Of a stretch of DNA of 64,000 nt, positions 1 through 64,000 are shown one piece after another; positions within the stretch are counted from its first letter, which is position 1, and every line of letters starts with the position of its first letter. This stretch comes from Pseudomonadota bacterium. GTDB lineage: Bacteria; SZUA-182; DTGQ01. The notes beneath the pieces were generated by a model that was not told where the DNA came from, did no database searches, and saw nothing but the letters and a program-made list of their open reading frames with translations. The position numbers and the translations under genes were made by a program. The stretch is from NCBI GenBank assembly GCA_030625085.1, contig DAOURK010000003.1:20198-84197 (forward strand), in the 5' to 3' direction.

Positions 1-3000
1 CGATTGAAAATTGATTTTTTTATAATCACAGCCATGCCGACAATACGGTCATGGACAAAATTTTTTCCTTGATGTTCCTTGCTCCATCCGGCAGCAAATG
101 TCTGGTATGCCTCAAGGGTATCATATCCAGACTGCATAGCCTGGGGGCCGCTTACATTGTTTGAACGTGGCCCTACAATTCCTATGTCGGGAGCAGATTC
201 AATTTGAGTGATAAAATTTTTAAGCCAGCCATCATGCACCAGGACGTCATTGCAGACACCGACACAATATTTTCCTCGTGCAAGTGAGAAAACATAATTG
301 GCGTTTGCCTCTACGACCCGGTTCTGATAATATCTGATGACACGGGTATGGGGATGAAAAGCGCTAACAGATTCAAAATACTCAAACGTGCCGTCTGTTG
401 AGCCATTGTCCATAAGCAACAATTCATACGGGCCCTCGGTGTAATGCAGGATGCTCTCAACACACTTCCTCGTGTACTGTAGCTGGTTATATGCCCCAAC
501 AATAATACTGGCATTAATCTTTTCGCTGTCTTCCCGGCCAATCGATGGCAAAGCTGCATCATCAGCCGAAAGATCTCCCGCGGAACTTGATGAAGCTAAT
601 TGTACAAAAGGTGACGGTGTGACCTGCGGCAGAGGCGAGGCAACAGCGTTAAATCCGATGTGCTTAAATATATCAACAAGCCTGTGTGTCCACGTGTGCT
701 CGGCAAGTGTTCGCTCATATCCGCGCCGGGCAATTTCTTCCCGTTCACCTTCATGGGCAAGATAATACCTTGATTTGTCAATCAGTTCCTCTAATGAGGA
801 GGCAATTACCACCTCCTTGTCAGGTTCATAGTACTCTTCAAGGTTGTCCACAGGAGTTGTGACTAAAAATCCATGACATCCGGGCACTTCAAAATTTCGC
901 CTTCTTATTGGCTGCGTGGTGATGGCGGATGAATTACCGAGATTAAGATTGATCCTGGATTGATTAAAAATCCTCACCATATCATAAAAGGGGATATACG
1001 AGTCTTCATTCCAACCGGCCCCGAATACATCAACAGGTAAACCGCTTTGTCTTATCTTCTCAATAAGTTCTAAACGATTGCCCTTTCCCGCGCCGACAAA
1101 GCTTACGTCCCTTGCCCCGGGAGCCGGTGTCGGCTGGTAGGTGAACGGGTTGAAGGCCCACTGGCTCTTGATGATTTTTGGGCCGAAACCGGCTCCGTGA
1201 TATTTGCCGGCGGCTTTGTGTGAGGTCGTGATGATATGGTCGGCACAGGTCGCCCATAGTAGTGCGTAATCATCAAAGCGCAGATGGTCATCATTCATCC
1301 AGATGATTGTTTGTGTGTCAGTGTGATCAGTTATAGATTTTAAGCTTTCATGAAGAATATCAGCCTGCAGATCGGAAGGACTGTACAAGAGCAAATCAGG
1401 CTGTTCTTGGCGGACGATCTCCACCAGGCGGTCCGACATGCCCGCAACCCCACGCTGCTGAGCCTCCGTGGCATAATCAAAAAATTGCACCTCTACGTTC
1501 TCAAAGTGGTGCAGAGCATTAAATATATTCCACCACCCGTAGTCATATCCTCTTCGCGCATTGCCGGAGGAAAATTTGACGCCTGCAGCCAATACCTTTA
1601 TTGACGGTTTCTTTCCGATCAGGAAGGACTTATGGTCTCGCTCTGCAGCATCGACAGGCCTCCGTGCATTTGAGTCCAGTCGCTCATTGATGATTTTTCC
1701 GTTTCCCGGCACGGGCGGCTTTGCTTTCGATAAATGCTTCCAGGTCCACATCACTGGCACGCTTATGAACTTCCAGTTCCTTGCCGTAGGTGGAACGGCT
1801 TTCCCTTTGGTCCATGTCTTGTCGCCGGCAAATAACATCTCCGGCGATTTTGATGAAGCTGCGGCGCACAGTGCCGCCAGTGAATCATAGAAGGGGAATG
1901 ATGAATATTTTCGCAGATTTCCACCAGTGACCCATGCGTCAATGGCAGCAACATGCCGCTCGTAATCTTTATATGACATGCACCGAAGGTACTTGTCTAG
2001 TTCCCCGAGGTTGTCAAATTGCCGGAAATCAATAAAACAATTTTCAGGAATATACTTCTCGATGTTTGAGGCGCCGAGATAAATCGGGATTGTCCTGGTT
2101 TCAAAGCAATCGAGGATTTTTTCGGTAATATAGCCGGCAGAGAGGACCGGATGATTGGTGTTTTCAAAACAGAGGTTGTATCGATATTGCTTCTGCACAG
2201 ATAATTTTCGGCCTTCCGGGATCGCACCGCGGTAATTGGACAGGGGGAAAGGCGGTGTGCCGTATACATCGAAGGGGATGTCCGAGTTTTTGGAAAACCA
2301 CTCTGCAACCTCAATGCGCTTTGAATAGAGCTCGCCGGGAACATGGGACCGCTTGTTGCCGCTGATCATGCAGATGGCATTCTTGCGGCATGGCAGAGGA
2401 TAAAGCAATTCGCGCTGACTTTGCCGATCCGTTACCGGTTCCTCTTTTAATCCGGCGCGGGGGAAGAGTATTTTATGGAATTTATTGTCCCGCCCAATCA
2501 GCGCATCAAATAAACCAAATACATGGTCAAAGTGTTTCCAGATACCCTCATCAAATTCACCCGGCAGCACAACAGCCGGCTCCAGCATGAGCAAGATGTT
2601 TAAACCCGGGAGCCTGCCTCTGTAACTGAAGGCATTGTGATATACATAATGATCACACCCCTCTATTGGAAAACAAGACCAAATAATCGAGACATTCCCG
2701 CGATAAAAGGCCTTAATATCATTCTGAGGCAAATGTCCGTAAACAATATTTATGGTGAGCTTTTTTTCACCACCTGCATGCGGGAGTACAGTCCGCAAAT
2801 TATACTTCAGTTCAAGACTGGCAAGATCCTCTCGTATACGGCCATCAAGAGTAGAGCAGAATTCTTTGCTGACGAAAATACCATTTGTGCCATTATCAAA
2901 TACCAGGATATAATCATGCTGCTGTAAAAACTTTATGATATCGTCGCCCCCCACATTAATCTCCACAATTATCAATGCCGGTCGAAAGCGAGCCCAGTCA

Positions 3001-4148
3001 TTGCTTTCCAGTACGGCAAGATCATACCCTTCTGCATCAACGGACATAAAATCAATCGTTATCCCCCCAAGGTGCGATTCAAAGATGTCAACTAATCTTA
3101 CAACAGGAGTTGGTTCTTCTGAGACTAAGGTTGCGCCATAAAGTTTGCCCGCCTGAAGGGCGGCCTGCTTATTGAAGGAAGAGAGGGTATCTGCCGACAT
3201 CCGATAAAATGTCATGGTCCCCGGTGCGGGGCCAACGCCAACCTTCAGGTTGATATCACGATCTCTCTTTGCGCAGAGTCCGGCATGAAGGTTCGGTTCC
3301 GGTTCAACATTAATACCCCGCCAACCCCTGCCATAAAACAGCTTGGTGTTGCTGAAAATATCGGGGTCATTTGCTCCGACGTCCACATAAAAACCATCAC
3401 GCCTATGGGAGAACAAGGCATCAATAACTAAATCCTCCCTGTATTGACTATATGTTGCCAAAGATGAGTTTGGCCCTATTTTGGCAACCAACAGCTCATT
3501 TTCCAAAACGAATTCAATATCATCTAATGCGTGCCCCCCCTTCACCCGCCAGCGAACATCCATCTCCCAAGAATCCTCAGAAGGAGTTACCGGATCGATC
3601 CATAAGGCATCATATTTTTTCGATAAAAGCTGATTAAAATCTTTTAATTTACCTGGCGGTATCCCAAGATATCTTGTAGGTGTGTCATCGGGCTCGACTT
3701 CGCATTGAATTTCACGAATCTTCCCCTTTTGAATCAACTCAGTGAGTGTTTTTAGTACTGTCAGATCTATGCCCTGCAAGTCTGTTATCAACGTATCAAT
3801 TTCCTGAATATTGTTACTGATACAAAAATCATAAAGATTTATTGTAGGTACTTTTATCTTTTTTTGCGCAGTAAGCAAACCACTTTTCATATGGCCAAAC
3901 TCAGGATTTGGGCTCCCGAGAGAAGAAGCCGCAGTCCAATTCGTTGTAATAGTAAACTCAACTTCTTCCCCGCTCTTTTCCATCAATGCACCATAAATAA
4001 ATTTGACATTGAGGTCATTTTGATAAAATTTTTCGGCTTGTTCAATTTTATCAGGATTGGCATCAAAACCATAACACAGGTCATAATACGGCCTGATACG
4101 ATTAAAATTAACCAAATTATGAATTCCGCAATAAAATAATGTCTTCAT
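1..4148 (-). CDS. Giant multidomain glycosyltransferase/methyltransferase, partial at the window edge (divergent FkbM-like, FkbM methyltransferase, GT10 fucosyltransferase-like, CgeB-like glycosyltransferase, GT2)
   Basis: Manual minus-strand translation from ATG at 4148 has no stop codon to position 1 (1382 codons). Motifs: GFYVDVGANDPDIFSNTKLFYGRGWRGINVEPEP (FkbM); YNLCFENTNHPVLSAGYITEKILDCFETRTIPIYLGASNIEKYIPENCFIDFR (GT10-like); SFVGAGKGNRLELIEKIRQ and RRNFEVPGCHGFLVTTPVDNLEEYYEPDKEVV (CgeB-like); NASIIVGAYNQLQYTRKCVESILHY...LLMDNGSTDGT (GT2). Missing from the ORF track, apparently because it has no stop inside the window. Confidence 0.9.
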   Translation of the reverse strand, partial: MKTLFYCGIHNLVNFNRIRPYYDLCYGFDANPDKIEQAEKFYQNDLNVKFIYGALMEKSGEEVEFTITTNWTAASSLGSPNPEFGHMKSGLLTAQKKIKVPTINLYDFCISNNIQEIDTLITDLQGIDLTVLKTLTELIQKGKIREIQCEVEPDDTPTRYLGIPPGKLKDFNQLLSKKYDALWIDPVTPSEDSWEMDVRWRVKGGHALDDIEFVLENELLVAKIGPNSSLATYSQYREDLVIDALFSHRRDGFYVDVGANDPDIFSNTKLFYGRGWRGINVEPEPNLHAGLCAKRDRDINLKVGVGPAPGTMTFYRMSADTLSSFNKQAALQAGKLYGATLVSEEPTPVVRLVDIFESHLGGITIDFMSVDAEGYDLAVLESNDWARFRPALIIVEINVGGDDIIKFLQQHDYILVFDNGTNGIFVSKEFCSTLDGRIREDLASLELKYNLRTVLPHAGGEKKLTINIVYGHLPQNDIKAFYRGNVSIIWSCFPIEGCDHYVYHNAFSYRGRLPGLNILLMLEPAVVLPGEFDEGIWKHFDHVFGLFDALIGRDNKFHKILFPRAGLKEEPVTDRQSQRELLYPLPCRKNAICMISGNKRSHVPGELYSKRIEVAEWFSKNSDIPFDVYGTPPFPLSNYRGAIPEGRKLSVQKQYRYNLCFENTNHPVLSAGYITEKILDCFETRTIPIYLGASNIEKYIPENCFIDFRQFDNLGELDKYLRCMSYKDYERHVAAIDAWVTGGNLRKYSSFPFYDSLAALCAAASSKSPEMLFAGDKTWTKGKAVPPTARNWKFISVPVMWTWKHLSKAKPPVPGNGKIINERLDSNARRPVDAAERDHKSFLIGKKPSIKVLAAGVKFSSGNARRGYDYGWWNIFNALHHFENVEVQFFDYATEAQQRGVAGMSDRLVEIVRQEQPDLLLYSPSDLQADILHESLKSITDHTDTQTIIWMNDDHLRFDDYALLWATCADHIITTSHKAAGKYHGAGFGPKIIKSQWAFNPFTYQPTPAPGARDVSFVGAGKGNRLELIEKIRQSGLPVDVFGAGWNEDSYIPFYDMVRIFNQSRINLNLGNSSAITTQPIRRRNFEVPGCHGFLVTTPVDNLEEYYEPDKEVVIASSLEELIDKSRYYLAHEGEREEIARRGYERTLAEHTWTHRLVDIFKHIGFNAVASPLPQVTPSPFVQLASSSSAGDLSADDAALPSIGREDSEKINASIIVGAYNQLQYTRKCVESILHYTEGPYELLLMDNGSTDGTFEYFESVSAFHPHTRVIRYYQNRVVEANANYVFSLARGKYCVGVCNDVLVHDGWLKNFITQIESAPDIGIVGPRSNNVSGPQAMQSGYDTLEAYQTFAAGWSKEHQGKNFVHDRIVGMAVIIKKSIFN

Positions 4149-4262
4149 GGAATCTGATTATCTCTCCTTGCATATTAAAATTTACATCAAACACAATTAG
4201 ATCCATTTTTCTATTTTCTATGATTTTTAAAATATAGATTTTCGGATATTAAATTTTATCCT

Positions 4263-4286
4263 GTAGCGCAGGGCTAAAGCCCTGCG
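4263..4286. repeat. REP-like palindrome GTAGCGCAGGGCTAAAGCCCTGCG
   Basis: Perfect CGCAGGGCT-AA-AGCCCTGCG stem; same family as copies at 25.5, 44.9, 53.0 and 55.9 kb. Confidence 0.85.
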
Positions 4287-4434
4287 TCCTTCTGTTTGAA
4301 TATGGATTGTGAAATTATTTTTTTGAAAATCTATAGCGGGGCTATTTATCTTTAACTCAGGGGTTGAATCAATTTCTGTATGATGCCGCCCTCCTCTATG
4401 CGGTATTATCCATCAGGGACTATATTACACTTTG

Positions 4435-4809
4435 TTATGCCGGGCCCCCCAGACCGGCGGCAAGGTTAAGATTAATGTTGATGATCGCTTGCAGTTTTTC
4501 AGGGGCCGGGTAAGTCATAGCTTCAAAAATACGCCCGTCAATAAATATGCTCAGGTTGAGTATGTCCTCTTTCAGTTTTTGAGGGAGTGGATTATCGGGC
4601 TTTATCAGCTCTGATTGAAAGAGACTCCATATCTTCTGGTTATATTTAAGCGCTTCATCCAATTTTGTATTTCGGTCTTCATCATCCCAGTTGTTTTGGC
4701 AATGCTTTAGTTTTAAAGCCGCCTTGGTGAGAACCGACGACTCTAATTCACGTCCGGTCATGGTAATCTTTTGAGTGGTTTTATATGCTTCTAATTGAGC
4801 TGAGTGCAT
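4435..4809 (-). CDS. flaF: Flagellar biosynthesis regulator FlaF
   Basis: 124 aa, FlaF-like (MHSAQLEAYKTTQKITMTGRELESSVLTKAALKL...NQKIWSLFQSEL); adjacent to a flagellin; GGAG upstream of the ATG. Confidence 0.8.
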   Translation of the reverse strand: MHSAQLEAYKTTQKITMTGRELESSVLTKAALKLKHCQNNWDDEDRNTKLDEALKYNQKIWSLFQSELIKPDNPLPQKLKEDILNLSIFIDGRIFEAMTYPAPEKLQAIININLNLAAGLGGPA

Positions 4810-5144
4810 TTTTAATCTCCTCCGATTAAAAATCTATTGAGAACTTACCCTAACCCGGACAAGCCGGAACCAAAAAGGTTTTAAAATTTTCTATCATAAA
4901 AAACACGAAACTCAGAACTAAGCGCTTAATGAATTATAGACATTCAGATAATTAATTACAAAAATATTCTCTCGAAATCCTCAACTTTAAAAGGATTGAC
5001 CACAATAAAAAATAGTAATTAATTATTTGAAAAACTATAGACTAATGCATTGCTGAATCGTTTAAACGGACCACCCTTCCCTACCCTCCCATCGAGGGAG
5101 GAGGACTGAATAAAAGCCGGTTGCACGGAATTTACAGTAATTGT

Positions 5145-5990
5145 TTATCTCAATAATGCTGTTAATTGTGACTGCTTTTCCGTTATGCCCCTGATTACTT
5201 CTATAGTCAGGGCCTGTCTCAGTTCCACGCTCTTGATCTGCGCGGCAACCTCGTTCATGTCGGCATTTTTAATCTTTTCCGCTCGATTTCTATGAAAATT
5301 AGCTGTCCTGGTATTATGTGCCTGCCAACGGGCAATGCCGAACGCGTCAAATGCCAGTCCGGCGCGTTTTTGTTCGAGAGTATCCTTTGCCGTCCGAAGA
5401 TTGGCGGCGGCATCGGCGATCTCGGCATCGGTTGGCTCCTCCGGCAGTTCCGGAATATCCAGGCCCTCGGGCCCCGTATGGACTTGTCGGCTATGGATGG
5501 TTTTCCTGACGCCGTTTTCGCCGACCATTACCTCCCAATCGCCTGCGCCGGGAACAACAGAAGGGTCCGCCATGATTTTTTTCGCATCTTCTTCCGGGGG
5601 GGGGATGGTCAACTGGTCGATTTGTTTCCGGAAGGCGCTAAAACCCTTCAATAATTCAGCCCTTTCCGGGCTGTCCGGAGGGAAGGGGGGATAATTTTTT
5701 ATAATCCTGTCCAATTGACTTTTCATCTTTTCAAGATAATCGTCGATTGTGCCCATTGTTGTATCCGCTATCCTGATATTCATGGCAACCATGTTAATAC
5801 CGGAGTTTATAGCCTGGAGACGGTTAAAAGCCGAATGACTGTTGCTCGCCGCTGCCCATGCGGAAGGATTGTCTTTGGATGAGTTGATTTTTTTCCCGGT
5901 GCTCAGCCTTTGGGTCAGTGAATCCATTGTCTTGTTGAGACCTTTAAGATTGAAGAGAGCCTGATTTATCCCAATCTTAATGCTTGGCAT
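5145..5990 (-). CDS. Minor/atypical flagellin with a proline-rich central region
   Basis: Flagellin N-domain (LTQRLSTGKKINSSKDNPSAWAAASNSHS) and C-terminal D0-like helix (LRQALTIEVIRGITEKQSQLTALLR). Start moved from 6020 to ATG 5990, preceded by AGGAGA. Confidence 0.8.
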   Translation of the reverse strand: MPSIKIGINQALFNLKGLNKTMDSLTQRLSTGKKINSSKDNPSAWAAASNSHSAFNRLQAINSGINMVAMNIRIADTTMGTIDDYLEKMKSQLDRIIKNYPPFPPDSPERAELLKGFSAFRKQIDQLTIPPPEEDAKKIMADPSVVPGAGDWEVMVGENGVRKTIHSRQVHTGPEGLDIPELPEEPTDAEIADAAANLRTAKDTLEQKRAGLAFDAFGIARWQAHNTRTANFHRNRAEKIKNADMNEVAAQIKSVELRQALTIEVIRGITEKQSQLTALLR

Positions 5991-6213
5991 ATCTTCTCCT
6001 TTCATGAAGAGTATACACATGAAGACATAACATTATTATCTATCTTCACACCCTAATTTCATGCCAACCAAAGCAACACTTATATATATTATCGGAATAT
6101 TTAAAAATATCTTTAAGGTATTTTTAAAAATGCAGATATGCTGCAAGATTATCCATAATCTTTTGGGGTCGAAATAGGTATATATGCGGCTCCAGGTGGC
6201 TTGAGGCACAATT

Positions 6214-6238
6214 TTCGGGGCGCCCCGAATTTTTTTTT
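6214..6238 (+). terminator. Rho-independent terminator-like hairpin between the divergent flagellins
   Basis: TTCGGGGCGCCCCGAA palindrome followed by a T tract (6230-6238). Confidence 0.55.
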
Positions 6239-6443
6239 ACGATTTAGTGAATTTTGACTGAAGTTTTAAAAGGATTGTCCGATAGAAAAAGCAGAGGCTG
6301 AAAAAATCAAGGTTAAAGGCTGAAAAATTAAAATCCGGAAGGAGGTGAAAAAAATAAGCACCTGATAAAAAAAAGTGATGAAAAAAGATTGAAAAAACCG
6401 CCGATGAAATCGGCCGAGCACAAAATCGGTAAAGTACAAAAAC

Positions 6444-6476
6444 ATTACCGGTAAGAATTACCGGTAAGAATTACCG
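6444..6476 (+). repeat. Tandem 13-bp repeats ATTACCGGTAAGA (2.5 copies) upstream of flagellin
   Basis: attaccggtaaga attaccggtaaga attaccg; each full unit contains the palindrome TTACCGGTAA. Confidence 0.9.
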
Positions 6477-6507
6477 AAAACAAAATTCCTAGAAAAGGAG
6501 AATCAGC

Positions 6508-7617
6508 ATGGCTAACAACATCACATTATCCACCGGAATGCGCTCCAACTTAATGAGCCTTCAGTCGACATTAGATCTTCTTAACCAAACACAGAATCGC
6601 CTGTCAACAGGGTTAAAAGTCAATACCGCTCTTGATGATCCGACCGCCTACTTTACAGCCCTGACACTTACAACACGTGCCAGTAACATTAATTCACTCA
6701 AGGACGAAATGGGCCAGGCTATTCAAACAATAAAAGCCGCGGACATAGGCATCACAGCAATTAGCGACTTAGTCGATCAGGCAAAAGGTATTGCGAAGAA
6801 AGCGCAGGCAGTTGTGATCGTCAACGACAAACAGTACGTTACTTTAAACACCGTCGCGGCAGATGATGTAATTACCATCGGGGGCGCAATTCTTACGGCA
6901 GTTGCTGGGACTGCGACTGCCACCCAATTCAGCATCGACGGTACCGATGCGGAGGACGCGGCAGCCTTAGCGGCCGCAATAAACAGTGCAAGTATGTCAG
7001 TAGGGGGTGGGGCCGTAACCGCCGATAATGAGGGTGTCAAGGTATACATCGAGGCTGCGGGCGTCGATTTAACAACCGGCAGTATTGTAGCCGCTGGTAC
7101 AATGGTCGAATCAGATATAATATCTGTCGCCAATGAAATGGCCACCCTTCAAGGCTCTTACAACGAGATGTTGGACCAGATTGATCATATGGTAATAGAC
7201 GCGGGCTACAAGGGTAAAAACCTTCTCAACAGTGACAATCTTGAGGTAAACTTCGAAGGGGATCGTAAGATTACTATTGAGGGGTTCTCGGCAAGGGTTG
7301 CCGGTTTAGAGCTCACAGACGCTGACTGGACCTCGACCGCCGATCAAGACGGCAATCTCTCTGAGATCGAAGATGCTCTTACCACGCTGGGGGGCGAGGC
7401 ATCAAAGATGGCCTCGAATCTGGGTATCATCACCACACGTGAAAAATTTTCAACTAACATAGTAAACCTCCTTACCGAAGGCGCCGATAAACTTACACTC
7501 GCCGACATGAACGAAGAAGGAGCGAACATGTTGGCGCTCCAAACCAAACAGGCCCTTGCGGCAACAGCGCTGAGCATGTCTGCTCAGGCGGCCCAGTCGG
7601 TGTTGAGGTTGTTCTGA
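6508..7617 (+). CDS. fliC: Flagellin
   Basis: 369 aa; TLDLLNQTQNRLSTGLKVNTALDDPTAYFTALTLTTRA N-terminus and ANMLALQTKQALAATALSMSAQAAQSVLRLF C-terminus; RBS AAAAGGAG. Confidence 0.93.
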   Translation: MANNITLSTGMRSNLMSLQSTLDLLNQTQNRLSTGLKVNTALDDPTAYFTALTLTTRASNINSLKDEMGQAIQTIKAADIGITAISDLVDQAKGIAKKAQAVVIVNDKQYVTLNTVAADDVITIGGAILTAVAGTATATQFSIDGTDAEDAAALAAAINSASMSVGGGAVTADNEGVKVYIEAAGVDLTTGSIVAAGTMVESDIISVANEMATLQGSYNEMLDQIDHMVIDAGYKGKNLLNSDNLEVNFEGDRKITIEGFSARVAGLELTDADWTSTADQDGNLSEIEDALTTLGGEASKMASNLGIITTREKFSTNIVNLLTEGADKLTLADMNEEGANMLALQTKQALAATALSMSAQAAQSVLRLF

Positions 7618-7640
7618 TAAACAAGATCAAGTAATGGATC

Positions 7641-7670
7641 AAAATGGGGGGGCTTGCCCCCCCATTTTTT
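7641..7670 (+). terminator. Intrinsic terminator of flagellin
   Basis: AAAATGGGGGGG-CTTG-CCCCCCCATTTT perfect 12-bp stem with T tract, just after the flagellin stop. Confidence 0.9.
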
Positions 7671-7860
7671 CCAACTATCCAACTAACAAGCACCGGCCCC
7701 ATGAATATAAATAACAGACGGATAAAACCCCCGATACAGCACATTTCAGACGATGGAGGCAAGCAAAAGCGACTCCTCTTATCCGCAATTCCAATTCTTC
7801 AAATAAAAGGTGTGTAAAGGTATGATTAATCAAAAGAAGACAAAAAGAGCATAAGAGAAA

Positions 7861-8280
7861 ATGTCATTGAAAATATCATTAAAACCGCACGAAAGATTAA
7901 TTATCGGCGGCGCTGTAATTGTAAATGCAAAGACCGGGTGTGATCTGATCGTTGAAAATAATGTCCCCATACTCCGCGAAAAAGATATCATGGCCGTAAA
8001 GGGGGCCGATTCACCATGCCGGAGGATTTATTTTGTCATACAGCTTATGTATGTGGATGGTAAAAATCTGACTGAACATCATAAAACCTACTGGGAATTG
8101 GTAAAGGACGTGATGGGTGCGGCCCCGAGCACCCGCGGATTAATTATTGAGATCAGCGAATATGTCCTGCACAACAAGTATTATCAGGCGCTGAAACTAA
8201 CCCGCGGATTGATCGATTACGAGCAGGAGGCCGTCAGTAAGGCCGGCAAGGCGGCGGCAAGATCGCCGGGCTCTGTTTAA
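7861..8280 (+). CDS. flbT: Flagellin mRNA regulator FlbT
   Basis: 139 aa; MSLKISLKPHERLIIGGAVIVNA...CRRIYFVIQLMYVDG...YYQALKLTRGLIDYEQ, FlbT-like. Confidence 0.85.
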   Translation: MSLKISLKPHERLIIGGAVIVNAKTGCDLIVENNVPILREKDIMAVKGADSPCRRIYFVIQLMYVDGKNLTEHHKTYWELVKDVMGAAPSTRGLIIEISEYVLHNKYYQALKLTRGLIDYEQEAVSKAGKAAARSPGSV

Positions 8281-11119
8281 GGCATTCATCCAGGAGCCTT
8301 CCGGTCTCATCATTTCCTTTCCCGCTTTCGATAAGAGCTTCAAGCGCCCGTACGGCAGGACCTGTTTTCCCGAGAGCAACCAACCTTTTGCAGAGTATGT
8401 GCAGGGTATCAGCAATGATGAAGCCTTTTTTGAAGAGCGCCTTATAGAATATAACCGCTTTGTCTTTTTGTCCAGCGATGCCGTATGCCGCGGCAAGGAG
8501 CAATGATGCGGGAGGATATTCGACGGCCCGCTCAAGCAGAGGCTCAAGTTCTGAAATGACTTTCTTATAATCTCCGACGAGAAGCTCGCTGTAGGTATAA
8601 TTCAGCAGGGCCTCCTTCATGGTCGGATCAATCTCCATCGCTCTTTTCGAGGCAAGCAGGGCCTTTTCGTATTGTTCAGTCTGCAGACAGCAATATCCCA
8701 GGTCGAAGAAAAATCTCGCGGCAGGTTTCTCTCCGGTAAGATCTATCGCCCTTTTCCATAACGCAATGGCCTCCTCAAACCTTTTAAGCTCCTGTGCCTG
8801 GATTGCAAGCTCAGAAAGTGACTTGACGTCATCCGGGCGCTCTTTGAGCTTCTTTCTGCCCAGAAGATAGTATCTTTCTCCCTTTGAAATGAGTTTGCCG
8901 GTGCTCATTTTGCCGTAGTGGTGGACAATAATCCGGCACTGTTTGATCTTGATGCCGGCCGTGATTATCGATGACTCAACAGTTTCATGCACATGCCCTT
9001 CAAACCGTATGCGGCCGTCATTGGGGAAAAGCCTTACCTTCACACTGGGGAACCAGCCCGTGCCGGTCTCCTCAAGCGGGTATTCGCCTTTATTGGGGAC
9101 CCATCCCAACGACTTGATACCGCGGACATAATTCCTCGTGGCGATGTTATAGGCGGCGGGGTTGGAACACTTTTTCAGGATAATGCTTTTCAGCAGAGGA
9201 TAGTCCCGGGAAGATATCACCTCATCAGCATCGAGGACGAATATCCAGTCCCCTGAAGCCTTGCTGAGAGAGAAGTTGCGGGCCCCGGAAAAATCATCCG
9301 TCCAGGGAAGCCCGAATACCCCGGCGCCGAAGGCCGCGGCAATATCTCTTGTTCTGTCCGCAGAGCCGGTATCAACCACTATCATCTCATCGGCCACGGG
9401 TTGAGCGCTCATGAGGCATTTTGCTATATGGTTTTCTTCATTCTTTACGATCATACAGACAGACAGGGTCCCGGACTTTTTTGATTTGTCTGTGCCCTCC
9501 CTGGCGCCTATTCTTTTCCTGATCTCAAGCGCGGCGGCCAGCATGCCGTCGTCTGTGCCGAAGGAAATCATGGCCCGTTCGATCTCCTGCATGGCGATTT
9601 CATTTTTGCCCTGCCGTATGAGGATATCTATCAAAAGAAAGGCGATTCTTTTATTCAAGGGATAAGATGCCTTTGCCTCTCGGAACCTTTGTTCGGCCCT
9701 TTCGAGGTCACCCACTGAGGTGATTGCGGAGTGATAGATGGATACAATGTCCGCGATCGTGGGGGACAGGATAAATCCTTTTTCCAGCAGGTTTACGGCA
9801 TCTTCCCTGTCCCCTTGATCCCATTTCAGGATGCCGAGATTTGTATATGGTTCTCCATAACCGGGATCGCATTTGACTGCCTTTCTAAAATGATCGTCTG
9901 CGCTGTTTTTGTCCCCCTTTTTATAGGCCAATATCCCTTTTAGATTGAGGGCCGATGCGCAACCCGCATTTAACGATAGAGCTTGATCGGCATGATCGCC
10001 CGCTTCAGCATAAAGCCCCATGCCTTCTTTGCCATAACCTGCCAACGCATGCCGCCTCGCCTCTTTCTTTCCCTCTTCGGGCATGGACTTCAGGGCATCC
10101 ATGGCATCATTGAAGCGTTTAGAGTCGATCAACATCTCGGCCAGACGATAGTAAATTGCCTTATCATCCGGGGAGTATTTTATGCCGTCGATAATCGTGG
10201 GAATAGCCTGATCAATCTGCTGCCGCTGGTAAAATTTCTCGGCCGACTCAAGTTTGTTTAAGACGGCAAGTTTTTTCCCGTGTGGACTTGAAACATCTAT
10301 GTTGCGCCATTTTTCATCAAAAATTTTCTTGTCCTTCCCTATAGATGAATTGCAATGTATTTTGTTTCCGATAAAACTTACGCTGCCGTAATGATGGATA
10401 AATACATCCCCGGCAATAAAGTTCCTGTATCCCTCCAAGGTCGCTCTGAGACAGAAATCATCGTCCTCGAAGTTGCCCGAGCCAAAACTCTCGTCAAGCA
10501 AGCCGATTTTTTCCGCCAGTTCACGCTTAAAAAGCATGCAAAATCCGGCTATTTTCCTGGAAGGTATACGACGGTATCGATTTATTTCTCTGAATGTGCG
10601 AGCATATTCATCCAGGAGGTTCATTGAGGCATAATTGGCGTTTGCTACTTTCTGTGGTCCGCTGATGTTATTAGTCATGGGGCCAACAATGCCGGCATCA
10701 GAAGTATTGCTCAAACATTCAAGCATTCCTGAGAGCCATCCCTCTGAAACAACCACGTTATTATTCAAAAGGAGGATGTACTCACCTGATGATTTAAGTA
10801 TCCCTTGGTTGCAACCCTTAGCAAAACCAAGGTTCTTCGTGTTCTCAATTAATCGGTAATTAGAATTTTCCTTGATAATCCGCCTCAACCACTTGACCGT
10901 TCCATCGGTAGACCCATTGTCTACAAACACAATTTGATGCGGTTCGGGGGTGTGCCTTCTAATGCTTTTAATGCATTCCTTCGTATATTTAAGCTGGTTG
11001 AAGGTGAGAATTGCCATGGAGACAAGCCCGTTGACAGGTCCCTTTTCCTCAAATAAAACTTCAGGCATTGCTCCCATTATTTTTTTCTCCGTGGCGCCTC
11101 CGGCGCAGCCGATTTTCAA
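8234..11119 (-). CDS. GT2 glycosyltransferase - TPR - GT2 - TPR protein
   Basis: 961 aa; two GT2 cores (AILTFNQLKYTKECIKSIRRHTPEPHQIVFVDNGSTDGT and LSVCMIVKNEENHIAKCL...IVVDTGSADRT) separated and followed by TPR repeats. Confidence 0.9.
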   Translation of the reverse strand: MKIGCAGGATEKKIMGAMPEVLFEEKGPVNGLVSMAILTFNQLKYTKECIKSIRRHTPEPHQIVFVDNGSTDGTVKWLRRIIKENSNYRLIENTKNLGFAKGCNQGILKSSGEYILLLNNNVVVSEGWLSGMLECLSNTSDAGIVGPMTNNISGPQKVANANYASMNLLDEYARTFREINRYRRIPSRKIAGFCMLFKRELAEKIGLLDESFGSGNFEDDDFCLRATLEGYRNFIAGDVFIHHYGSVSFIGNKIHCNSSIGKDKKIFDEKWRNIDVSSPHGKKLAVLNKLESAEKFYQRQQIDQAIPTIIDGIKYSPDDKAIYYRLAEMLIDSKRFNDAMDALKSMPEEGKKEARRHALAGYGKEGMGLYAEAGDHADQALSLNAGCASALNLKGILAYKKGDKNSADDHFRKAVKCDPGYGEPYTNLGILKWDQGDREDAVNLLEKGFILSPTIADIVSIYHSAITSVGDLERAEQRFREAKASYPLNKRIAFLLIDILIRQGKNEIAMQEIERAMISFGTDDGMLAAALEIRKRIGAREGTDKSKKSGTLSVCMIVKNEENHIAKCLMSAQPVADEMIVVDTGSADRTRDIAAAFGAGVFGLPWTDDFSGARNFSLSKASGDWIFVLDADEVISSRDYPLLKSIILKKCSNPAAYNIATRNYVRGIKSLGWVPNKGEYPLEETGTGWFPSVKVRLFPNDGRIRFEGHVHETVESSIITAGIKIKQCRIIVHHYGKMSTGKLISKGERYYLLGRKKLKERPDDVKSLSELAIQAQELKRFEEAIALWKRAIDLTGEKPAARFFFDLGYCCLQTEQYEKALLASKRAMEIDPTMKEALLNYTYSELLVGDYKKVISELEPLLERAVEYPPASLLLAAAYGIAGQKDKAVIFYKALFKKGFIIADTLHILCKRLVALGKTGPAVRALEALIESGKGNDETGRLLDECLKQSPAILPPPCRPY

Positions 11120-11337
11120 TAGTGGTTTTGCCGGGGGCCCATTTTTTTCAATACAATATTATACGAACTCAGATGCATTAGTTATCTCCTTGTATAATAC
11201 TATTTCAGAGATAATGAACTATCATAGAAAAAAAATGCTTGAGGGAAATTCAAGTTGGATTACACTGGTTTTCTTATCGGTATTACAATGAAATACTTCG
11301 GTGTTTAGGTATTAAACACCTTCCCATTCTCTTCCTA

Positions 11338-11433
11338 CTAAACGCTCATGAAAAGCTTTTTTTACCCCCGAGGATGAAAAATTTAACTTTTTCAGTAAAG
11401 TCTATTTTTCAAAATGCGTTTTCATGGTAAAAA
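11338..11433 (+). repeat. Dispersed ~95-bp repeat, copy 1
   Basis: ctaaacgctcatgaaaag...cccccgaggatgaaaaa...ttttttcagtaaagt.tatttttc.aaatgc.ttttcatggtaaaaa, shared with 21382-21476. Confidence 0.85.
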
Positions 11434-11730
11434 AAAGGATAAAAATAAATAATGCTATTTATATTTTTCTTAATGTTGATTGATTTGTATAGTTCATAGG
11501 GAGAAAAATGAAGATAAAAGCAAAAAAAAGATTTTGCCAACAGCGCCGCCCAAATGGCGTTTTCCAGACAAAAACGAAGAAAGAACCAAATATTGCCGAA
11601 AAAGTGTATGAATCCTTTTTTTGTTTCTTTTCTGACTAAACTATCTTAATTTTAACCAAGGGCATTCATTTTCATATTTTAAAATAGGTAATAAAGACCC
11701 AAAATCATCCCCGAGAAGAGGTAAATTTAT

Positions 11731-12753
11731 ATGATAAGAAAGGAAGTTGTCAAGGTTTTGCCAAATGAGACCTTTCAGGAATCGGAAATTTTCCCCCTTT
11801 TATATTCCATCATCAATTCCAAGATAGATACCATATATAATCTCGATAATTTTTTACAACTTATTGTAGATGCCGGGGCTAAAATTGTTTCGGCCCGAAA
11901 TTCTTCATTAGTAATTTTTAATGAAAACATAGATTCTTTTCTTTCCGAGTCAACAAAACAGAAAAAAGAAGAAGAATTTTCTCCTTTTCGTAATGTGCTT
12001 AGGTCGGAATCTCATATAACTATTCCTTTAAAACTTCGAGAAGTGAAAGATCCCTTTGGCTATCTGCGGGTTGAGGGCAAATTGGATCAGGAGGATCAAC
12101 AGAAGTTCGATTCCAAGGATTTATTTTTACTTCTTCTTTTAAGTCGCCAGGCTACTCTGAAAATCGAAAATGATTTTTTGTATAAAAGTGTGCATCGAAA
12201 CTTGACCAATACTTTGGGTATTATGGTTAATATGTTGGAATCCAGAAATAAGTATATACATTCTCACTCACAAAGGGTTACTGAGTTAGCTCTGGACATT
12301 GCTGAAAAACTTTCTCTTGATCAAAAAGAGAGGGATGCCTTGTCTTTAGCCGGCTTATTGCATGATATCGGAAAAATCGGGATTCCCGATTCCATTTTGG
12401 ATAAAAAGGATCCTTTGAGTATGGATGAGTTTGATGTGATTAAGAAACATCCCGTGGTTGGGGAAGATATGATTCGACCTTTGGAATTTTTAACCCTGGA
12501 AAAATCGATTATTCGTCACCACCATGAAAGGCTTGACGGAAGCGGATATCCCGATGGATTGCAAAGCGAAGAAATACCAATGTGCACCAAAATTATTGCC
12601 GTGGCTGACTGTTTTGATGCTATGACCTCTAATCGACCTTACCGAAAAGCTAAATCATCTTTGGACAGCATAAAAGAATTAGAGTCTTTGGCAGATGAAA
12701 AATATGACAAAGATGTTGTATATGTATTAAAAAAGAGTTTTCTTTCCCATTAG
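11731..12753 (+). CDS. HD-GYP domain c-di-GMP phosphodiesterase with N-terminal GAF-like region
   Basis: HSHSQRVTELALDIA...LLHDIGKIGIPDSIL...HHHERLDGSGYPDGL...DCFDAMTSNRPYR. Confidence 0.9.
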   Translation: MIRKEVVKVLPNETFQESEIFPLLYSIINSKIDTIYNLDNFLQLIVDAGAKIVSARNSSLVIFNENIDSFLSESTKQKKEEEFSPFRNVLRSESHITIPLKLREVKDPFGYLRVEGKLDQEDQQKFDSKDLFLLLLLSRQATLKIENDFLYKSVHRNLTNTLGIMVNMLESRNKYIHSHSQRVTELALDIAEKLSLDQKERDALSLAGLLHDIGKIGIPDSILDKKDPLSMDEFDVIKKHPVVGEDMIRPLEFLTLEKSIIRHHHERLDGSGYPDGLQSEEIPMCTKIIAVADCFDAMTSNRPYRKAKSSLDSIKELESLADEKYDKDVVYVLKKSFLSH

Positions 12754-12765
12754 GGGTAAAGATAG

Positions 12766-13398
12766 ATGCGCGAAGATAAAGAGAGGAGAAATTTTTTGCC
12801 GCCTAAGTCATCCTCCGAAAGAAGAAAATATTATAGAATCACAGACACCACGGCTATTGAGTATCAAATTATGTCCGCCAAAGAGTATGAAGCGGAAAGA
12901 AAGGTTTTTCGGGATCAGGTGAGCGGCATACGAAATCTTAAGAACAAATATGCCAATTTCGTGCCCAATGAGTTGGATGTGGAAAATTTTAAAGGTGGAG
13001 ACGTTGATACTCTTCGCGGATTGTTGAAACTTATCATTAATATTAATGAAAAAATAGATCTCATAATATCATATATAGAGAAAAAAGAGGATTCGAGTAT
13101 ATATCAAAAAAATCCGGAAAGAATTACCTTGAGTGCAGGGGGAATCAGTTTTTTTATTTCTAAACCTATTCCTGCCGGCACCTATCTAAAGCTGAGGATG
13201 CTTTTACCCCAAAGCCCAAAAATTTTGATGACAACTTTGGGCAAGGTTGTCCGGATAACACCTCAAGATGCAGAGGGAATAAAAATGTTTGAGGTGGGAG
13301 TTGACTTTTTGGATATTCATGAAGATGATCAGGAAGCAATCATAAAATATATCTTTATGCGACAGCGCGATATGTTGCGAAAGCAAGGTGAACGATAA
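12766..13398 (+). CDS. PilZ domain protein
   Basis: SSERRKYYRITDTTAIEYQI plus ITLSAGGISFFISKPIPAGTYLKLRMLLP; directly downstream of HD-GYP. Confidence 0.75.
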   Translation: MREDKERRNFLPPKSSSERRKYYRITDTTAIEYQIMSAKEYEAERKVFRDQVSGIRNLKNKYANFVPNELDVENFKGGDVDTLRGLLKLIININEKIDLIISYIEKKEDSSIYQKNPERITLSAGGISFFISKPIPAGTYLKLRMLLPQSPKILMTTLGKVVRITPQDAEGIKMFEVGVDFLDIHEDDQEAIIKYIFMRQRDMLRKQGER

Positions 13399-13442
13399 GC
13401 CGGCAGCACATAAAGATGAATAACTATATCTGCTGAGTTTTG

Positions 13443-13805
13443 TTATTTCTTGATAATCTGATTGTTTTTATCTACGTTTATTTTAATAGGGGAAAAATTT
13501 TGACATTCTTTATCCTCTATAAGAGCAAAGGCGGCAATGATAATTAAATCGCCGGGTTCGGCCAATCTTGCTGCAGCCCCATAAAGAACAATCTTTCCTG
13601 AGTTCGGGGCCTCTTGAATGGTATAGGTTTCAAATCGTTTTGCATTATTGATATTGTAAATTTGGACCTGTTCCCCCTCTAGAATATTAGCTTCTTTGAG
13701 AATAGTTATATCCACCCCAATACTTCCCTCATAGTGCAGGCAGGTATCTGTAACCGTGGCTCGGTGAATCTTTGATGTTAACATCATTCTTTGCATAGTA
13801 TTCAC
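13443..13805 (-). CDS. panD: Aspartate 1-decarboxylase
   Basis: MQRMMLTSKIHRATVTDTCLHYEGSIGVD with the GS self-cleavage site; next to panC. Confidence 0.95.
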   Translation of the reverse strand: MNTMQRMMLTSKIHRATVTDTCLHYEGSIGVDITILKEANILEGEQVQIYNINNAKRFETYTIQEAPNSGKIVLYGAAARLAEPGDLIIIAAFALIEDKECQNFSPIKINVDKNNQIIKK

Positions 13806-13820
13806 TCCTTAGAGGCAAAT

Positions 13821-14660
13821 TTATAAAAAGCAATTGTCAATAAGTCTCGTTTTACCAATGTGTACAGCCATAGCCAACAGGGCCCTATCCTCGATATACT
13901 CAATGTCTTGAAGGGTTTCGGGGTGGCATATCCGGATGTATTCAGGGCGAGCCATAGGTTCGGCGGATATGATATCCCGAATGGCTGAGATGATTTTTGA
14001 ACATTGGGTTATCCCTTCTTCTTTCATTTGCTTGGCTCGGCATAGGGAATTATAAAGGCAATGGGCGGCCTTTCTTTCCCTTTCATTCAAATAGGCATTT
14101 CTGGAACTCATAGCCAGGCCATCTTTTTGTCTTACAATTGGTAACCCTTTGATTTGAACTTCCATATTGAGGTCTGCAACCATTTTATTGATAACTATCA
14201 ACTGCTGATAATCTTTTTGTCCAAAATAGGCAATATCAGGCTTGACAATATGAAAGAGTTTACATACGACAGTGGTAACGCCCTGAAAGTGCCCAATTCG
14301 AAATCGGCCGCATAAATTTTCAGACAATCCCGGCACAGCAACCTGCGTTTGGTAGCCTCCGGGATAAATGTGTTCGGCATCCGGAATAAAGAGGATATCT
14401 ACGCCGGATTTACCGGCTAATTGGCTATCATGTGTTAGATCACGCGGATAGGTATTAAAATCGTCATGGGCCCCAAATTGAAGAGGATTTACAAAAATAC
14501 TCACCACTAAGGTTTGGCACTCCCGGCGGGCAGCTTCAATGAGTGACAGATGCCCCGCGTGGAGAAAACCCATAGTCGGAACAAATCCAATACTTTTCCC
14601 CTCTTTTTTTAATGTATTGGCTGTTTTTTGCATCTGAGAAATATCTTTTATTATTTCCAT
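13821..14660 (-). CDS. panC: Pantothenate synthetase
   Basis: GFVPTMGFLHAGHLSLI...VVSIFVNPLQFG...GLAMSSRNAYL. Confidence 0.97.
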   Translation of the reverse strand: MEIIKDISQMQKTANTLKKEGKSIGFVPTMGFLHAGHLSLIEAARRECQTLVVSIFVNPLQFGAHDDFNTYPRDLTHDSQLAGKSGVDILFIPDAEHIYPGGYQTQVAVPGLSENLCGRFRIGHFQGVTTVVCKLFHIVKPDIAYFGQKDYQQLIVINKMVADLNMEVQIKGLPIVRQKDGLAMSSRNAYLNERERKAAHCLYNSLCRAKQMKEEGITQCSKIISAIRDIISAEPMARPEYIRICHPETLQDIEYIEDRALLAMAVHIGKTRLIDNCFL

Positions 14661-14841
14661 ATCCTATCCTTAGTTCTCAACGAATCCTCAAAACTATCAG
14701 CAATTTGTATCATAGCCTCTATTCGAACGAACGTTGCAAAATGTTTTTTCGAATAGCATAGAAATTTTCATTTTTTTAGCACAGGATAAAAAAAAGAATC
14801 TAATAAATCCTGTTAATCCTGTTAATCCTGTCTAATTTAAT

Positions 14842-15648
14842 TTAGTAAGTATATTCCTTTGATGGAAATTTCCCCTCAAGGACCTCTTGTTTGTAAGAAT
14901 TTATAGCCGACAGCATCAAGGGATATAATGAAGCATATTGTTTGACAAATTTAGGTTTCGGGAATTCCGAAAGTCCCAGTAAATCATGAGTAACCAATAC
15001 CTGTCCATCACAGTGGGGGCCGGCTCCGATCCCAAGTGTGGGAATGGATAATTGCCGGGTAATTTTTTGAGCCAAATTACCAGGGACCCCTTCCAGCACC
15101 AAGGCAAATATACCCATCTCCTCCAGTCGTTTGGCTCCTTCAATAAGAATATCTGCGCTTCCTGCATCTTTCCCTTGGACCTTGAACCCCCCCATTTGGT
15201 GCACCATTTGAGGAGTTAAGCCGATGTGCCCCATAACAGCAATACCTGCTTCCACAATAGATTGAATGGTTTTAAGGATGGGCTCTGTGGCCCCTTCCAG
15301 CTTAACTGCTTCGGCACCGCCATTTTTAATAAAACGTCCTGCATTCTTAATGGCATTTTTGCTATCCACATTGAATGATAAAAAGGGCATATCTCCCACA
15401 ATTAATCCTCGCCTGCAGCCTTTTTTAACTGCCCGCGTGTGATGAAGCATCTCTTTCATGGTCACAGGAAGAGTATTTTCATACCCGAGCATTACCATAC
15501 CCAGCGAATCCCCTACCAGCAAAATATCAATACCTGCTTTATCCAAAAGAAGCGCTGTTGGGTAATCATAAGCCGTTAACATGGTTATTTTACACCCTTC
15601 CTGCTTCATCTTTCTTAAAAAAGGAATGGTTATCTTATTAACAGACAT
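14842..15648 (-). CDS. panB: 3-methyl-2-oxobutanoate hydroxymethyltransferase
   Basis: MLTAYDYPTALLLDKAGIDILLVGDSLGMVMLGYENT...GIGAGPHCDGQVLV. Confidence 0.97.
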   Translation of the reverse strand: MSVNKITIPFLRKMKQEGCKITMLTAYDYPTALLLDKAGIDILLVGDSLGMVMLGYENTLPVTMKEMLHHTRAVKKGCRRGLIVGDMPFLSFNVDSKNAIKNAGRFIKNGGAEAVKLEGATEPILKTIQSIVEAGIAVMGHIGLTPQMVHQMGGFKVQGKDAGSADILIEGAKRLEEMGIFALVLEGVPGNLAQKITRQLSIPTLGIGAGPHCDGQVLVTHDLLGLSEFPKPKFVKQYASLYPLMLSAINSYKQEVLEGKFPSKEYTY

Positions 15649-16180
15649 ATTCTATATTTCTAACCCCCTTTCGGTCCCGGCAGGTGGAAAAAAGTTCTTT
15701 AATTGTCCTGGATAACCTTGGGTGTTGGAGATTTGGGGCAATTTGGGCTAAAGGACGAAGAACAAAGTTTCGTGCGTGTAAAAGGGGATGGGGAATGTGA
15801 AGATCAGCTTTAAGGACTTGCTCATTGTCGTAAAGGAGGATATCTATGTCAATGCTCCTGGGCCCCCGGGTAAATTTTTTATTTTTTCCAAGAGCTTTTT
15901 CTATTTGCTGAGTCTTGTGTAAAAGTTCTCTTGGAGTAAAGTTTGTCCGGATTTTTACAACCAGATTGATAAACCAGTTTTGTTTTTCATAACCGAAAGG
16001 TTCAGTTTCATAAAAAGAGGACCGCTCCATTACCATGATAGATGGTGATTGATGAAGCAGGTAAATGGCTTGATAGCATTTTAAAATTGGAGATTCTCGA
16101 TTGGCCCCTAACCCAAGATAAGCTTGCCGCCAAACTCTGCTTTCCTTGTTCCCCGTACTTTTTTCTCTCATAACGCTCAA
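15638..16180 (-). CDS. folK: 2-amino-4-hydroxy-6-hydroxymethyldihydropteridine diphosphokinase
   Basis: YLGLGANRES...SSFYETEPFGYEKQNWFINLVV...RGPRSIDIDILLYD. Confidence 0.95.
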   Translation of the reverse strand: MSVMREKSTGNKESRVWRQAYLGLGANRESPILKCYQAIYLLHQSPSIMVMERSSFYETEPFGYEKQNWFINLVVKIRTNFTPRELLHKTQQIEKALGKNKKFTRGPRSIDIDILLYDNEQVLKADLHIPHPLLHARNFVLRPLAQIAPNLQHPRLSRTIKELFSTCRDRKGVRNIEYVC

Positions 16181-16187
16181 ATTACCC

Positions 16188-17354
16188 CTACAGCACTTTT
16201 TTCATTCGCTCCACAACCTCTGAGATCCTTTCTTTGGGAATGGTCAAGGCCATGCGGATAAATCCCTTTCCATACTCGCCAAACCCTGTTCCAGGGGTGC
16301 AAATGATACCGGCTTCCTGTAATAATCGCCTTGTGAAGACTTCGGAGGTAAATCCTTCGGGAACCTGAATCCATAGATAAAAGGTTGCCAGAGGTTTTGT
16401 TATCTTCAGTCCAAGGGATTGCAGCCCTTGGCAGAGGAGATCTCTTCGCTCTTGATATATATTTTTCATTTGCCGCACACATTCTTGATCTGCGGTCAAA
16501 GCCTCAATACCGGCTATCTGTATGGCCTGAAAAATTCCGGAGTCAATATTGGTTTTAACCTTGCCCAGGCCGGCAATGATTTGAGGATTACCAACGGCAA
16601 AGCCGATACGCCAGCCGGTCATGTTATAGGTTTTCGAGAGAGAATGAAATTCAATGCCTATCTGCTTAGCCCCTTCTACTTGCAGCAGGCTTGGCGCTTG
16701 ATAGCCGTCGTAAGTCATCTCGGAATAGGCGGCATCATGGCAAACAATAATATTGTATTTTTGCGCAAAATCAACTACTTTCTGAAAAAATTTCAAGTCC
16801 GCTGTAGCCGCTGTTGGATTATTCGGATAATTAATAAACAGAAGTTTTGCCTTTTCCAAAACCTCAGGATCAGAAATTGTATCCAAATCCGGGAGAAATT
16901 GATTTTTTAAAAGCAAGGGCATATTATAGATGCGTCCCCCGGCCAGAGTGGTGCCGGCCTGATAAACAGGGTAGCCCGGATTGGGAACAAGGCAAATATC
17001 TCCCGGATTTAAAAAAGCAAGAGGTATATGGGCTATCCCCTCTTTTGATCCAATGAGGGAAAGAACTTCGCTTTCAGGATCAAGACTTACGTGAAATCTT
17101 GTTTTGTAATATCTGGCGACAGCTTCTCTGAAGGACTTCATTCCTTGATATGAAGGATAGCGATGATTTGCACTGTCTTTTAAGGCCTGTTTCATTTTTT
17201 CTTGGATGTGGCCGGGAGTTGGTAAATCCGGATCTCCAACTCCAAGATCAATGATGTCTATTCCTTTTTTTATAGCTTCTGTCTTTAAAGCATCAATTTC
17301 AGCAAATAAATAGGGGGGAAGTTGATTTAATCTTTCAGCAATAGAAATATTCAT
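16188..17354 (-). CDS. dapL: LL-diaminopimelate aminotransferase
   Basis: MNISIAERLNQLPPYLFAEIDALK...FHSLSKTYNMTGWRIGFAVGN (PLP Lys present); start at ATG 17354 with upstream AAAGGA. Confidence 0.9.
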   Translation of the reverse strand: MNISIAERLNQLPPYLFAEIDALKTEAIKKGIDIIDLGVGDPDLPTPGHIQEKMKQALKDSANHRYPSYQGMKSFREAVARYYKTRFHVSLDPESEVLSLIGSKEGIAHIPLAFLNPGDICLVPNPGYPVYQAGTTLAGGRIYNMPLLLKNQFLPDLDTISDPEVLEKAKLLFINYPNNPTAATADLKFFQKVVDFAQKYNIIVCHDAAYSEMTYDGYQAPSLLQVEGAKQIGIEFHSLSKTYNMTGWRIGFAVGNPQIIAGLGKVKTNIDSGIFQAIQIAGIEALTADQECVRQMKNIYQERRDLLCQGLQSLGLKITKPLATFYLWIQVPEGFTSEVFTRRLLQEAGIICTPGTGFGEYGKGFIRMALTIPKERISEVVERMKKVL

Positions 17355-17472
17355 ATGGTTAATGTCCTTTTTTTTTGACGGTATCTTCAATTAACTCATC
17401 AGTAGCTGATGAATGAGTTAACAATTATCAGGAACCGGAAAAGACCTATAATTCTGAGTGTTTTGGGAAAGA

Positions 17473-19410
17473 CTATATAAAAGGATTTGGTTTTCCTTCT
17501 GTTTTTATCGGCAGGGTAATAGTAAAGGTAGTTCCTTCATTCACTTTGCTTTGAACCTGAATTGACCCCTCATTTTCTTCAATAATGGCCTTGACAACAT
17601 ATAAACCCAGTCCATTCCCTTTTTCATTATTTCGGGTAGTGAAACAATATTCAAATATCTTGCTCAAATTCTTTTCAGGGATACCAACGCCAACATCACT
17701 AATAGCAATGAACACTTCGTTATGAGTATCTGTATTTTTTTTCATGCTGGTTTTCAGGGTTAGCGTCCCTTCGGTTGGCATAGCTTTGACGGCATTGGTG
17801 ATAAGATTTACAAAGGCCTGAACCAATTCTTTGCTTTTGCCTGTAATGTGGGGCAGGTTGGGGTCAAGATCTTTAAGAAGTTCCAGGTGATGCAAGGGAG
17901 TCTGAAAATGAGCAAACTCTATAGACTTCTCCAGTAATTCATTAATATTCATCAGGCTGACCTGTGAAGAAGGTCTGGAATACCATAATACTTTTTTGAC
18001 TAGGTTAGCGATTCGATCCACATCTTCTTCCACCTTAAAGAGATGTTCTGAAATTTCACTATAACCAATTTTTTCTGTTTTATTAACCATAAGCTCGGCA
18101 TAAGCTAATATGGATGATAATGGGTTATTAATATCATGAGCCATGCCCGCAGCCATAGTGCCTAAAGAAGCCATCTTTTGCATATGAATGATTTGGTCCT
18201 GAAGATCGCGCTTTTCAGATAAATCCCTGGCAATACATGATAAACCAAATACATTATTATCAGAATTATCAGAGTCCTTGATCCAGGATAAACTCATGGT
18301 CACCGGAATTTCTTTTCCCTCCCGATTAATCATGGACATTTCCAGATTTTTAACGGAACTGCTTTCTTTTACCCATTCGAATAAGTGAGCCATCTGATCA
18401 TGCAGAGACTGAGGTACGAGAATACCCCATTTTTTGCCTATGGCTTCTTCGGCAGAGTATCCGGAAATAATTTCCGCCCCCCTGTTATACGTAACAATAG
18501 TTCCGCTTAAGTCAAAGCTGATGATGGCATCAGGAGAATTTTCCACCAGATTGCTCAGATACCTTTGGGTTTTGCATAGTTCTTGTTGCAGGGTAAGCCT
18601 TTGGGTAATGTCATCTACGAGAATGACAGCGCCGCGTATTTGTCCATTTTTTCGAATGGGTGAAATCTTATAAGCGCAATAGATATTTTCACCTAATGGA
18701 TTAAGCCCTTGAATATGCCCAAGTTCTGTAGTTTCTCCGTTTTGAACCACCTGGCAGATACGCTGATACAGGTTATCCTCACGTAAAATGGGGATCAGAG
18801 AGAAAATATTTTGTCCGATAGCATCTTTCTCAACAATTCCAGTCAAATTTTGAATTTTTTTATTCCAACTGGTAATGCTAAACTGGGAATCAATAGTAAA
18901 AATTCCAACATTAATATCTTCAAGGATACTGTTATGAAAATCTACCAATTCTTGAAATTGTTGGGTTTTCAGAGATAAATTTTGGTTGGCGTCAACCAGT
19001 TCCTGACAAATCATTTTATTGCGAATCTTGATGTAACGAACTTTCAAGGCATTATCTATGGTAGTCAGAAATTTGCAGTCATCAAAGGGTTCAATGATAT
19101 AATCGTCTACATTATTATGGATAATATTACGAATACGAGCTTCATTTTCTTTATTGATAATACAGATAATAAAGGTATCTTCATAATCCCTATGAAGATT
19201 TTCCAGAAGGCTCGGGTCATCCATTTGAGGGATAGAATAGCTCAATAAAAGAAGTTCCGGCGGATCTTTTTTAATATGCTCGATTATCTCTTCTCGCTTG
19301 GAAGCGGTTATAACATGGTAATTATTTTGGGTTAAGATATTCGAAAGCTTATGTAACGATTGAGGATCATTTTCAGCAATGAGTATTTTTTCCCGCATAG
19401 TGTCAACCAC
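17473..19410 (-). CDS. PAS sensor histidine kinase with N-terminal degenerate receiver domain
   Basis: REC-like N-terminus lacking the Asp (LLLLSYSIPQMDD), PAS domains, HisKA MAAGMAHDINNPLSSILAYAEL, HATPase GNGLGLYVVKAI. Confidence 0.9.
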   Translation of the reverse strand: MVDTMREKILIAENDPQSLHKLSNILTQNNYHVITASKREEIIEHIKKDPPELLLLSYSIPQMDDPSLLENLHRDYEDTFIICIINKENEARIRNIIHNNVDDYIIEPFDDCKFLTTIDNALKVRYIKIRNKMICQELVDANQNLSLKTQQFQELVDFHNSILEDINVGIFTIDSQFSITSWNKKIQNLTGIVEKDAIGQNIFSLIPILREDNLYQRICQVVQNGETTELGHIQGLNPLGENIYCAYKISPIRKNGQIRGAVILVDDITQRLTLQQELCKTQRYLSNLVENSPDAIISFDLSGTIVTYNRGAEIISGYSAEEAIGKKWGILVPQSLHDQMAHLFEWVKESSSVKNLEMSMINREGKEIPVTMSLSWIKDSDNSDNNVFGLSCIARDLSEKRDLQDQIIHMQKMASLGTMAAGMAHDINNPLSSILAYAELMVNKTEKIGYSEISEHLFKVEEDVDRIANLVKKVLWYSRPSSQVSLMNINELLEKSIEFAHFQTPLHHLELLKDLDPNLPHITGKSKELVQAFVNLITNAVKAMPTEGTLTLKTSMKKNTDTHNEVFIAISDVGVGIPEKNLSKIFEYCFTTRNNEKGNGLGLYVVKAIIEENEGSIQVQSKVNEGTTFTITLPIKTEGKPNPFI

Positions 19411-19491
19411 GTCTCTTCTCTATAAATTTTTTGCCCTTTAATGTATATTCAGCGAAGGCATAAGTTACTTTTTTTAGATCTTTAGCTTGTT

Positions 19492-20361
19492 TTAGGGGAT
19501 CACTTTGGATAAAGGATATTCTACTATCCCGGTAGCGCCGCCTTTTTTTAATTCCGGAATAATGTCACGCACAACCTTTTCATCAATGATAACTTCCAGG
19601 GCTACCCAATCTTTATCCGCCAGATTCGATATGGTGGGAGTGTGCATGGCCGGCAAGAGGGCTACGATACTTTCCAGGTCTTTTTGGGCAATATTCATTT
19701 TTAAACCGACTTTTTTTTCTGCCCGCAAAGATCCCTTTAATAAACAGGCCAAGTTCTCAATTTTTTCTCTTTTCCAATCATGTTGCCAAGCCTTTTTGTT
19801 GGCCACGAGTCGAGTGGTAGATTGCATTAATGTTTCAATAATGCGAAGGTTGTTTTTTTTCAGGGTGCTGCCGGTCTCAGTTAATTCAACAATAGCATCA
19901 GCTAAGGTGGGGGCTTTTATTTCTGTAGCTCCCCAGGAAAATAAAACCTCAACATTGATGCCGGCTTTTTTGAAATAGTTTTTGGTAAAATTAACGAGTT
20001 CCGTAGAAATTCTTTTTCCTTCCAGGTCTTTTATACTATGAAACTCAGAGTCATTAGGAACCGCTAACACCCATTTTACCGGGGCCAACCCCTCTTTCGC
20101 ATAAATTAATTCGGTAACTTCATGCACATCTGCGTTTTGCTCCATAATCCAATCTTTACCAGTCAAACCAATATCCAGCACACCATTTTCAACATAAATC
20201 GGCATTTCTTGAGCCCTGATAAGCATAGCTTCCATCTGGTAATCGTCAATTGTCGGGTAGTATGACCTGCGACTGACCGAGATGTGGTAACCGGCTTTTC
20301 GGAAAAGAGCAATGGTGGATTCTTGTAAACTTCCTTTGGGTATACCTATTCTTAATTTCAT
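19492..20361 (-). CDS. hisG: ATP phosphoribosyltransferase (long form)
   Basis: [23 protein letters not shown]...[16 protein letters not shown]-terminal regulatory-type extension. Confidence 0.95.
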
Positions 20362-20365
20362 TCTC

Positions 20366-21373
20366 TCACCTTCGTTTTTGATATTTATATACAGCTTTAT
20401 TATGTTCTTTTAAAGTGCGGGAAAAATGGTGTGTTCCGTCATTTTTTGAGACAAAATAGCAATAATCTTTTTTGGCGGGATAGAGCGCCGCCCGGATGGA
20501 CTCTTCACCGGGATTAGCAATTGGTCCGGGAGGAAGACCATAGTTGCGATACGTATTATAGGGCGAATCGATCAAAAGGTGTTTTTTGGTTAGATTGCCA
20601 TTAAAATTTTTTAGGGAATAAATTATCGTTGGATCGCATTGTAAGCGAATACCCTGTTGCAGCCGATTGTGATAAACTGCGGAAACCACAAATTTTTCTT
20701 CCCTTTTAGAGGTCTCTTTTTCAATTAAAGAGGCCAGCGTGACTATCTGATGAAGGGTAAAATCCATATCCCGGCACCTTTTTTTCCACTCCGGCCGAAT
20801 AATACTCTTAAATCGCTGAACCATAGTGGTAATAATCGATTTTTCACTCAAACCCTTACTGAAATGATAGGTATCAGGATAAAGATAGCCTTCTAAGGTG
20901 TTCGCCTGAAGGCCAAATTCTTTTGTCATGTTTTGATCGCCGGCAAGTGCTATAAATTTTTCTCTATTCGCCAAACCCTGATCAGCTAAAAGCCCCGCAA
21001 TTTGCCAAATAATAAACCCTTCGGGAATGGTCACCTTATGACACAGAATTTTTCCCTGCTCAAGGGTATGGAGAAGTTGAAGCATATTTATAGATGAAGT
21101 CAGTTGGTATTCTCCGGCCTTGATGATCATTCCCCATCGAATTTTGGTCAATAGCTTGAATAACCAAATGTTTTTGATTATTTTTTCTTTTTTTAAAAGA
21201 GAAGAAATCTCGTTAATAGTCATTCCTTTCGGGATTTCAATAATTTTTTCTTCGGGGTTATTAAATATCGGTAAATTTAAAGTAATGTATATATGAGTAA
21301 CAAATAAAGCTAATATTGTCAAGAGAATAAAGGATACAACACCTCTACTTACTTGCCCTTTATCATATTTCAT
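20366..21373 (-). CDS. mltG: Endolytic transglycosylase MltG
   Basis: TM segment; [12 protein letters not shown]...[17 protein letters not shown]...[26 protein letters not shown]. Confidence 0.95.
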
Positions 21374-21381
21374 CGTCTAAG

Positions 21382-21476
21382 TAAACGCTCATAAACAAAT
21401 TGTTCACCCCCCGAGGATGAAAAACCCAATTTTTTCAGTAAAGTATATTTTTCCAAATGCATTTTCATGGTAAAAA
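21382..21476 (+). repeat. Dispersed ~95-bp repeat, copy 2
   Basis: Same family as 11338-11433; directly upstream of the mltG start. Confidence 0.85.
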
Positions 21477-22113
21477 CATAATTTATTGGAGAGTATTTAT
21501 ATTGTATTTATGTGGTTTCCTATGTGCTCAATACATCATCCCCTGCCCCTCCATTGAGAATGTGGGATAAACTCCAGCAGGGATCTAATGTAAGGTAAAT
21601 CTTGACGTTTATGGCTAAATTATATCTAAGTTTTATTATTAAATCAATAGATGTACAATTTTTCCGGCCCTGACGCACATCTTTATCCCTGAAATATTGG
21701 CTGTCAATGACCTATGATTAAAAAGTTTGCGAAATTTTTTTTACTGATTACCTGCCAACCCTTGATATAATAGCAGCTAAAATTCATGCGTCATAGCTGC
21801 AATTTTTCCAGCAATTTTTATCGCGTTTGCTTCGTTAAGAAGCTTTACAAAAAGTCTCCCTATATCGCTTCAGCGAACATTTTGCCAACTTTCATTTTAA
21901 TCGGGGCTATAATGAGAATTGCCGGGTTGACAAGCTTATATGTAGCCGATATGATATCGTTACGTTATAAATTATTTTACAAAAACTTAGGGTGAAAGTT
22001 ATTTTAAAAGCATAGGAATTTTCATTTTATTTATGTGGTTTCCCAGCCGATCATTAATTCGTAATTAAAAATTATCTTAAAATAGCGAGATTATTGGTTC
22101 AAGGAGAATCTCT

Positions 22114-23409
22114 ATGGGAAGGAAAACAGAAAATTCGGGACAACTGTTTCAAGAGGCACAAAGGTATATCCCCGGGGGAGTTAATAGCCCTGTTCGAGCT
22201 TTCAACGCTGTGGGCGGCAAGCCTGCTTTTATTGACAGGGCCATTGGATCAAAGGTTTATGATCTTGATAATAATGAATATATTGACTACGTATGCTCCT
22301 GGGGTCCTCTGATTTTAGGACATGCTCGTCCTGAGATTGTCTCTGCGATTCAATCTGCGGCAGAGAAAGGTTTGAGTTTTGGCGCTTCCACCAAAGGGGA
22401 AGTGGAAATGGCCAAACAGATTTGCCGGATGCTGCCTTCCATGGATCAAGTTCGTTTAGTCAACTCAGGAACAGAAGCTACTATGAGCGCCATTCGATTG
22501 GCCAGGGGGTATAAGGGCCGCGATAAAATTATTAAATTTGAAGGGTGTTATCATGGACATGTAGACAGTTTACTCGTAAAGGCAGGTTCGGGAGCCACTA
22601 CGCTGGGTATCCCAACCAGCGGCGGTATCCCCAAAAGTTTGGCCCAACATACCATTGCCCTGCCCTTCAATGATATTAATCAGGTACGTCGAGTTCTTCA
22701 GGACCATAGCCGGGAAATTGCCTGTATCATCGTAGAGCCTATTCCTGCCAATATGGGAGTAATTCTCCCGCGAAAAAATTTTTTAGAAAATTTGCGGGAA
22801 TTGACGGAACGCCATGACATTGTTCTTATTTTTGATGAGGTTATTACCGGATTTCGCGTTGCTCAAGGCGGGGCTCAAGGGTTATATAATATCAAACCTG
22901 ATTTGACGTGCTTAGGGAAAATTATTGGTGGCGGTCTGCCGATAGGCGCCTTTGGAGGGAAAAAAGAAATTATGCAATATCTTTCTCCCCTGGGGCCGGT
23001 TTATCAAGCAGGTACCTTGTCCGGCAATCCTTTGGGGGTAAGCGCGGGCTTAAAGACCTTGCAGATCCTTTCGAACCAAAATATATATAAAGAACTAAAA
23101 TCAAAAGCCGACAAATTAACTGAAGGCCTTCTTGCAGTTGCAAAATCTGCAGGAATACGAGTTACCCTTAACCGGATAGAATCTATGTTTACCCTTTTCT
23201 TTACCGGGAAAAATGTGGTTGATTATACCTCTGCCCTTAATTCGGACCAAGAACTGTTTGCTCGCTATTTTCAAGGGATGTTGGAAGAGGGAATTTATTT
23301 GCCTCCATCTCAGTTTGAAGCAAATTTTGTTTCCACTGCTCATACAGATGAAGATATTGAACGAACTATTGTTGCCGCTCAAAAGGTGTTTAATAAATTA
23401 AGAGCATAG
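22114..23409 (+). CDS. hemL: Glutamate-1-semialdehyde 2,1-aminomutase
   Basis: YIPGGVNSPVRAFNAVGG...VNSGTEATMSAIRLARGYKGRDKIIKFEGCYHGH...CLGKIIGGGLPIGAFGG. Confidence 0.97.
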   Translation: MGRKTENSGQLFQEAQRYIPGGVNSPVRAFNAVGGKPAFIDRAIGSKVYDLDNNEYIDYVCSWGPLILGHARPEIVSAIQSAAEKGLSFGASTKGEVEMAKQICRMLPSMDQVRLVNSGTEATMSAIRLARGYKGRDKIIKFEGCYHGHVDSLLVKAGSGATTLGIPTSGGIPKSLAQHTIALPFNDINQVRRVLQDHSREIACIIVEPIPANMGVILPRKNFLENLRELTERHDIVLIFDEVITGFRVAQGGAQGLYNIKPDLTCLGKIIGGGLPIGAFGGKKEIMQYLSPLGPVYQAGTLSGNPLGVSAGLKTLQILSNQNIYKELKSKADKLTEGLLAVAKSAGIRVTLNRIESMFTLFFTGKNVVDYTSALNSDQELFARYFQGMLEEGIYLPPSQFEANFVSTAHTDEDIERTIVAAQKVFNKLRA

Positions 23410-23443
23410 ACACAAATTCCTGGATATTGAGAGCAGGAATACT

Positions 23444-24268
23444 GTGCTAAAGAAGTTACTGAAAAATAAATTGACCATTATGGGTCTCATAATTATTGGG
23501 ACATTGTTAGGCACAGCCCTACTCGCCCCGGTTATTGCCCCTTATCCTCCAACCCGGATAAATTTAGCCCATCGTTTGACCAAACCCAACAGGCAGCATA
23601 TTTTAGGGCGGGATAGTCTCGGCCGTGATATTTTAAGTCGAATTATTTATGGGAGCCGGATATCAATATACGTTGGTTTTGTCACCATCGGTGTCTCCGC
23701 CCTTCTAGGTTTTTTTTTTGGCGCTATTGCCGGATTATATGGGGGGTGGGTTGATGAATTGATTATGCGCATAGTGGACATTTTGCTGGCCTTCCCGGGC
23801 ATTTTACTGGCCATTGCCTTAATGGCCGTATTGGGCCCAAGTTTGAATAATGTAATTTTAACGCTTTGCCTCATTGGTTGGGTCGGATACGCTCGATTAG
23901 TTCGTGGGCAAATTCTTTTTTTACGAGAAACGGAATTTATTTTAGCTGCCAAAGCCCTTGGTATTAGTTCTTTTCGTATTATTTTTTGCCACCTTCTCCC
24001 CAATATTTTAGGCCCGCTTATTGTTCAGGCCACCTTTGGTGTGGCCGGCAGTATCGTGGCTGAGGCGGGTTTGAGTTTTTTGGGATTAGGAGTCCAACCT
24101 CCCACTCCCAGTTGGGGCGCTATGCTGAATGAGGGAAGATCAGTTATCTTACAGGCCCCGCATTTGACTACTTTTCCAGGGCTGGCTATTATGCTGGTCG
24201 TTTTAGGCTTTAATTTTGTTGGTGATGGTTTGCGAGATGCGGTAGATCCAAAATTAAAAATATTTTAG
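23444..24268 (+). CDS. ABC transporter permease, DppC/OppC family (orphan)
   Basis: GRDSLGRDILSRIIYGSRISIYVG...EAGLSFLGLGVQPPTPSWGAML; GTG start. Confidence 0.9.
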   Translation: MLKKLLKNKLTIMGLIIIGTLLGTALLAPVIAPYPPTRINLAHRLTKPNRQHILGRDSLGRDILSRIIYGSRISIYVGFVTIGVSALLGFFFGAIAGLYGGWVDELIMRIVDILLAFPGILLAIALMAVLGPSLNNVILTLCLIGWVGYARLVRGQILFLRETEFILAAKALGISSFRIIFCHLLPNILGPLIVQATFGVAGSIVAEAGLSFLGLGVQPPTPSWGAMLNEGRSVILQAPHLTTFPGLAIMLVVLGFNFVGDGLRDAVDPKLKIF

Positions 24269-24348
24269 TATCTTAATCATAAATCCCGTGTTTTTTGTGG
24301 TAGAAAATTTTTAAAACCTTTTTGGTTCCGCTTTGGTCAGGTTAGGGA

Positions 24349-25374
24349 ATGAAAATACATAATTTAGCGCTCAGAAAAAAAATCGGTAGTATGTTAATGT
24401 TTGGGTTCTGCGGGACCGAATTGAATGATTCAATCTATGAGCTCATTGGGGAGCAGAAAATTGGCGGCGTTATTCTTTTTTCAGAAAATATCGTTGACCA
24501 AAAACAGCTTCGGCAATTGTGTCAGGACTTGCAGAGGGTACATAAAGAGCAGGGAGGTGATGACCCATTATTCATTTCTGTCGATCAGGAGGGCGGCGGC
24601 ATCTCACGCATTCCCTGGTTGAAGGATACGTATCCTGACCCTATTTTTCTGGCTGATGAAGGATCTCCCAAAAAAGCATTTGATTTTGGATATGGGTTAG
24701 GGAGGGAATTAGCAAGCTTGGGCATTAATGTAAATTTGGCTCCTGTGCTGGATGTTTTATCCAATCAGGAAAATACGTTATTGGCTCGTAGATGTTTGGG
24801 CGCTGATGCGCAAAAGGTGGCCGCCCTGGGCCAAGAGTTGATTCACGGGTTTCATCTTGGCGGGGTTTTAGCTGTAGGTAAACACTTTCCAGGCCATGGG
24901 GATGTGACGGCTGATTCACATTACAAACTTCCGGTTTCCCACTGTACCTTAGAATTACTTGAGAAACGAGAATTTATTCCCTTTATCCGGGCCATCCATT
25001 CAGGATTGGAGGTAATGATGACCGCCCATGTTAAATATACACAGCTTGATTTGGAGTATCCGGCTACGTTGTCAAAGAAAATCATCCGGAATATAATGCG
25101 CAATCAATTAGGGTTTAAGGGATTAATCATGACTGATGATCTGCTCATGAAGGCCATTACAAATAATTATTCATTAGAGGAAGCCGCACTTTTGGCTGTT
25201 AAGGCAGGGGTAGATATTTTGCTTGTCTGTCATAATCCGGATCAACAAAGAAGAGTCCGGCAAGCTCTTCTGGATAATTATCACGACCCTGAACTGAAAG
25301 TGAATATTGATTTAGCAAGCCAAAGAATTTGTAAATTCAAAGATAAATGGCAGAAAGGCCTTTTAGGGTGTTAA
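24349..25374 (+). CDS. nagZ: Beta-N-acetylhexosaminidase (GH3)
   Basis: FISVDQEGGGISRI...GGVLAVGKHFPGHGDVTADSHYKLPV...GLIMTDDLLMKAI. Confidence 0.92.
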   Translation: MKIHNLALRKKIGSMLMFGFCGTELNDSIYELIGEQKIGGVILFSENIVDQKQLRQLCQDLQRVHKEQGGDDPLFISVDQEGGGISRIPWLKDTYPDPIFLADEGSPKKAFDFGYGLGRELASLGINVNLAPVLDVLSNQENTLLARRCLGADAQKVAALGQELIHGFHLGGVLAVGKHFPGHGDVTADSHYKLPVSHCTLELLEKREFIPFIRAIHSGLEVMMTAHVKYTQLDLEYPATLSKKIIRNIMRNQLGFKGLIMTDDLLMKAITNNYSLEEAALLAVKAGVDILLVCHNPDQQRRVRQALLDNYHDPELKVNIDLASQRICKFKDKWQKGLLGC

Positions 25375-25450
25375 CGCTTAAACTTCACTGAGAGGATTTA
25401 CATAAGGCCATAGAGTTATCCTATAGCTTTTAGCGAGCATTTTTATATAT

Positions 25451-25518
25451 ACAAGGGCTTCAGCCTTGCAAGAAATATTTTTTGTGGGGGATTCGGCAGG
25501 GCTAAAGCCCTGCGCTAC
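25451..25518. repeat. REP-like palindrome pair
   Basis: acaagggcttcagccttgcaa (25451-25471) and gcagggctaaagccctgcgctac (25496-25518). Confidence 0.8.
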
Positions 25519-25847
25519 AGTGAGCATTGTAAAGCCGGGGTCCGGGGCATTTGCTGGAAATCATTTGCTCTAAAGGGATTTTTGTGATATTTTGTCGGTT
25601 TATTAATTTTTATATTTTTCATCATTTTGGGTGATGAAAAGTTTTTTCGCTTGAATTGAAATTTTTGATGAGACTTTTTACAAATTCATCATGCTTGACA
25701 TGGCTAAAGGCAAAGCAGTTTTATACACCCACCCCGGAGGACATAAAACTTACAAAGAAAACAGATAAACTCTGTGGCCTTTGCGTTCTCTGCGGTGAAT
25801 CTTACTGTGTCGAGTATATTAAAAAGTTATAGCGGAGCTGATTTAAT

Positions 25848-26942
25848 ATGTTTGTACCAATGCTCGATCTGGTTGGAGAATATAACAGATTAAGCGAGCC
25901 GATTCAAAAAGCTATTCACAAGGTCCTGGAATCAGGAAAGTTCATTCTTGGGCCCAATGTAGAAGCCGTGGAATATGAAATAGCTGCTTATTGTAAAACA
26001 CGATATGCGGTTGGTGTTGCCTCAGGGACAGAAGCTTTGCATCTTGGCCTGATTGCTGCGGGTGTAGGAAAGGGAGATGAAGTCATTACCACTCCCTTTA
26101 CTTTTATTGCTACAGCCGAAGTTATTTCTCACATAGGGGCTCAGCCTGTTTTTGTAGATATCAATCCCAAGACCTATACTATTGATCCGGCTCAAATCCA
26201 AAAGAAAATTTCAAAGCGCACCAAGGCCATCCTTCCGGTCCACCTCTATGGGCACCCTGCAGATATGGACATCATTCTTACATTGGCCCAAGAAAATGAA
26301 TTGAAGGTTGTGGAAGATTGCGCTCAAGCTATAGGTGCAGAATATAAAGGGAAAAAGGTTGGTTCCCTGGGGAATGCAGGATGTTTGAGTTTTTCCCCCG
26401 GCCGGAATCTTGGGTGCTATGGAGATGGGGGCATGATAATAACCAATGATGAGGAAATTTATACGAAAGTGAAAAGGCTTCGCGTTCATGGCAGTGATCA
26501 AAAATATCAGCATTTGGTATTGGGATTTAATAGCCGGCTTGATGAATTGCAAGCAGCTATCTTACGAGTGAAATTCCGAGAAATTGATCAAGGCCGTAAA
26601 TTGCGGATTAAGAATGCCGGCAAATATAATCGTCGTCTTAAGGGAAAGCTTAGTACTCCCTATAAGGAAAAGAGTGCCCTCCATGTTTATAATCAGTATA
26701 CTATTCGCGTTAAAAATAGATCAAAAATTCAGAACGGCTTAAAAGCAATGGGCGTGGCCACGGCTGTTCACTATCCGATTCCTTTGCATCAACAGGAGGT
26801 ATATCAACATCTGAACTATGCAGATACAGAGTTGCCTGAAAGTTCAATTGCCGGTAAGGAGGTTTTATCTCTCCCTATTTTCCCTGCCATGACCTCAGAA
26901 CAAATTAATTACGTGTGTCAATGTTTGGAGGAGTTGTTATAG
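25848..26942 (+). CDS. DegT/DnrJ/EryC1/StrS family aminotransferase-like protein with PLP-lysine replaced by Arg
   Basis: SGTEALHLGLIAAGVGKGDEVITTPFTFIATAEVI...VVEDCAQAIGAEY...GCLSFSPGRNLGCYGDGGMI; the family motif is SFYPxKNLGAYGDGG. Confidence 0.92.
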   Translation: MFVPMLDLVGEYNRLSEPIQKAIHKVLESGKFILGPNVEAVEYEIAAYCKTRYAVGVASGTEALHLGLIAAGVGKGDEVITTPFTFIATAEVISHIGAQPVFVDINPKTYTIDPAQIQKKISKRTKAILPVHLYGHPADMDIILTLAQENELKVVEDCAQAIGAEYKGKKVGSLGNAGCLSFSPGRNLGCYGDGGMIITNDEEIYTKVKRLRVHGSDQKYQHLVLGFNSRLDELQAAILRVKFREIDQGRKLRIKNAGKYNRRLKGKLSTPYKEKSALHVYNQYTIRVKNRSKIQNGLKAMGVATAVHYPIPLHQQEVYQHLNYADTELPESSIAGKEVLSLPIFPAMTSEQINYVCQCLEELL

Positions 26943-28093
26943 CAGCTCTAGCTCCGACCACTATTCTTATCGTTGCAGGTGAGGCTTCCGGAGATTTACA
27001 CGGAGGTAATCTTGCCAGAGAGATCTTAGCTCTGCGTCATCACATTCGGATTTCCGGCGTCGGGGGATCTCAAATGAAAAAAGCAGGGGTATGCCTTCTC
27101 CAGAGCGTTGACGATATGGCTGTGGTTGGTATTTCTGAGGTTTTATTCCATTGGCACGTTATTCGGCAAACCTTCCGGACCCTTGCTCAATTCATCAAAA
27201 CAGAACATCCGGATCTGGTGATTCTTATTGATTATCCTGATTTTAATCTTCGTTTGGCGAAAATAGCCAAAAAAGAGGGAATTAAGGTTTTATATTACAT
27301 TAGCCCGCAAATATGGGCCTGGCGAAGCTGGCGAATAAAAACTATTGTCCGGAATGTAGATACTATGCTGGTGGTCCTTCCCTTTGAACGTGCTTTTTAT
27401 GAGAAATCGGGCCTCGATGTGCGATTTATTGGCCATCCCCTGGTAGACAGTGTTGAGCCTAAATTCAACAAGGATGATGCTTATAGTCAATTTAAAATTG
27501 ATCCGGGAAGGCCGGTTATAGGGATTTTACCGGGCAGCCGTCACGGCGAAATCCGCCATATCTTACCACAGATGATGGGGGCGGTAAAAAAAATTGTTCA
27601 AAACAGACCCGATACACAATTTGTTATGGCTTTAGCACCCACTATTCACTATGCTGAAATTGAGCCCTACCTCCTAGAATTAAAAGATTCGGCGCAGATT
27701 CATTGTCTTAAGGATTGTACTTATGATATTATCCATCTTTCCGATCTGGTTTTGGTCTGTTCCGGTACAGCGACTTTGGAGATAGCCTTATTAAATACCC
27801 CGATGATTCTTGTCTATAGAGTATCTCCATTGAGCTATATATTGGGGAAACTTTTGATTCGGGTCCCCTCTATTGGTTTGGTTAATTTAGTGGCGGGGAA
27901 AAAGATCGTCCCGGAATTAGTTCAATACCGGGCTAATCCCAAAGAAATTGCTTCATTAGCAGAAAAAATTTTGGAGAACTCGCAAAAGCAGAAAATTATG
28001 CGTGAAGAATTGGTAAAGGTCAGACAAAAGCTGGGATCTGCGGGGAGTTCAAAAAGGGCGGCAACTATCGCTTTGGAGATGCTGGACAGGTGA
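26915..28093 (+). CDS. lpxB: Lipid-A-disaccharide synthase
   Basis: IVAGEASGDLHGGNLAREI...YYISPQIWAWRSWRIKTI...LPGSRHGEI. Overlaps the upstream gene; the exact start is uncertain. Confidence 0.95.
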   Translation: MSMFGGVVIAALAPTTILIVAGEASGDLHGGNLAREILALRHHIRISGVGGSQMKKAGVCLLQSVDDMAVVGISEVLFHWHVIRQTFRTLAQFIKTEHPDLVILIDYPDFNLRLAKIAKKEGIKVLYYISPQIWAWRSWRIKTIVRNVDTMLVVLPFERAFYEKSGLDVRFIGHPLVDSVEPKFNKDDAYSQFKIDPGRPVIGILPGSRHGEIRHILPQMMGAVKKIVQNRPDTQFVMALAPTIHYAEIEPYLLELKDSAQIHCLKDCTYDIIHLSDLVLVCSGTATLEIALLNTPMILVYRVSPLSYILGKLLIRVPSIGLVNLVAGKKIVPELVQYRANPKEIASLAEKILENSQKQKIMREELVKVRQKLGSAGSSKRAATIALEMLDR

Positions 28094-28800
28094 TCCGGAA
28101 AAAAGAGAATTATTGGAAACAAAAGAGCAAAAAATGGAAGCGAAAATTATTTAATCTGGAGTTGTTTCCTTTTTTAGGTTTTTTGTTTATTCGGATTTTG
28201 GGCCTGACTATACGAAAAAAATGGATCGGTTTGGAAAGGCTTCAAAATTTTCGCCAAAAGGGCCAATTTGTAATTTTTGTTTTCTGGCATGGCCGTTTGT
28301 TAATGATGCCCTTTGTTAACCAGGGCCGAAGGACTGGAATCTTGAGTGGTCATCACGTGGATGCTGAAATTAGCGTCAGGATTTATCGATATTTTGGTTA
28401 TTATTCAATTCGGGGCTCTACCTCTCGTGGTGGAATGGCTGCTTTGCGTAAATTGAGCAAAGAGATTAACAAGGGGTCCGATGCGGGCCTTGCTCCTGAT
28501 GGGCCTCGCGGCCCACGATACCGAGCACAAGGAGGAGCAGTTCTTCTTTCTCGCCTGACCGGCTGTCCTCTGATTCCAATAACATTTGGTACTTCAAAGG
28601 GAAAATTTTTTCGAAGCTGGGATCGATTTTTAATTCCCTATCCTTTTTCCCAAGTTGTTTATATCATCGGTGATCCGATTTGGGTTGGTAAAGAAGAAAG
28701 CCGGGAGGATCTGAGGGAAAAACAGCAGTTGTTGGAAGAGGAGTTAAATAAAATCACCAGAAGAGCGGATGAACATTTTTTAACAAAAGGAACAGGTTGA
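28090..28800 (+). CDS. DUF374-type lysophospholipid acyltransferase
   Basis: FVFWHGRLLMMPF...SRGGMAALRKL...GLAPDGPRGPRYRAQGGAVLLSRLTGCPLIPI. Confidence 0.88.
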   Translation: MIRKKENYWKQKSKKWKRKLFNLELFPFLGFLFIRILGLTIRKKWIGLERLQNFRQKGQFVIFVFWHGRLLMMPFVNQGRRTGILSGHHVDAEISVRIYRYFGYYSIRGSTSRGGMAALRKLSKEINKGSDAGLAPDGPRGPRYRAQGGAVLLSRLTGCPLIPITFGTSKGKFFRSWDRFLIPYPFSQVVYIIGDPIWVGKEESREDLREKQQLLEEELNKITRRADEHFLTKGTG

Positions 28801-30140
28801 TGAATCAGCAAAGGGGGGGATCAAATAATGAGGCTATTTATTGGCTTTATGATCCCTTATTATTTGGATTTTGTCTTGCTCAATTACCACTTTTTTTAAG
28901 CGAATATTTTACTACCAATAAGTACCGGGAAGATTTTAGGCAGCGATTTGGTTGTTATTCCCCTGAGGTGAGACACCAATTTTGTCCGGGCAAAACAGCT
29001 TGGGTTCATGCGGTTTCTGTTGGTGAAGTGGTAGCTGCCACCCCGGTAATTAAGGAACTAATGGCACTGCATCCTGAACTTTTATTTAACATTTCTACGG
29101 TTACCAGGACCGGCCGGGAAATGGTGGGAAAATCTTTTCATTCACTGAATAAGAGTCTTTTTCTCCCTTTTGATTTCCATTTTATTACCGAACGGGTTAT
29201 GGAGCAAATGTATCCCCGTTTTCTTTTATTAACGGAAACAGAGATTTGGCCGAATTTAATTCGATCCGCATCCAGACGTAATATCCCGGTTATGATTATG
29301 AACGGTCGTATTTCTTCACGCTCCTATAAACACTATTTTCTGGTAAAGGGATTGCTTCGTTCGGTTTTATCCCGGTTCAGCGTTTTTGCCATGCAGTCAG
29401 GCCGGGATGCAGACCGCATTATCAGCCTTGGCGCAGACCCAAGGCGAGTTTTTGTTACTGGAAATTGTAAATTTGATCAGGCAAAGACAATAATTTCGAA
29501 AAGCGAACAGGATCAACTCGCCGTAAGGCTCGGTCTTTCCCCGAAAACTTTGGTTTTGATGGCCGGTAGTACCCACAAAGGAGAAGAGAAGCTGATTATT
29601 GAGACATATAAGAGGTTGCTTAAGCATTTTCAAAACCTGGTGCTGTTCATTGCTCCTCGCTATTTACCTGAAATTCCGGATATTGTAGTCAAATGCAATC
29701 AAGAGGGGCTTTTTTCAGAAAGAAAAAGCCGACTTTGGGAGGGTAAATCTCAAAAAGCTTCGGCCAACCAAGCTGGACGGGTGATTATTTTGGATACTAT
29801 AGGGGAATTGTCTAAAATGTACAGCTTGGCTACTCTTGTTTTTGTTGGTGGGAGCCTGGTGCCGGTCGGAGGACATAACCTGCTGGAGCCTGCTATGTAT
29901 GGAAAACCCGTTGTATTCGGGTCTCATCTAGATAATTTTCGGGAAATTTCTCGATTGTTGAAAGAGCATGGTGGGGGCTTTGAGGTGAAAGATAAGAAGG
30001 AATTAGAGCATAGATTTAAAAGCCTTTTGCAGGACAGGGATTTGAGGAGAATATCCGGAGAGGCGGCTTTTCGGGCAGTAGAAGAAAACCGTGGCGCCAC
30101 TTGCAAAACTCTGGAACTTATTGAAACTCACTTATTATGA
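28797..30140 (+). CDS. waaA: 3-deoxy-D-manno-octulosonic acid transferase
   Basis: WVHAVSVGEVVAATPVI...LLTETEIWPNLIRSASRRNIPVMIMNGRIS...VGGSLVPVGGHNLLEPA. Confidence 0.95.
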   Translation: MMNQQRGGSNNEAIYWLYDPLLFGFCLAQLPLFLSEYFTTNKYREDFRQRFGCYSPEVRHQFCPGKTAWVHAVSVGEVVAATPVIKELMALHPELLFNISTVTRTGREMVGKSFHSLNKSLFLPFDFHFITERVMEQMYPRFLLLTETEIWPNLIRSASRRNIPVMIMNGRISSRSYKHYFLVKGLLRSVLSRFSVFAMQSGRDADRIISLGADPRRVFVTGNCKFDQAKTIISKSEQDQLAVRLGLSPKTLVLMAGSTHKGEEKLIIETYKRLLKHFQNLVLFIAPRYLPEIPDIVVKCNQEGLFSERKSRLWEGKSQKASANQAGRVIILDTIGELSKMYSLATLVFVGGSLVPVGGHNLLEPAMYGKPVVFGSHLDNFREISRLLKEHGGGFEVKDKKELEHRFKSLLQDRDLRRISGEAAFRAVEENRGATCKTLELIETHLL

Positions 30141-30315
30141 AACTCACATATCCGCTATGACCACATTCATAGGCTGATGTAAAATGAGATAATTATTTTT
30201 TCATCACACAAAGACACAAAGAGCACAAAGAATACAAGAATACAAAAAAAGGTTTTCTCGGACAGTCTCCTAGCGAAAGGATAAGTAAAAGAGGTGAGGC
30301 GGGGGTAATTTTTAC

Positions 30316-31434
30316 GTGAATGCGAGCCTTAGGCCACGAGGTAATACATTGAGAAAATGGCTTCAGGAGCTTATTGAAACAAAAAAGTATTCATGGCTGC
30401 ATAAGATATTTCTATCGCCTCTTTTTGGCCTTTCCCTGATATATCTACTCATTGGGCGATGCCGTGAGATGGCGTATGAATATGGTCTATTAGGGAAAGC
30501 TGTGCTCCCTTGCCGGGTTATATGTGTAGGTAACATTACTGTAGGCGGAACCGGGAAAACTCCAACAGTGGAATTAGTGTGCCGAACTTTGCTGCAGAAG
30601 GGAGTGAGGGTCGGTATTATCAGTCGGGGATATGGAAGACGAACATCGACGAAATCAGGTGGGGATACCTTCGTTGTTTCTGATGGGGGGAAAATTTTTG
30701 CATCTGCGCAAGTGGCTGGAGATGAGCCGGTTATGTTAGCTAAAAGGTTGGCCCATGTTCCGGTTATTATAGGGAAAAATCGGTATCAGGCAGGCCTTAA
30801 GGCTTTTAAAAAATTTAATGTACAAGCGGTCATTATGGATGATGGGTTTCAGCATTTGCAATTAGCGAGGGACCTTAATATAGTGGTGTTAGATGGACAA
30901 AGTCCTTTTGGCAACGGGTATGCTTTGCCTGTGGGCAGATTGCGTGAATCACCCCGGGCGCTGAAACGAGCGGATATAATTTTATTGACCAAGATTACCG
31001 ATAATGAACAAAAAAATCGGGTAGTACAAAAGATTAGAAAATACAATCAAACAGCTCCAGTGGTGATCGGCCGGCATAAACCAAGAGATGTTATCTCACT
31101 TAAAGGAGATAGACTTTTGGCGCTAGAGGCCTTGCGGGGAAAAACCATTATAGCTCTCTCCGGGATCGGTGACCCATCATATTTTTTAACTACCCTGATG
31201 GAATTGGGAGCCAAGGTCACAGCACATATGGCCTTTCCCGATCATCATTGGTATTCGATGGAGGAAATCCGACATGTTGAGCACAAGGTTTCTTCCGGGA
31301 AAAGCTGGGGTATTGTAACCACGGAAAAGGATGCGGCCCGTATTTCTCATGTGCCTCGGTGTCCGGTCTGGATTCTCCGTATTGATATGGTGTTGATGGA
31401 GGGAGAGCAGTTATGGGAAAAAGCCTTGGGATAG
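30316..31434 (+). CDS. lpxK: Tetraacyldisaccharide 4'-kinase
   Basis: PCRVICVGNITVGGTGKTPTVELVCRTLL...GDEPVMLAKRL...VIMDDGFQHLQLARDLNIVVLDG. Confidence 0.95.
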   Translation: MNASLRPRGNTLRKWLQELIETKKYSWLHKIFLSPLFGLSLIYLLIGRCREMAYEYGLLGKAVLPCRVICVGNITVGGTGKTPTVELVCRTLLQKGVRVGIISRGYGRRTSTKSGGDTFVVSDGGKIFASAQVAGDEPVMLAKRLAHVPVIIGKNRYQAGLKAFKKFNVQAVIMDDGFQHLQLARDLNIVVLDGQSPFGNGYALPVGRLRESPRALKRADIILLTKITDNEQKNRVVQKIRKYNQTAPVVIGRHKPRDVISLKGDRLLALEALRGKTIIALSGIGDPSYFLTTLMELGAKVTAHMAFPDHHWYSMEEIRHVEHKVSSGKSWGIVTTEKDAARISHVPRCPVWILRIDMVLMEGEQLWEKALG

Positions 31435-32390
31435 GGGAAAAGTACTTAGACCTTTGCTTATACTCGATAGCCATTAGCCTGATAAAATTCTTTTATTTAT
31501 TTCCCTTTTCTTTTGCTTGTAGAGTGGGTGAACTTTTAGGGATGGCTTGGTTTTATCTTTATCGACGGCATCGAGTAATTACCCTGGAAAATTTGGAAAA
31601 GGCCTTTGGTCAAAAATTTTCAAGAACCCAACGAGTTTCTTTGGCCAAAAAAACCTATCAGAATTTTGGCCGGATCTTTATGGAATGTATTTTTCTTCCC
31701 CGGTTTACTGCTGAAAACATTAGGAAATTCGTCTCGATCACAGGCATTGAGAATCTTCATGAGGCGGATAAGCAGGGAAAGGGGCTATTTTTTATAACCG
31801 CTCATTTTGGTAACTGGGAATTACTGGCTGTTGCTTTAGCGTATTATGGATTTTTTTTGTCAGAGGTGGCCAGGCCCTTACCTTTCCCTTCGCTTGATAA
31901 GTTATTAGAAGGTCACCGGACCCAATGCGGTAATCGTGTTATTGCGAGAAAGGGCGCGGTGAAAGGAATTTTAAAATGTTTGCATAAAAGGGAAAGGGTT
32001 GGTATTCTTCTGGATCAGAATGCTTACGGCAGGGGAGCGGTATTTGTTGATTTTTTTGGTCTTCCGGCCTCTACCCTTCCGATTGTAGCAGCTCTCAGTC
32101 AAAAAACCGGTGCTCCGGTTGTGCCTGTTTTTATGGTGCCCAGAAAAAAGAGCAAGGGATATATTATTGAAGTTGGAAAAATGATAGATTTGATTAAGAG
32201 CGGTGATAAGGAAAAAGACATTATTTTTAATACTGCTCGGTATACTCATGTCATTGAGGAATATATTCGAAAATACCCCCATTACTGGTTTTGGATGCTG
32301 CGAAGATGGAAAACTCGTCCTAACACACAATTACAGCAATGGGGGAAAATCCGACAAATGCGGGAACCCTCTTCCTTCAATATATCATAG
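31413..32390 (+). CDS. lpxL: Lipid A biosynthesis acyltransferase, LpxL/HtrB family
   Basis: FFITAHFGNWELLAVAL...VGILLDQNAYGRGAVFVDFFGLPA...YPHYWFWMLRRWKTRP. Confidence 0.9.
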   Translation: MGKSLGIGEKYLDLCLYSIAISLIKFFYLFPFSFACRVGELLGMAWFYLYRRHRVITLENLEKAFGQKFSRTQRVSLAKKTYQNFGRIFMECIFLPRFTAENIRKFVSITGIENLHEADKQGKGLFFITAHFGNWELLAVALAYYGFFLSEVARPLPFPSLDKLLEGHRTQCGNRVIARKGAVKGILKCLHKRERVGILLDQNAYGRGAVFVDFFGLPASTLPIVAALSQKTGAPVVPVFMVPRKKSKGYIIEVGKMIDLIKSGDKEKDIIFNTARYTHVIEEYIRKYPHYWFWMLRRWKTRPNTQLQQWGKIRQMREPSSFNIS

Positions 32391-32530
32391 TGCTTTTTTT
32401 AGACAGGATTAACAGGATAAAATGAAAAATTCAGATCCCTCTCTTTGAAATGACAACAAGAGACTTTTCGGACAAATTTTTGGGGAAAAAGGAATTCATT
32501 GAAGGATATTAATTATTTTGGAGAAAAAAA

Positions 32531-34075
32531 ATGAAAGTGGTTACCGCCAAGCAAATGCAAGCCCTGGACAAATTTGCGATTGAGGAAATCGGCATTCCCG
32601 GGGTAGTTTTAATGGAGAACGCCGGTCGCCAGGTTGTGGCTAAAATGCTTCACTCCTTTCCAAATTTAAGGAATCAAAGAGTGAATATCATATGCGGCAA
32701 AGGGAATAATGGGGGCGACGGGTTTGTGGTGGCCAGATGTCTATCAGCCATGGAGGTTGATGTACGGCTTTTTTTATTGGCTAAAACCGAGTCATTGTCT
32801 GGTGATGCCAAAACTAATTGCCAGATTTGTCAAAAACTAAACCTTCCGGTAGCAGAAATTCTCTCCTCAGAAGAACTAAAAAAGTATATAAGTCTTATAT
32901 TGGAAGCGGATATTTTTGTTGACGCCATTTTTGGCACGGGTCTTACTCCGCCGGTGCGAGGAATGGCTTCTGAAGTAATAGAATTGCTCAATAAGGCGAA
33001 AAAAGCCATTGTCTCAATCGACATCCCCTCCGGCTTAAGCGCTGACTCTGCTCACCCCCATGGGCCGCACATCACTGCCTCCCTGACGGTCACTTTTGCT
33101 TTGCCCAAGGTGGCTCATGTGCTTCCGCCGGCCTGTCTGGAAGTGGGGCAGTTAGAAATTGTGGATATCGGCATTCCAAAAGAGGTTATTGAACAGGGGG
33201 ATATTAAGGTCGAAATGATTGAGCAGGCTTTTATTCGGGAATGTTTGCCTGCCCGCTCCCCTGACACGCACAAGGGGACTTATGGCCATTTATTTATCTT
33301 AGCCGGCTCCCCCGGGAAAACCGGGGCTGCCTATCTGACTGCTCAGGCAGCAGCTCGTGTTGGGGCGGGTTTGATCACTCTGGGTATTCCGGAAAGCCTC
33401 AACAGTATTATGGAGGGTAAGCTTACTGAAGGCATGACCATCCCTTTACCCGAAACAGATGTTCATACCTTCTCGATTAAAGCAAAAAAAACCATTGCCC
33501 AACTGTTACCTCGTTTTTCTGCCTTGGCTGTGGGGCCGGGTATTTCCACACACCCGGAGGTAAAGGAGCTTATTTTATGGATTATTCAGCAGGCTGAAAT
33601 CCCCATAATATTAGATGCTGACGGGATCAATGCCTTGGCCGGTCAAGCTCATGTCCTAAAAGAGGCTAAGCAGCCTATTATCTTAACGCCACATCCCAAA
33701 GAACTTTCCGGATTGCTGGAAATCGATATGTCCTCAATTCTCCAGAATCGGTTGGCAGTGGCCCGGAAGAGTGCCATAGATTTACATTGTCATCTTTTAC
33801 TCAAAGGATATCGATCCCTGGCGGCTGATCCCGCAGGAAGGGTTTTTATTAATCCCACGGGTAACGCCGGCATGGCTGCTGGTGGGACAGGGGATGTTTT
33901 AACAGGGATAATCGGGGGGCTTTTAGCCCAAGGCTTTTCACAAGAAAAAGCCTTACAGGCAGGCGCATATATACATGGGTTGGTTGGTGATAAGGTTCGT
34001 CAACAAAAAGGAGAATATGGACTTTTGGCCACAGATCTTATTGATAACCTGCCGGTAACCATTAAACAGTTGTGA
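32531..34075 (+). CDS. nnr: Bifunctional ADP-dependent NAD(P)H-hydrate dehydratase/epimerase
   Basis: GVVLMENAGRQVV...CGKGNNGGDGFVVARCL...THKGTYGHLFILAGSPGKTGAAYLTAQAAARVGAGL...NAGMAAGGTGDVLTGIIGGLLAQG. Confidence 0.96.
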   Translation: MKVVTAKQMQALDKFAIEEIGIPGVVLMENAGRQVVAKMLHSFPNLRNQRVNIICGKGNNGGDGFVVARCLSAMEVDVRLFLLAKTESLSGDAKTNCQICQKLNLPVAEILSSEELKKYISLILEADIFVDAIFGTGLTPPVRGMASEVIELLNKAKKAIVSIDIPSGLSADSAHPHGPHITASLTVTFALPKVAHVLPPACLEVGQLEIVDIGIPKEVIEQGDIKVEMIEQAFIRECLPARSPDTHKGTYGHLFILAGSPGKTGAAYLTAQAAARVGAGLITLGIPESLNSIMEGKLTEGMTIPLPETDVHTFSIKAKKTIAQLLPRFSALAVGPGISTHPEVKELILWIIQQAEIPIILDADGINALAGQAHVLKEAKQPIILTPHPKELSGLLEIDMSSILQNRLAVARKSAIDLHCHLLLKGYRSLAADPAGRVFINPTGNAGMAAGGTGDVLTGIIGGLLAQGFSQEKALQAGAYIHGLVGDKVRQQKGEYGLLATDLIDNLPVTIKQL

Positions 34076-36437
34076 TGGCTTTATGTAATGCCTGGCTGAG
34101 GTTTTCTATTTTGTATGGTTTGCAGATAACATCTTTAAATCCGTATTGTCTGAATTCGGACATAAGGGGATCATGAGAGTAGCCACTTGAAACAATTGCT
34201 TTAACCTCGGGATCTATCTCTAATAATTTTTTCATGGTCTTTTTCCCTCCCATCCCTCCCGGCACGGTTAAATCCATAATCACCGCTCTATAAGGGAGCT
34301 GCATTTTTTTGGCGTTTTTATAAAGGTCAATCATTTCGTCGCCATCCTTGGCTAATTTTACTTCATATCCGAGGTGATTAAGCATCTGCCGGGCCATGTC
34401 TCTAACGCTTTTTTCATCATCCATAAATAAAATTTTTCCTTGACCGAAATAGAGTTGGTTTTTTTCATCTGATATGGTCTGGATTTTTTCTTGAGAGGCG
34501 GGAAGATAGATAAAGAAAGTTGTTCCAACTCCCAGCTTGGATTCTACAGTAATATGTCCACCATGTTTTTTAATAATCGAATAGGTGGTTGCCAATCCCA
34601 AACCGCTCCCTTTCTGTTTGGTAGTGAAATAGGGATCAAAAATTTTCCGAAGATGATTTTTCCGAATGCCTGTCCCCTGATCTTTAATGCTTATTTTGAT
34701 GTATTTTTTTTCTTTTATGAGAGGCAAGGTATCTTCCGGATCAAGACTTACTTCTTCAGCGATTACCTTAATTATCCCCCCTTCAGGCATGGATTGATTG
34801 GCATTGATTATCAAATTATTGACAACCTGGCTTATCTGCCCTTCATCTATTTCGACCGGACAAAGATCATGGGGCACAGAAAATTCGCATCTGACATTGG
34901 AGCCCCTTAAGGCAAACCTGGCTGTGTCTTTCAGCAATTCTGAGATGGGAAGAATTTTGGTGATTGGCGCACACCCTTTGGAAAAGGTGAGTAATTGCTG
35001 GGTCAAATCCCTGGCCTGATGAGTTGATTTTTCCGTTTCACTTAATAATCCAAAAGCCTTTTCTTCTGGTTTCATATAGAGCTTGGCTAAGGAAAGATTG
35101 CCTATAATGGCCGTTAAAATATTATTAAAATCATGGGCAATACCGCCGGCCAAGATTCCGATTGATTCAATTTTTTCGATTTTTTGCATTTCATCTTCAA
35201 CCTTTTTCCGTTCTGTGACATCCCGTACAATGGCCATTATAGCAGGGTTCTTTTGATATCGGATCATCCCAACAGATAATTCCACATCTCTAGTAGCTTC
35301 ATTTTTATTTTTTATTTTTATTTCATAAGCAGAAGGGGCATTTTTTTTGCCCCTCAAGCCCACGGCATATCTTTGGCTGATTAGCTCCTTGTATTCAGGG
35401 GCCACTATATCCAAAAGGGGTTTGCCCACTATTTCTTCCTTGGTATAACCACAAATTTCGGACGCTGTCTGGTTAATAAAGGTAAAAACTCCATCCTGCA
35501 CAATAACTACGCCATCCTTGGCTTGCTCTACCAGTGTTGAGTATTTTACTTCTGATTCCTTTAGGGCTGCTTCAGTGCCCTTATGTTCGTTGATTTCCTT
35601 CTGCAACTGTTCATTGGCAAATAAAAGATCATTTGTTCTCTCATCCACCAATGCCTCAAGATGATTGCGGTATTGCTGCAATTCTTCTATGATTTGTTTG
35701 TTTTTGGTGATGTCAACCATAACCTGGACAGCACCCTGGAAATTGCCGGTCTCATTCAGGACAGGATATGAGCATAAGCGGAACCAATGATCATTCATTG
35801 GCAGATCAAAAGTCTCACTTCGGCCGGTTTCCTTGAGACGGCCAAAGCAGGACCCCTCCGGATCAGTAGTATGGCCGACAAGTTCGCCCGGAGTTCGACC
35901 AATAATTTCATTGAATGGTTTGTTGAGAAGGTTCATCATGGCCCGGTTGCATTGAAGGATTTTTCCTTGCCGGTCCAACAGGCAAACACCCTCAATGATG
36001 GCATCGAAGGTGGTCTGCCATTGCCGGGATGAAGCTAAGGCCTTCATTTCTGCCTGGTACATACGGAGCAAGGTTTTTACCGTGCCGATTAATACAACCG
36101 GTTCTACCGGATGCGTCAGGTAGCTGTCCGCCTCACTTTCCAGTTCCTTCATCTCGGATTGGCCGTCAATATAAGACGCTGATAAATAAAGAACTGGAAT
36201 GTTTGTAGTAACAGGATTAGACTTAATACACCGACAGACCTCAAATCCACTGATATCCGGGAGATGGAGGTCGAGGATTACCAGGGCGGGATTTTTGGCA
36301 GCCATTTTTAAAGCTTCTTGGCCGCTGTCCGTCTCTTTGACTTCAAAACCCGCCTGTCGAAGTATCCGGCTGATAGTGCCCCGATGGTCATTATTATTAT
36401 TTACATTTAAAATGGGAGCCTTAAGTACGTTAAACAT
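34062..36437 (-). CDS. Hybrid sensor histidine kinase (REC-PAS-PAS-HisKA-HATPase-REC)
   Basis: N-REC LVILDLHLPDISGFEV; HisKA GGIAHDFNNILTAIIGNL; C-REC GKILFMDDEKSVRDMARQML...AVIMDLTVPGGMGGKKTM. Confidence 0.92.
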   Translation of the reverse strand: MFNVLKAPILNVNNNNDHRGTISRILRQAGFEVKETDSGQEALKMAAKNPALVILDLHLPDISGFEVCRCIKSNPVTTNIPVLYLSASYIDGQSEMKELESEADSYLTHPVEPVVLIGTVKTLLRMYQAEMKALASSRQWQTTFDAIIEGVCLLDRQGKILQCNRAMMNLLNKPFNEIIGRTPGELVGHTTDPEGSCFGRLKETGRSETFDLPMNDHWFRLCSYPVLNETGNFQGAVQVMVDITKNKQIIEELQQYRNHLEALVDERTNDLLFANEQLQKEINEHKGTEAALKESEVKYSTLVEQAKDGVVIVQDGVFTFINQTASEICGYTKEEIVGKPLLDIVAPEYKELISQRYAVGLRGKKNAPSAYEIKIKNKNEATRDVELSVGMIRYQKNPAIMAIVRDVTERKKVEDEMQKIEKIESIGILAGGIAHDFNNILTAIIGNLSLAKLYMKPEEKAFGLLSETEKSTHQARDLTQQLLTFSKGCAPITKILPISELLKDTARFALRGSNVRCEFSVPHDLCPVEIDEGQISQVVNNLIINANQSMPEGGIIKVIAEEVSLDPEDTLPLIKEKKYIKISIKDQGTGIRKNHLRKIFDPYFTTKQKGSGLGLATTYSIIKKHGGHITVESKLGVGTTFFIYLPASQEKIQTISDEKNQLYFGQGKILFMDDEKSVRDMARQMLNHLGYEVKLAKDGDEMIDLYKNAKKMQLPYRAVIMDLTVPGGMGGKKTMKKLLEIDPEVKAIVSSGYSHDPLMSEFRQYGFKDVICKPYKIENLSQALHKAITTV

Positions 36438-37245
36438 TTGTCTTACGTCCCACCCCCCTTACGTCATTTAACTAATTTTATCTATCAGCACTTTTATGCT
36501 TGGCAAGGCCATAAATTGTGATTATGAAAAAATGCTAATTAAACCACAGAGCACGCAGAGTTCAGTAATAAGATTTAAAAGTCTGTGCTCTCTGCGGTGA
36601 GATTTAAAAGCCTAATTTGTATTCTTGCAGAGTATAATTTTGACCTAAGGTGGTGGTTACTATGATGGTTAATATAATAAATCTAAAATTTTACCCGCCG
36701 CTGATTTATTATATACTTTTTAATGTATTTAATTCAAGAAAAAAAATAATATTTTAATTATTTATATTTAACTAAAAATATCTAGAAGTATTTTTAGTAC
36801 TTTAGTACTAATGGAGTTTTTTAAGATTTTTTTTCGGGTTTTACTTTTTTTATCCTCACACAGAGCCACAAAGATCACAAAGATCACAAAGAATTATGCT
36901 TTATATTAAGGATAATGAATTCGTAAAAAGTTATTTTTTCAAAATTTGGATTACATAAATTCAATAAGTTATGTTGTGCGAAGTCCCCAATTTTGGACTT
37001 TTTACAAGACCAAAAGGATGATGCCGTTTACCCTTTCTTTGTGGCTCTATGTTTTTGTGTGAAAAGTACTTAGCGAAGCGAATTTTTGTCAACGTTTCTC
37101 TCCTTTTTATAATGTGAATTGCGGGTTAGTATAGATTGCTTATTGACAGGTGAAAGAAAATTTTTATAGAATGGCCTGTTTATGATAGTAAACTGATAAT
37201 AGCGATTTTTGTGATGGTACACTAATCTTTAAAAGAGGGGAAATT

Positions 37246-38283
37246 ATGGAATGGCCGGATTTAAATATCAAAAGAGGGGAAAAAAAACGCTCTGACCAGG
37301 GAGCAGGGGGCCCTCCTGAATTTCGATTGCCATCTTTGGAGAACCTCCCTTCACACTTAATCTTTTTTGTGTTGGCCGGGATTTTTTTAATTTGGCTGGC
37401 TACAGGCTTTTTCACTGTCGGACCGGATGAAGTGGGGGTGATTCAAAGGTTTGGTAAAGTAACTGAAATTAAGTCCCCCGGCTTACATTACCATTTTCCA
37501 ATACCCATCGAAAAGGTAGAACGTCCCAAAATTAAGGAAATCAAACGATTGGAGATTGGCTTCAGGACTATAGACCCCGGACCACCGGCTCGATACAGAG
37601 AAATTCCTCTCGAAGCCTTAATGCTGACCGGTGATGAGAATATCGTTAATATGAAATTTATTGTGCAATATCAAATTCAAGACCCCCGGTTTTATTTATT
37701 TAATATTCGAAATCAGGAGAAGACTATCCGGGATGCAGCAGAATCCGCCCTACGCGAAGTAATCGGTAAAAATAAAATAGAAGATATTTTGACTGTTGGA
37801 AAGTATCAGGTTCAGCAGGAAACTCAAAAGCTGTTACAGTCAATACTGGACCTTTATGAAAGCGGTTTAAAAGTTGCCACCGTGGAATTGCAGGATGTTC
37901 ATCCCCCGGATGAGGTGATGGATGCTTTTAAAGATGTAGCCAGCGCTAAAGAAGATAAAAATAAATTGATTAATCAGGCCTATGGTTATCGCAATGACGA
38001 GCTGCCGAAAGCTCGAGGCGAAGCGGCCGGCATAAAGGCGGATGCCGAGGCCTCGCGTGATGAAATTGTACGATATGCTGAAGGGGATACCAGCCGTTTT
38101 CTTCAAAACTATGCAGAATATAAAAAGGCCAAAGAAATTACTCGGAGGCGGTTGTATATTGAAACCATGGAAGAAGTATTACCCAAGGTTCAAAAGTATA
38201 TTCTGGAAAAGTCCGGGGATCGATTAATTGAGGTCCTGCCCCTTGGACAAGGTATTCTTGGCGGTTTAGGGGAAACTAGATAA
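37246..38283 (+). CDS. hflK: FtsH protease modulator HflK
   Basis: FFTVGPDEVGVIQRFGKVTEIKSPGLHYHFPIPIEKV; followed by hflC. Confidence 0.94.
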   Translation: MEWPDLNIKRGEKKRSDQGAGGPPEFRLPSLENLPSHLIFFVLAGIFLIWLATGFFTVGPDEVGVIQRFGKVTEIKSPGLHYHFPIPIEKVERPKIKEIKRLEIGFRTIDPGPPARYREIPLEALMLTGDENIVNMKFIVQYQIQDPRFYLFNIRNQEKTIRDAAESALREVIGKNKIEDILTVGKYQVQQETQKLLQSILDLYESGLKVATVELQDVHPPDEVMDAFKDVASAKEDKNKLINQAYGYRNDELPKARGEAAGIKADAEASRDEIVRYAEGDTSRFLQNYAEYKKAKEITRRRLYIETMEEVLPKVQKYILEKSGDRLIEVLPLGQGILGGLGETR

Positions 38284-38319
38284 AAACATTTCCGAAATAG
38301 TACAGGAGGCAGTATTCTT

Positions 38320-39207
38320 ATGGAGAAACAAAAAATTGTGGTTATTGGCATTATCATCTTGCTGGTAATCATTATAGGGTTACCGCAAGTTTTTTTTATT
38401 TTGGATGAAACGGAGCAGGCGGTAGTGGTCCAAATGGGGGAACCTGTAAAGGTAATTACTATGCCTGGATTAAACGTAAAAAAACCTTTTATTCAAAATG
38501 TGCTAAAATTCGAAAAGCGATTACTTGAATATGACTCTGCACCTGCAGAAATTTTGACCAAAGATAAGAAAAATTTAGTTTTGGATAATTATTGTCGATG
38601 GAGAATTGCCGACGTGCTTAAATTTCTCGAATCCGTGGGCACGGAAATAAAAGCACAGGCTCGATTAGACGATATTGTCTATGCAGAATTGCGAGTTCAA
38701 CTGGGGCTTAACAATCTGGTGGAGGTTATTTCAAGTGTTCGTGAAACCATGATGAAGAAAGTCACTGAAGCCTCAAATCAAAAAGCGCAAAGGTATGGTA
38801 TTGAAATCCTGGATGTTCGTATCAAAAGGGCTGATCTTCCACCGGAAAATGAAAAACATGTTTTCGGGAGAATGATAGCGGAAAGGGAAAGAGAAGCCAA
38901 AAAGTATCGCTCAGAGGGAGAGGAAGAAGCCCTTAAAATTAGAGCCGGTACAGACAAGGAAATAAAGATTATTCTCGCTGAGGTTTATAAAGAAGCCCAG
39001 CAGATACGAGGTGAGGGAGATGCCAAGGCTGTAAAAATTTATGCTGATGCCTATAACCTTGATCCGGATTTTTATTATTTCACCAGAACATTAGAAGCCT
39101 ATAAAAAATCCTTGCCGCAAAATACGAGCTTTGTTTCTTCAGCAGATAATGAATTTTTTGAATACTTGAAAGGCAGCTATGGAAACCGAGAGCAAAAACA
39201 AGAATAA
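38320..39207 (+). CDS. hflC: FtsH protease modulator HflC
   Basis: FILDETEQAVVVQMGEPVKVITMPGLNVKKPFIQNV...RIKRADLPPENEKHVFGRMIAERERE. Confidence 0.94.
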   Translation: MEKQKIVVIGIIILLVIIIGLPQVFFILDETEQAVVVQMGEPVKVITMPGLNVKKPFIQNVLKFEKRLLEYDSAPAEILTKDKKNLVLDNYCRWRIADVLKFLESVGTEIKAQARLDDIVYAELRVQLGLNNLVEVISSVRETMMKKVTEASNQKAQRYGIEILDVRIKRADLPPENEKHVFGRMIAEREREAKKYRSEGEEEALKIRAGTDKEIKIILAEVYKEAQQIRGEGDAKAVKIYADAYNLDPDFYYFTRTLEAYKKSLPQNTSFVSSADNEFFEYLKGSYGNREQKQE

Positions 39208-40312
39208 TCAAAACCGTGCTTTTTCTCAAGATTTTTCCTATCAGGAGGCAGGCGTTAATATTACCAAGGAAGAAAAATCACTCAAAATTTTTTTGAACTA
39301 TATTACCAAGACCTTCCCCTTTATCTCCCAGGGGCCTGGACAAGTCTTGAGTTCAATGGGCTATTTCGCCAACATCATCAAAATTACCGAGGCTTTATTT
39401 TTAGCTGTATCTGCGGATGGGGTAGGAACTAAGGTCCTTATTGCTCAGATGATGAATAAGTATGATACTGTAGGTATTGATTGTATAGCCATGAATGTCA
39501 ATGACATTATCTGTGTTGGGGCAAAACCTATTTCTTTTTTAAATTACCTTGCTCTTCAGGACCCAAAGGAAGATTTACTCGAGCAATTGGGACAAGGATT
39601 CCTGGAGGGGGCCAGGCAAGCCGGTGTTGCCATCCCCGGTGGGGAAACTGCACAGGTAAGAGACTTGATACAGGGGGTTCGGCCTGGGTATGGATTCGAT
39701 GTGGCCGGCGTGGGAATCGGTATTGTAGAGCAAAATCGGATAATCGAGGGCCAAGATTTGGCAGATGGGGATATCATTGTTGGTCTGGCCAGCAGCGGCC
39801 TTCATAGTAACGGGTATTCCTTGGTCAGGCGTGTTTTCTTTGACCAGGGAATTTTTCAGGTAGACAGTTTTGTTCCTGAATTAGATAAAGTTTTAGGCGA
39901 AGAATTACTTACACCGACTACTATTTATGTGCCGGTTATTAATGAGTTATTATCAAAAAATTTACGAATTAAAGCGCTTATTAATATTACCGGAGATGGA
40001 TTACTTAATCTTTTGCGCACAAAAACAAGCGCTATTTTTACTATTACTTCTTTGTTCGACCCTCCGCCAATTTTTCCCTTAATTCAGGAGAAGGGGAAGA
40101 TAAGCGATGAGGAGATGTTTAGAGTGTTTAATATGGGAATCGGTTTTTGTCTTATTGTTCATCCTGATGATGTTGTATCAGTTAAGAATGTCTGTAACCA
40201 ATTTGGCGTCTTAAGCGCGCAGATTGGGCATGTTACACCCTCGTCTGAAAAAATGGTACATGTTATCCCTAAACAACTTAAGGGGATCGGCAGAGCCTTT
40301 TATAAGGCCTAG
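39179..40312 (+). CDS. purM: Phosphoribosylformylglycinamidine cyclo-ligase (AIR synthetase)
   Basis: FSYQEAGVNITKEEKSL...SADGVGTKVLIAQMMNKYDTVGIDCIAMNVNDIICVGAKPISFLNYLAL. Confidence 0.95.
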   Translation: METESKNKNNQNRAFSQDFSYQEAGVNITKEEKSLKIFLNYITKTFPFISQGPGQVLSSMGYFANIIKITEALFLAVSADGVGTKVLIAQMMNKYDTVGIDCIAMNVNDIICVGAKPISFLNYLALQDPKEDLLEQLGQGFLEGARQAGVAIPGGETAQVRDLIQGVRPGYGFDVAGVGIGIVEQNRIIEGQDLADGDIIVGLASSGLHSNGYSLVRRVFFDQGIFQVDSFVPELDKVLGEELLTPTTIYVPVINELLSKNLRIKALINITGDGLLNLLRTKTSAIFTITSLFDPPPIFPLIQEKGKISDEEMFRVFNMGIGFCLIVHPDDVVSVKNVCNQFGVLSAQIGHVTPSSEKMVHVIPKQLKGIGRAFYKA

Positions 40313-40332
40313 GAGTTTGTCCGAAAAAATCT

Positions 40333-40422
40333 CTTTTTGTCATTTCGAGGAGTGAAACGACGAGAAATCTTATAACCAAACGTTAAAAGATTTCTCACAT
40401 TCGTTCGAAATGACAAAAAGTG
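40333..40422. repeat. Palindromic MITE-like element after purM
   Basis: Arms ctttttgtcatttcga...agaaatctt and aagatttct...tcgaaatgacaaaaag are inverted repeats. Confidence 0.75.
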
Positions 40423-40876
40423 TAAACTGGAAAATGAAGGATGCCTAATAGCATAGGAATTTTTATTTTTTTATACGGCTTGTCGAATTCGTAATTCGTA
40501 ATTTAAACTCAATCTTCACCTGATCATACCAATCTTTTCATTTCCTATTATCCCAAATTTCATCCAATAATAATTTATCATCAGTGCGAGTATAGCAAGC
40601 AATCTCTGATTATAAATGCCAAGGCGCTTTGTTCTCCGCAATGACATTTTTCATCGTTTGAACGTAGCTTGGTATTACCTCATTTTAATTACAGATTAAT
40701 TACAGAAATATCTGAGCGCAATCAATTTAAAAATCCCGATAGAAATTTAAAGGTAACCAAATCCTTTTTATTTTGAATCAGTCCCTTTTTTTCACACAAG
40801 GAGAAAAAGGCAGGGGTAAAAATGAATTGGAAATGGTAAAAATAGAATAAAATAATGAATGTTAAAGGAGTAAATA

Positions 40877-41617
40877 ATGAAAACAAAAATTCGGCCGTGG
40901 GTGAAAGGTTTTTTTATCCTGGTCTTAATTTTATTATCATATGTGATGCTTATAGCCAAAACCTGTCAGGCAAGAGAAGACTATGATTTAATTGGTTTTA
41001 TGAATGAATGTCAAAAGATGTCTACCGACCCGGGTATAATAGCGATAGTTCAATGGATCCCTGACGAATGGTGGCAACTGACTTTGGAAAGGGCTGAGGT
41101 ACCTGAGGAGCGGATCAAAGAAGTTCTGGAACTTTTTGAACCCTATACCGCCTTTATTGTGATCCATGGCAAAATATCTTCATTGGGACTTCCCTCTTTT
41201 AGTTCAGAAGTAAATATTAGGCAGCATCTTTTACTTATAGATGAAGCCGATGAGTTTTACAGGCCTATTGAGGATGAAAATATTTCGTCTGGTGTTCGGA
41301 ATGCGATTATCATGATCAAACCAATATTTTCAAATATGCTTGGACGTATGGGCGAAAATATGAATTTTTTCTTTTTTACCAGTAAAACTAAAAAAGGTGA
41401 GAAAATATGTCAAGCCAAGAAAAAAGGTTCGTTTTCCATTTGTTTTAAAGATATGCTCGAGGTAGAGGACCAAGTTTTTAAATGGACACTGCCGCTGAAT
41501 TCATTAGTTCCCTTTACATTGTGCTCTAAATGTACAAAAGAGTTGAAGGGGGTATGGAGCTATTGCCCATGGTGTGGGACTCCCCTCGGTTCAACAGAAA
41601 GGCAGGTAAAAAAATAA
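40877..41617 (+). CDS. Hypothetical exported/membrane protein with C-terminal zinc ribbon
   Basis: N-terminal hydrophobic segment GFFILVLILLSYVMLIAKTCQA; C-terminal CSKCTKELKGVWSYCPWCGTPL. Confidence 0.6.
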   Translation: MKTKIRPWVKGFFILVLILLSYVMLIAKTCQAREDYDLIGFMNECQKMSTDPGIIAIVQWIPDEWWQLTLERAEVPEERIKEVLELFEPYTAFIVIHGKISSLGLPSFSSEVNIRQHLLLIDEADEFYRPIEDENISSGVRNAIIMIKPIFSNMLGRMGENMNFFFFTSKTKKGEKICQAKKKGSFSICFKDMLEVEDQVFKWTLPLNSLVPFTLCSKCTKELKGVWSYCPWCGTPLGSTERQVKK

Positions 41618-41631
41618 AGATCAATACACGA

Positions 41632-41901
41632 TTAAATGCCCATATTACTCAAGATATCGATTACTTGTTTTAAAGCTAAGGCAAGCTTGGGATGTGATTT
41701 TTCAAAGTAATGAATAGCGGCTGTTAATTGGTTGATAAGCGTATGGTGCTGCTCCGCTCCATATCCATCGGATTTATTGAGAAGCTGTTGAATATCATTT
41801 TTAACTGTATAAAGGAGTTCACTGGTACTTTTATTTACCGAATGACTCTTTTCAAGCTCTTTATGCAATTGTTCCAGCATTTGGTGAAACTTTTTTTCTT
41901 C
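41632..41901 (-). CDS. DUF4404-like small coiled-coil protein
   Basis: MEEKKFHQMLEQLHKELEKSHSVNKSTSELLYTVKNDIQQLL...HPKLALALKQVIDILSNMGI. Confidence 0.65.
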   Translation of the reverse strand, partial: EEKKFHQMLEQLHKELEKSHSVNKSTSELLYTVKNDIQQLLNKSDGYGAEQHHTLINQLTAAIHYFEKSHPKLALALKQVIDILSNMGI

Positions 41902-42405
41902 CATAAGCAAAATCCTCATTTATGACTCTGTTGATTTAGTCCAAAATTGTGTGTTTTTTGCGAAAAGAGCACTCATAACATTTTGTTTTTATTAAAGTAC
42001 AATTTCGGCAATTTTATAAAATCATAGTAAATCAGCGGAGTCATTTATTAATATTATAATAATATTATTTAGCCATAAATTCAAGATGCTTCCAAATATT
42101 TACCGCAATTCCCCTTACTTAGGCCCTTTAGGTGAATAAACGTTGGCAAAAATTCGCTTCGCTAGACGGCCGTCTTTTTTAAGCTTCTAAGCTTGCCAAA
42201 GCTAAATTGCCGAACTCGCTTCGCACAGACAGCGGCAATTTTTTCATTTTTGTTTCGCTAAGCAGCTTTACAAAAAGCCTCCCTATATCGCTTCAACGAA
42301 TATTTGCCAACTTCACTATATAGATTATAGAAAGAGTAAATGGAATCATCTTTAACAATAAAGCATAATCCTTTGTGACCTTTGCCCTCTGTGTGAGGAT
42401 AAAGA

Positions 42406-43386
42406 CTATGATCCCTTAAAGCTCTTTAAGGCCTCTTCAACAATCAAGTGATAGAAGCCGTGATAGCGAGGAGAAAAATGAAAGGCAATCAATTTTTTGG
42501 CCCCAGCATCTCGAGCCAGCATACCTGCTTGATAAGCTGTCAAATGATAACGCTGAGCTGCGAGCTGGCAATCTTTTTCCAGAAAGGCCGCTTCACAGAA
42601 AAAATAATCCGCTCCTTGGGCTAAAGCTAAAATTTTTTCTCGGTTGCCTGCATTATATACACTGTCAACTACATATACTATTTTTTGCCCATTGGAGACA
42701 GTGAGGATGGATTTAAGTTGAGATAAAGGCATAGGACCTGAGGGAATAATAATACACGTATCTTCAGTCTTTTCGGCTCGGACAGCTTCTTTCAGGTCTT
42801 TGAGCCAAGGCCCTACAGGCAGCCCCATTTTTTCCAGTTTTACCTTGTTTATATTAATGTGTTTTTTTTCCTTGAGGCAAAAAGCCAGGCAAGGGGTACC
42901 ATGATCCAAACAAACAGATTTTATTTGAAAGGATAAGGTGTCTAGCAAAAACTCTTCTTTGGGTAAACTCTCGGGAGGTCGAGAGGCCCTGAAACCTTCT
43001 TTGCAAGGGAAAATACTTCGCACGAGATGATCAGCATGTACCTCTGTTACCTCAAAGCTGAGTTCAGTTTTATAATTGCCAACCAGGTTCCAGGTATATC
43101 CCTGTAGTTTACCGGAAATATTCTTTATAATTCCTGGTGGGCCAAAGACACGAATATATTTTTCTCTTCCCAGTAAAATTCGTAAAAGATAATCAAAACC
43201 GTAGAAGTGGTCCATATGAGTATGAGAGATAAAAATATCCGTCAAGCGAAGGAGGTTTTTAGGTGATATGGTAGAGATATTTCCCAAATCAAAAAGAATT
43301 GCTCTGCGGTCAAAAAGAAAATCGATATATAAAGCCGGGTCTCCGCTGACCTTATTAACCAAATGGGGATGAAAGATTGGTTTCAT
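42406..43386 (-). CDS. MBL-fold hydrolase, RNase Z-like
   Basis: DIFISHTHMDHFYGFDYLLR (HxHxDH) and KKLIAFHFSPRY C-terminal motif. Confidence 0.8.
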   Translation of the reverse strand: MKPIFHPHLVNKVSGDPALYIDFLFDRRAILFDLGNISTISPKNLLRLTDIFISHTHMDHFYGFDYLLRILLGREKYIRVFGPPGIIKNISGKLQGYTWNLVGNYKTELSFEVTEVHADHLVRSIFPCKEGFRASRPPESLPKEEFLLDTLSFQIKSVCLDHGTPCLAFCLKEKKHININKVKLEKMGLPVGPWLKDLKEAVRAEKTEDTCIIIPSGPMPLSQLKSILTVSNGQKIVYVVDSVYNAGNREKILALAQGADYFFCEAAFLEKDCQLAAQRYHLTAYQAGMLARDAGAKKLIAFHFSPRYHGFYHLIVEEALKSFKGS

Positions 43387-43626
43387 GATGCACTAATTTC
43401 CTTACCAAAGTTGGTTTGAAAGGTAATGTGAAAGGCTTAATAAAACCGATATATATGAAGATCGAATATTAAATTAATTATCAGAATACATTAATTGATC
43501 GATTTTGTCATCTAAAAATAGCCATTTAGAGTTGGCCAATCCGAGAAAATCTTGACAAAGAGCAAAGAAATTGATATATATAAGTCCATGTTTTTTTTCT
43601 CATAATTCATCTCAGGGAGAAAGTCG

Positions 43627-44775
43627 ATGCATAAAAAAGATTATCTATTTACTTCCGAATCTGTCACTGAGGGACATCCTGATAAGATAGCGGATCAGAT
43701 ATCTGATGCGGTCCTTGATTTTATCTTATCCAAGGACCCGAGAGGGAGAGTAGCCTGCGAAACAATGGTGACTACCGGATTGGCGTTTGTGGCCGGGGAA
43801 ATCACCACCACTTGTTACGTTGATATACCCAAGATAGTTCGTAATACTATCCGGGAAATTGGATATACGGATGCAAGTTATGGATTTGATTGTGAAACCT
43901 GTGCAGTGGTTACTTCTATTGATGAGCAATCCCCTGATATCTCCCAAGGGGTGGATATTGGAGGCGCCGGTGATCAAGGGCTGATGTTTGGCTATGCATG
44001 TAATGAAACCGAAGTCTTGATGCCTATGCCCATTTTTTTGGCCCACCAATTAGTCCAAAGGCTGACCGAAGTTCGGAAAAAGGGTATTCTTCCATATCTG
44101 CGGCCAGATGGGAAAAGTCAGGTTACTATGGAATATGTAGATAATAAACCGGTCAGAGCGGATACAATAGTTATCTCGGCCCAACATAGTCCTGATATTG
44201 ATAACGACACCCTCAAAGAGGATATCATTAATAAGGTTATCAAAGAAGTCATAGATCCGTCACTTATTGATTCGGAAACAGTTTTTCATGTTAATCCTAC
44301 CGGGCGCTTTGTTGTGGGTGGCCCCCAAGGTGATGCCGGCTTGACGGGCAGAAAAATTATAGTTGATACCTATGGCGGACTGGGCAGTCATGGGGGTGGG
44401 GCCTTTTCGGGGAAAGACCCCAGTAAGGTAGATCGTTCAGCTTCTTATATGGCTCGCTACATAGCGAAAAATATTGTGGCCGCCGGTATTTCCGATCGAT
44501 GTGAGGTCCAACTGGCCTATGCTATCGGTGTTGAAAAACCCATCTCAATTATGGTAGATACCTTTGGAACAGGCAAAATTACCTTAGCGAAAATCAGGGA
44601 CCTGATTTGGGCCAATTTTGATTTGACCCCCAGGGGAATTATTAATCATCTTGACCTTCGACGCCCCATCTATAAAAAGACGGCTGCTTATGGCCATTTT
44701 GGAAGAAATGACCCTGAATTCACCTGGGAAAAAACCGATAGGGCGGAGCAATTACGAAAGGATGCAGGGTTGTAA
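43627..44775 (+). CDS. metK: S-adenosylmethionine synthetase
   Basis: [24 protein letters not shown]...[12 protein letters not shown]...[24 protein letters not shown]. Confidence 0.98.
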
Positions 44776-44912
44776 GTCAGTAATTACGAATTACTGATTA
44801 TGAATTACAGGTTGCGGGTTGCGGTAGATTTTCAATCCCGGCCCATTGATAGGAAGGGGTGATAGTTTATATTTTTTAAAAAAATAATTACATAATCGTT
44901 ATTCAGATAAAA

Positions 44913-44967
44913 GTAGTGCAGGGTTTTAGCCCTGCTCTTTTGGCAGGCTTTAGCCCTTGCGCTGCAC
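44913..44967. repeat. REP-like palindrome pair
   Basis: gtagtgcagggttttagccctgc and ggcaggctttagcccttgcgctgcac. Confidence 0.8.
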
Positions 44968-45044
44968 TATAAAACTAATCTCCTCTTTTTACTCGTGGGA
45001 TGGAGGGGGAGGGGAGATGTAAAAATGGAGAGAAATGAGGTTAA

Positions 45045-46304
<1,260 letters not shown>

Positions 46305-46327
46305 AAATTTTTAAAGATGATGAAGAA

Positions 46328-46870
46328 ATGTCCTTTAAAAAGGGAGTATTTATCGGCTTATCAGTAATCTCGGCATCCATCTTTTTTATTTTTTGGCTGC
46401 AAATGAAGCAACAAGTAATTAAACCGCCCGTCCCGAAGCCGGATATTGGGAAGGCTGATGTTACCTTAAAGAATATGGAATTATCGGAAACCAGTGAAGG
46501 GGATCTAGCTTGGAGACTCAAAGCCGAAGAAGCTGAACTCTATGAAAAACAAGGGATTGCTTATTTAACAAAGGTTGTTTTATCCTATTCAGGGGAAGAA
46601 GGCCAAGAAATTGTACTTACCGGAAATCGGGGAAAAATTGATTTATCGGAAAAAAATGTATTTTTGGAAGGAAATGTAAAAGCTTTTTCCAACCAACTTT
46701 ATCTTAAGACAAACACCCTTTCCTGGTTGCCGAAAAAAAGGATAGTATTGACTGAGGACCCGGTCTGGTTAAAGCAGAATAATATACAAATTACCGGTCG
46801 AGGAATGTCGGCTGATATTAATTTGAGAAAAATTAAAGTTAATAAGGACGTAAGAACAGGTATTTATTAA
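46328..46870 (+). CDS. lptC: LPS export system protein LptC
   Basis: Single TM plus beta-rich periplasmic region; immediately upstream of lptA and lptB. Confidence 0.85.
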   Translation: MSFKKGVFIGLSVISASIFFIFWLQMKQQVIKPPVPKPDIGKADVTLKNMELSETSEGDLAWRLKAEEAELYEKQGIAYLTKVVLSYSGEEGQEIVLTGNRGKIDLSEKNVFLEGNVKAFSNQLYLKTNTLSWLPKKRIVLTEDPVWLKQNNIQITGRGMSADINLRKIKVNKDVRTGIY

Positions 46871-46898
46871 CCTTACACCATGGGAAAGGGCTGAAGGG

Positions 46899-47450
46899 TT
46901 GGATAAGAGATTTTTCGGGATGAAAAAATACGCCCTTTTTTTATTTCAACTTATACTAACAGGAGGGGTTTTTTTTTTAGCAGGAGTATCTAGTACAAGA
47001 TCTCAAGAGGTATCCCAAGAAAATTTTGGTGAAGAAATTAAAATTTTGATTACAGCCGATCAGGTAGAATTTGATCCTCAAAATAATATGGCCACCTATA
47101 AAGGCGGGGTGACGGTAAAACAAGATAATACTTTTCTTTATGCTGATCGTATTGAGGTATATTGGGCGGAGGGAGAAGGAAAGATTGAGTTGATTAAGGC
47201 TTACGACAACATTAGAATAGTTAAGGAGGATAAAATTATAACTGCCGAAGAGGGTATTTATTATCATCAAGAGCGTAAGGTAATTCTCACAGGGAATCCA
47301 ATGACCAGGCAGGGAAAAAATTGTATATCAGGGGATACAATAACCTATTTCTGGGATCAGGGTAAGGTCCTCATAGAGGGAAACGCGAAGGCAACAATTG
47401 CCGTAGAGGAAGAAAAAAAGAGCAATTCGGAGCGAGAAAAGATTGATTGA
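46899..47450 (+). CDS. lptA: LPS transport periplasmic protein LptA/OstA-like
   Basis: ITADQVEFDPQNNMATYKGGVTVKQDNTFLYADRIEVYW...GDTITYFWDQGKVLIEG. Confidence 0.88.
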   Translation: MDKRFFGMKKYALFLFQLILTGGVFFLAGVSSTRSQEVSQENFGEEIKILITADQVEFDPQNNMATYKGGVTVKQDNTFLYADRIEVYWAEGEGKIELIKAYDNIRIVKEDKIITAEEGIYYHQERKVILTGNPMTRQGKNCISGDTITYFWDQGKVLIEGNAKATIAVEEEKKSNSEREKID

Positions 47451-48159
47451 AGCTAAGGGCCTCCTGAAAAAGTATAAGGGTCTTGTTACCGTAAATGATG
47501 TGAGCTTTTCCCTCAAAAGGGGAGAGGTGGTTGGTTTACTGGGGCCTAATGGAGCGGGGAAGACGACGACTTTTAGAATTATGATAGGTTTAATTAAACC
47601 GGAAAAGGGGCAGATATTTTTAAATGGTCATGAAATCACCCACTTAGCCATGTATAAGCGGGCCAATTTGGGCATCAGCTATCTTCCTCAAGAATCTTCG
47701 GTATTTAAAAGATTAACTGTCGAGCAAAATATTATGGCTATTCTGGAAGCTCTTGATCCGGATACTGAAGAAAGGAAGCGTCGACTAAGTTCATTACTGG
47801 ATGAACTTGGGTTAACTAATTTAGCCCACCACAAGGCAGATACTCTTTCCGGCGGCGAGCGGCGCAGGGTAGAACTTGGCCGAGCGTTAATTACTTCACC
47901 GTCTTTTATGTTGTTAGATGAGCCGTTTGTTGGGATCGATCCCAAGGCAGTGTTGCGTATCCAAAAAATCATCAACACCTTTAAAAAAAAAGGTATCGGC
48001 ATATTAATTACCGATCATAATGTTCGCGAAACCCTCACTATCACGGATCGGGCTTATATCATGTATAATGGTGAAATTTTACTCTCCGGTACCACGGCAG
48101 ATTTGATTAGCGATGATCAGGTTAAGGATTTATATTTAGGCGAGACTTTTCGTATGTGA
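47443..48159 (+). CDS. lptB: LPS export ABC transporter ATP-binding protein
   Basis: GLLGPNGAGKTTTFRIMIGLIKP...SYLPQESSVFKRLTVEQNI...LSGGERRRVELGRAL. Confidence 0.96.
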   Translation: MIEAKGLLKKYKGLVTVNDVSFSLKRGEVVGLLGPNGAGKTTTFRIMIGLIKPEKGQIFLNGHEITHLAMYKRANLGISYLPQESSVFKRLTVEQNIMAILEALDPDTEERKRRLSSLLDELGLTNLAHHKADTLSGGERRRVELGRALITSPSFMLLDEPFVGIDPKAVLRIQKIINTFKKKGIGILITDHNVRETLTITDRAYIMYNGEILLSGTTADLISDDQVKDLYLGETFRM

Positions 48160-48242
48160 CCCTTGACAGATTTGATTTATTATGTTATTGATTAATTGAG
48201 AATATTAACTTATCTTATAAGACGAGAGGAGGATCTTGATCA

Positions 48243-48521
48243 ATGACTAAAGCCGATTTAGTGGTGGAAATTTCAAAGTTAACGGATTTAACGAAGAAAG
48301 AAACCGAAACAGTAATTAAGACTATTTTTGGAAGTATTACTACTGCTTTAAGCGAAGGGGACAAAGTGGAGTTGAGGGGTTTTGGAAGTTTCCGTATTCG
48401 AGACAGGAAAGCCCGACAGGGGAGGAACCCTAAAACCGGTGAAACGGTAAAAGTCCCCGCAAAAAAAGTCCCTTTTTTCAAAGCCGGCAAAGAATTACGG
48501 GCTTTGGTTGATTTTAACTGA
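48243..48521 (+). CDS. HU/IHF family DNA-binding protein
   Basis: MTKADLVVEISKLTDLTKKETE...VELRGFGSFRIRDRKARQGRNPKTGETVKVPAKKVPFFKAGKEL. Confidence 0.92.
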   Translation: MTKADLVVEISKLTDLTKKETETVIKTIFGSITTALSEGDKVELRGFGSFRIRDRKARQGRNPKTGETVKVPAKKVPFFKAGKELRALVDFN

Positions 48522-48617
48522 TTTTGATCAGGTAAAGAGCAGGGTTTTTTGTTGGATGTCAGATAAAATGAAAAGTTGTTTTCTTACAAGACACTTCACA
48601 ATTCGCAGAGAGGTGCG

Positions 48618-50087
48618 GCTATGGCGCTAGAGTTAAAACACAGTCTAAATATGAAGTTGACCCACCGGCTGATGATGGTCCCGATGTTGCAGCAGTCTAT
48701 AAAATTATTACAACTGTCCAAACTTGAGTTAACCAATCTCATTCATCAAGAATTACAAGAAAATCCAATGCTGGAAGAATTACAAACGGACTCTTCGGAT
48801 CATGATACTGAAGAAATAAAGCAAAAAGAGGTAAAAACTGAGGATGTGCGCTTAAGTAATGAAGAGGATAGTTTTAAGAATTCGGAAGGTGAAATGGATT
48901 GGCAGAATTTTATTGATGATGATATTGGAGACACGAGTTATAATCGTTCTTTCGCCCAAGGGGATGAGCGGGAACTTCCCCCCTTGGAGAATATTCTGAC
49001 CAAGCCGCAGTCACTTCAAAATTATCTGCTCTGGCAACTGAGGATGACATCATCTCTTGAGGATGACGAATTTCGTATAGGAGAGATGATTATTGGCAAT
49101 ATTGATGAAAATGGTTACCTTTGTGCAACAGTTGAGGAAATTACCGAAGTCCTTGGGTTAGATGATATAGCCAAAACGGAAGAAGTATTGGATCTGATCC
49201 AAAAATTTGATCCGGCCGGGGTCGGGGCCAGAACACCTCAAGAATGTTTGCTGTTGCAAGTAAAAGAGAATGAACCTACAGCTTCGTTAGTTAAGAAAAT
49301 AATCCAGGATCATATAGCTCAAATGGAGGCCAAGCAATATCATACAATTGCCAAAAATATGGGCCTTAGTCTGCTTAAAGTAAAAGAGCTGACCAAAATT
49401 ATCTTAAGCTATGATCCCAAACCGGGGCGCAGATTCAATCCCGAAATCTCTCACTATATTGTGCCGGATGTATTTGTTTATAAAGTTGTAGATGATTATA
49501 TTATTACTTTGAATGATGAGGGTCTACCACAACTTCGCGTGAGTAATGTATACCGGAAAATTTTACGAAAAGGGAAAATGGTCCCTGAGAATACGCGAAA
49601 ATATGTAGAGGATAAATTGCGATCTGCTGTCTGGTTAATTAAAAGCATTCAGCAGCGGCAAAGAACTTTATATAATGTATCCAAGAGCATTGTTACTTTT
49701 CAGCAAGATTTTCTGGAGAAAGGGTTGGCTCATTTAAAACCCTTGACCTTAATGGATGTGGCTAACGACATCTCAATGCACGAATCAACCATTAGCCGTG
49801 TTACCACCAATAAATATATGTATACTCCCCAGGGAATTTTTGAGCTGAAGTTTTTCTTTAATTCGGGATTAAAGAAAAATAATGGCGATTATATATCTTC
49901 GGTAAGAGTAAAAGAGATACTCCGTGAACTGATTAAAAATGAAAATTCCCGGAAGCCTTACAGCGACACACAAATTTTGGGATTATTAAAAAAACAAGGA
50001 GTAGTTATTGCCAGACGCACTATAGCCAAATATCGTGATGAATTACACATTTTACCTTCTCAGAAACGAAAAATGGATATTATTTGA
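48618..50087 (+). CDS. rpoN: RNA polymerase sigma-54 factor
   Basis: [31 protein letters not shown]; RpoN box [21 protein letters not shown]. Start chosen at internal Met (MALELKHS). Confidence 0.95.
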
Positions 50088-50267
50088 CCTATAAATGGTC
50101 AACAGACAAAACAGGCTCATTATCATTATTAATCATAAGAAGCTGCGCCTTCCTTTTACTTTTCTCTTTATGAATGGTAGTGTATTCCTTCCGAGGGAAC
50201 AAAGGTCAAAATAAGTAAGCACAGGTTATTTATTTAATCATATATGCTGTGAAGGAGGCTATTATAG

Positions 50268-50816
50268 ATGCAAGTACTAATTACGGGCAGACATATGGAA
50301 ATGACTAAAGCTTTGCAAGATTACGTGAAGAATAAAGTAGGACGTGTTAATAAATATCTTGAAAATATTAAAGAGGCAGATGTTATTTTAAGTGTTGAAA
50401 AATATCGTCATTCAGCCGAAGTAACCATTAAGGCTAATGGGATTACTATTAATGGAGAAGAAGAAACTGATGATATGTACTGCTCAGTTGATCGGGTAAT
50501 GGATAAAATTGAGCGGCAGGTTAAAAAATATAAGGAAAAAACCCGGCAACACAAAGCACGACAAGTATTAAAAGAAAAAAATACGATCATGGATGTATTT
50601 ACGGCAGAAGATAAGGAAGAGGCGCCATCAAATTTGCGGATAATTAAACCAAAAAAACTGATTGTTCAGCACATGAGCCTGGATGAAGCAATTAAGCAAA
50701 TGGATTTATTAGGGGAAGATTGCTTTATATTTGCCAATATAGCCTCAGATTCTTTAAGTGTGATTTATCGACGCAAAGATGACAAATTGGTGCTTATTGA
50801 GCCGGAATTCCAATAA
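50268..50816 (+). CDS. hpf: Ribosome hibernation promoting factor (long)
   Basis: MQVLITGRHMEMTKALQDYVKNKVGRVNKYL...KPKKLIVQHMSLDEAIKQMDLLGEDCFIFAN. Confidence 0.93.
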   Translation: MQVLITGRHMEMTKALQDYVKNKVGRVNKYLENIKEADVILSVEKYRHSAEVTIKANGITINGEEETDDMYCSVDRVMDKIERQVKKYKEKTRQHKARQVLKEKNTIMDVFTAEDKEEAPSNLRIIKPKKLIVQHMSLDEAIKQMDLLGEDCFIFANIASDSLSVIYRRKDDKLVLIEPEFQ

Positions 50817-51309
50817 AAAGTTCGCGATTGATGGAGGAAATTTTATGAGGATTTTGGATTATTTGCCCAAGGAGTGTATCGAAGCAGATTTAAAAGCCGA
50901 AACCAAGGTGGAGCTTTTAAAGGAGTTAGTTCAGGTTTTAGTAAAAAGTAATCAGATAAAAAATGCTGATAAGGCATTAGGGGCTTTATTGGCAAGAGAA
51001 AAAATGGGGAGCACCGGAGTGGGGGATGGGGTGGCTATTCCCCATGCCAAATTTAACGAGGCAAATCTTGTAGCGGCTTTTGGACGAAGTCAAAAGGGGG
51101 TTGATTTTGAGTCCCTCGATAATAAACCCGCTCATTTATTTTTTTTATTTTTGGCTCCTGAAAATTCAGCAGCCTTGCATTTAAAGATTTTGGCGAGAAT
51201 TTCCCGGCTTCTTAAAAAACCGGATTTCCGACAGTCTTTGATGCAAGTCAAAGACCGGGAGGATATTTATCGGGTTATTGCTAAAGAAGAAAAAGAAATC
51301 ACAGGGTAA
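50779..51309 (+). CDS. ptsN: PTS IIA-like nitrogen regulatory protein; true start likely Met at 50845
   Basis: MRILDYLPKECIEADLKAETKVELLKELV...MGSTGVGDGVAIPHAKF. Confidence 0.92.
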   Translation: MTNWCLLSRNSNKKFAIDGGNFMRILDYLPKECIEADLKAETKVELLKELVQVLVKSNQIKNADKALGALLAREKMGSTGVGDGVAIPHAKFNEANLVAAFGRSQKGVDFESLDNKPAHLFFLFLAPENSAALHLKILARISRLLKKPDFRQSLMQVKDREDIYRVIAKEEKEITG

Positions 51310-51318
51310 AAGCTAAGA

Positions 51319-52293
51319 ATGCTTACCCGAAGATATTTAACTGTTCAAGAGTTATTCGATGAACAAGCCGAGCGATTGAAATTAGTAATAATAGCTGGGA
51401 AAGACGGTCTCAACCGGAAGATTAAATCTCCCCGCATTCAAAAGCCTGGCTTGGCTATGGCAGGATATTTCGCTCAGATACGCGCTGAACGAATTCAGGT
51501 ACTAGGTAATACCGAGATATCTTTTTTACAAACACTTTCCCATGCACGCTGTCAGGAGGTTTTAGATGCTATCTGCCGAGCATCTATTTCCTGCTTTATT
51601 TTAACTAAAAAATTATCCCCTCCTCCGGAACTAACTCGACAATGCAATAAACATAAAATCGCTGTTTTGCAATCCGCCTTACAAAGTTCAGTATTTATTC
51701 GGCAAATTTCAACCTACATGGAAGAAAAATTAGCCGCCCAAACAAGTATCCACGGCGTTCTAATGGATATTTACGGCCGCGGTGTTCTTGTGCTGGGCAA
51801 AAGTAGTATCGGGAAGAGCGAATGCGCCCTGGATCTTATTGTTCGAGGGCATCGTTTAGTCTCGGATGATATGGTCAACATCAAATTGGTCCCACCTGAT
51901 GTATTGATTGGCAGCGGCCCTGATTTAATCCGCTATCATATGGAATTGCGAGGATTGGGAATAATCAATATTAAAGATCTTTTTGGGGTGGCTGCTGTAC
52001 GGTATCGAAAAAAAATTGAACTGGTAGTCATGATGGAGGAATGGAAAACAAGTATTGAATATGAGCGTTTGGGACTAGATGAGAGAACAACAAGGATTTT
52101 GGGAATTGATCTGCCCTTGATTAAAATGCCTGTAGCTCCCGGTCGAAATATGGCCATTATTATAGAAGTTGCCGCCCGAAATCAATTATTAAAAGAAAGC
52201 GGCTATTATTCAGCTCGAGATTTTGATCGAAAGGTTGGTGATCAGTTAACAAAAAAAGCTCTCACTGGTTATGAAGGAGATATTCGAGAATAA
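51319..52293 (+). CDS. hprK: HPr kinase/phosphorylase
   Basis: GRGVLVLGKSSIGKSECALDLIVRGHRLVSDDMV...MELRGLGIINIKDLFG. Confidence 0.95.
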   Translation: MLTRRYLTVQELFDEQAERLKLVIIAGKDGLNRKIKSPRIQKPGLAMAGYFAQIRAERIQVLGNTEISFLQTLSHARCQEVLDAICRASISCFILTKKLSPPPELTRQCNKHKIAVLQSALQSSVFIRQISTYMEEKLAAQTSIHGVLMDIYGRGVLVLGKSSIGKSECALDLIVRGHRLVSDDMVNIKLVPPDVLIGSGPDLIRYHMELRGLGIINIKDLFGVAAVRYRKKIELVVMMEEWKTSIEYERLGLDERTTRILGIDLPLIKMPVAPGRNMAIIIEVAARNQLLKESGYYSARDFDRKVGDQLTKKALTGYEGDIRE

Positions 52294-52406
52294 GCGTCTC
52301 TAACCAGGCATCCCTTATTTTCAAGGGACCAGGGGATAGAAAGTCAACGAGTGAATTTAGCTGATTTTTTTAACAGGTGTTAATTTGGATAAGAGAATAA
52401 AAAAAA

Positions 52407-52859
52407 ATGACTAATAAAAACAGTGAGTCCCAAAAAAATGATAAAGATAGTATAGTCGGGGTGGTTATTATTACTCATGGAAATGTAGCCAAAGCTTTAC
52501 TTGCGAGCGCAGAACTTATTGCCGGCCCATTAAAAAAAGCGATTGCCGTTTCAGTAGACTCCAAAGAAGGGGTTGATAGAGCGCTCAAAGATATTCGACA
52601 GGCCATTGAGCGTGTAGATTCCGGCTCCGGTGTGTTGATTTTAACGGATATGTTTGGAGGAAGTTCATCTAATTTGAGTTTGTCTTTTTTGTCTGAAAAA
52701 CGAATAGCCGTCGTCACAGGGGTGAATCTTCCAATGTTAATAAAGCTTTCCTCTTATCGTCAAGGGCATAGCTTGGAAGAAATTAAGGAAACCAGTTGTA
52801 CCTGTGGCCGAGAAAAGATTATTATAGCCAGCGATTTGCTTAATAAAAATCATCTGTAA
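52407..52859 (+). CDS. PTS sugar transporter subunit IIA (mannose family)
   Basis: VVIITHGNVAKALLASAELIAG...GSGVLILTDMFGGSSSNLSLSFL. Confidence 0.9.
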   Translation: MTNKNSESQKNDKDSIVGVVIITHGNVAKALLASAELIAGPLKKAIAVSVDSKEGVDRALKDIRQAIERVDSGSGVLILTDMFGGSSSNLSLSFLSEKRIAVVTGVNLPMLIKLSSYRQGHSLEEIKETSCTCGREKIIIASDLLNKNHL

Positions 52860-52962
52860 CAATATGTGCCCGATATAGTTATTGCCACAAAATTGATGAC
52901 TCGTTACTGCATGGATAAGTACTTGTAATAATATTAAATTTTATGCATTAATTTCTTATAAG

Positions 52963-52990
52963 GTAGCGAAGGGCTAAAGCCCTGCGCTAC
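52963..52990. repeat. REP-like palindrome
   Basis: gtagcgaagggctaaagccctgcgctac, 13-bp stem with one mismatch. Confidence 0.85.
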
Positions 52991-53074
52991 TTCAAACCCC
53001 CTAGTCTGATGTATACATAAGGGGATCAGGACATTCTGTAAGGTGTCGGGGGTTATTTTTAGTGGGGACAAATA

Positions 53075-55252
53075 TTGGAAAAACAATATCTTATTTTAGG
53101 GATCCATAATCATCAGCCAGTAGGGAATTTTGATTTTGTTTTTGAAGAATGCACCAAAAAGGCCTATTTGCCTTTTTTAAAAGTACTCAAGGCACACCCC
53201 CGCATTAAGATAAGTCTTCATTATTCCGGGAATATGTGGAACTGGTTTTTGGAAAACTCCTCTCCCGTTTTAGATCTTTTGCATGATATGGTGGCCAGGG
53301 GGCAGGTTGAACTTTTAAGTGGAGGATATTATGAACCTATTTTAGCTATCCTCCCTGATGAAGATAAAGTGGGGCAAATAAAAAAATTGAACCGGTTTCT
53401 GTCCGAGCATTTTCAGGTAGGTTCTCGAGGCATGTGGTTGGCTGAAAGGGTTTGGGAGCCTCATCTGGTAAAATATATTTGTGAGGCCGGCATTGAATAT
53501 CTGGCTGTAGATGATCTACATTTTAGGGCAGCCGGACTTCAAGAAGAAGATTTAAAGGGGTATTACCTTACCGAAGAACAGGGTAAAATTTTAAAAGTCT
53601 TTCCCGGCAGTAAATTTTTGCGCTACAGCATTCCCTTCCGAAAGCCTCAGGAAACAATTGATTACATCCTGAGGGAAAATAGGGGAAAGGGGAATTTAAC
53701 CCTCATGGCTGACGACGGGGAAAAATTTGGTGTTTGGCCGGGTACCTTTAAATTGACCTATCAGCAAAAATGGCTGGATAAATTTTTTACCTTGATTGAG
53801 AAAAATTATGATTCCTTAGAAATTCTTACCTTTTCCGAATATTTAGATAGATTTTCTCCCTTGGGTAAGATTTATTTACCTACCGCCTCATACTCAGAAA
53901 TGGAAGAATGGGCACTCCTTCCCCAGGCTGCGGAAGAATTGAATACAATAAAAAAGGTGATTAATACCTCGCAGGAATTTACGGACAAGGAAAAACCTGT
54001 TATCAGGGGAGGCTTTTGGCGTAATTTTTTAACGAAATATTCGGAAAGTAACCATATATATCAAAAGATGTTATGGGTGAGTAATCAAATCGAAAAATGC
54101 TTCAAGAATCAATCCGACTCCTCACTGCCCCAAAAATGGATGGAAGAAGCCAGAGATGAATTATGGAAGGGACAATGTAACGATGCTTACTGGCATGGTC
54201 TTTTTGGTGGTCTGTACCTTCCTCATTTACGGCATGGAGTATATACGCATTTGATTCAGGCAGAAAATATTTTAGATAAAAATCTGCGCCCACCCGGCCA
54301 TTGGATTGAGTGTTCACAGAATGGTTTAGACGACGATAAGGAACAAAAACTTATTATAAAAACACCTGTTTTGAATTGTTGCCTGGATGCTGATTCGGGA
54401 GGAACGATTACAGAATTAGACTATCGACCAAAATCATTTAATGTAATTAATTCCTTAATGCGCAGACAAGAAAGCCATCACCAAAAACTACGGCAGGAAG
54501 AGACAATCCAAAACCCGGCAGATGGTTCAGATGATTCAGAGGTGAAAAGTATCCATGATATTTCAGTCAGCAAGGAGGAAAATCTGTCCGGATTGCTGTA
54601 TTATGATTGGTATGCACGAAATTGTTTAATTGATCATTTTCTTGCTCCCGGCACAACCTTACAGGAATTTAGCCGATTGCAGTGTCTTGAATATGGGGAT
54701 TTTGTTACAGGAAGGTATCAAAAGCAGATTCAATCAACAAAACAGATGACCCAGGTTACTTTTTCTAGGGACGGACGTTTGCAGATTAAAGGAAAAAGTA
54801 TTCCCTTTCGAGTAGAAAAACAAGTGAAAATTGAAGCGGATAAGTCAGAATTAACTTTTCAGTATCAGCTTATTAATTGTGGGGGTGATGTGGTCCGCTG
54901 CACCTTTGGGATAGAATTTAATATTAATCTGTTAGGCGGACGGTGTGAGGACAGATATTATCGGATTTCTAATGTTGTCCTGGAGGATCGACAATTGGCC
55001 GGCCAAGGCATTGTAGCGGATGTGAAAGGGCTTCAATTGGTAGATGAAGCTGTGGGCTTAATGATATCTTTTGATTTTACTAACCATCCCACTTTATGGA
55101 GATTTCCCATTGAGACAGCCTCGAATTCTGAAAGCGGATTTGAAAGGGTCTATCAAAGTTCAGTAATTTTTCCCAATTGGGATATAAAGCTGAAGCCAAG
55201 AAGTTCGTGGGCTTGTGATTTTCGATTAAAGATCAGCGATATAACAGGATAG
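53075..55252 (+). CDS. GH57 4-alpha-glucanotransferase/alpha-amylase
   Basis: GIHNHQPVGNFDFVFEECTKKAYLPFL...GMWLAERVWEPHLV...LTLMADDGEKFGVWPG; DUF1925/1926-like C-terminus; TTG start. Confidence 0.9.
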   Translation: MEKQYLILGIHNHQPVGNFDFVFEECTKKAYLPFLKVLKAHPRIKISLHYSGNMWNWFLENSSPVLDLLHDMVARGQVELLSGGYYEPILAILPDEDKVGQIKKLNRFLSEHFQVGSRGMWLAERVWEPHLVKYICEAGIEYLAVDDLHFRAAGLQEEDLKGYYLTEEQGKILKVFPGSKFLRYSIPFRKPQETIDYILRENRGKGNLTLMADDGEKFGVWPGTFKLTYQQKWLDKFFTLIEKNYDSLEILTFSEYLDRFSPLGKIYLPTASYSEMEEWALLPQAAEELNTIKKVINTSQEFTDKEKPVIRGGFWRNFLTKYSESNHIYQKMLWVSNQIEKCFKNQSDSSLPQKWMEEARDELWKGQCNDAYWHGLFGGLYLPHLRHGVYTHLIQAENILDKNLRPPGHWIECSQNGLDDDKEQKLIIKTPVLNCCLDADSGGTITELDYRPKSFNVINSLMRRQESHHQKLRQEETIQNPADGSDDSEVKSIHDISVSKEENLSGLLYYDWYARNCLIDHFLAPGTTLQEFSRLQCLEYGDFVTGRYQKQIQSTKQMTQVTFSRDGRLQIKGKSIPFRVEKQVKIEADKSELTFQYQLINCGGDVVRCTFGIEFNINLLGGRCEDRYYRISNVVLEDRQLAGQGIVADVKGLQLVDEAVGLMISFDFTNHPTLWRFPIETASNSESGFERVYQSSVIFPNWDIKLKPRSSWACDFRLKISDITG

Positions 55253-55526
55253 ATTTTTTTGTTTATTCAGGCGGTCTTTTAGCCGACCATTTTGTTGGAG
55301 CCGCCGCCCCTCCTTAATTAAATAGCATAGGAATTTTCATTTTATTGATGCGGCTTCCCAGCCGATCATTAATTTGTAATTTGTAATTCGTAATTTAAAT
55401 CTTTTATGCTGATTATTCCTGGAGCAATGATCCCGATTGTGATAAAATGTCCAAAGAGTATATCAGGAAAAAATATCATTTAACATTTTTTTTGTTTTTA
55501 TAATCGATGCGTTTTTTGAGGAAAAG

Positions 55527-55802
55527 ATGCCGAAAAAAGTTGTGACAATTAAAAACAAGTTAGGATTACATGCACGAGCTGCCAGTCAGATTGTTCAATT
55601 GGCCAATAAATATGCATCTGAAGTGATGATTCATAGTAATAATATGAGCGCAAACGGAAAAAGCGTACTTGGAATACTGACTTTAACCGCCTCATTAGGA
55701 ACGGAATTAATCTTTGACGTGAATGGCGACGATGCCCTAGAGCTTTTGGATAAATTGGCAGAGTTAATTGATAATAAATTCGGAGAAGATATTGAGGATT
55801 GA
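55527..55802 (+). CDS. ptsH: Phosphocarrier protein HPr
   Basis: NKLGLHARAASQIVQLANKYAS...NGKSVLGILTLTAS (His15 and Ser46 motifs). Confidence 0.95.
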   Translation: MPKKVVTIKNKLGLHARAASQIVQLANKYASEVMIHSNNMSANGKSVLGILTLTASLGTELIFDVNGDDALELLDKLAELIDNKFGEDIED

Positions 55803-55850
55803 ACCCTTTTTATTATTTTTATGCAGCCCCGGGCATTTTAATATATTTAT

Positions 55851-55953
55851 GTAGTGCAGGGCTTTAGCCTTGCAAAAAAGAAGAAAAGATAGCATAAAAG
55901 GTTAAAGAAAACGCCTTTTAATATTTTATGTAGCGCAGGGCTTTAGCCCTGCC
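55851..55953. repeat. REP-like palindrome pair
   Basis: gtagtgcagggctttagccttgc (55851-55873) and gtagcgcagggctttagccctgcc (55930-55953). Confidence 0.85.
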
Positions 55954-56001
55954 AAAAGAAATTGGTGCCGCAAATCCCAGGATAGGGGAGGTTGATTTTA
56001 G

Positions 56002-57738
56002 ATGCTTAAAGGAGCAGGGGTTTCACCGGGCATTAGCATTGGCAAAGTTTTTTTACTCGATAGAAGGAAAATAAAGGTAGAAAAGTTTACCCTTAGTGCC
56101 CAAATGGTAGAGAAGGAAATTTCTCGATTTAGGGAAGCCCTGGATAAATCCCGTAAACAATTAATGCAAGTAAAAAAGAAACTTGTTCATGATCTTGGAG
56201 ATAAGGGACATGCCCGTATTGTAGACGTTCATATTCTCATTCTTGAAGATGAAGCCTTGATAAATGAAGCCATAAAGATTGTTAGAGAAGAAAGAGTCAA
56301 TGCCGAGTGGGCGCTCAGAAAGGTATTATCCCGTTTTGCCAAAATTTTTGATGAGATCGAAGATCCTTACATGAAAGAGCGCAGAAGCGATATTGAACAT
56401 GTAGGCCAGCTCATTTTACGAAATCTGGTAGGCGAGAAAATGAAGAGGTTTGATAAATTTGAAGAGGATGTCATTATTATCGCCCATGATCTGTCACCTG
56501 CGGACACCGCTCAAATGCATAAAGAAAGAGTTATAGGTTTTGCCACGGACTTAGGTGCCCGTACTTCCCATACAGCCATTACCGCCCGAGCATTAGAAAT
56601 CCCGGCAGTGGTTGGTCTTGAAAATATCTGCAGTTTTGTTAAAACCGGAGATCCGATCATCATTGATGGGACTGATGGAGTAGTAGTTGTTAAACCAACC
56701 CCCGAGGAATTCCGGGAATATCTGGAAAAACAGAGAAGATTTAAATATGTTATCCAGGAACTGCTGAAACATAGCGATCAACCTGCAGAAACCTTGGACG
56801 GATATAAAATCGAAATTACGGCCAATATAGAATTTATCGATGAAATTCCCCATGTGCTGAGCAGGGGAGCCGAGGGTATTGGCCTTTATCGAACCGAATT
56901 TTTCTATATGGATACGCCAAATTTACCTACGGAAGAAGACCACTTCCGCATTTATAAACGATTAGCCGGACAGGTGAGCCCCCACCCGGCCACCATTCGT
57001 ACTCTGGATCTGGGGGGAGATAAAATTCAATCAAAGCTTCATGTAGCAGACGAACCCAATCCGGTTTTAGGACTGCGGGCGATTCGATTTTCTTTAAAAC
57101 ATACTGACTTGTTTCGTCTCCAACTGCGAGCCATATTGAGGGCTAGCGCCTATGGAAAATTACGCATCATGTATCCCATGATTTCCGGCATCGAGGAATT
57201 GCAGCAAGCCAATCTCATTTTGGCTGAGGTAAAGGATGATATGGCTTCAGAGGGAGTATATTATGATGAGGATATTCCTGTTGGCGTAATGATTGAAATT
57301 CCCTCTGCCTCCCTTACTGCTGATCTTTTGGCTAAAGAGGCGGATTTTTTTAGTATTGGCACCAACGATCTTATTCAGTATTCCATTGCCATTGACCGGG
57401 GGAATGAGCATGTAGCCTATTTGTATGAACCATTACACCCGGCCCTTCTTCGACTCATTAAATTTACCATAGAGGCAGGGCATAATGAAGGTATCCCCGT
57501 AGGCATGTGTGGAGAAATGGCAGGAGATCCTCTTTCAAGCTTAATTTTGCTTGGATTGGGGTTGGATGAATTTAGTATGAACCCTGCCGGGATTCCGGCG
57601 ATTAAACAGATTATTCGTTCAGTTCGTTTGGAACAGGCAACGGAATTGGCGTATAAAGCCATGAGCTTTTCTACTGCCAAAGACGTTGAGGCATTTGCCT
57701 ATAAGGAAATGAGCGCCAAATTCCCTGAATTTTTCTAA
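56002..57738 (+). CDS. ptsI: PTS enzyme I
   Basis: GARTSHTAITARALEIPAVVG...SIGTNDLIQYSIAIDRGNEHVAYLYEPLHPALLRLI...PVGMCGEMAGDP. Confidence 0.97.
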   Translation: MLKGAGVSPGISIGKVFLLDRRKIKVEKFTLSAQMVEKEISRFREALDKSRKQLMQVKKKLVHDLGDKGHARIVDVHILILEDEALINEAIKIVREERVNAEWALRKVLSRFAKIFDEIEDPYMKERRSDIEHVGQLILRNLVGEKMKRFDKFEEDVIIIAHDLSPADTAQMHKERVIGFATDLGARTSHTAITARALEIPAVVGLENICSFVKTGDPIIIDGTDGVVVVKPTPEEFREYLEKQRRFKYVIQELLKHSDQPAETLDGYKIEITANIEFIDEIPHVLSRGAEGIGLYRTEFFYMDTPNLPTEEDHFRIYKRLAGQVSPHPATIRTLDLGGDKIQSKLHVADEPNPVLGLRAIRFSLKHTDLFRLQLRAILRASAYGKLRIMYPMISGIEELQQANLILAEVKDDMASEGVYYDEDIPVGVMIEIPSASLTADLLAKEADFFSIGTNDLIQYSIAIDRGNEHVAYLYEPLHPALLRLIKFTIEAGHNEGIPVGMCGEMAGDPLSSLILLGLGLDEFSMNPAGIPAIKQIIRSVRLEQATELAYKAMSFSTAKDVEAFAYKEMSAKFPEFF

Positions 57739-57770
57739 CCTGAATACTTCTAAATGGAATGGGATAAAAA

Positions 57771-58355
57771 ATGGAATCAATTATACAAGAAATGAAGGAA
57801 CTGCTCCTTGATCTTGTTGTGGAGAGAGCATTTCAGTACAATGAGGAAACTCCTTTTAGACTATCCTCCGGCAAAACGAGTAATTATTATCTTGATTGCC
57901 GGAAAATAACCCTTATCCCTGAGGGGATGGAATGTATTGGACGTCTCATTTTCGAGAAAATAAAAAATCTTCACATCCAGGGTATCGGCGGATTAACCCT
58001 GGGCGCTGATCCCATTGCCTATGCTGTTATGGGCGCAGCTTATCAAGAGCGCCAATATATCAAAATATTTATTGTTAGAAAATCAGAAAAAGATCATGGC
58101 TTAAAGCGAAAAATTGAAGGAGATCTGCACGCCGGAGACAGGGTAGTGGTAGTGGATGATGTACTTACCACCGGCCAGTCAACTATTACGGCTATTGAAA
58201 AAGCAAAAGCCAATGGTTTTTTGGTGGAAAGGTCAATTGTGCTGGTTGATCGGCAGGAAGAACAGGGGTTGCAAAAGGTTCAATCTACAGGTATTCCTGT
58301 GGAGGCATTGCTCAGCAGGGATGAAATTATGGCCCGCTATCACCAAACACGATAA
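57771..58355 (+). CDS. pyrE: Orotate phosphoribosyltransferase
   Basis: FRLSSGKTSNYYLDCRKITLIPEG...DRVVVVDDVLTTGQSTITAIEKAKANG. Confidence 0.94.
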   Translation: MESIIQEMKELLLDLVVERAFQYNEETPFRLSSGKTSNYYLDCRKITLIPEGMECIGRLIFEKIKNLHIQGIGGLTLGADPIAYAVMGAAYQERQYIKIFIVRKSEKDHGLKRKIEGDLHAGDRVVVVDDVLTTGQSTITAIEKAKANGFLVERSIVLVDRQEEQGLQKVQSTGIPVEALLSRDEIMARYHQTR

Positions 58356-58373
58356 CTATAGTATTTGTCAAGC

Positions 58374-58445
58374 GCCGGCGTAGCTCAGGGGTAGAGCAGC
58401 TGATTCGTAATCAGCAGGTCGCGGGTTCAAATCCCATCGCCGGCT
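58374..58445 (+). tRNA. tRNA-Thr (anticodon CGT)
   Basis: Acceptor GCCGGCG/CGCCGGC; anticodon arm GCTGA-TTCGTAA-TCAGC (anticodon CGT at 58406-58408); T-arm GCGGGTTCAAATCCCAT. No encoded CCA. Confidence 0.95.
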
Positions 58446-58462
58446 CTTTTAATTTCAGAGGG

Positions 58463-59176
58463 TTACAGATGATGCTGTGACCCTTTCGGTTTTTCTGTGA
58501 GTGAATCTGTGAGTGGATTTTTCTTTTCTTCACCCTCAAATTCAGCTTCAAAAATTTCCATGGCCTCTCGTTCTGCTTCACCAATACTATGCAGATAAAT
58601 TTCAGTAGTGGTCCTTTTTTCATGCCCGAGAATGCGCTGGATAGATCCAATGGGAACATTTCTTCTTTCCATGATAGAAGCCCCGGCATGACGAAGCGCA
58701 TGAAACCGGAAATATTTGACACCTGCTTTATGGCATAAGCCCCGCATAACCTTTTTTCGGTCCTGGTATGGCCCCTCATGTTTTTCCCCTGACTTACTGC
58801 TCGTATAAGTATGCCAGAATACCCAGGGCTTAGTTGTATTCCGCTGTGAATATCTATAAAAAAGCACGCTATAGAGTCTTCTGGTCATGGGAATTTTTCT
58901 TGGGGTCAAATGTCCGCCCTTTTTCTTTCGCGTAAAAAGCACCACATACCGTTCATCAAAATTCACATCATCCCAGATAAGCCGGTTTATTTCACTCATC
59001 CTGCCCATACTTTCTTTGATTGTCCATAGATAATCCTGAGTATCAGGAACTGCCGCCACAATCACCTTAAGAACATCTTCTTTTGAAGGAATATATTTTA
59101 TTTTTTTCCCCTCCATCCCTTCCCTTCGCGGGCAAGACGGTCCTTGTCTTCCACATCGCCGAGAATGTTCGGTCAC
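58463..59176 (-). CDS. Tyrosine recombinase/integrase, catalytic domain; N-terminal domain apparently missing
   Basis: GRMSEINRLIWDDV, HALRHAGASIMERRNVPIGSIQRILGHEKRTTTEIYLH (HxxR...GH...Y). Homology-like sequence begins at KIKYIPSKEDV. 3' end lies 17 bp from the tRNA. Confidence 0.85.
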   Translation of the reverse strand: MTEHSRRCGRQGPSCPRREGMEGKKIKYIPSKEDVLKVIVAAVPDTQDYLWTIKESMGRMSEINRLIWDDVNFDERYVVLFTRKKKGGHLTPRKIPMTRRLYSVLFYRYSQRNTTKPWVFWHTYTSSKSGEKHEGPYQDRKKVMRGLCHKAGVKYFRFHALRHAGASIMERRNVPIGSIQRILGHEKRTTTEIYLHSIGEAEREAMEIFEAEFEGEEKKNPLTDSLTEKPKGSQHHL

Positions 59177-60369
59177 GCAAACCGGTTTACCTTGACGGCG
59201 ATATTCGCCGCACCTTTTTACGCAAAGGCGGTGGTGACTACAGAGCCCAAATGCAAGACATAGAGCGGATGCTCCGGGACGCTACCGCTGATCGTTGGGA
59301 TGGCCAGGTATTTGAGAGAGTTTCTCTTGATGAGGCGTTTAACAAGAGTAGCCTTACCTGGTATCGTAACCGATTTCACCAGTATAACAGCGGTTTTAAT
59401 CCTGAACAAGCTCATCACGATTTCCTGTATCAATGGGGCTATTTGGTGAAGGATGGCCAACAATTTAAACCCACGCATGCAGCCATCATGTTCTTTGGTT
59501 CATCTCTTGCCATACACCAGTTGATTCCTCGTCCGACCCTCGATGTGCAGTTTTTGCCTTACGGATCAAAAGATGATCTGCCGGAAGTGCGATGGATAGA
59601 CCGGTATGTGTCGGAAGATAATATCATCACTACCTGGCAACAACTTGTGGCTAAGTACCTTTTTTTCATGCCCAAACCCTTCAGCGGCATTGATCCCCAT
59701 ACTCTGGCCAGGCAAGATACGCCACCCGGCTATCGCGTCTTCAGTGAAGCTGCTGTCAACCTGCTTATTCATCAGGATTATGGTGATCATTCCCGCAAAG
59801 CAGTCATCAAGTTTTATCAGGACGGTATACAGCTCTGGAATCCGGGAGATGTTTTTGGCGATGATAGCCGCCTTCTAGAGCCGGGGGAAAAGGAGGTACG
59901 TAATCCTGCCATTGTCGCAGCTATGCGCCGTATCATCCTTTGCGAGCAAGCGGGAACCGGTTTCAGAATGATGCTTAACCAATGGAAAAAATTGGGACAT
60001 CCCGAACCGAAATATACCAATGACCGGGGCTGGAAAGCCTTTGAGTTTTTTCTTCCCGGACTGGAAGCTGACATGGACGGCACTTCCAGTCTGATGCAAG
60101 CTATGTTTGCGAAGGAAGCATCAATTGAACGACCAGGGGTAGAGTCAGGGGTAGAGTCGGAAATGGCACAGAAGATTCTTCGTTTGCTTGAGAAAGAAGA
60201 TCTTGGGAAAAAGGAACTCGCCCAAAAAATTGGAAAAAACAAGCAAAGTCGCTACCTGAATGATCTTGTGCGGCGGTTGTTGGATAAAGGCCTAATCGAA
60301 TATACCATCCCGGAAAAACCACAAAGTCGTCTTCAGAAGTACCGCTTAGCGGAAAAAGGCCATGGCTGA
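59083..60369 (+). pseudogene. 5'-truncated AlbA_2/RecG-like (HATPase_c_4-type) transcriptional regulator
   Basis: GKTVLVFHIAENVRSRKPVYLDGDIRRTFLRKGGGDYRAQMQDIERMLRD (second half of AlbA_2); FSEAAVNLLIHQDYGDHSRKAVIKFYQDGIQLWNPGDVF; C-terminal winged helix. Upstream half of AlbA_2 absent. Confidence 0.7.
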
Positions 60370-60439
60370 GAATGAAGACATCCAGCTAAACTGACATTTG
60401 ATAAGATGAATAGAATTGTTATAAAAATTTAAAAATTAC

Positions 60440-62542
60440 TCAACTCATTTCCATATTTGAATGAGTAACCTTCATTTTCAGTAGATCTTTAACCTGTGTA
60501 TCAACTATATATCTATTTTTTTCCATTTGAAGAATTACCTCATCCGGCAAACATTCATGGAATTTATAATGCTTAATCTCTTTTTCAAAAATGAGATGTA
60601 TAATTTCTGTAGAAATATCATGAACTTTCGTGCGAATCAGTTTTTTGATATCACTGTTTGATAAAGACTTATCCAACTTTATGGATAAATTATCACCAAA
60701 AGCTCTTATGCCTAAGATCTTATAAATTAATGCAGAGAGATTAATATTGATGAGTTTCCCTGCGAAAGTCCACCACGTATAGTTGTTTTTACTATGGCAA
60801 ATGGTCGTCGAGTCACCCCCAACCCAATTAAATATCAAGCGAAGATTGGTTATTTTTTCAGTGGCTCTCCTTGACCATTCATTCATGGCTTCCTGCCCAA
60901 CTAATAGTAATTTAACAGATTGACAAAGTTCTGTTGACCAAAAAGGCCCGGCTCCGAGCCAACGCGATTTCCCATGAAGTGTCGTAGGTTCTACATGGGC
61001 CATCTTTTTATCTCTATCGATATGTCTTACTTTCCATGCACGTCCGCCAAGAAGAAGCACTTGTTCTACATTACCAGCGAAAGTGATTTCATCCACATAG
61101 CCGATTACATTTTTGCCATATCTAACCATGAATAATGGAGGGCTTGTAAAGATTGAGCATAGATTCATAAAATTTCGAAAACCATAAAGCTTTTCACCTA
61201 AGGGACCGAACCAAATAATACCCTGGTCTTCTGTGATGATCCCCGCAGCAAGCATGTAATTGAAAATGCGCCTAACTGTTTCATCCGGCATTTTTTCAAA
61301 AGCCGGCACTCGGCCGACCCATTTTTGCCAGGTTTTTAAGCCAATGCCTTTTTCCTGTAATAAAAGGCTTAAAATTTGTTGCACAAAAACATGGTAAGGC
61401 GCCGGTGGAGGGGTGACAGGTTCCACATAACCGCTAGACCATAAGTGAATGAGTCCAGCCGCCTGCAGCAATGCCTGTTCTGAAGTTGCGAGAAATATAC
61501 AGTTTTTTTTAATCCCTTCTCGCCTGCCGGTTCGGCCGAGCCGCTGGAGAAAAGAAGAGACTGTTGCCGGTGCATCGATTTGAATTACCCTGTCCAGATC
61601 ACCAACATCAATACCTAATTCTAAAGCGCTAGTGGCTACAATGACACAGTCTCTTTCATTACTAAAAGCATGTTCAGCTTGCCTGCGCTCATTGACGCTC
61701 AATGAGCTGTGAGATACATAGGTTTTTATTCCATACCCTCGCAGCTTATGTGCTAATTGTTCTACACGGCTTCTGCTGTCACAGAAAACCAACCGCTTCT
61801 CTCCACGATGAAGGCGTGCAATGACAATGGCTGCATTTTCCAAGTTTCCGACAAAATCTAGTTTGACATCAACATCAGCACATTTTTCCGGGGCTGGCAA
61901 TAAGATAGCCCTCTCGCCTATGCAATGTTTGGAGAGCCAATCTACAATAGAGTCGGGATTTCCCACAGTTGCTGATAGACCTATTCGCTGAATTTCTCGG
62001 TTGGCAATTTTTGTGAGCCTTTCAAGAATTGCAAGCAAATGCCAACCGCGGTCATCACCGGCAAGGGCATGGATTTCATCAACAACAACCGCATGAAGAT
62101 TTTCAAAGAACACCATATGGTCGCTTCTAGTTGATATTAATATGGCCTCTACAGATTCGGGTGTAGTCAGCAGACAATCCGGCGGATCAGCCAATATGGC
62201 CTTTCGATCAGCATCTTTAGTATCGCCATGCCATACTTCTGACCTTCGCCCTAATAACGTGGCGTATCCTCTTACGCGGACATTTAGGTTATTCAATAAG
62301 GCTTTGAGCGGACATATATAGAGAAGGCTCAAACCAGACCAATTTTCAAAAAGCATGCGGGAAAATAAGGGGAATAATGCAGCTTCGGTTTTTCCGCCGG
62401 CAGTTGGCGCCAACATGACCATATGTTTGCCGGAAAGGATGGCCTTGATACTTTGTTCTTGCAAAGGCTTCAAGTTGCGCCAGTTTAATGAATTTACAAT
62501 ATGGTGCTGGAGTGCGGGGTGAAGTAAATCAAAGGCCTTCAT
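60440..62542 (-). CDS. brxHI: BrxHI-like (Lhr-type) DEAD/DEAH-box helicase
   Basis: VMLAPTAGGKTEAALFPLFSRML...VVVDEIHALAGDDRGWHLL...IGLSATVGNP...QRLGRTGRREG; overlaps a BrxD-like ATPase. Confidence 0.8.
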   Translation of the reverse strand: MKAFDLLHPALQHHIVNSLNWRNLKPLQEQSIKAILSGKHMVMLAPTAGGKTEAALFPLFSRMLFENWSGLSLLYICPLKALLNNLNVRVRGYATLLGRRSEVWHGDTKDADRKAILADPPDCLLTTPESVEAILISTRSDHMVFFENLHAVVVDEIHALAGDDRGWHLLAILERLTKIANREIQRIGLSATVGNPDSIVDWLSKHCIGERAILLPAPEKCADVDVKLDFVGNLENAAIVIARLHRGEKRLVFCDSRSRVEQLAHKLRGYGIKTYVSHSSLSVNERRQAEHAFSNERDCVIVATSALELGIDVGDLDRVIQIDAPATVSSFLQRLGRTGRREGIKKNCIFLATSEQALLQAAGLIHLWSSGYVEPVTPPPAPYHVFVQQILSLLLQEKGIGLKTWQKWVGRVPAFEKMPDETVRRIFNYMLAAGIITEDQGIIWFGPLGEKLYGFRNFMNLCSIFTSPPLFMVRYGKNVIGYVDEITFAGNVEQVLLLGGRAWKVRHIDRDKKMAHVEPTTLHGKSRWLGAGPFWSTELCQSVKLLLVGQEAMNEWSRRATEKITNLRLIFNWVGGDSTTICHSKNNYTWWTFAGKLININLSALIYKILGIRAFGDNLSIKLDKSLSNSDIKKLIRTKVHDISTEIIHLIFEKEIKHYKFHECLPDEVILQMEKNRYIVDTQVKDLLKMKVTHSNMEMS

Positions 62543-63861
62543 AAATCAAGCTCAATTGTGTCTACATCTTTGGCGGCATTTGCATTACGTTCAATTTTGG
62601 ACATTTCCGAATCAACCAATGTTAAGGCATAATCTATTCGAGGATCAAAATCCGGGAATTGATCAATCCGGTCAAGCACGTCACCCACTAATTTTTTTAA
62701 AAAAAGGCGGGGAGTAATGCCGATTTTCCCACCTAGATTGCCGGTGATTGCCTTGGCCAATGATGCGATATATCTGTCATCAGCCTTCATTTTAATTTCT
62801 TCGGCATTGTTTGAATAGGCTGCATAAATGTCACGAATTCTGATCCCTAACTGCACCAATGTTTTGAGGTCAAAGCCTTTCATTCGGATTTGGATCGCCC
62901 TCGGATTGTCAAACCGTATGTCTGTTGAAAAATCCGTATAGAGGCGTTGAGATAGGGGCGCTAATCTTTGTACCCCCTGAGGGCCGTCAAAAAACATGGA
63001 GGTGCCGGTAATCAAAAGATACAACCCGGGGAATCGGCCCGCATCAATTTCGTCTATTAACTGTCTGAGGGAATTAAGGCCCTTATCACGGACATCGCTG
63101 CGCACGCGCTGCAAAGTTTCGACTTCATCCATTACCAAAACTAAACCCGGATGACCGGAATCCTTTAAGATCAATAATAATCCTTGCAGAAAATTTAAGG
63201 CTGTAAAGTGGTCCACTTCTCCTTTAATGCCTGCCTGTCTTTTGATTTCTGCTGTTACGTGAGGTTGGCCGCTTAACCAGGCCATGAGACCTTCGGCTAA
63301 AACAAAATCATTTTCAAGCGTTGCCTTCCGATATCTACGCAAGACCCCGGCAAAAGCTGGTGCATGTCTTGTAATCGATGCCAATCTTTGCTCCATCAAA
63401 TGATTTGTCTTCTCTGCCAGTTGAATTTCATCATGCCCTTCAACAGCGTTTCCGGCCAGAATGTCTTCCTCTAAAGTAAAAAACCATGAATCGACAATGT
63501 TGCGGAAGGCACCGGCTGAAACACCGCTGATCGCTAAACGTTCCATTGATCTTCTGTATATTGTTTCAAGTTTGTGTAATGGCGTATCCGTTTCAGAGAT
63601 CTGGACCTCAGATGTCGAAAACCCTTGCTTTTTGGCACGTTCCTGGAGCCAACGTGAAAAAAAAGTCTTGCCACTTCCATATTCACCCCTAACAGCCTTA
63701 AAGACACTTCCCCCTTTGGCAACTAAATCTAGTTCACTGTCAATCGCATCGATGAAAGGTCCCATCCCCATAGCGAATGCATCTAATCCCTTTTGGGGCA
63801 CAGTTCCTCTCCTCAAGGCGTCAATTATCTCTCGTTGTTTTTGCTGACTGATTTTATCCAT
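62539..63861 (-). CDS. brxD: BrxD-like ATP-binding protein (DUF2791 type)
   Basis: QREIIDALRRGTVPQKGLDAFAMG...FKAVRGEYGSGKTFFSRWLQERAKK...LVLVMDEVETLQRVRSDVRDKGLNSLRQLIDEI; 4-bp overlap with the helicase gene. Confidence 0.8.
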   Translation of the reverse strand: MDKISQQKQREIIDALRRGTVPQKGLDAFAMGMGPFIDAIDSELDLVAKGGSVFKAVRGEYGSGKTFFSRWLQERAKKQGFSTSEVQISETDTPLHKLETIYRRSMERLAISGVSAGAFRNIVDSWFFTLEEDILAGNAVEGHDEIQLAEKTNHLMEQRLASITRHAPAFAGVLRRYRKATLENDFVLAEGLMAWLSGQPHVTAEIKRQAGIKGEVDHFTALNFLQGLLLILKDSGHPGLVLVMDEVETLQRVRSDVRDKGLNSLRQLIDEIDAGRFPGLYLLITGTSMFFDGPQGVQRLAPLSQRLYTDFSTDIRFDNPRAIQIRMKGFDLKTLVQLGIRIRDIYAAYSNNAEEIKMKADDRYIASLAKAITGNLGGKIGITPRLFLKKLVGDVLDRIDQFPDFDPRIDYALTLVDSEMSKIERNANAAKDVDTIELDL

Positions 63862-64000
63862 TAAACACCGATTTTCACACCTTTGTTAATCGTCATAATT
63901 ATACCCAATCGTCAAAAGCATGGACTGTATTATTATAAATAAACTGGAAAGCCCAGCTCAAAACCTTCTAAAATAGGTAATCTTATATGCACGTTTATTT

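Follow-up and report, generated by a model that had tools for sequence, protein, structure and literature searches.

The window, a stretch of 64,000 nucleotides, covers positions 20198-84197 of C95, an 84-kb contig in the 4.94-Mb draft genome G000 (247 contigs). Positions 1..4148 carry, on the minus strand, the first 1382 of the 2491 codons of a giant modular gene, here called P1. Its frame is open from the ATG at 4148 to base 3, as the original prediction had read it. Leftward extension of the contig, proposed there as a check, places the stop at C95:16870, 3328 bp past the window's left edge, and yields one uninterrupted minus-strand frame encoding a protein of 2491 residues. P1 is indeed missing from the list of open reading frames made for the window, as had also been remarked, because the frame has no stop inside the window and runs off its edge. 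A run of 1382 stop-free codons has a chance of about 1e-32 at the given base composition, and across the 7.5 kb of P1 each of the five alternative frames contains 68 to 190 stops. Every module shows either a GC minimum at codon position 2 or a third-position pattern of the coding type, and the ATG is preceded, at about 15 nt, by an AAGGAG-like ribosome-binding site. A stop or an assembly error within the frame had been named as fatal to the prediction; neither was found in the 2491 open codons, along which the coding signal is continuous.

Searches with Pfam and NCBIfam models resolve P1, from its N-terminus, into FkbM-like, FkbM, GT10, CgeB-like glycosyltransferase (GT), GT2, TPR, GT2, and TPR regions, with a conserved block that matches no family after the first GT2, and with borders drawn from the profiles together with pairwise alignments to the relatives described below. 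P1 scores 109.2 bits against PF05050 (cut-off 22.7), in two stretches, and 80.9 bits against TIGR01444 (cut-off 37.7). Residues 1-221 (3486..4148) represent the second, divergent PF05050/TIGR01444 stretch. Residues 222-461 (2766..3485) form a canonical FkbM methyltransferase, with PF05050 at 256-414; the motifs VDVGAN and DAEGYD occur in P1, and both FkbM modules are putative sugar O-methyltransferases. The GT10, fucosyltransferase-like module (residues 462-813, 1710..2765) scores 55.9 bits against PF00852 (cut-off 23.9) and aligns with the Helicobacter pylori fucosyltransferase FucT (2nzw, E 2.9e-15) across the conserved donor-site block (NLCFEN...Y.TEKI..PIY.G). The CgeB-like GT-B module (Glyco_trans_1_2, PF13524, 120 bits) spans residues 876-1195 (564..1523). 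The first GT2, recognized by profile and motifs, is placed at residues 1205-1440 by comparison with the relatives, in a module that starts at residue 1196 (position 563) and ends 231 bases past the window edge; it has DNGS and ND inside the window, and DDD and HH beyond the edge, so that its acidic and HH motifs are kept. All five of these assignments agree with the original prediction, every segment matching its FkbM or GT family. The order given there also stands, while the approximate borders are refined, for example to 2765-1710 for GT10 and 1523-564 for the CgeB-like module.

The rest of P1 lies beyond the window edge, on the same strand. A block at residues 1461-1690, conserved in the relative L047, has no family assignment. 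It is followed by TPR at 1680-1785, a second GT2 at 1786-2030, and further TPR at 2031-2300 and 2301-2491. The second GT2 has lost the first His of HH, a residue of metal-binding type, and looks partly degenerate. We do not present the conserved block as a decayed GT2, since a profile comparison linked it to the GT2 modules with a probability of just 0.4%, which is not significant. AlphaFold models were of too low confidence for use, both for P1 residues 1-1200 (three sequences, mean pLDDT 28.8) and for the L047 counterpart of the conserved block (pLDDT 31.7).

P1 lies behind flagellin genes, and Pfam bears out the earlier description of a flagellin and flaF upstream. On the same strand as P1 are flaF, a flagellin secretion factor (4435..4809; PF07309, 111.7 bits), and flagellin A of 291 residues (5145..6020; PF00669, 43.6 bits). 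Divergent from these, on the plus strand, are flagellin B of 369 residues (6508..7617; PF00669 and PF00700), related to flagellins of L047, L048 and contig C180 of G002, and flbT, a flagellin translation regulator (7861..8280; PF07378, 138.8 bits). Next, again on the minus strand, comes P2 (8234..11119), a protein of 961 residues, start codon uncertain, with the architecture GT2-TPR-GT2-TPR. Its first GT2 (10370..11032, minus strand) and the TPR that follows are paralogous, at 50% identity, to the second GT2-TPR block of P1. Left of P1 lie genes for RfbF, RfbG and RfbH of the CDP-glucose pathway, a NeuB-like synthase, a ThDP enzyme, radical SAM proteins and a GT2. Two flagellins, flaF, flbT, P1, P2 and a CDP-sugar cluster thus share one contig, the combination of flagellin, GT and nucleotide-sugar genes by which a flagellin glycosylation island is recognized.

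The last GT2 of P2 (8855..9472, minus strand), followed by TPR and close to flagellin as expected of the GmaR type, matches GmaR of Listeria monocytogenes (PDB 22ao) at E 1.8e-26 by phmmer and 1.3e-38 by profile, over the GT domain of GmaR only, and is more distantly related to SunS. GmaR transfers GlcNAc onto flagellin, and recognition of the flagellin is ascribed, presumptively, to the TPR domain (PMC9638930). By this likeness, the module is the likely flagellin-attaching transferase. A GmaR-like core occurs in 58 of the 386 sampled genomes at E<=1e-30, several times within ORFs of 1000-2482 residues. In 14 of 29 genomes a flagellin gene is found no more than 10 kb from the core, against about one expected by chance, a count made on draft assemblies where short contigs hold many of the cores. 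Flagellins were present in all 31 genomes checked, of which 29 carry the core. Modules fused to the core or adjoining it include GT4, GT9, CgeB-like and sulfotransferase.

Relatives of P1 were sought in one genome for each bacterial and archaeal species, and two matches were informative. The first, L047, from the metagenome-assembled genome (MAG) of a lake delta-proteobacterium that probably belongs to another class or phylum than the window genome, is an ORF of 3089 residues that holds modules of both P1 and P2 in one chain. It shares the P1 modules at 40-72% identity: 72.5% for the FkbM-like module (its counterpart matches PF05050 at 610-741 of the ORF, E 1.2e-10), 58% for GT10, 63% for the CgeB-like module, 66% for GT2, 53% for the conserved block, 57% for TPR and 40% for the GT2-TPR block. 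At the end of the chain stands the GmaR-like GT2-TPR, which the window carries in P2 instead. The match of L047 to P1 runs through residue 221 and resumes at 462; these correspond to 818 and 822 in L047, where three residues intervene. The canonical FkbM module is thus absent from L047 at one clean joint. The second, L048, is a 1398-residue GT10-GT2-TPR-GmaR-like GT2-TPR protein whose GT10 is 47% identical to that of P1, and here FkbM is a separate upstream gene. In all three genomes, probably of different phyla, the fused GT10 gene adjoins flaF, flbT and flagellin.

Modules change as whole blocks, by gain, loss and duplication. The second GT2-TPR block of P1 is closer to that of P2 (50%) than to that of L047 (40%), whereas the front shared with L047 stands at 53-72%; P1 is therefore best explained, from these identities, as the fusion of a front of L047 type with a copied block from the neighboring P2. 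The GT10 module was found in none of the other nine sampled genomes of the phylum, and GT10 in a long chain in none of the 386 sampled genomes except the window's own. A plasmid search returned partial matches below 60% identity and no fusion, those listed covering about 15%, in FkbM or GT2.

Several known systems invite comparison. GmaR is a 637-residue protein with one GT and an antirepressor end, while P1 and P2 add GT2, GT10, CgeB-like and FkbM modules. In Caulobacter, TPR binding by FlmG directs cytoplasmic glycosylation of flagellin in a FlaF/FlbT system (PMC7591256), and the same TPR-guided process is proposed here for P1 and P2 by analogy. FlmG differs in having 596 residues, an N-terminal TPR followed by one C-terminal GT-B, and no methyltransferase; P1 and P2 have another module order and other GT families, and may work like FlmG despite the different order. 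No MAF domain, typical of Maf flagellin glycosyltransferases, was matched in P1 or P2 at E <= 0.001. In Enterobacteriaceae and Clostridium, islands for flagellin glycosylation are known with FkbM or dideoxyhexose genes (PMC4875605, PMC13317340), the FkbM genes encoding methyltransferases (PMC4875605), and GT2-TPR candidate flagellin transferases occur with 3,6-dideoxyhexose or GDP-fucose genes near flagellin (PMC13317340). Their enzymes are described as separate genes, in contrast to the single chain of P1. Other giant TPR-GT ORFs at flagellin loci (G100, G368, G056, G263, G126, G063, G316) resemble P1 in combining repeated GT modules with TPR; they differ in having GT4, GT9, CgeB-like or repeated GmaR-like modules and GT41 neighbours, and FkbM or GT10 in the chain was found in none of this scanned set.

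We favor, with some reserve, the reading that P1 and P2 form a cytoplasmic pair of flagellin-glycan synthases, in which P1 probably helps to build and methylate the flagellar sugar coat. As we infer the order of action, the TPR blocks would hold flagellin, the presumed acceptor, and the GmaR-like GT2 of P2 would attach the first sugar to Ser/Thr. Extension of the chain would then fall to P1, through its GT2, CgeB-like and GT10 modules; its two FkbM modules would O-methylate the glycan, and FlaF would pass the modified flagellin to secretion. The GT10 donor is probably a GDP-linked deoxysugar, for example fucose. Homologues of GDP-fucose synthase, one encoded in the window's genome and another beside the L047 gene, make GDP-fucose plausible, but in L048 the genes next to GT10 are of GDP-heptose type instead, so the donor may differ. 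Weighing against the synthase pair are the absence of a GmaR-like GT2 from P1, whose GT2 modules are of the other type; the lost His in one of those GT2 modules; the half of core-bearing genomes that have no flagellin within 10 kb, in part on draft contigs; and the 286-bp gap between P1 and flaF, which holds a dispersed repeat, so that co-transcription of the two is putative. The original prediction had one polypeptide assembling and methylating a flagellin glycan. The fusion holds, but the likely attaching module lies in P2, so that "one polypeptide" is true of L047 rather than strictly of the window. The glycan role remains conditional and has gained support from the relative fused to a GmaR-like module, the recurrent placement of such modules near flagellin genes, and co-occurrence with flbT and flaF, which are rare.

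Alternatively, the product of P1 might be a polysaccharide of the cell surface (O-antigen, capsule or exopolysaccharide), its place next to the flagellin genes being incidental. Polysaccharide loci often contain FkbM, GT10 and CgeB-like modules, and the RfbF, RfbG, RfbH, NeuB-like, radical SAM and separate GT2 genes to the left are of the kind present in O-antigen loci; the neighboring CDP-sugar cluster could serve such a polysaccharide. We nevertheless consider this unlikely, given the recurrence of the synthase beside flaF, flbT and flagellin in three genomes and the fusion of its relatives to a GmaR-like flagellin GT-TPR; flagellin glycosylation islands, moreover, employ the same sugar pathways (PMC13317340). 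Less probable still is a protein that acts mainly as scaffold or regulator, its TPR and decayed GTs binding flagellin, FlaF or FlbT to control flagellin supply, with catalysis secondary. The richness of P1 in TPR, the partly degenerate GT2 copy, the conserved block and the bifunctional nature of GmaR, also an antirepressor (PMC9638930), would fit such a role, but family motifs are kept in the FkbM, GT10, CgeB-like and first GT2 modules, and 58-72% identity of these modules between distant genomes suggests selection for activity. That the P1 fusion is an assembly chimera or frameshift artefact, as the draft state of the genome and the split of the P2 modules over two separate ORFs in same-family G002 might hint, we reject as highly improbable, with the same modules in identical order and one frame in an independent MAG, an unbroken coding signal, and a position well within the contig.

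As a rule, flagellin glycans have to be deduced from genes that lie scattered. Should a single polypeptide bind flagellin and attach, extend and methylate its glycan, the list of modules would predict the glycan, much as polyketides are read from their assembly lines. Nature offers a module-swap series in L047, L048 and the window, which differ in the presence of FkbM and in that of the CgeB-like module and first GT2, and in which such a rule is directly testable. More tentatively, the chain could be a covalent GT and methyltransferase assembly line whose module order and content encode the glycan, reshuffled by module gain, loss and duplication and passed between phyla along with the genes for flagellin, FlbT and FlaF. 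Both GT-TPR enzymes acting on flagellin and unfused FkbM genes within islands are known, and the fused, module-swapped polypeptide is a novel variation on them; we found no published account of an FkbM/GT/TPR fusion in one chain, most subscription literature lying beyond reach of the search.

The distribution of FlbT bears on such transfer. FlbT occurs in 3 of the 386 sampled genomes and in 2 of the 10 genomes examined from the phylum. The window's FlbT is 57% identical to that of L047 and 61% to that of same-family G002. HemL identity to the window's protein is 58% for the L047 genome and 54% for the L048 genome, against 57-59% for genomes of other phyla, 61-63% within the order and class, and 76% within the family. 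Rare, and nearly as close to L047 as to G002 where HemL is distant, FlbT suggests that a flagellin-flbT-flaF-synthase cassette may have moved between distant bacteria. In the third genome with FlbT, G316, a 2237-residue TPR-GT9 ORF and a GT41 ORF adjoin flagellin-flbT-flaF.

Residues 1461-1690 of P1, the giant glycosyltransferase/methyltransferase gene product, are encoded left of the window on contig C95 and form a conserved block of about 220 residues, with the GT2 module on one side and TPR on the other. The counterpart in the L047 synthase, the related ORF of a lake delta-proteobacterium MAG, lies at L047:11673-12362; the block shows 53% conservation across these distant genomes, and a search for a family match to it found none. 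The L047 synthase carries an additional N-terminal stretch of roughly half a thousand residues (L047:6213-8000), absent from P1, that contains an FkbM-like segment, another methyltransferase-like segment and TPR-like repeats.

A same-family genome, G002, has free-standing TPR ORFs (L044:157-3512) immediately upstream of its flaF and flagellin A genes, one of these ORFs being 79% identical to the P1 C-terminus. The modules of P2, the second GT2-TPR gene of the window, occur in G002 as two separate ORFs on a different contig from these TPR ORFs. The window's flagellin A (5145-6020, 291 aa) matches the Flagellin_N profile and has no match to Flagellin_C; it shares 65% identity with a same-family flagellin and only 30% with flagellin B. 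In the unrelated genome G316, flagellin-flbT-flaF immediately adjoins a TPR-rich ORF of 2237 aa with GT9 segments (L119:11731-18444), which also has a GT41 ORF as a neighbour.

Left of the window, C95:7079-9766 encodes an acetolactate-synthase-type ThDP enzyme and an SDR adjoining RfbF/RfbG/RfbH, an arrangement we take to resemble branched-chain dideoxysugar (yersiniose-type) pathways.

The dispersed palindromic repeat GCAGGGCTTTAGCCCTGC occurs at six sites in the window when up to two mismatches are allowed, with 0 expected (4268-4285, 25496-25513, 44918-44935, 52968-52985, 55856-55873 and 55935-55952), and in 102 exact copies genome-wide. Copies are frequently found in opposed pairs spaced 24-50 bp apart, an arrangement like that of REP/BIME elements or MITE ends. 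One copy sits in the gap between flaF and P1.
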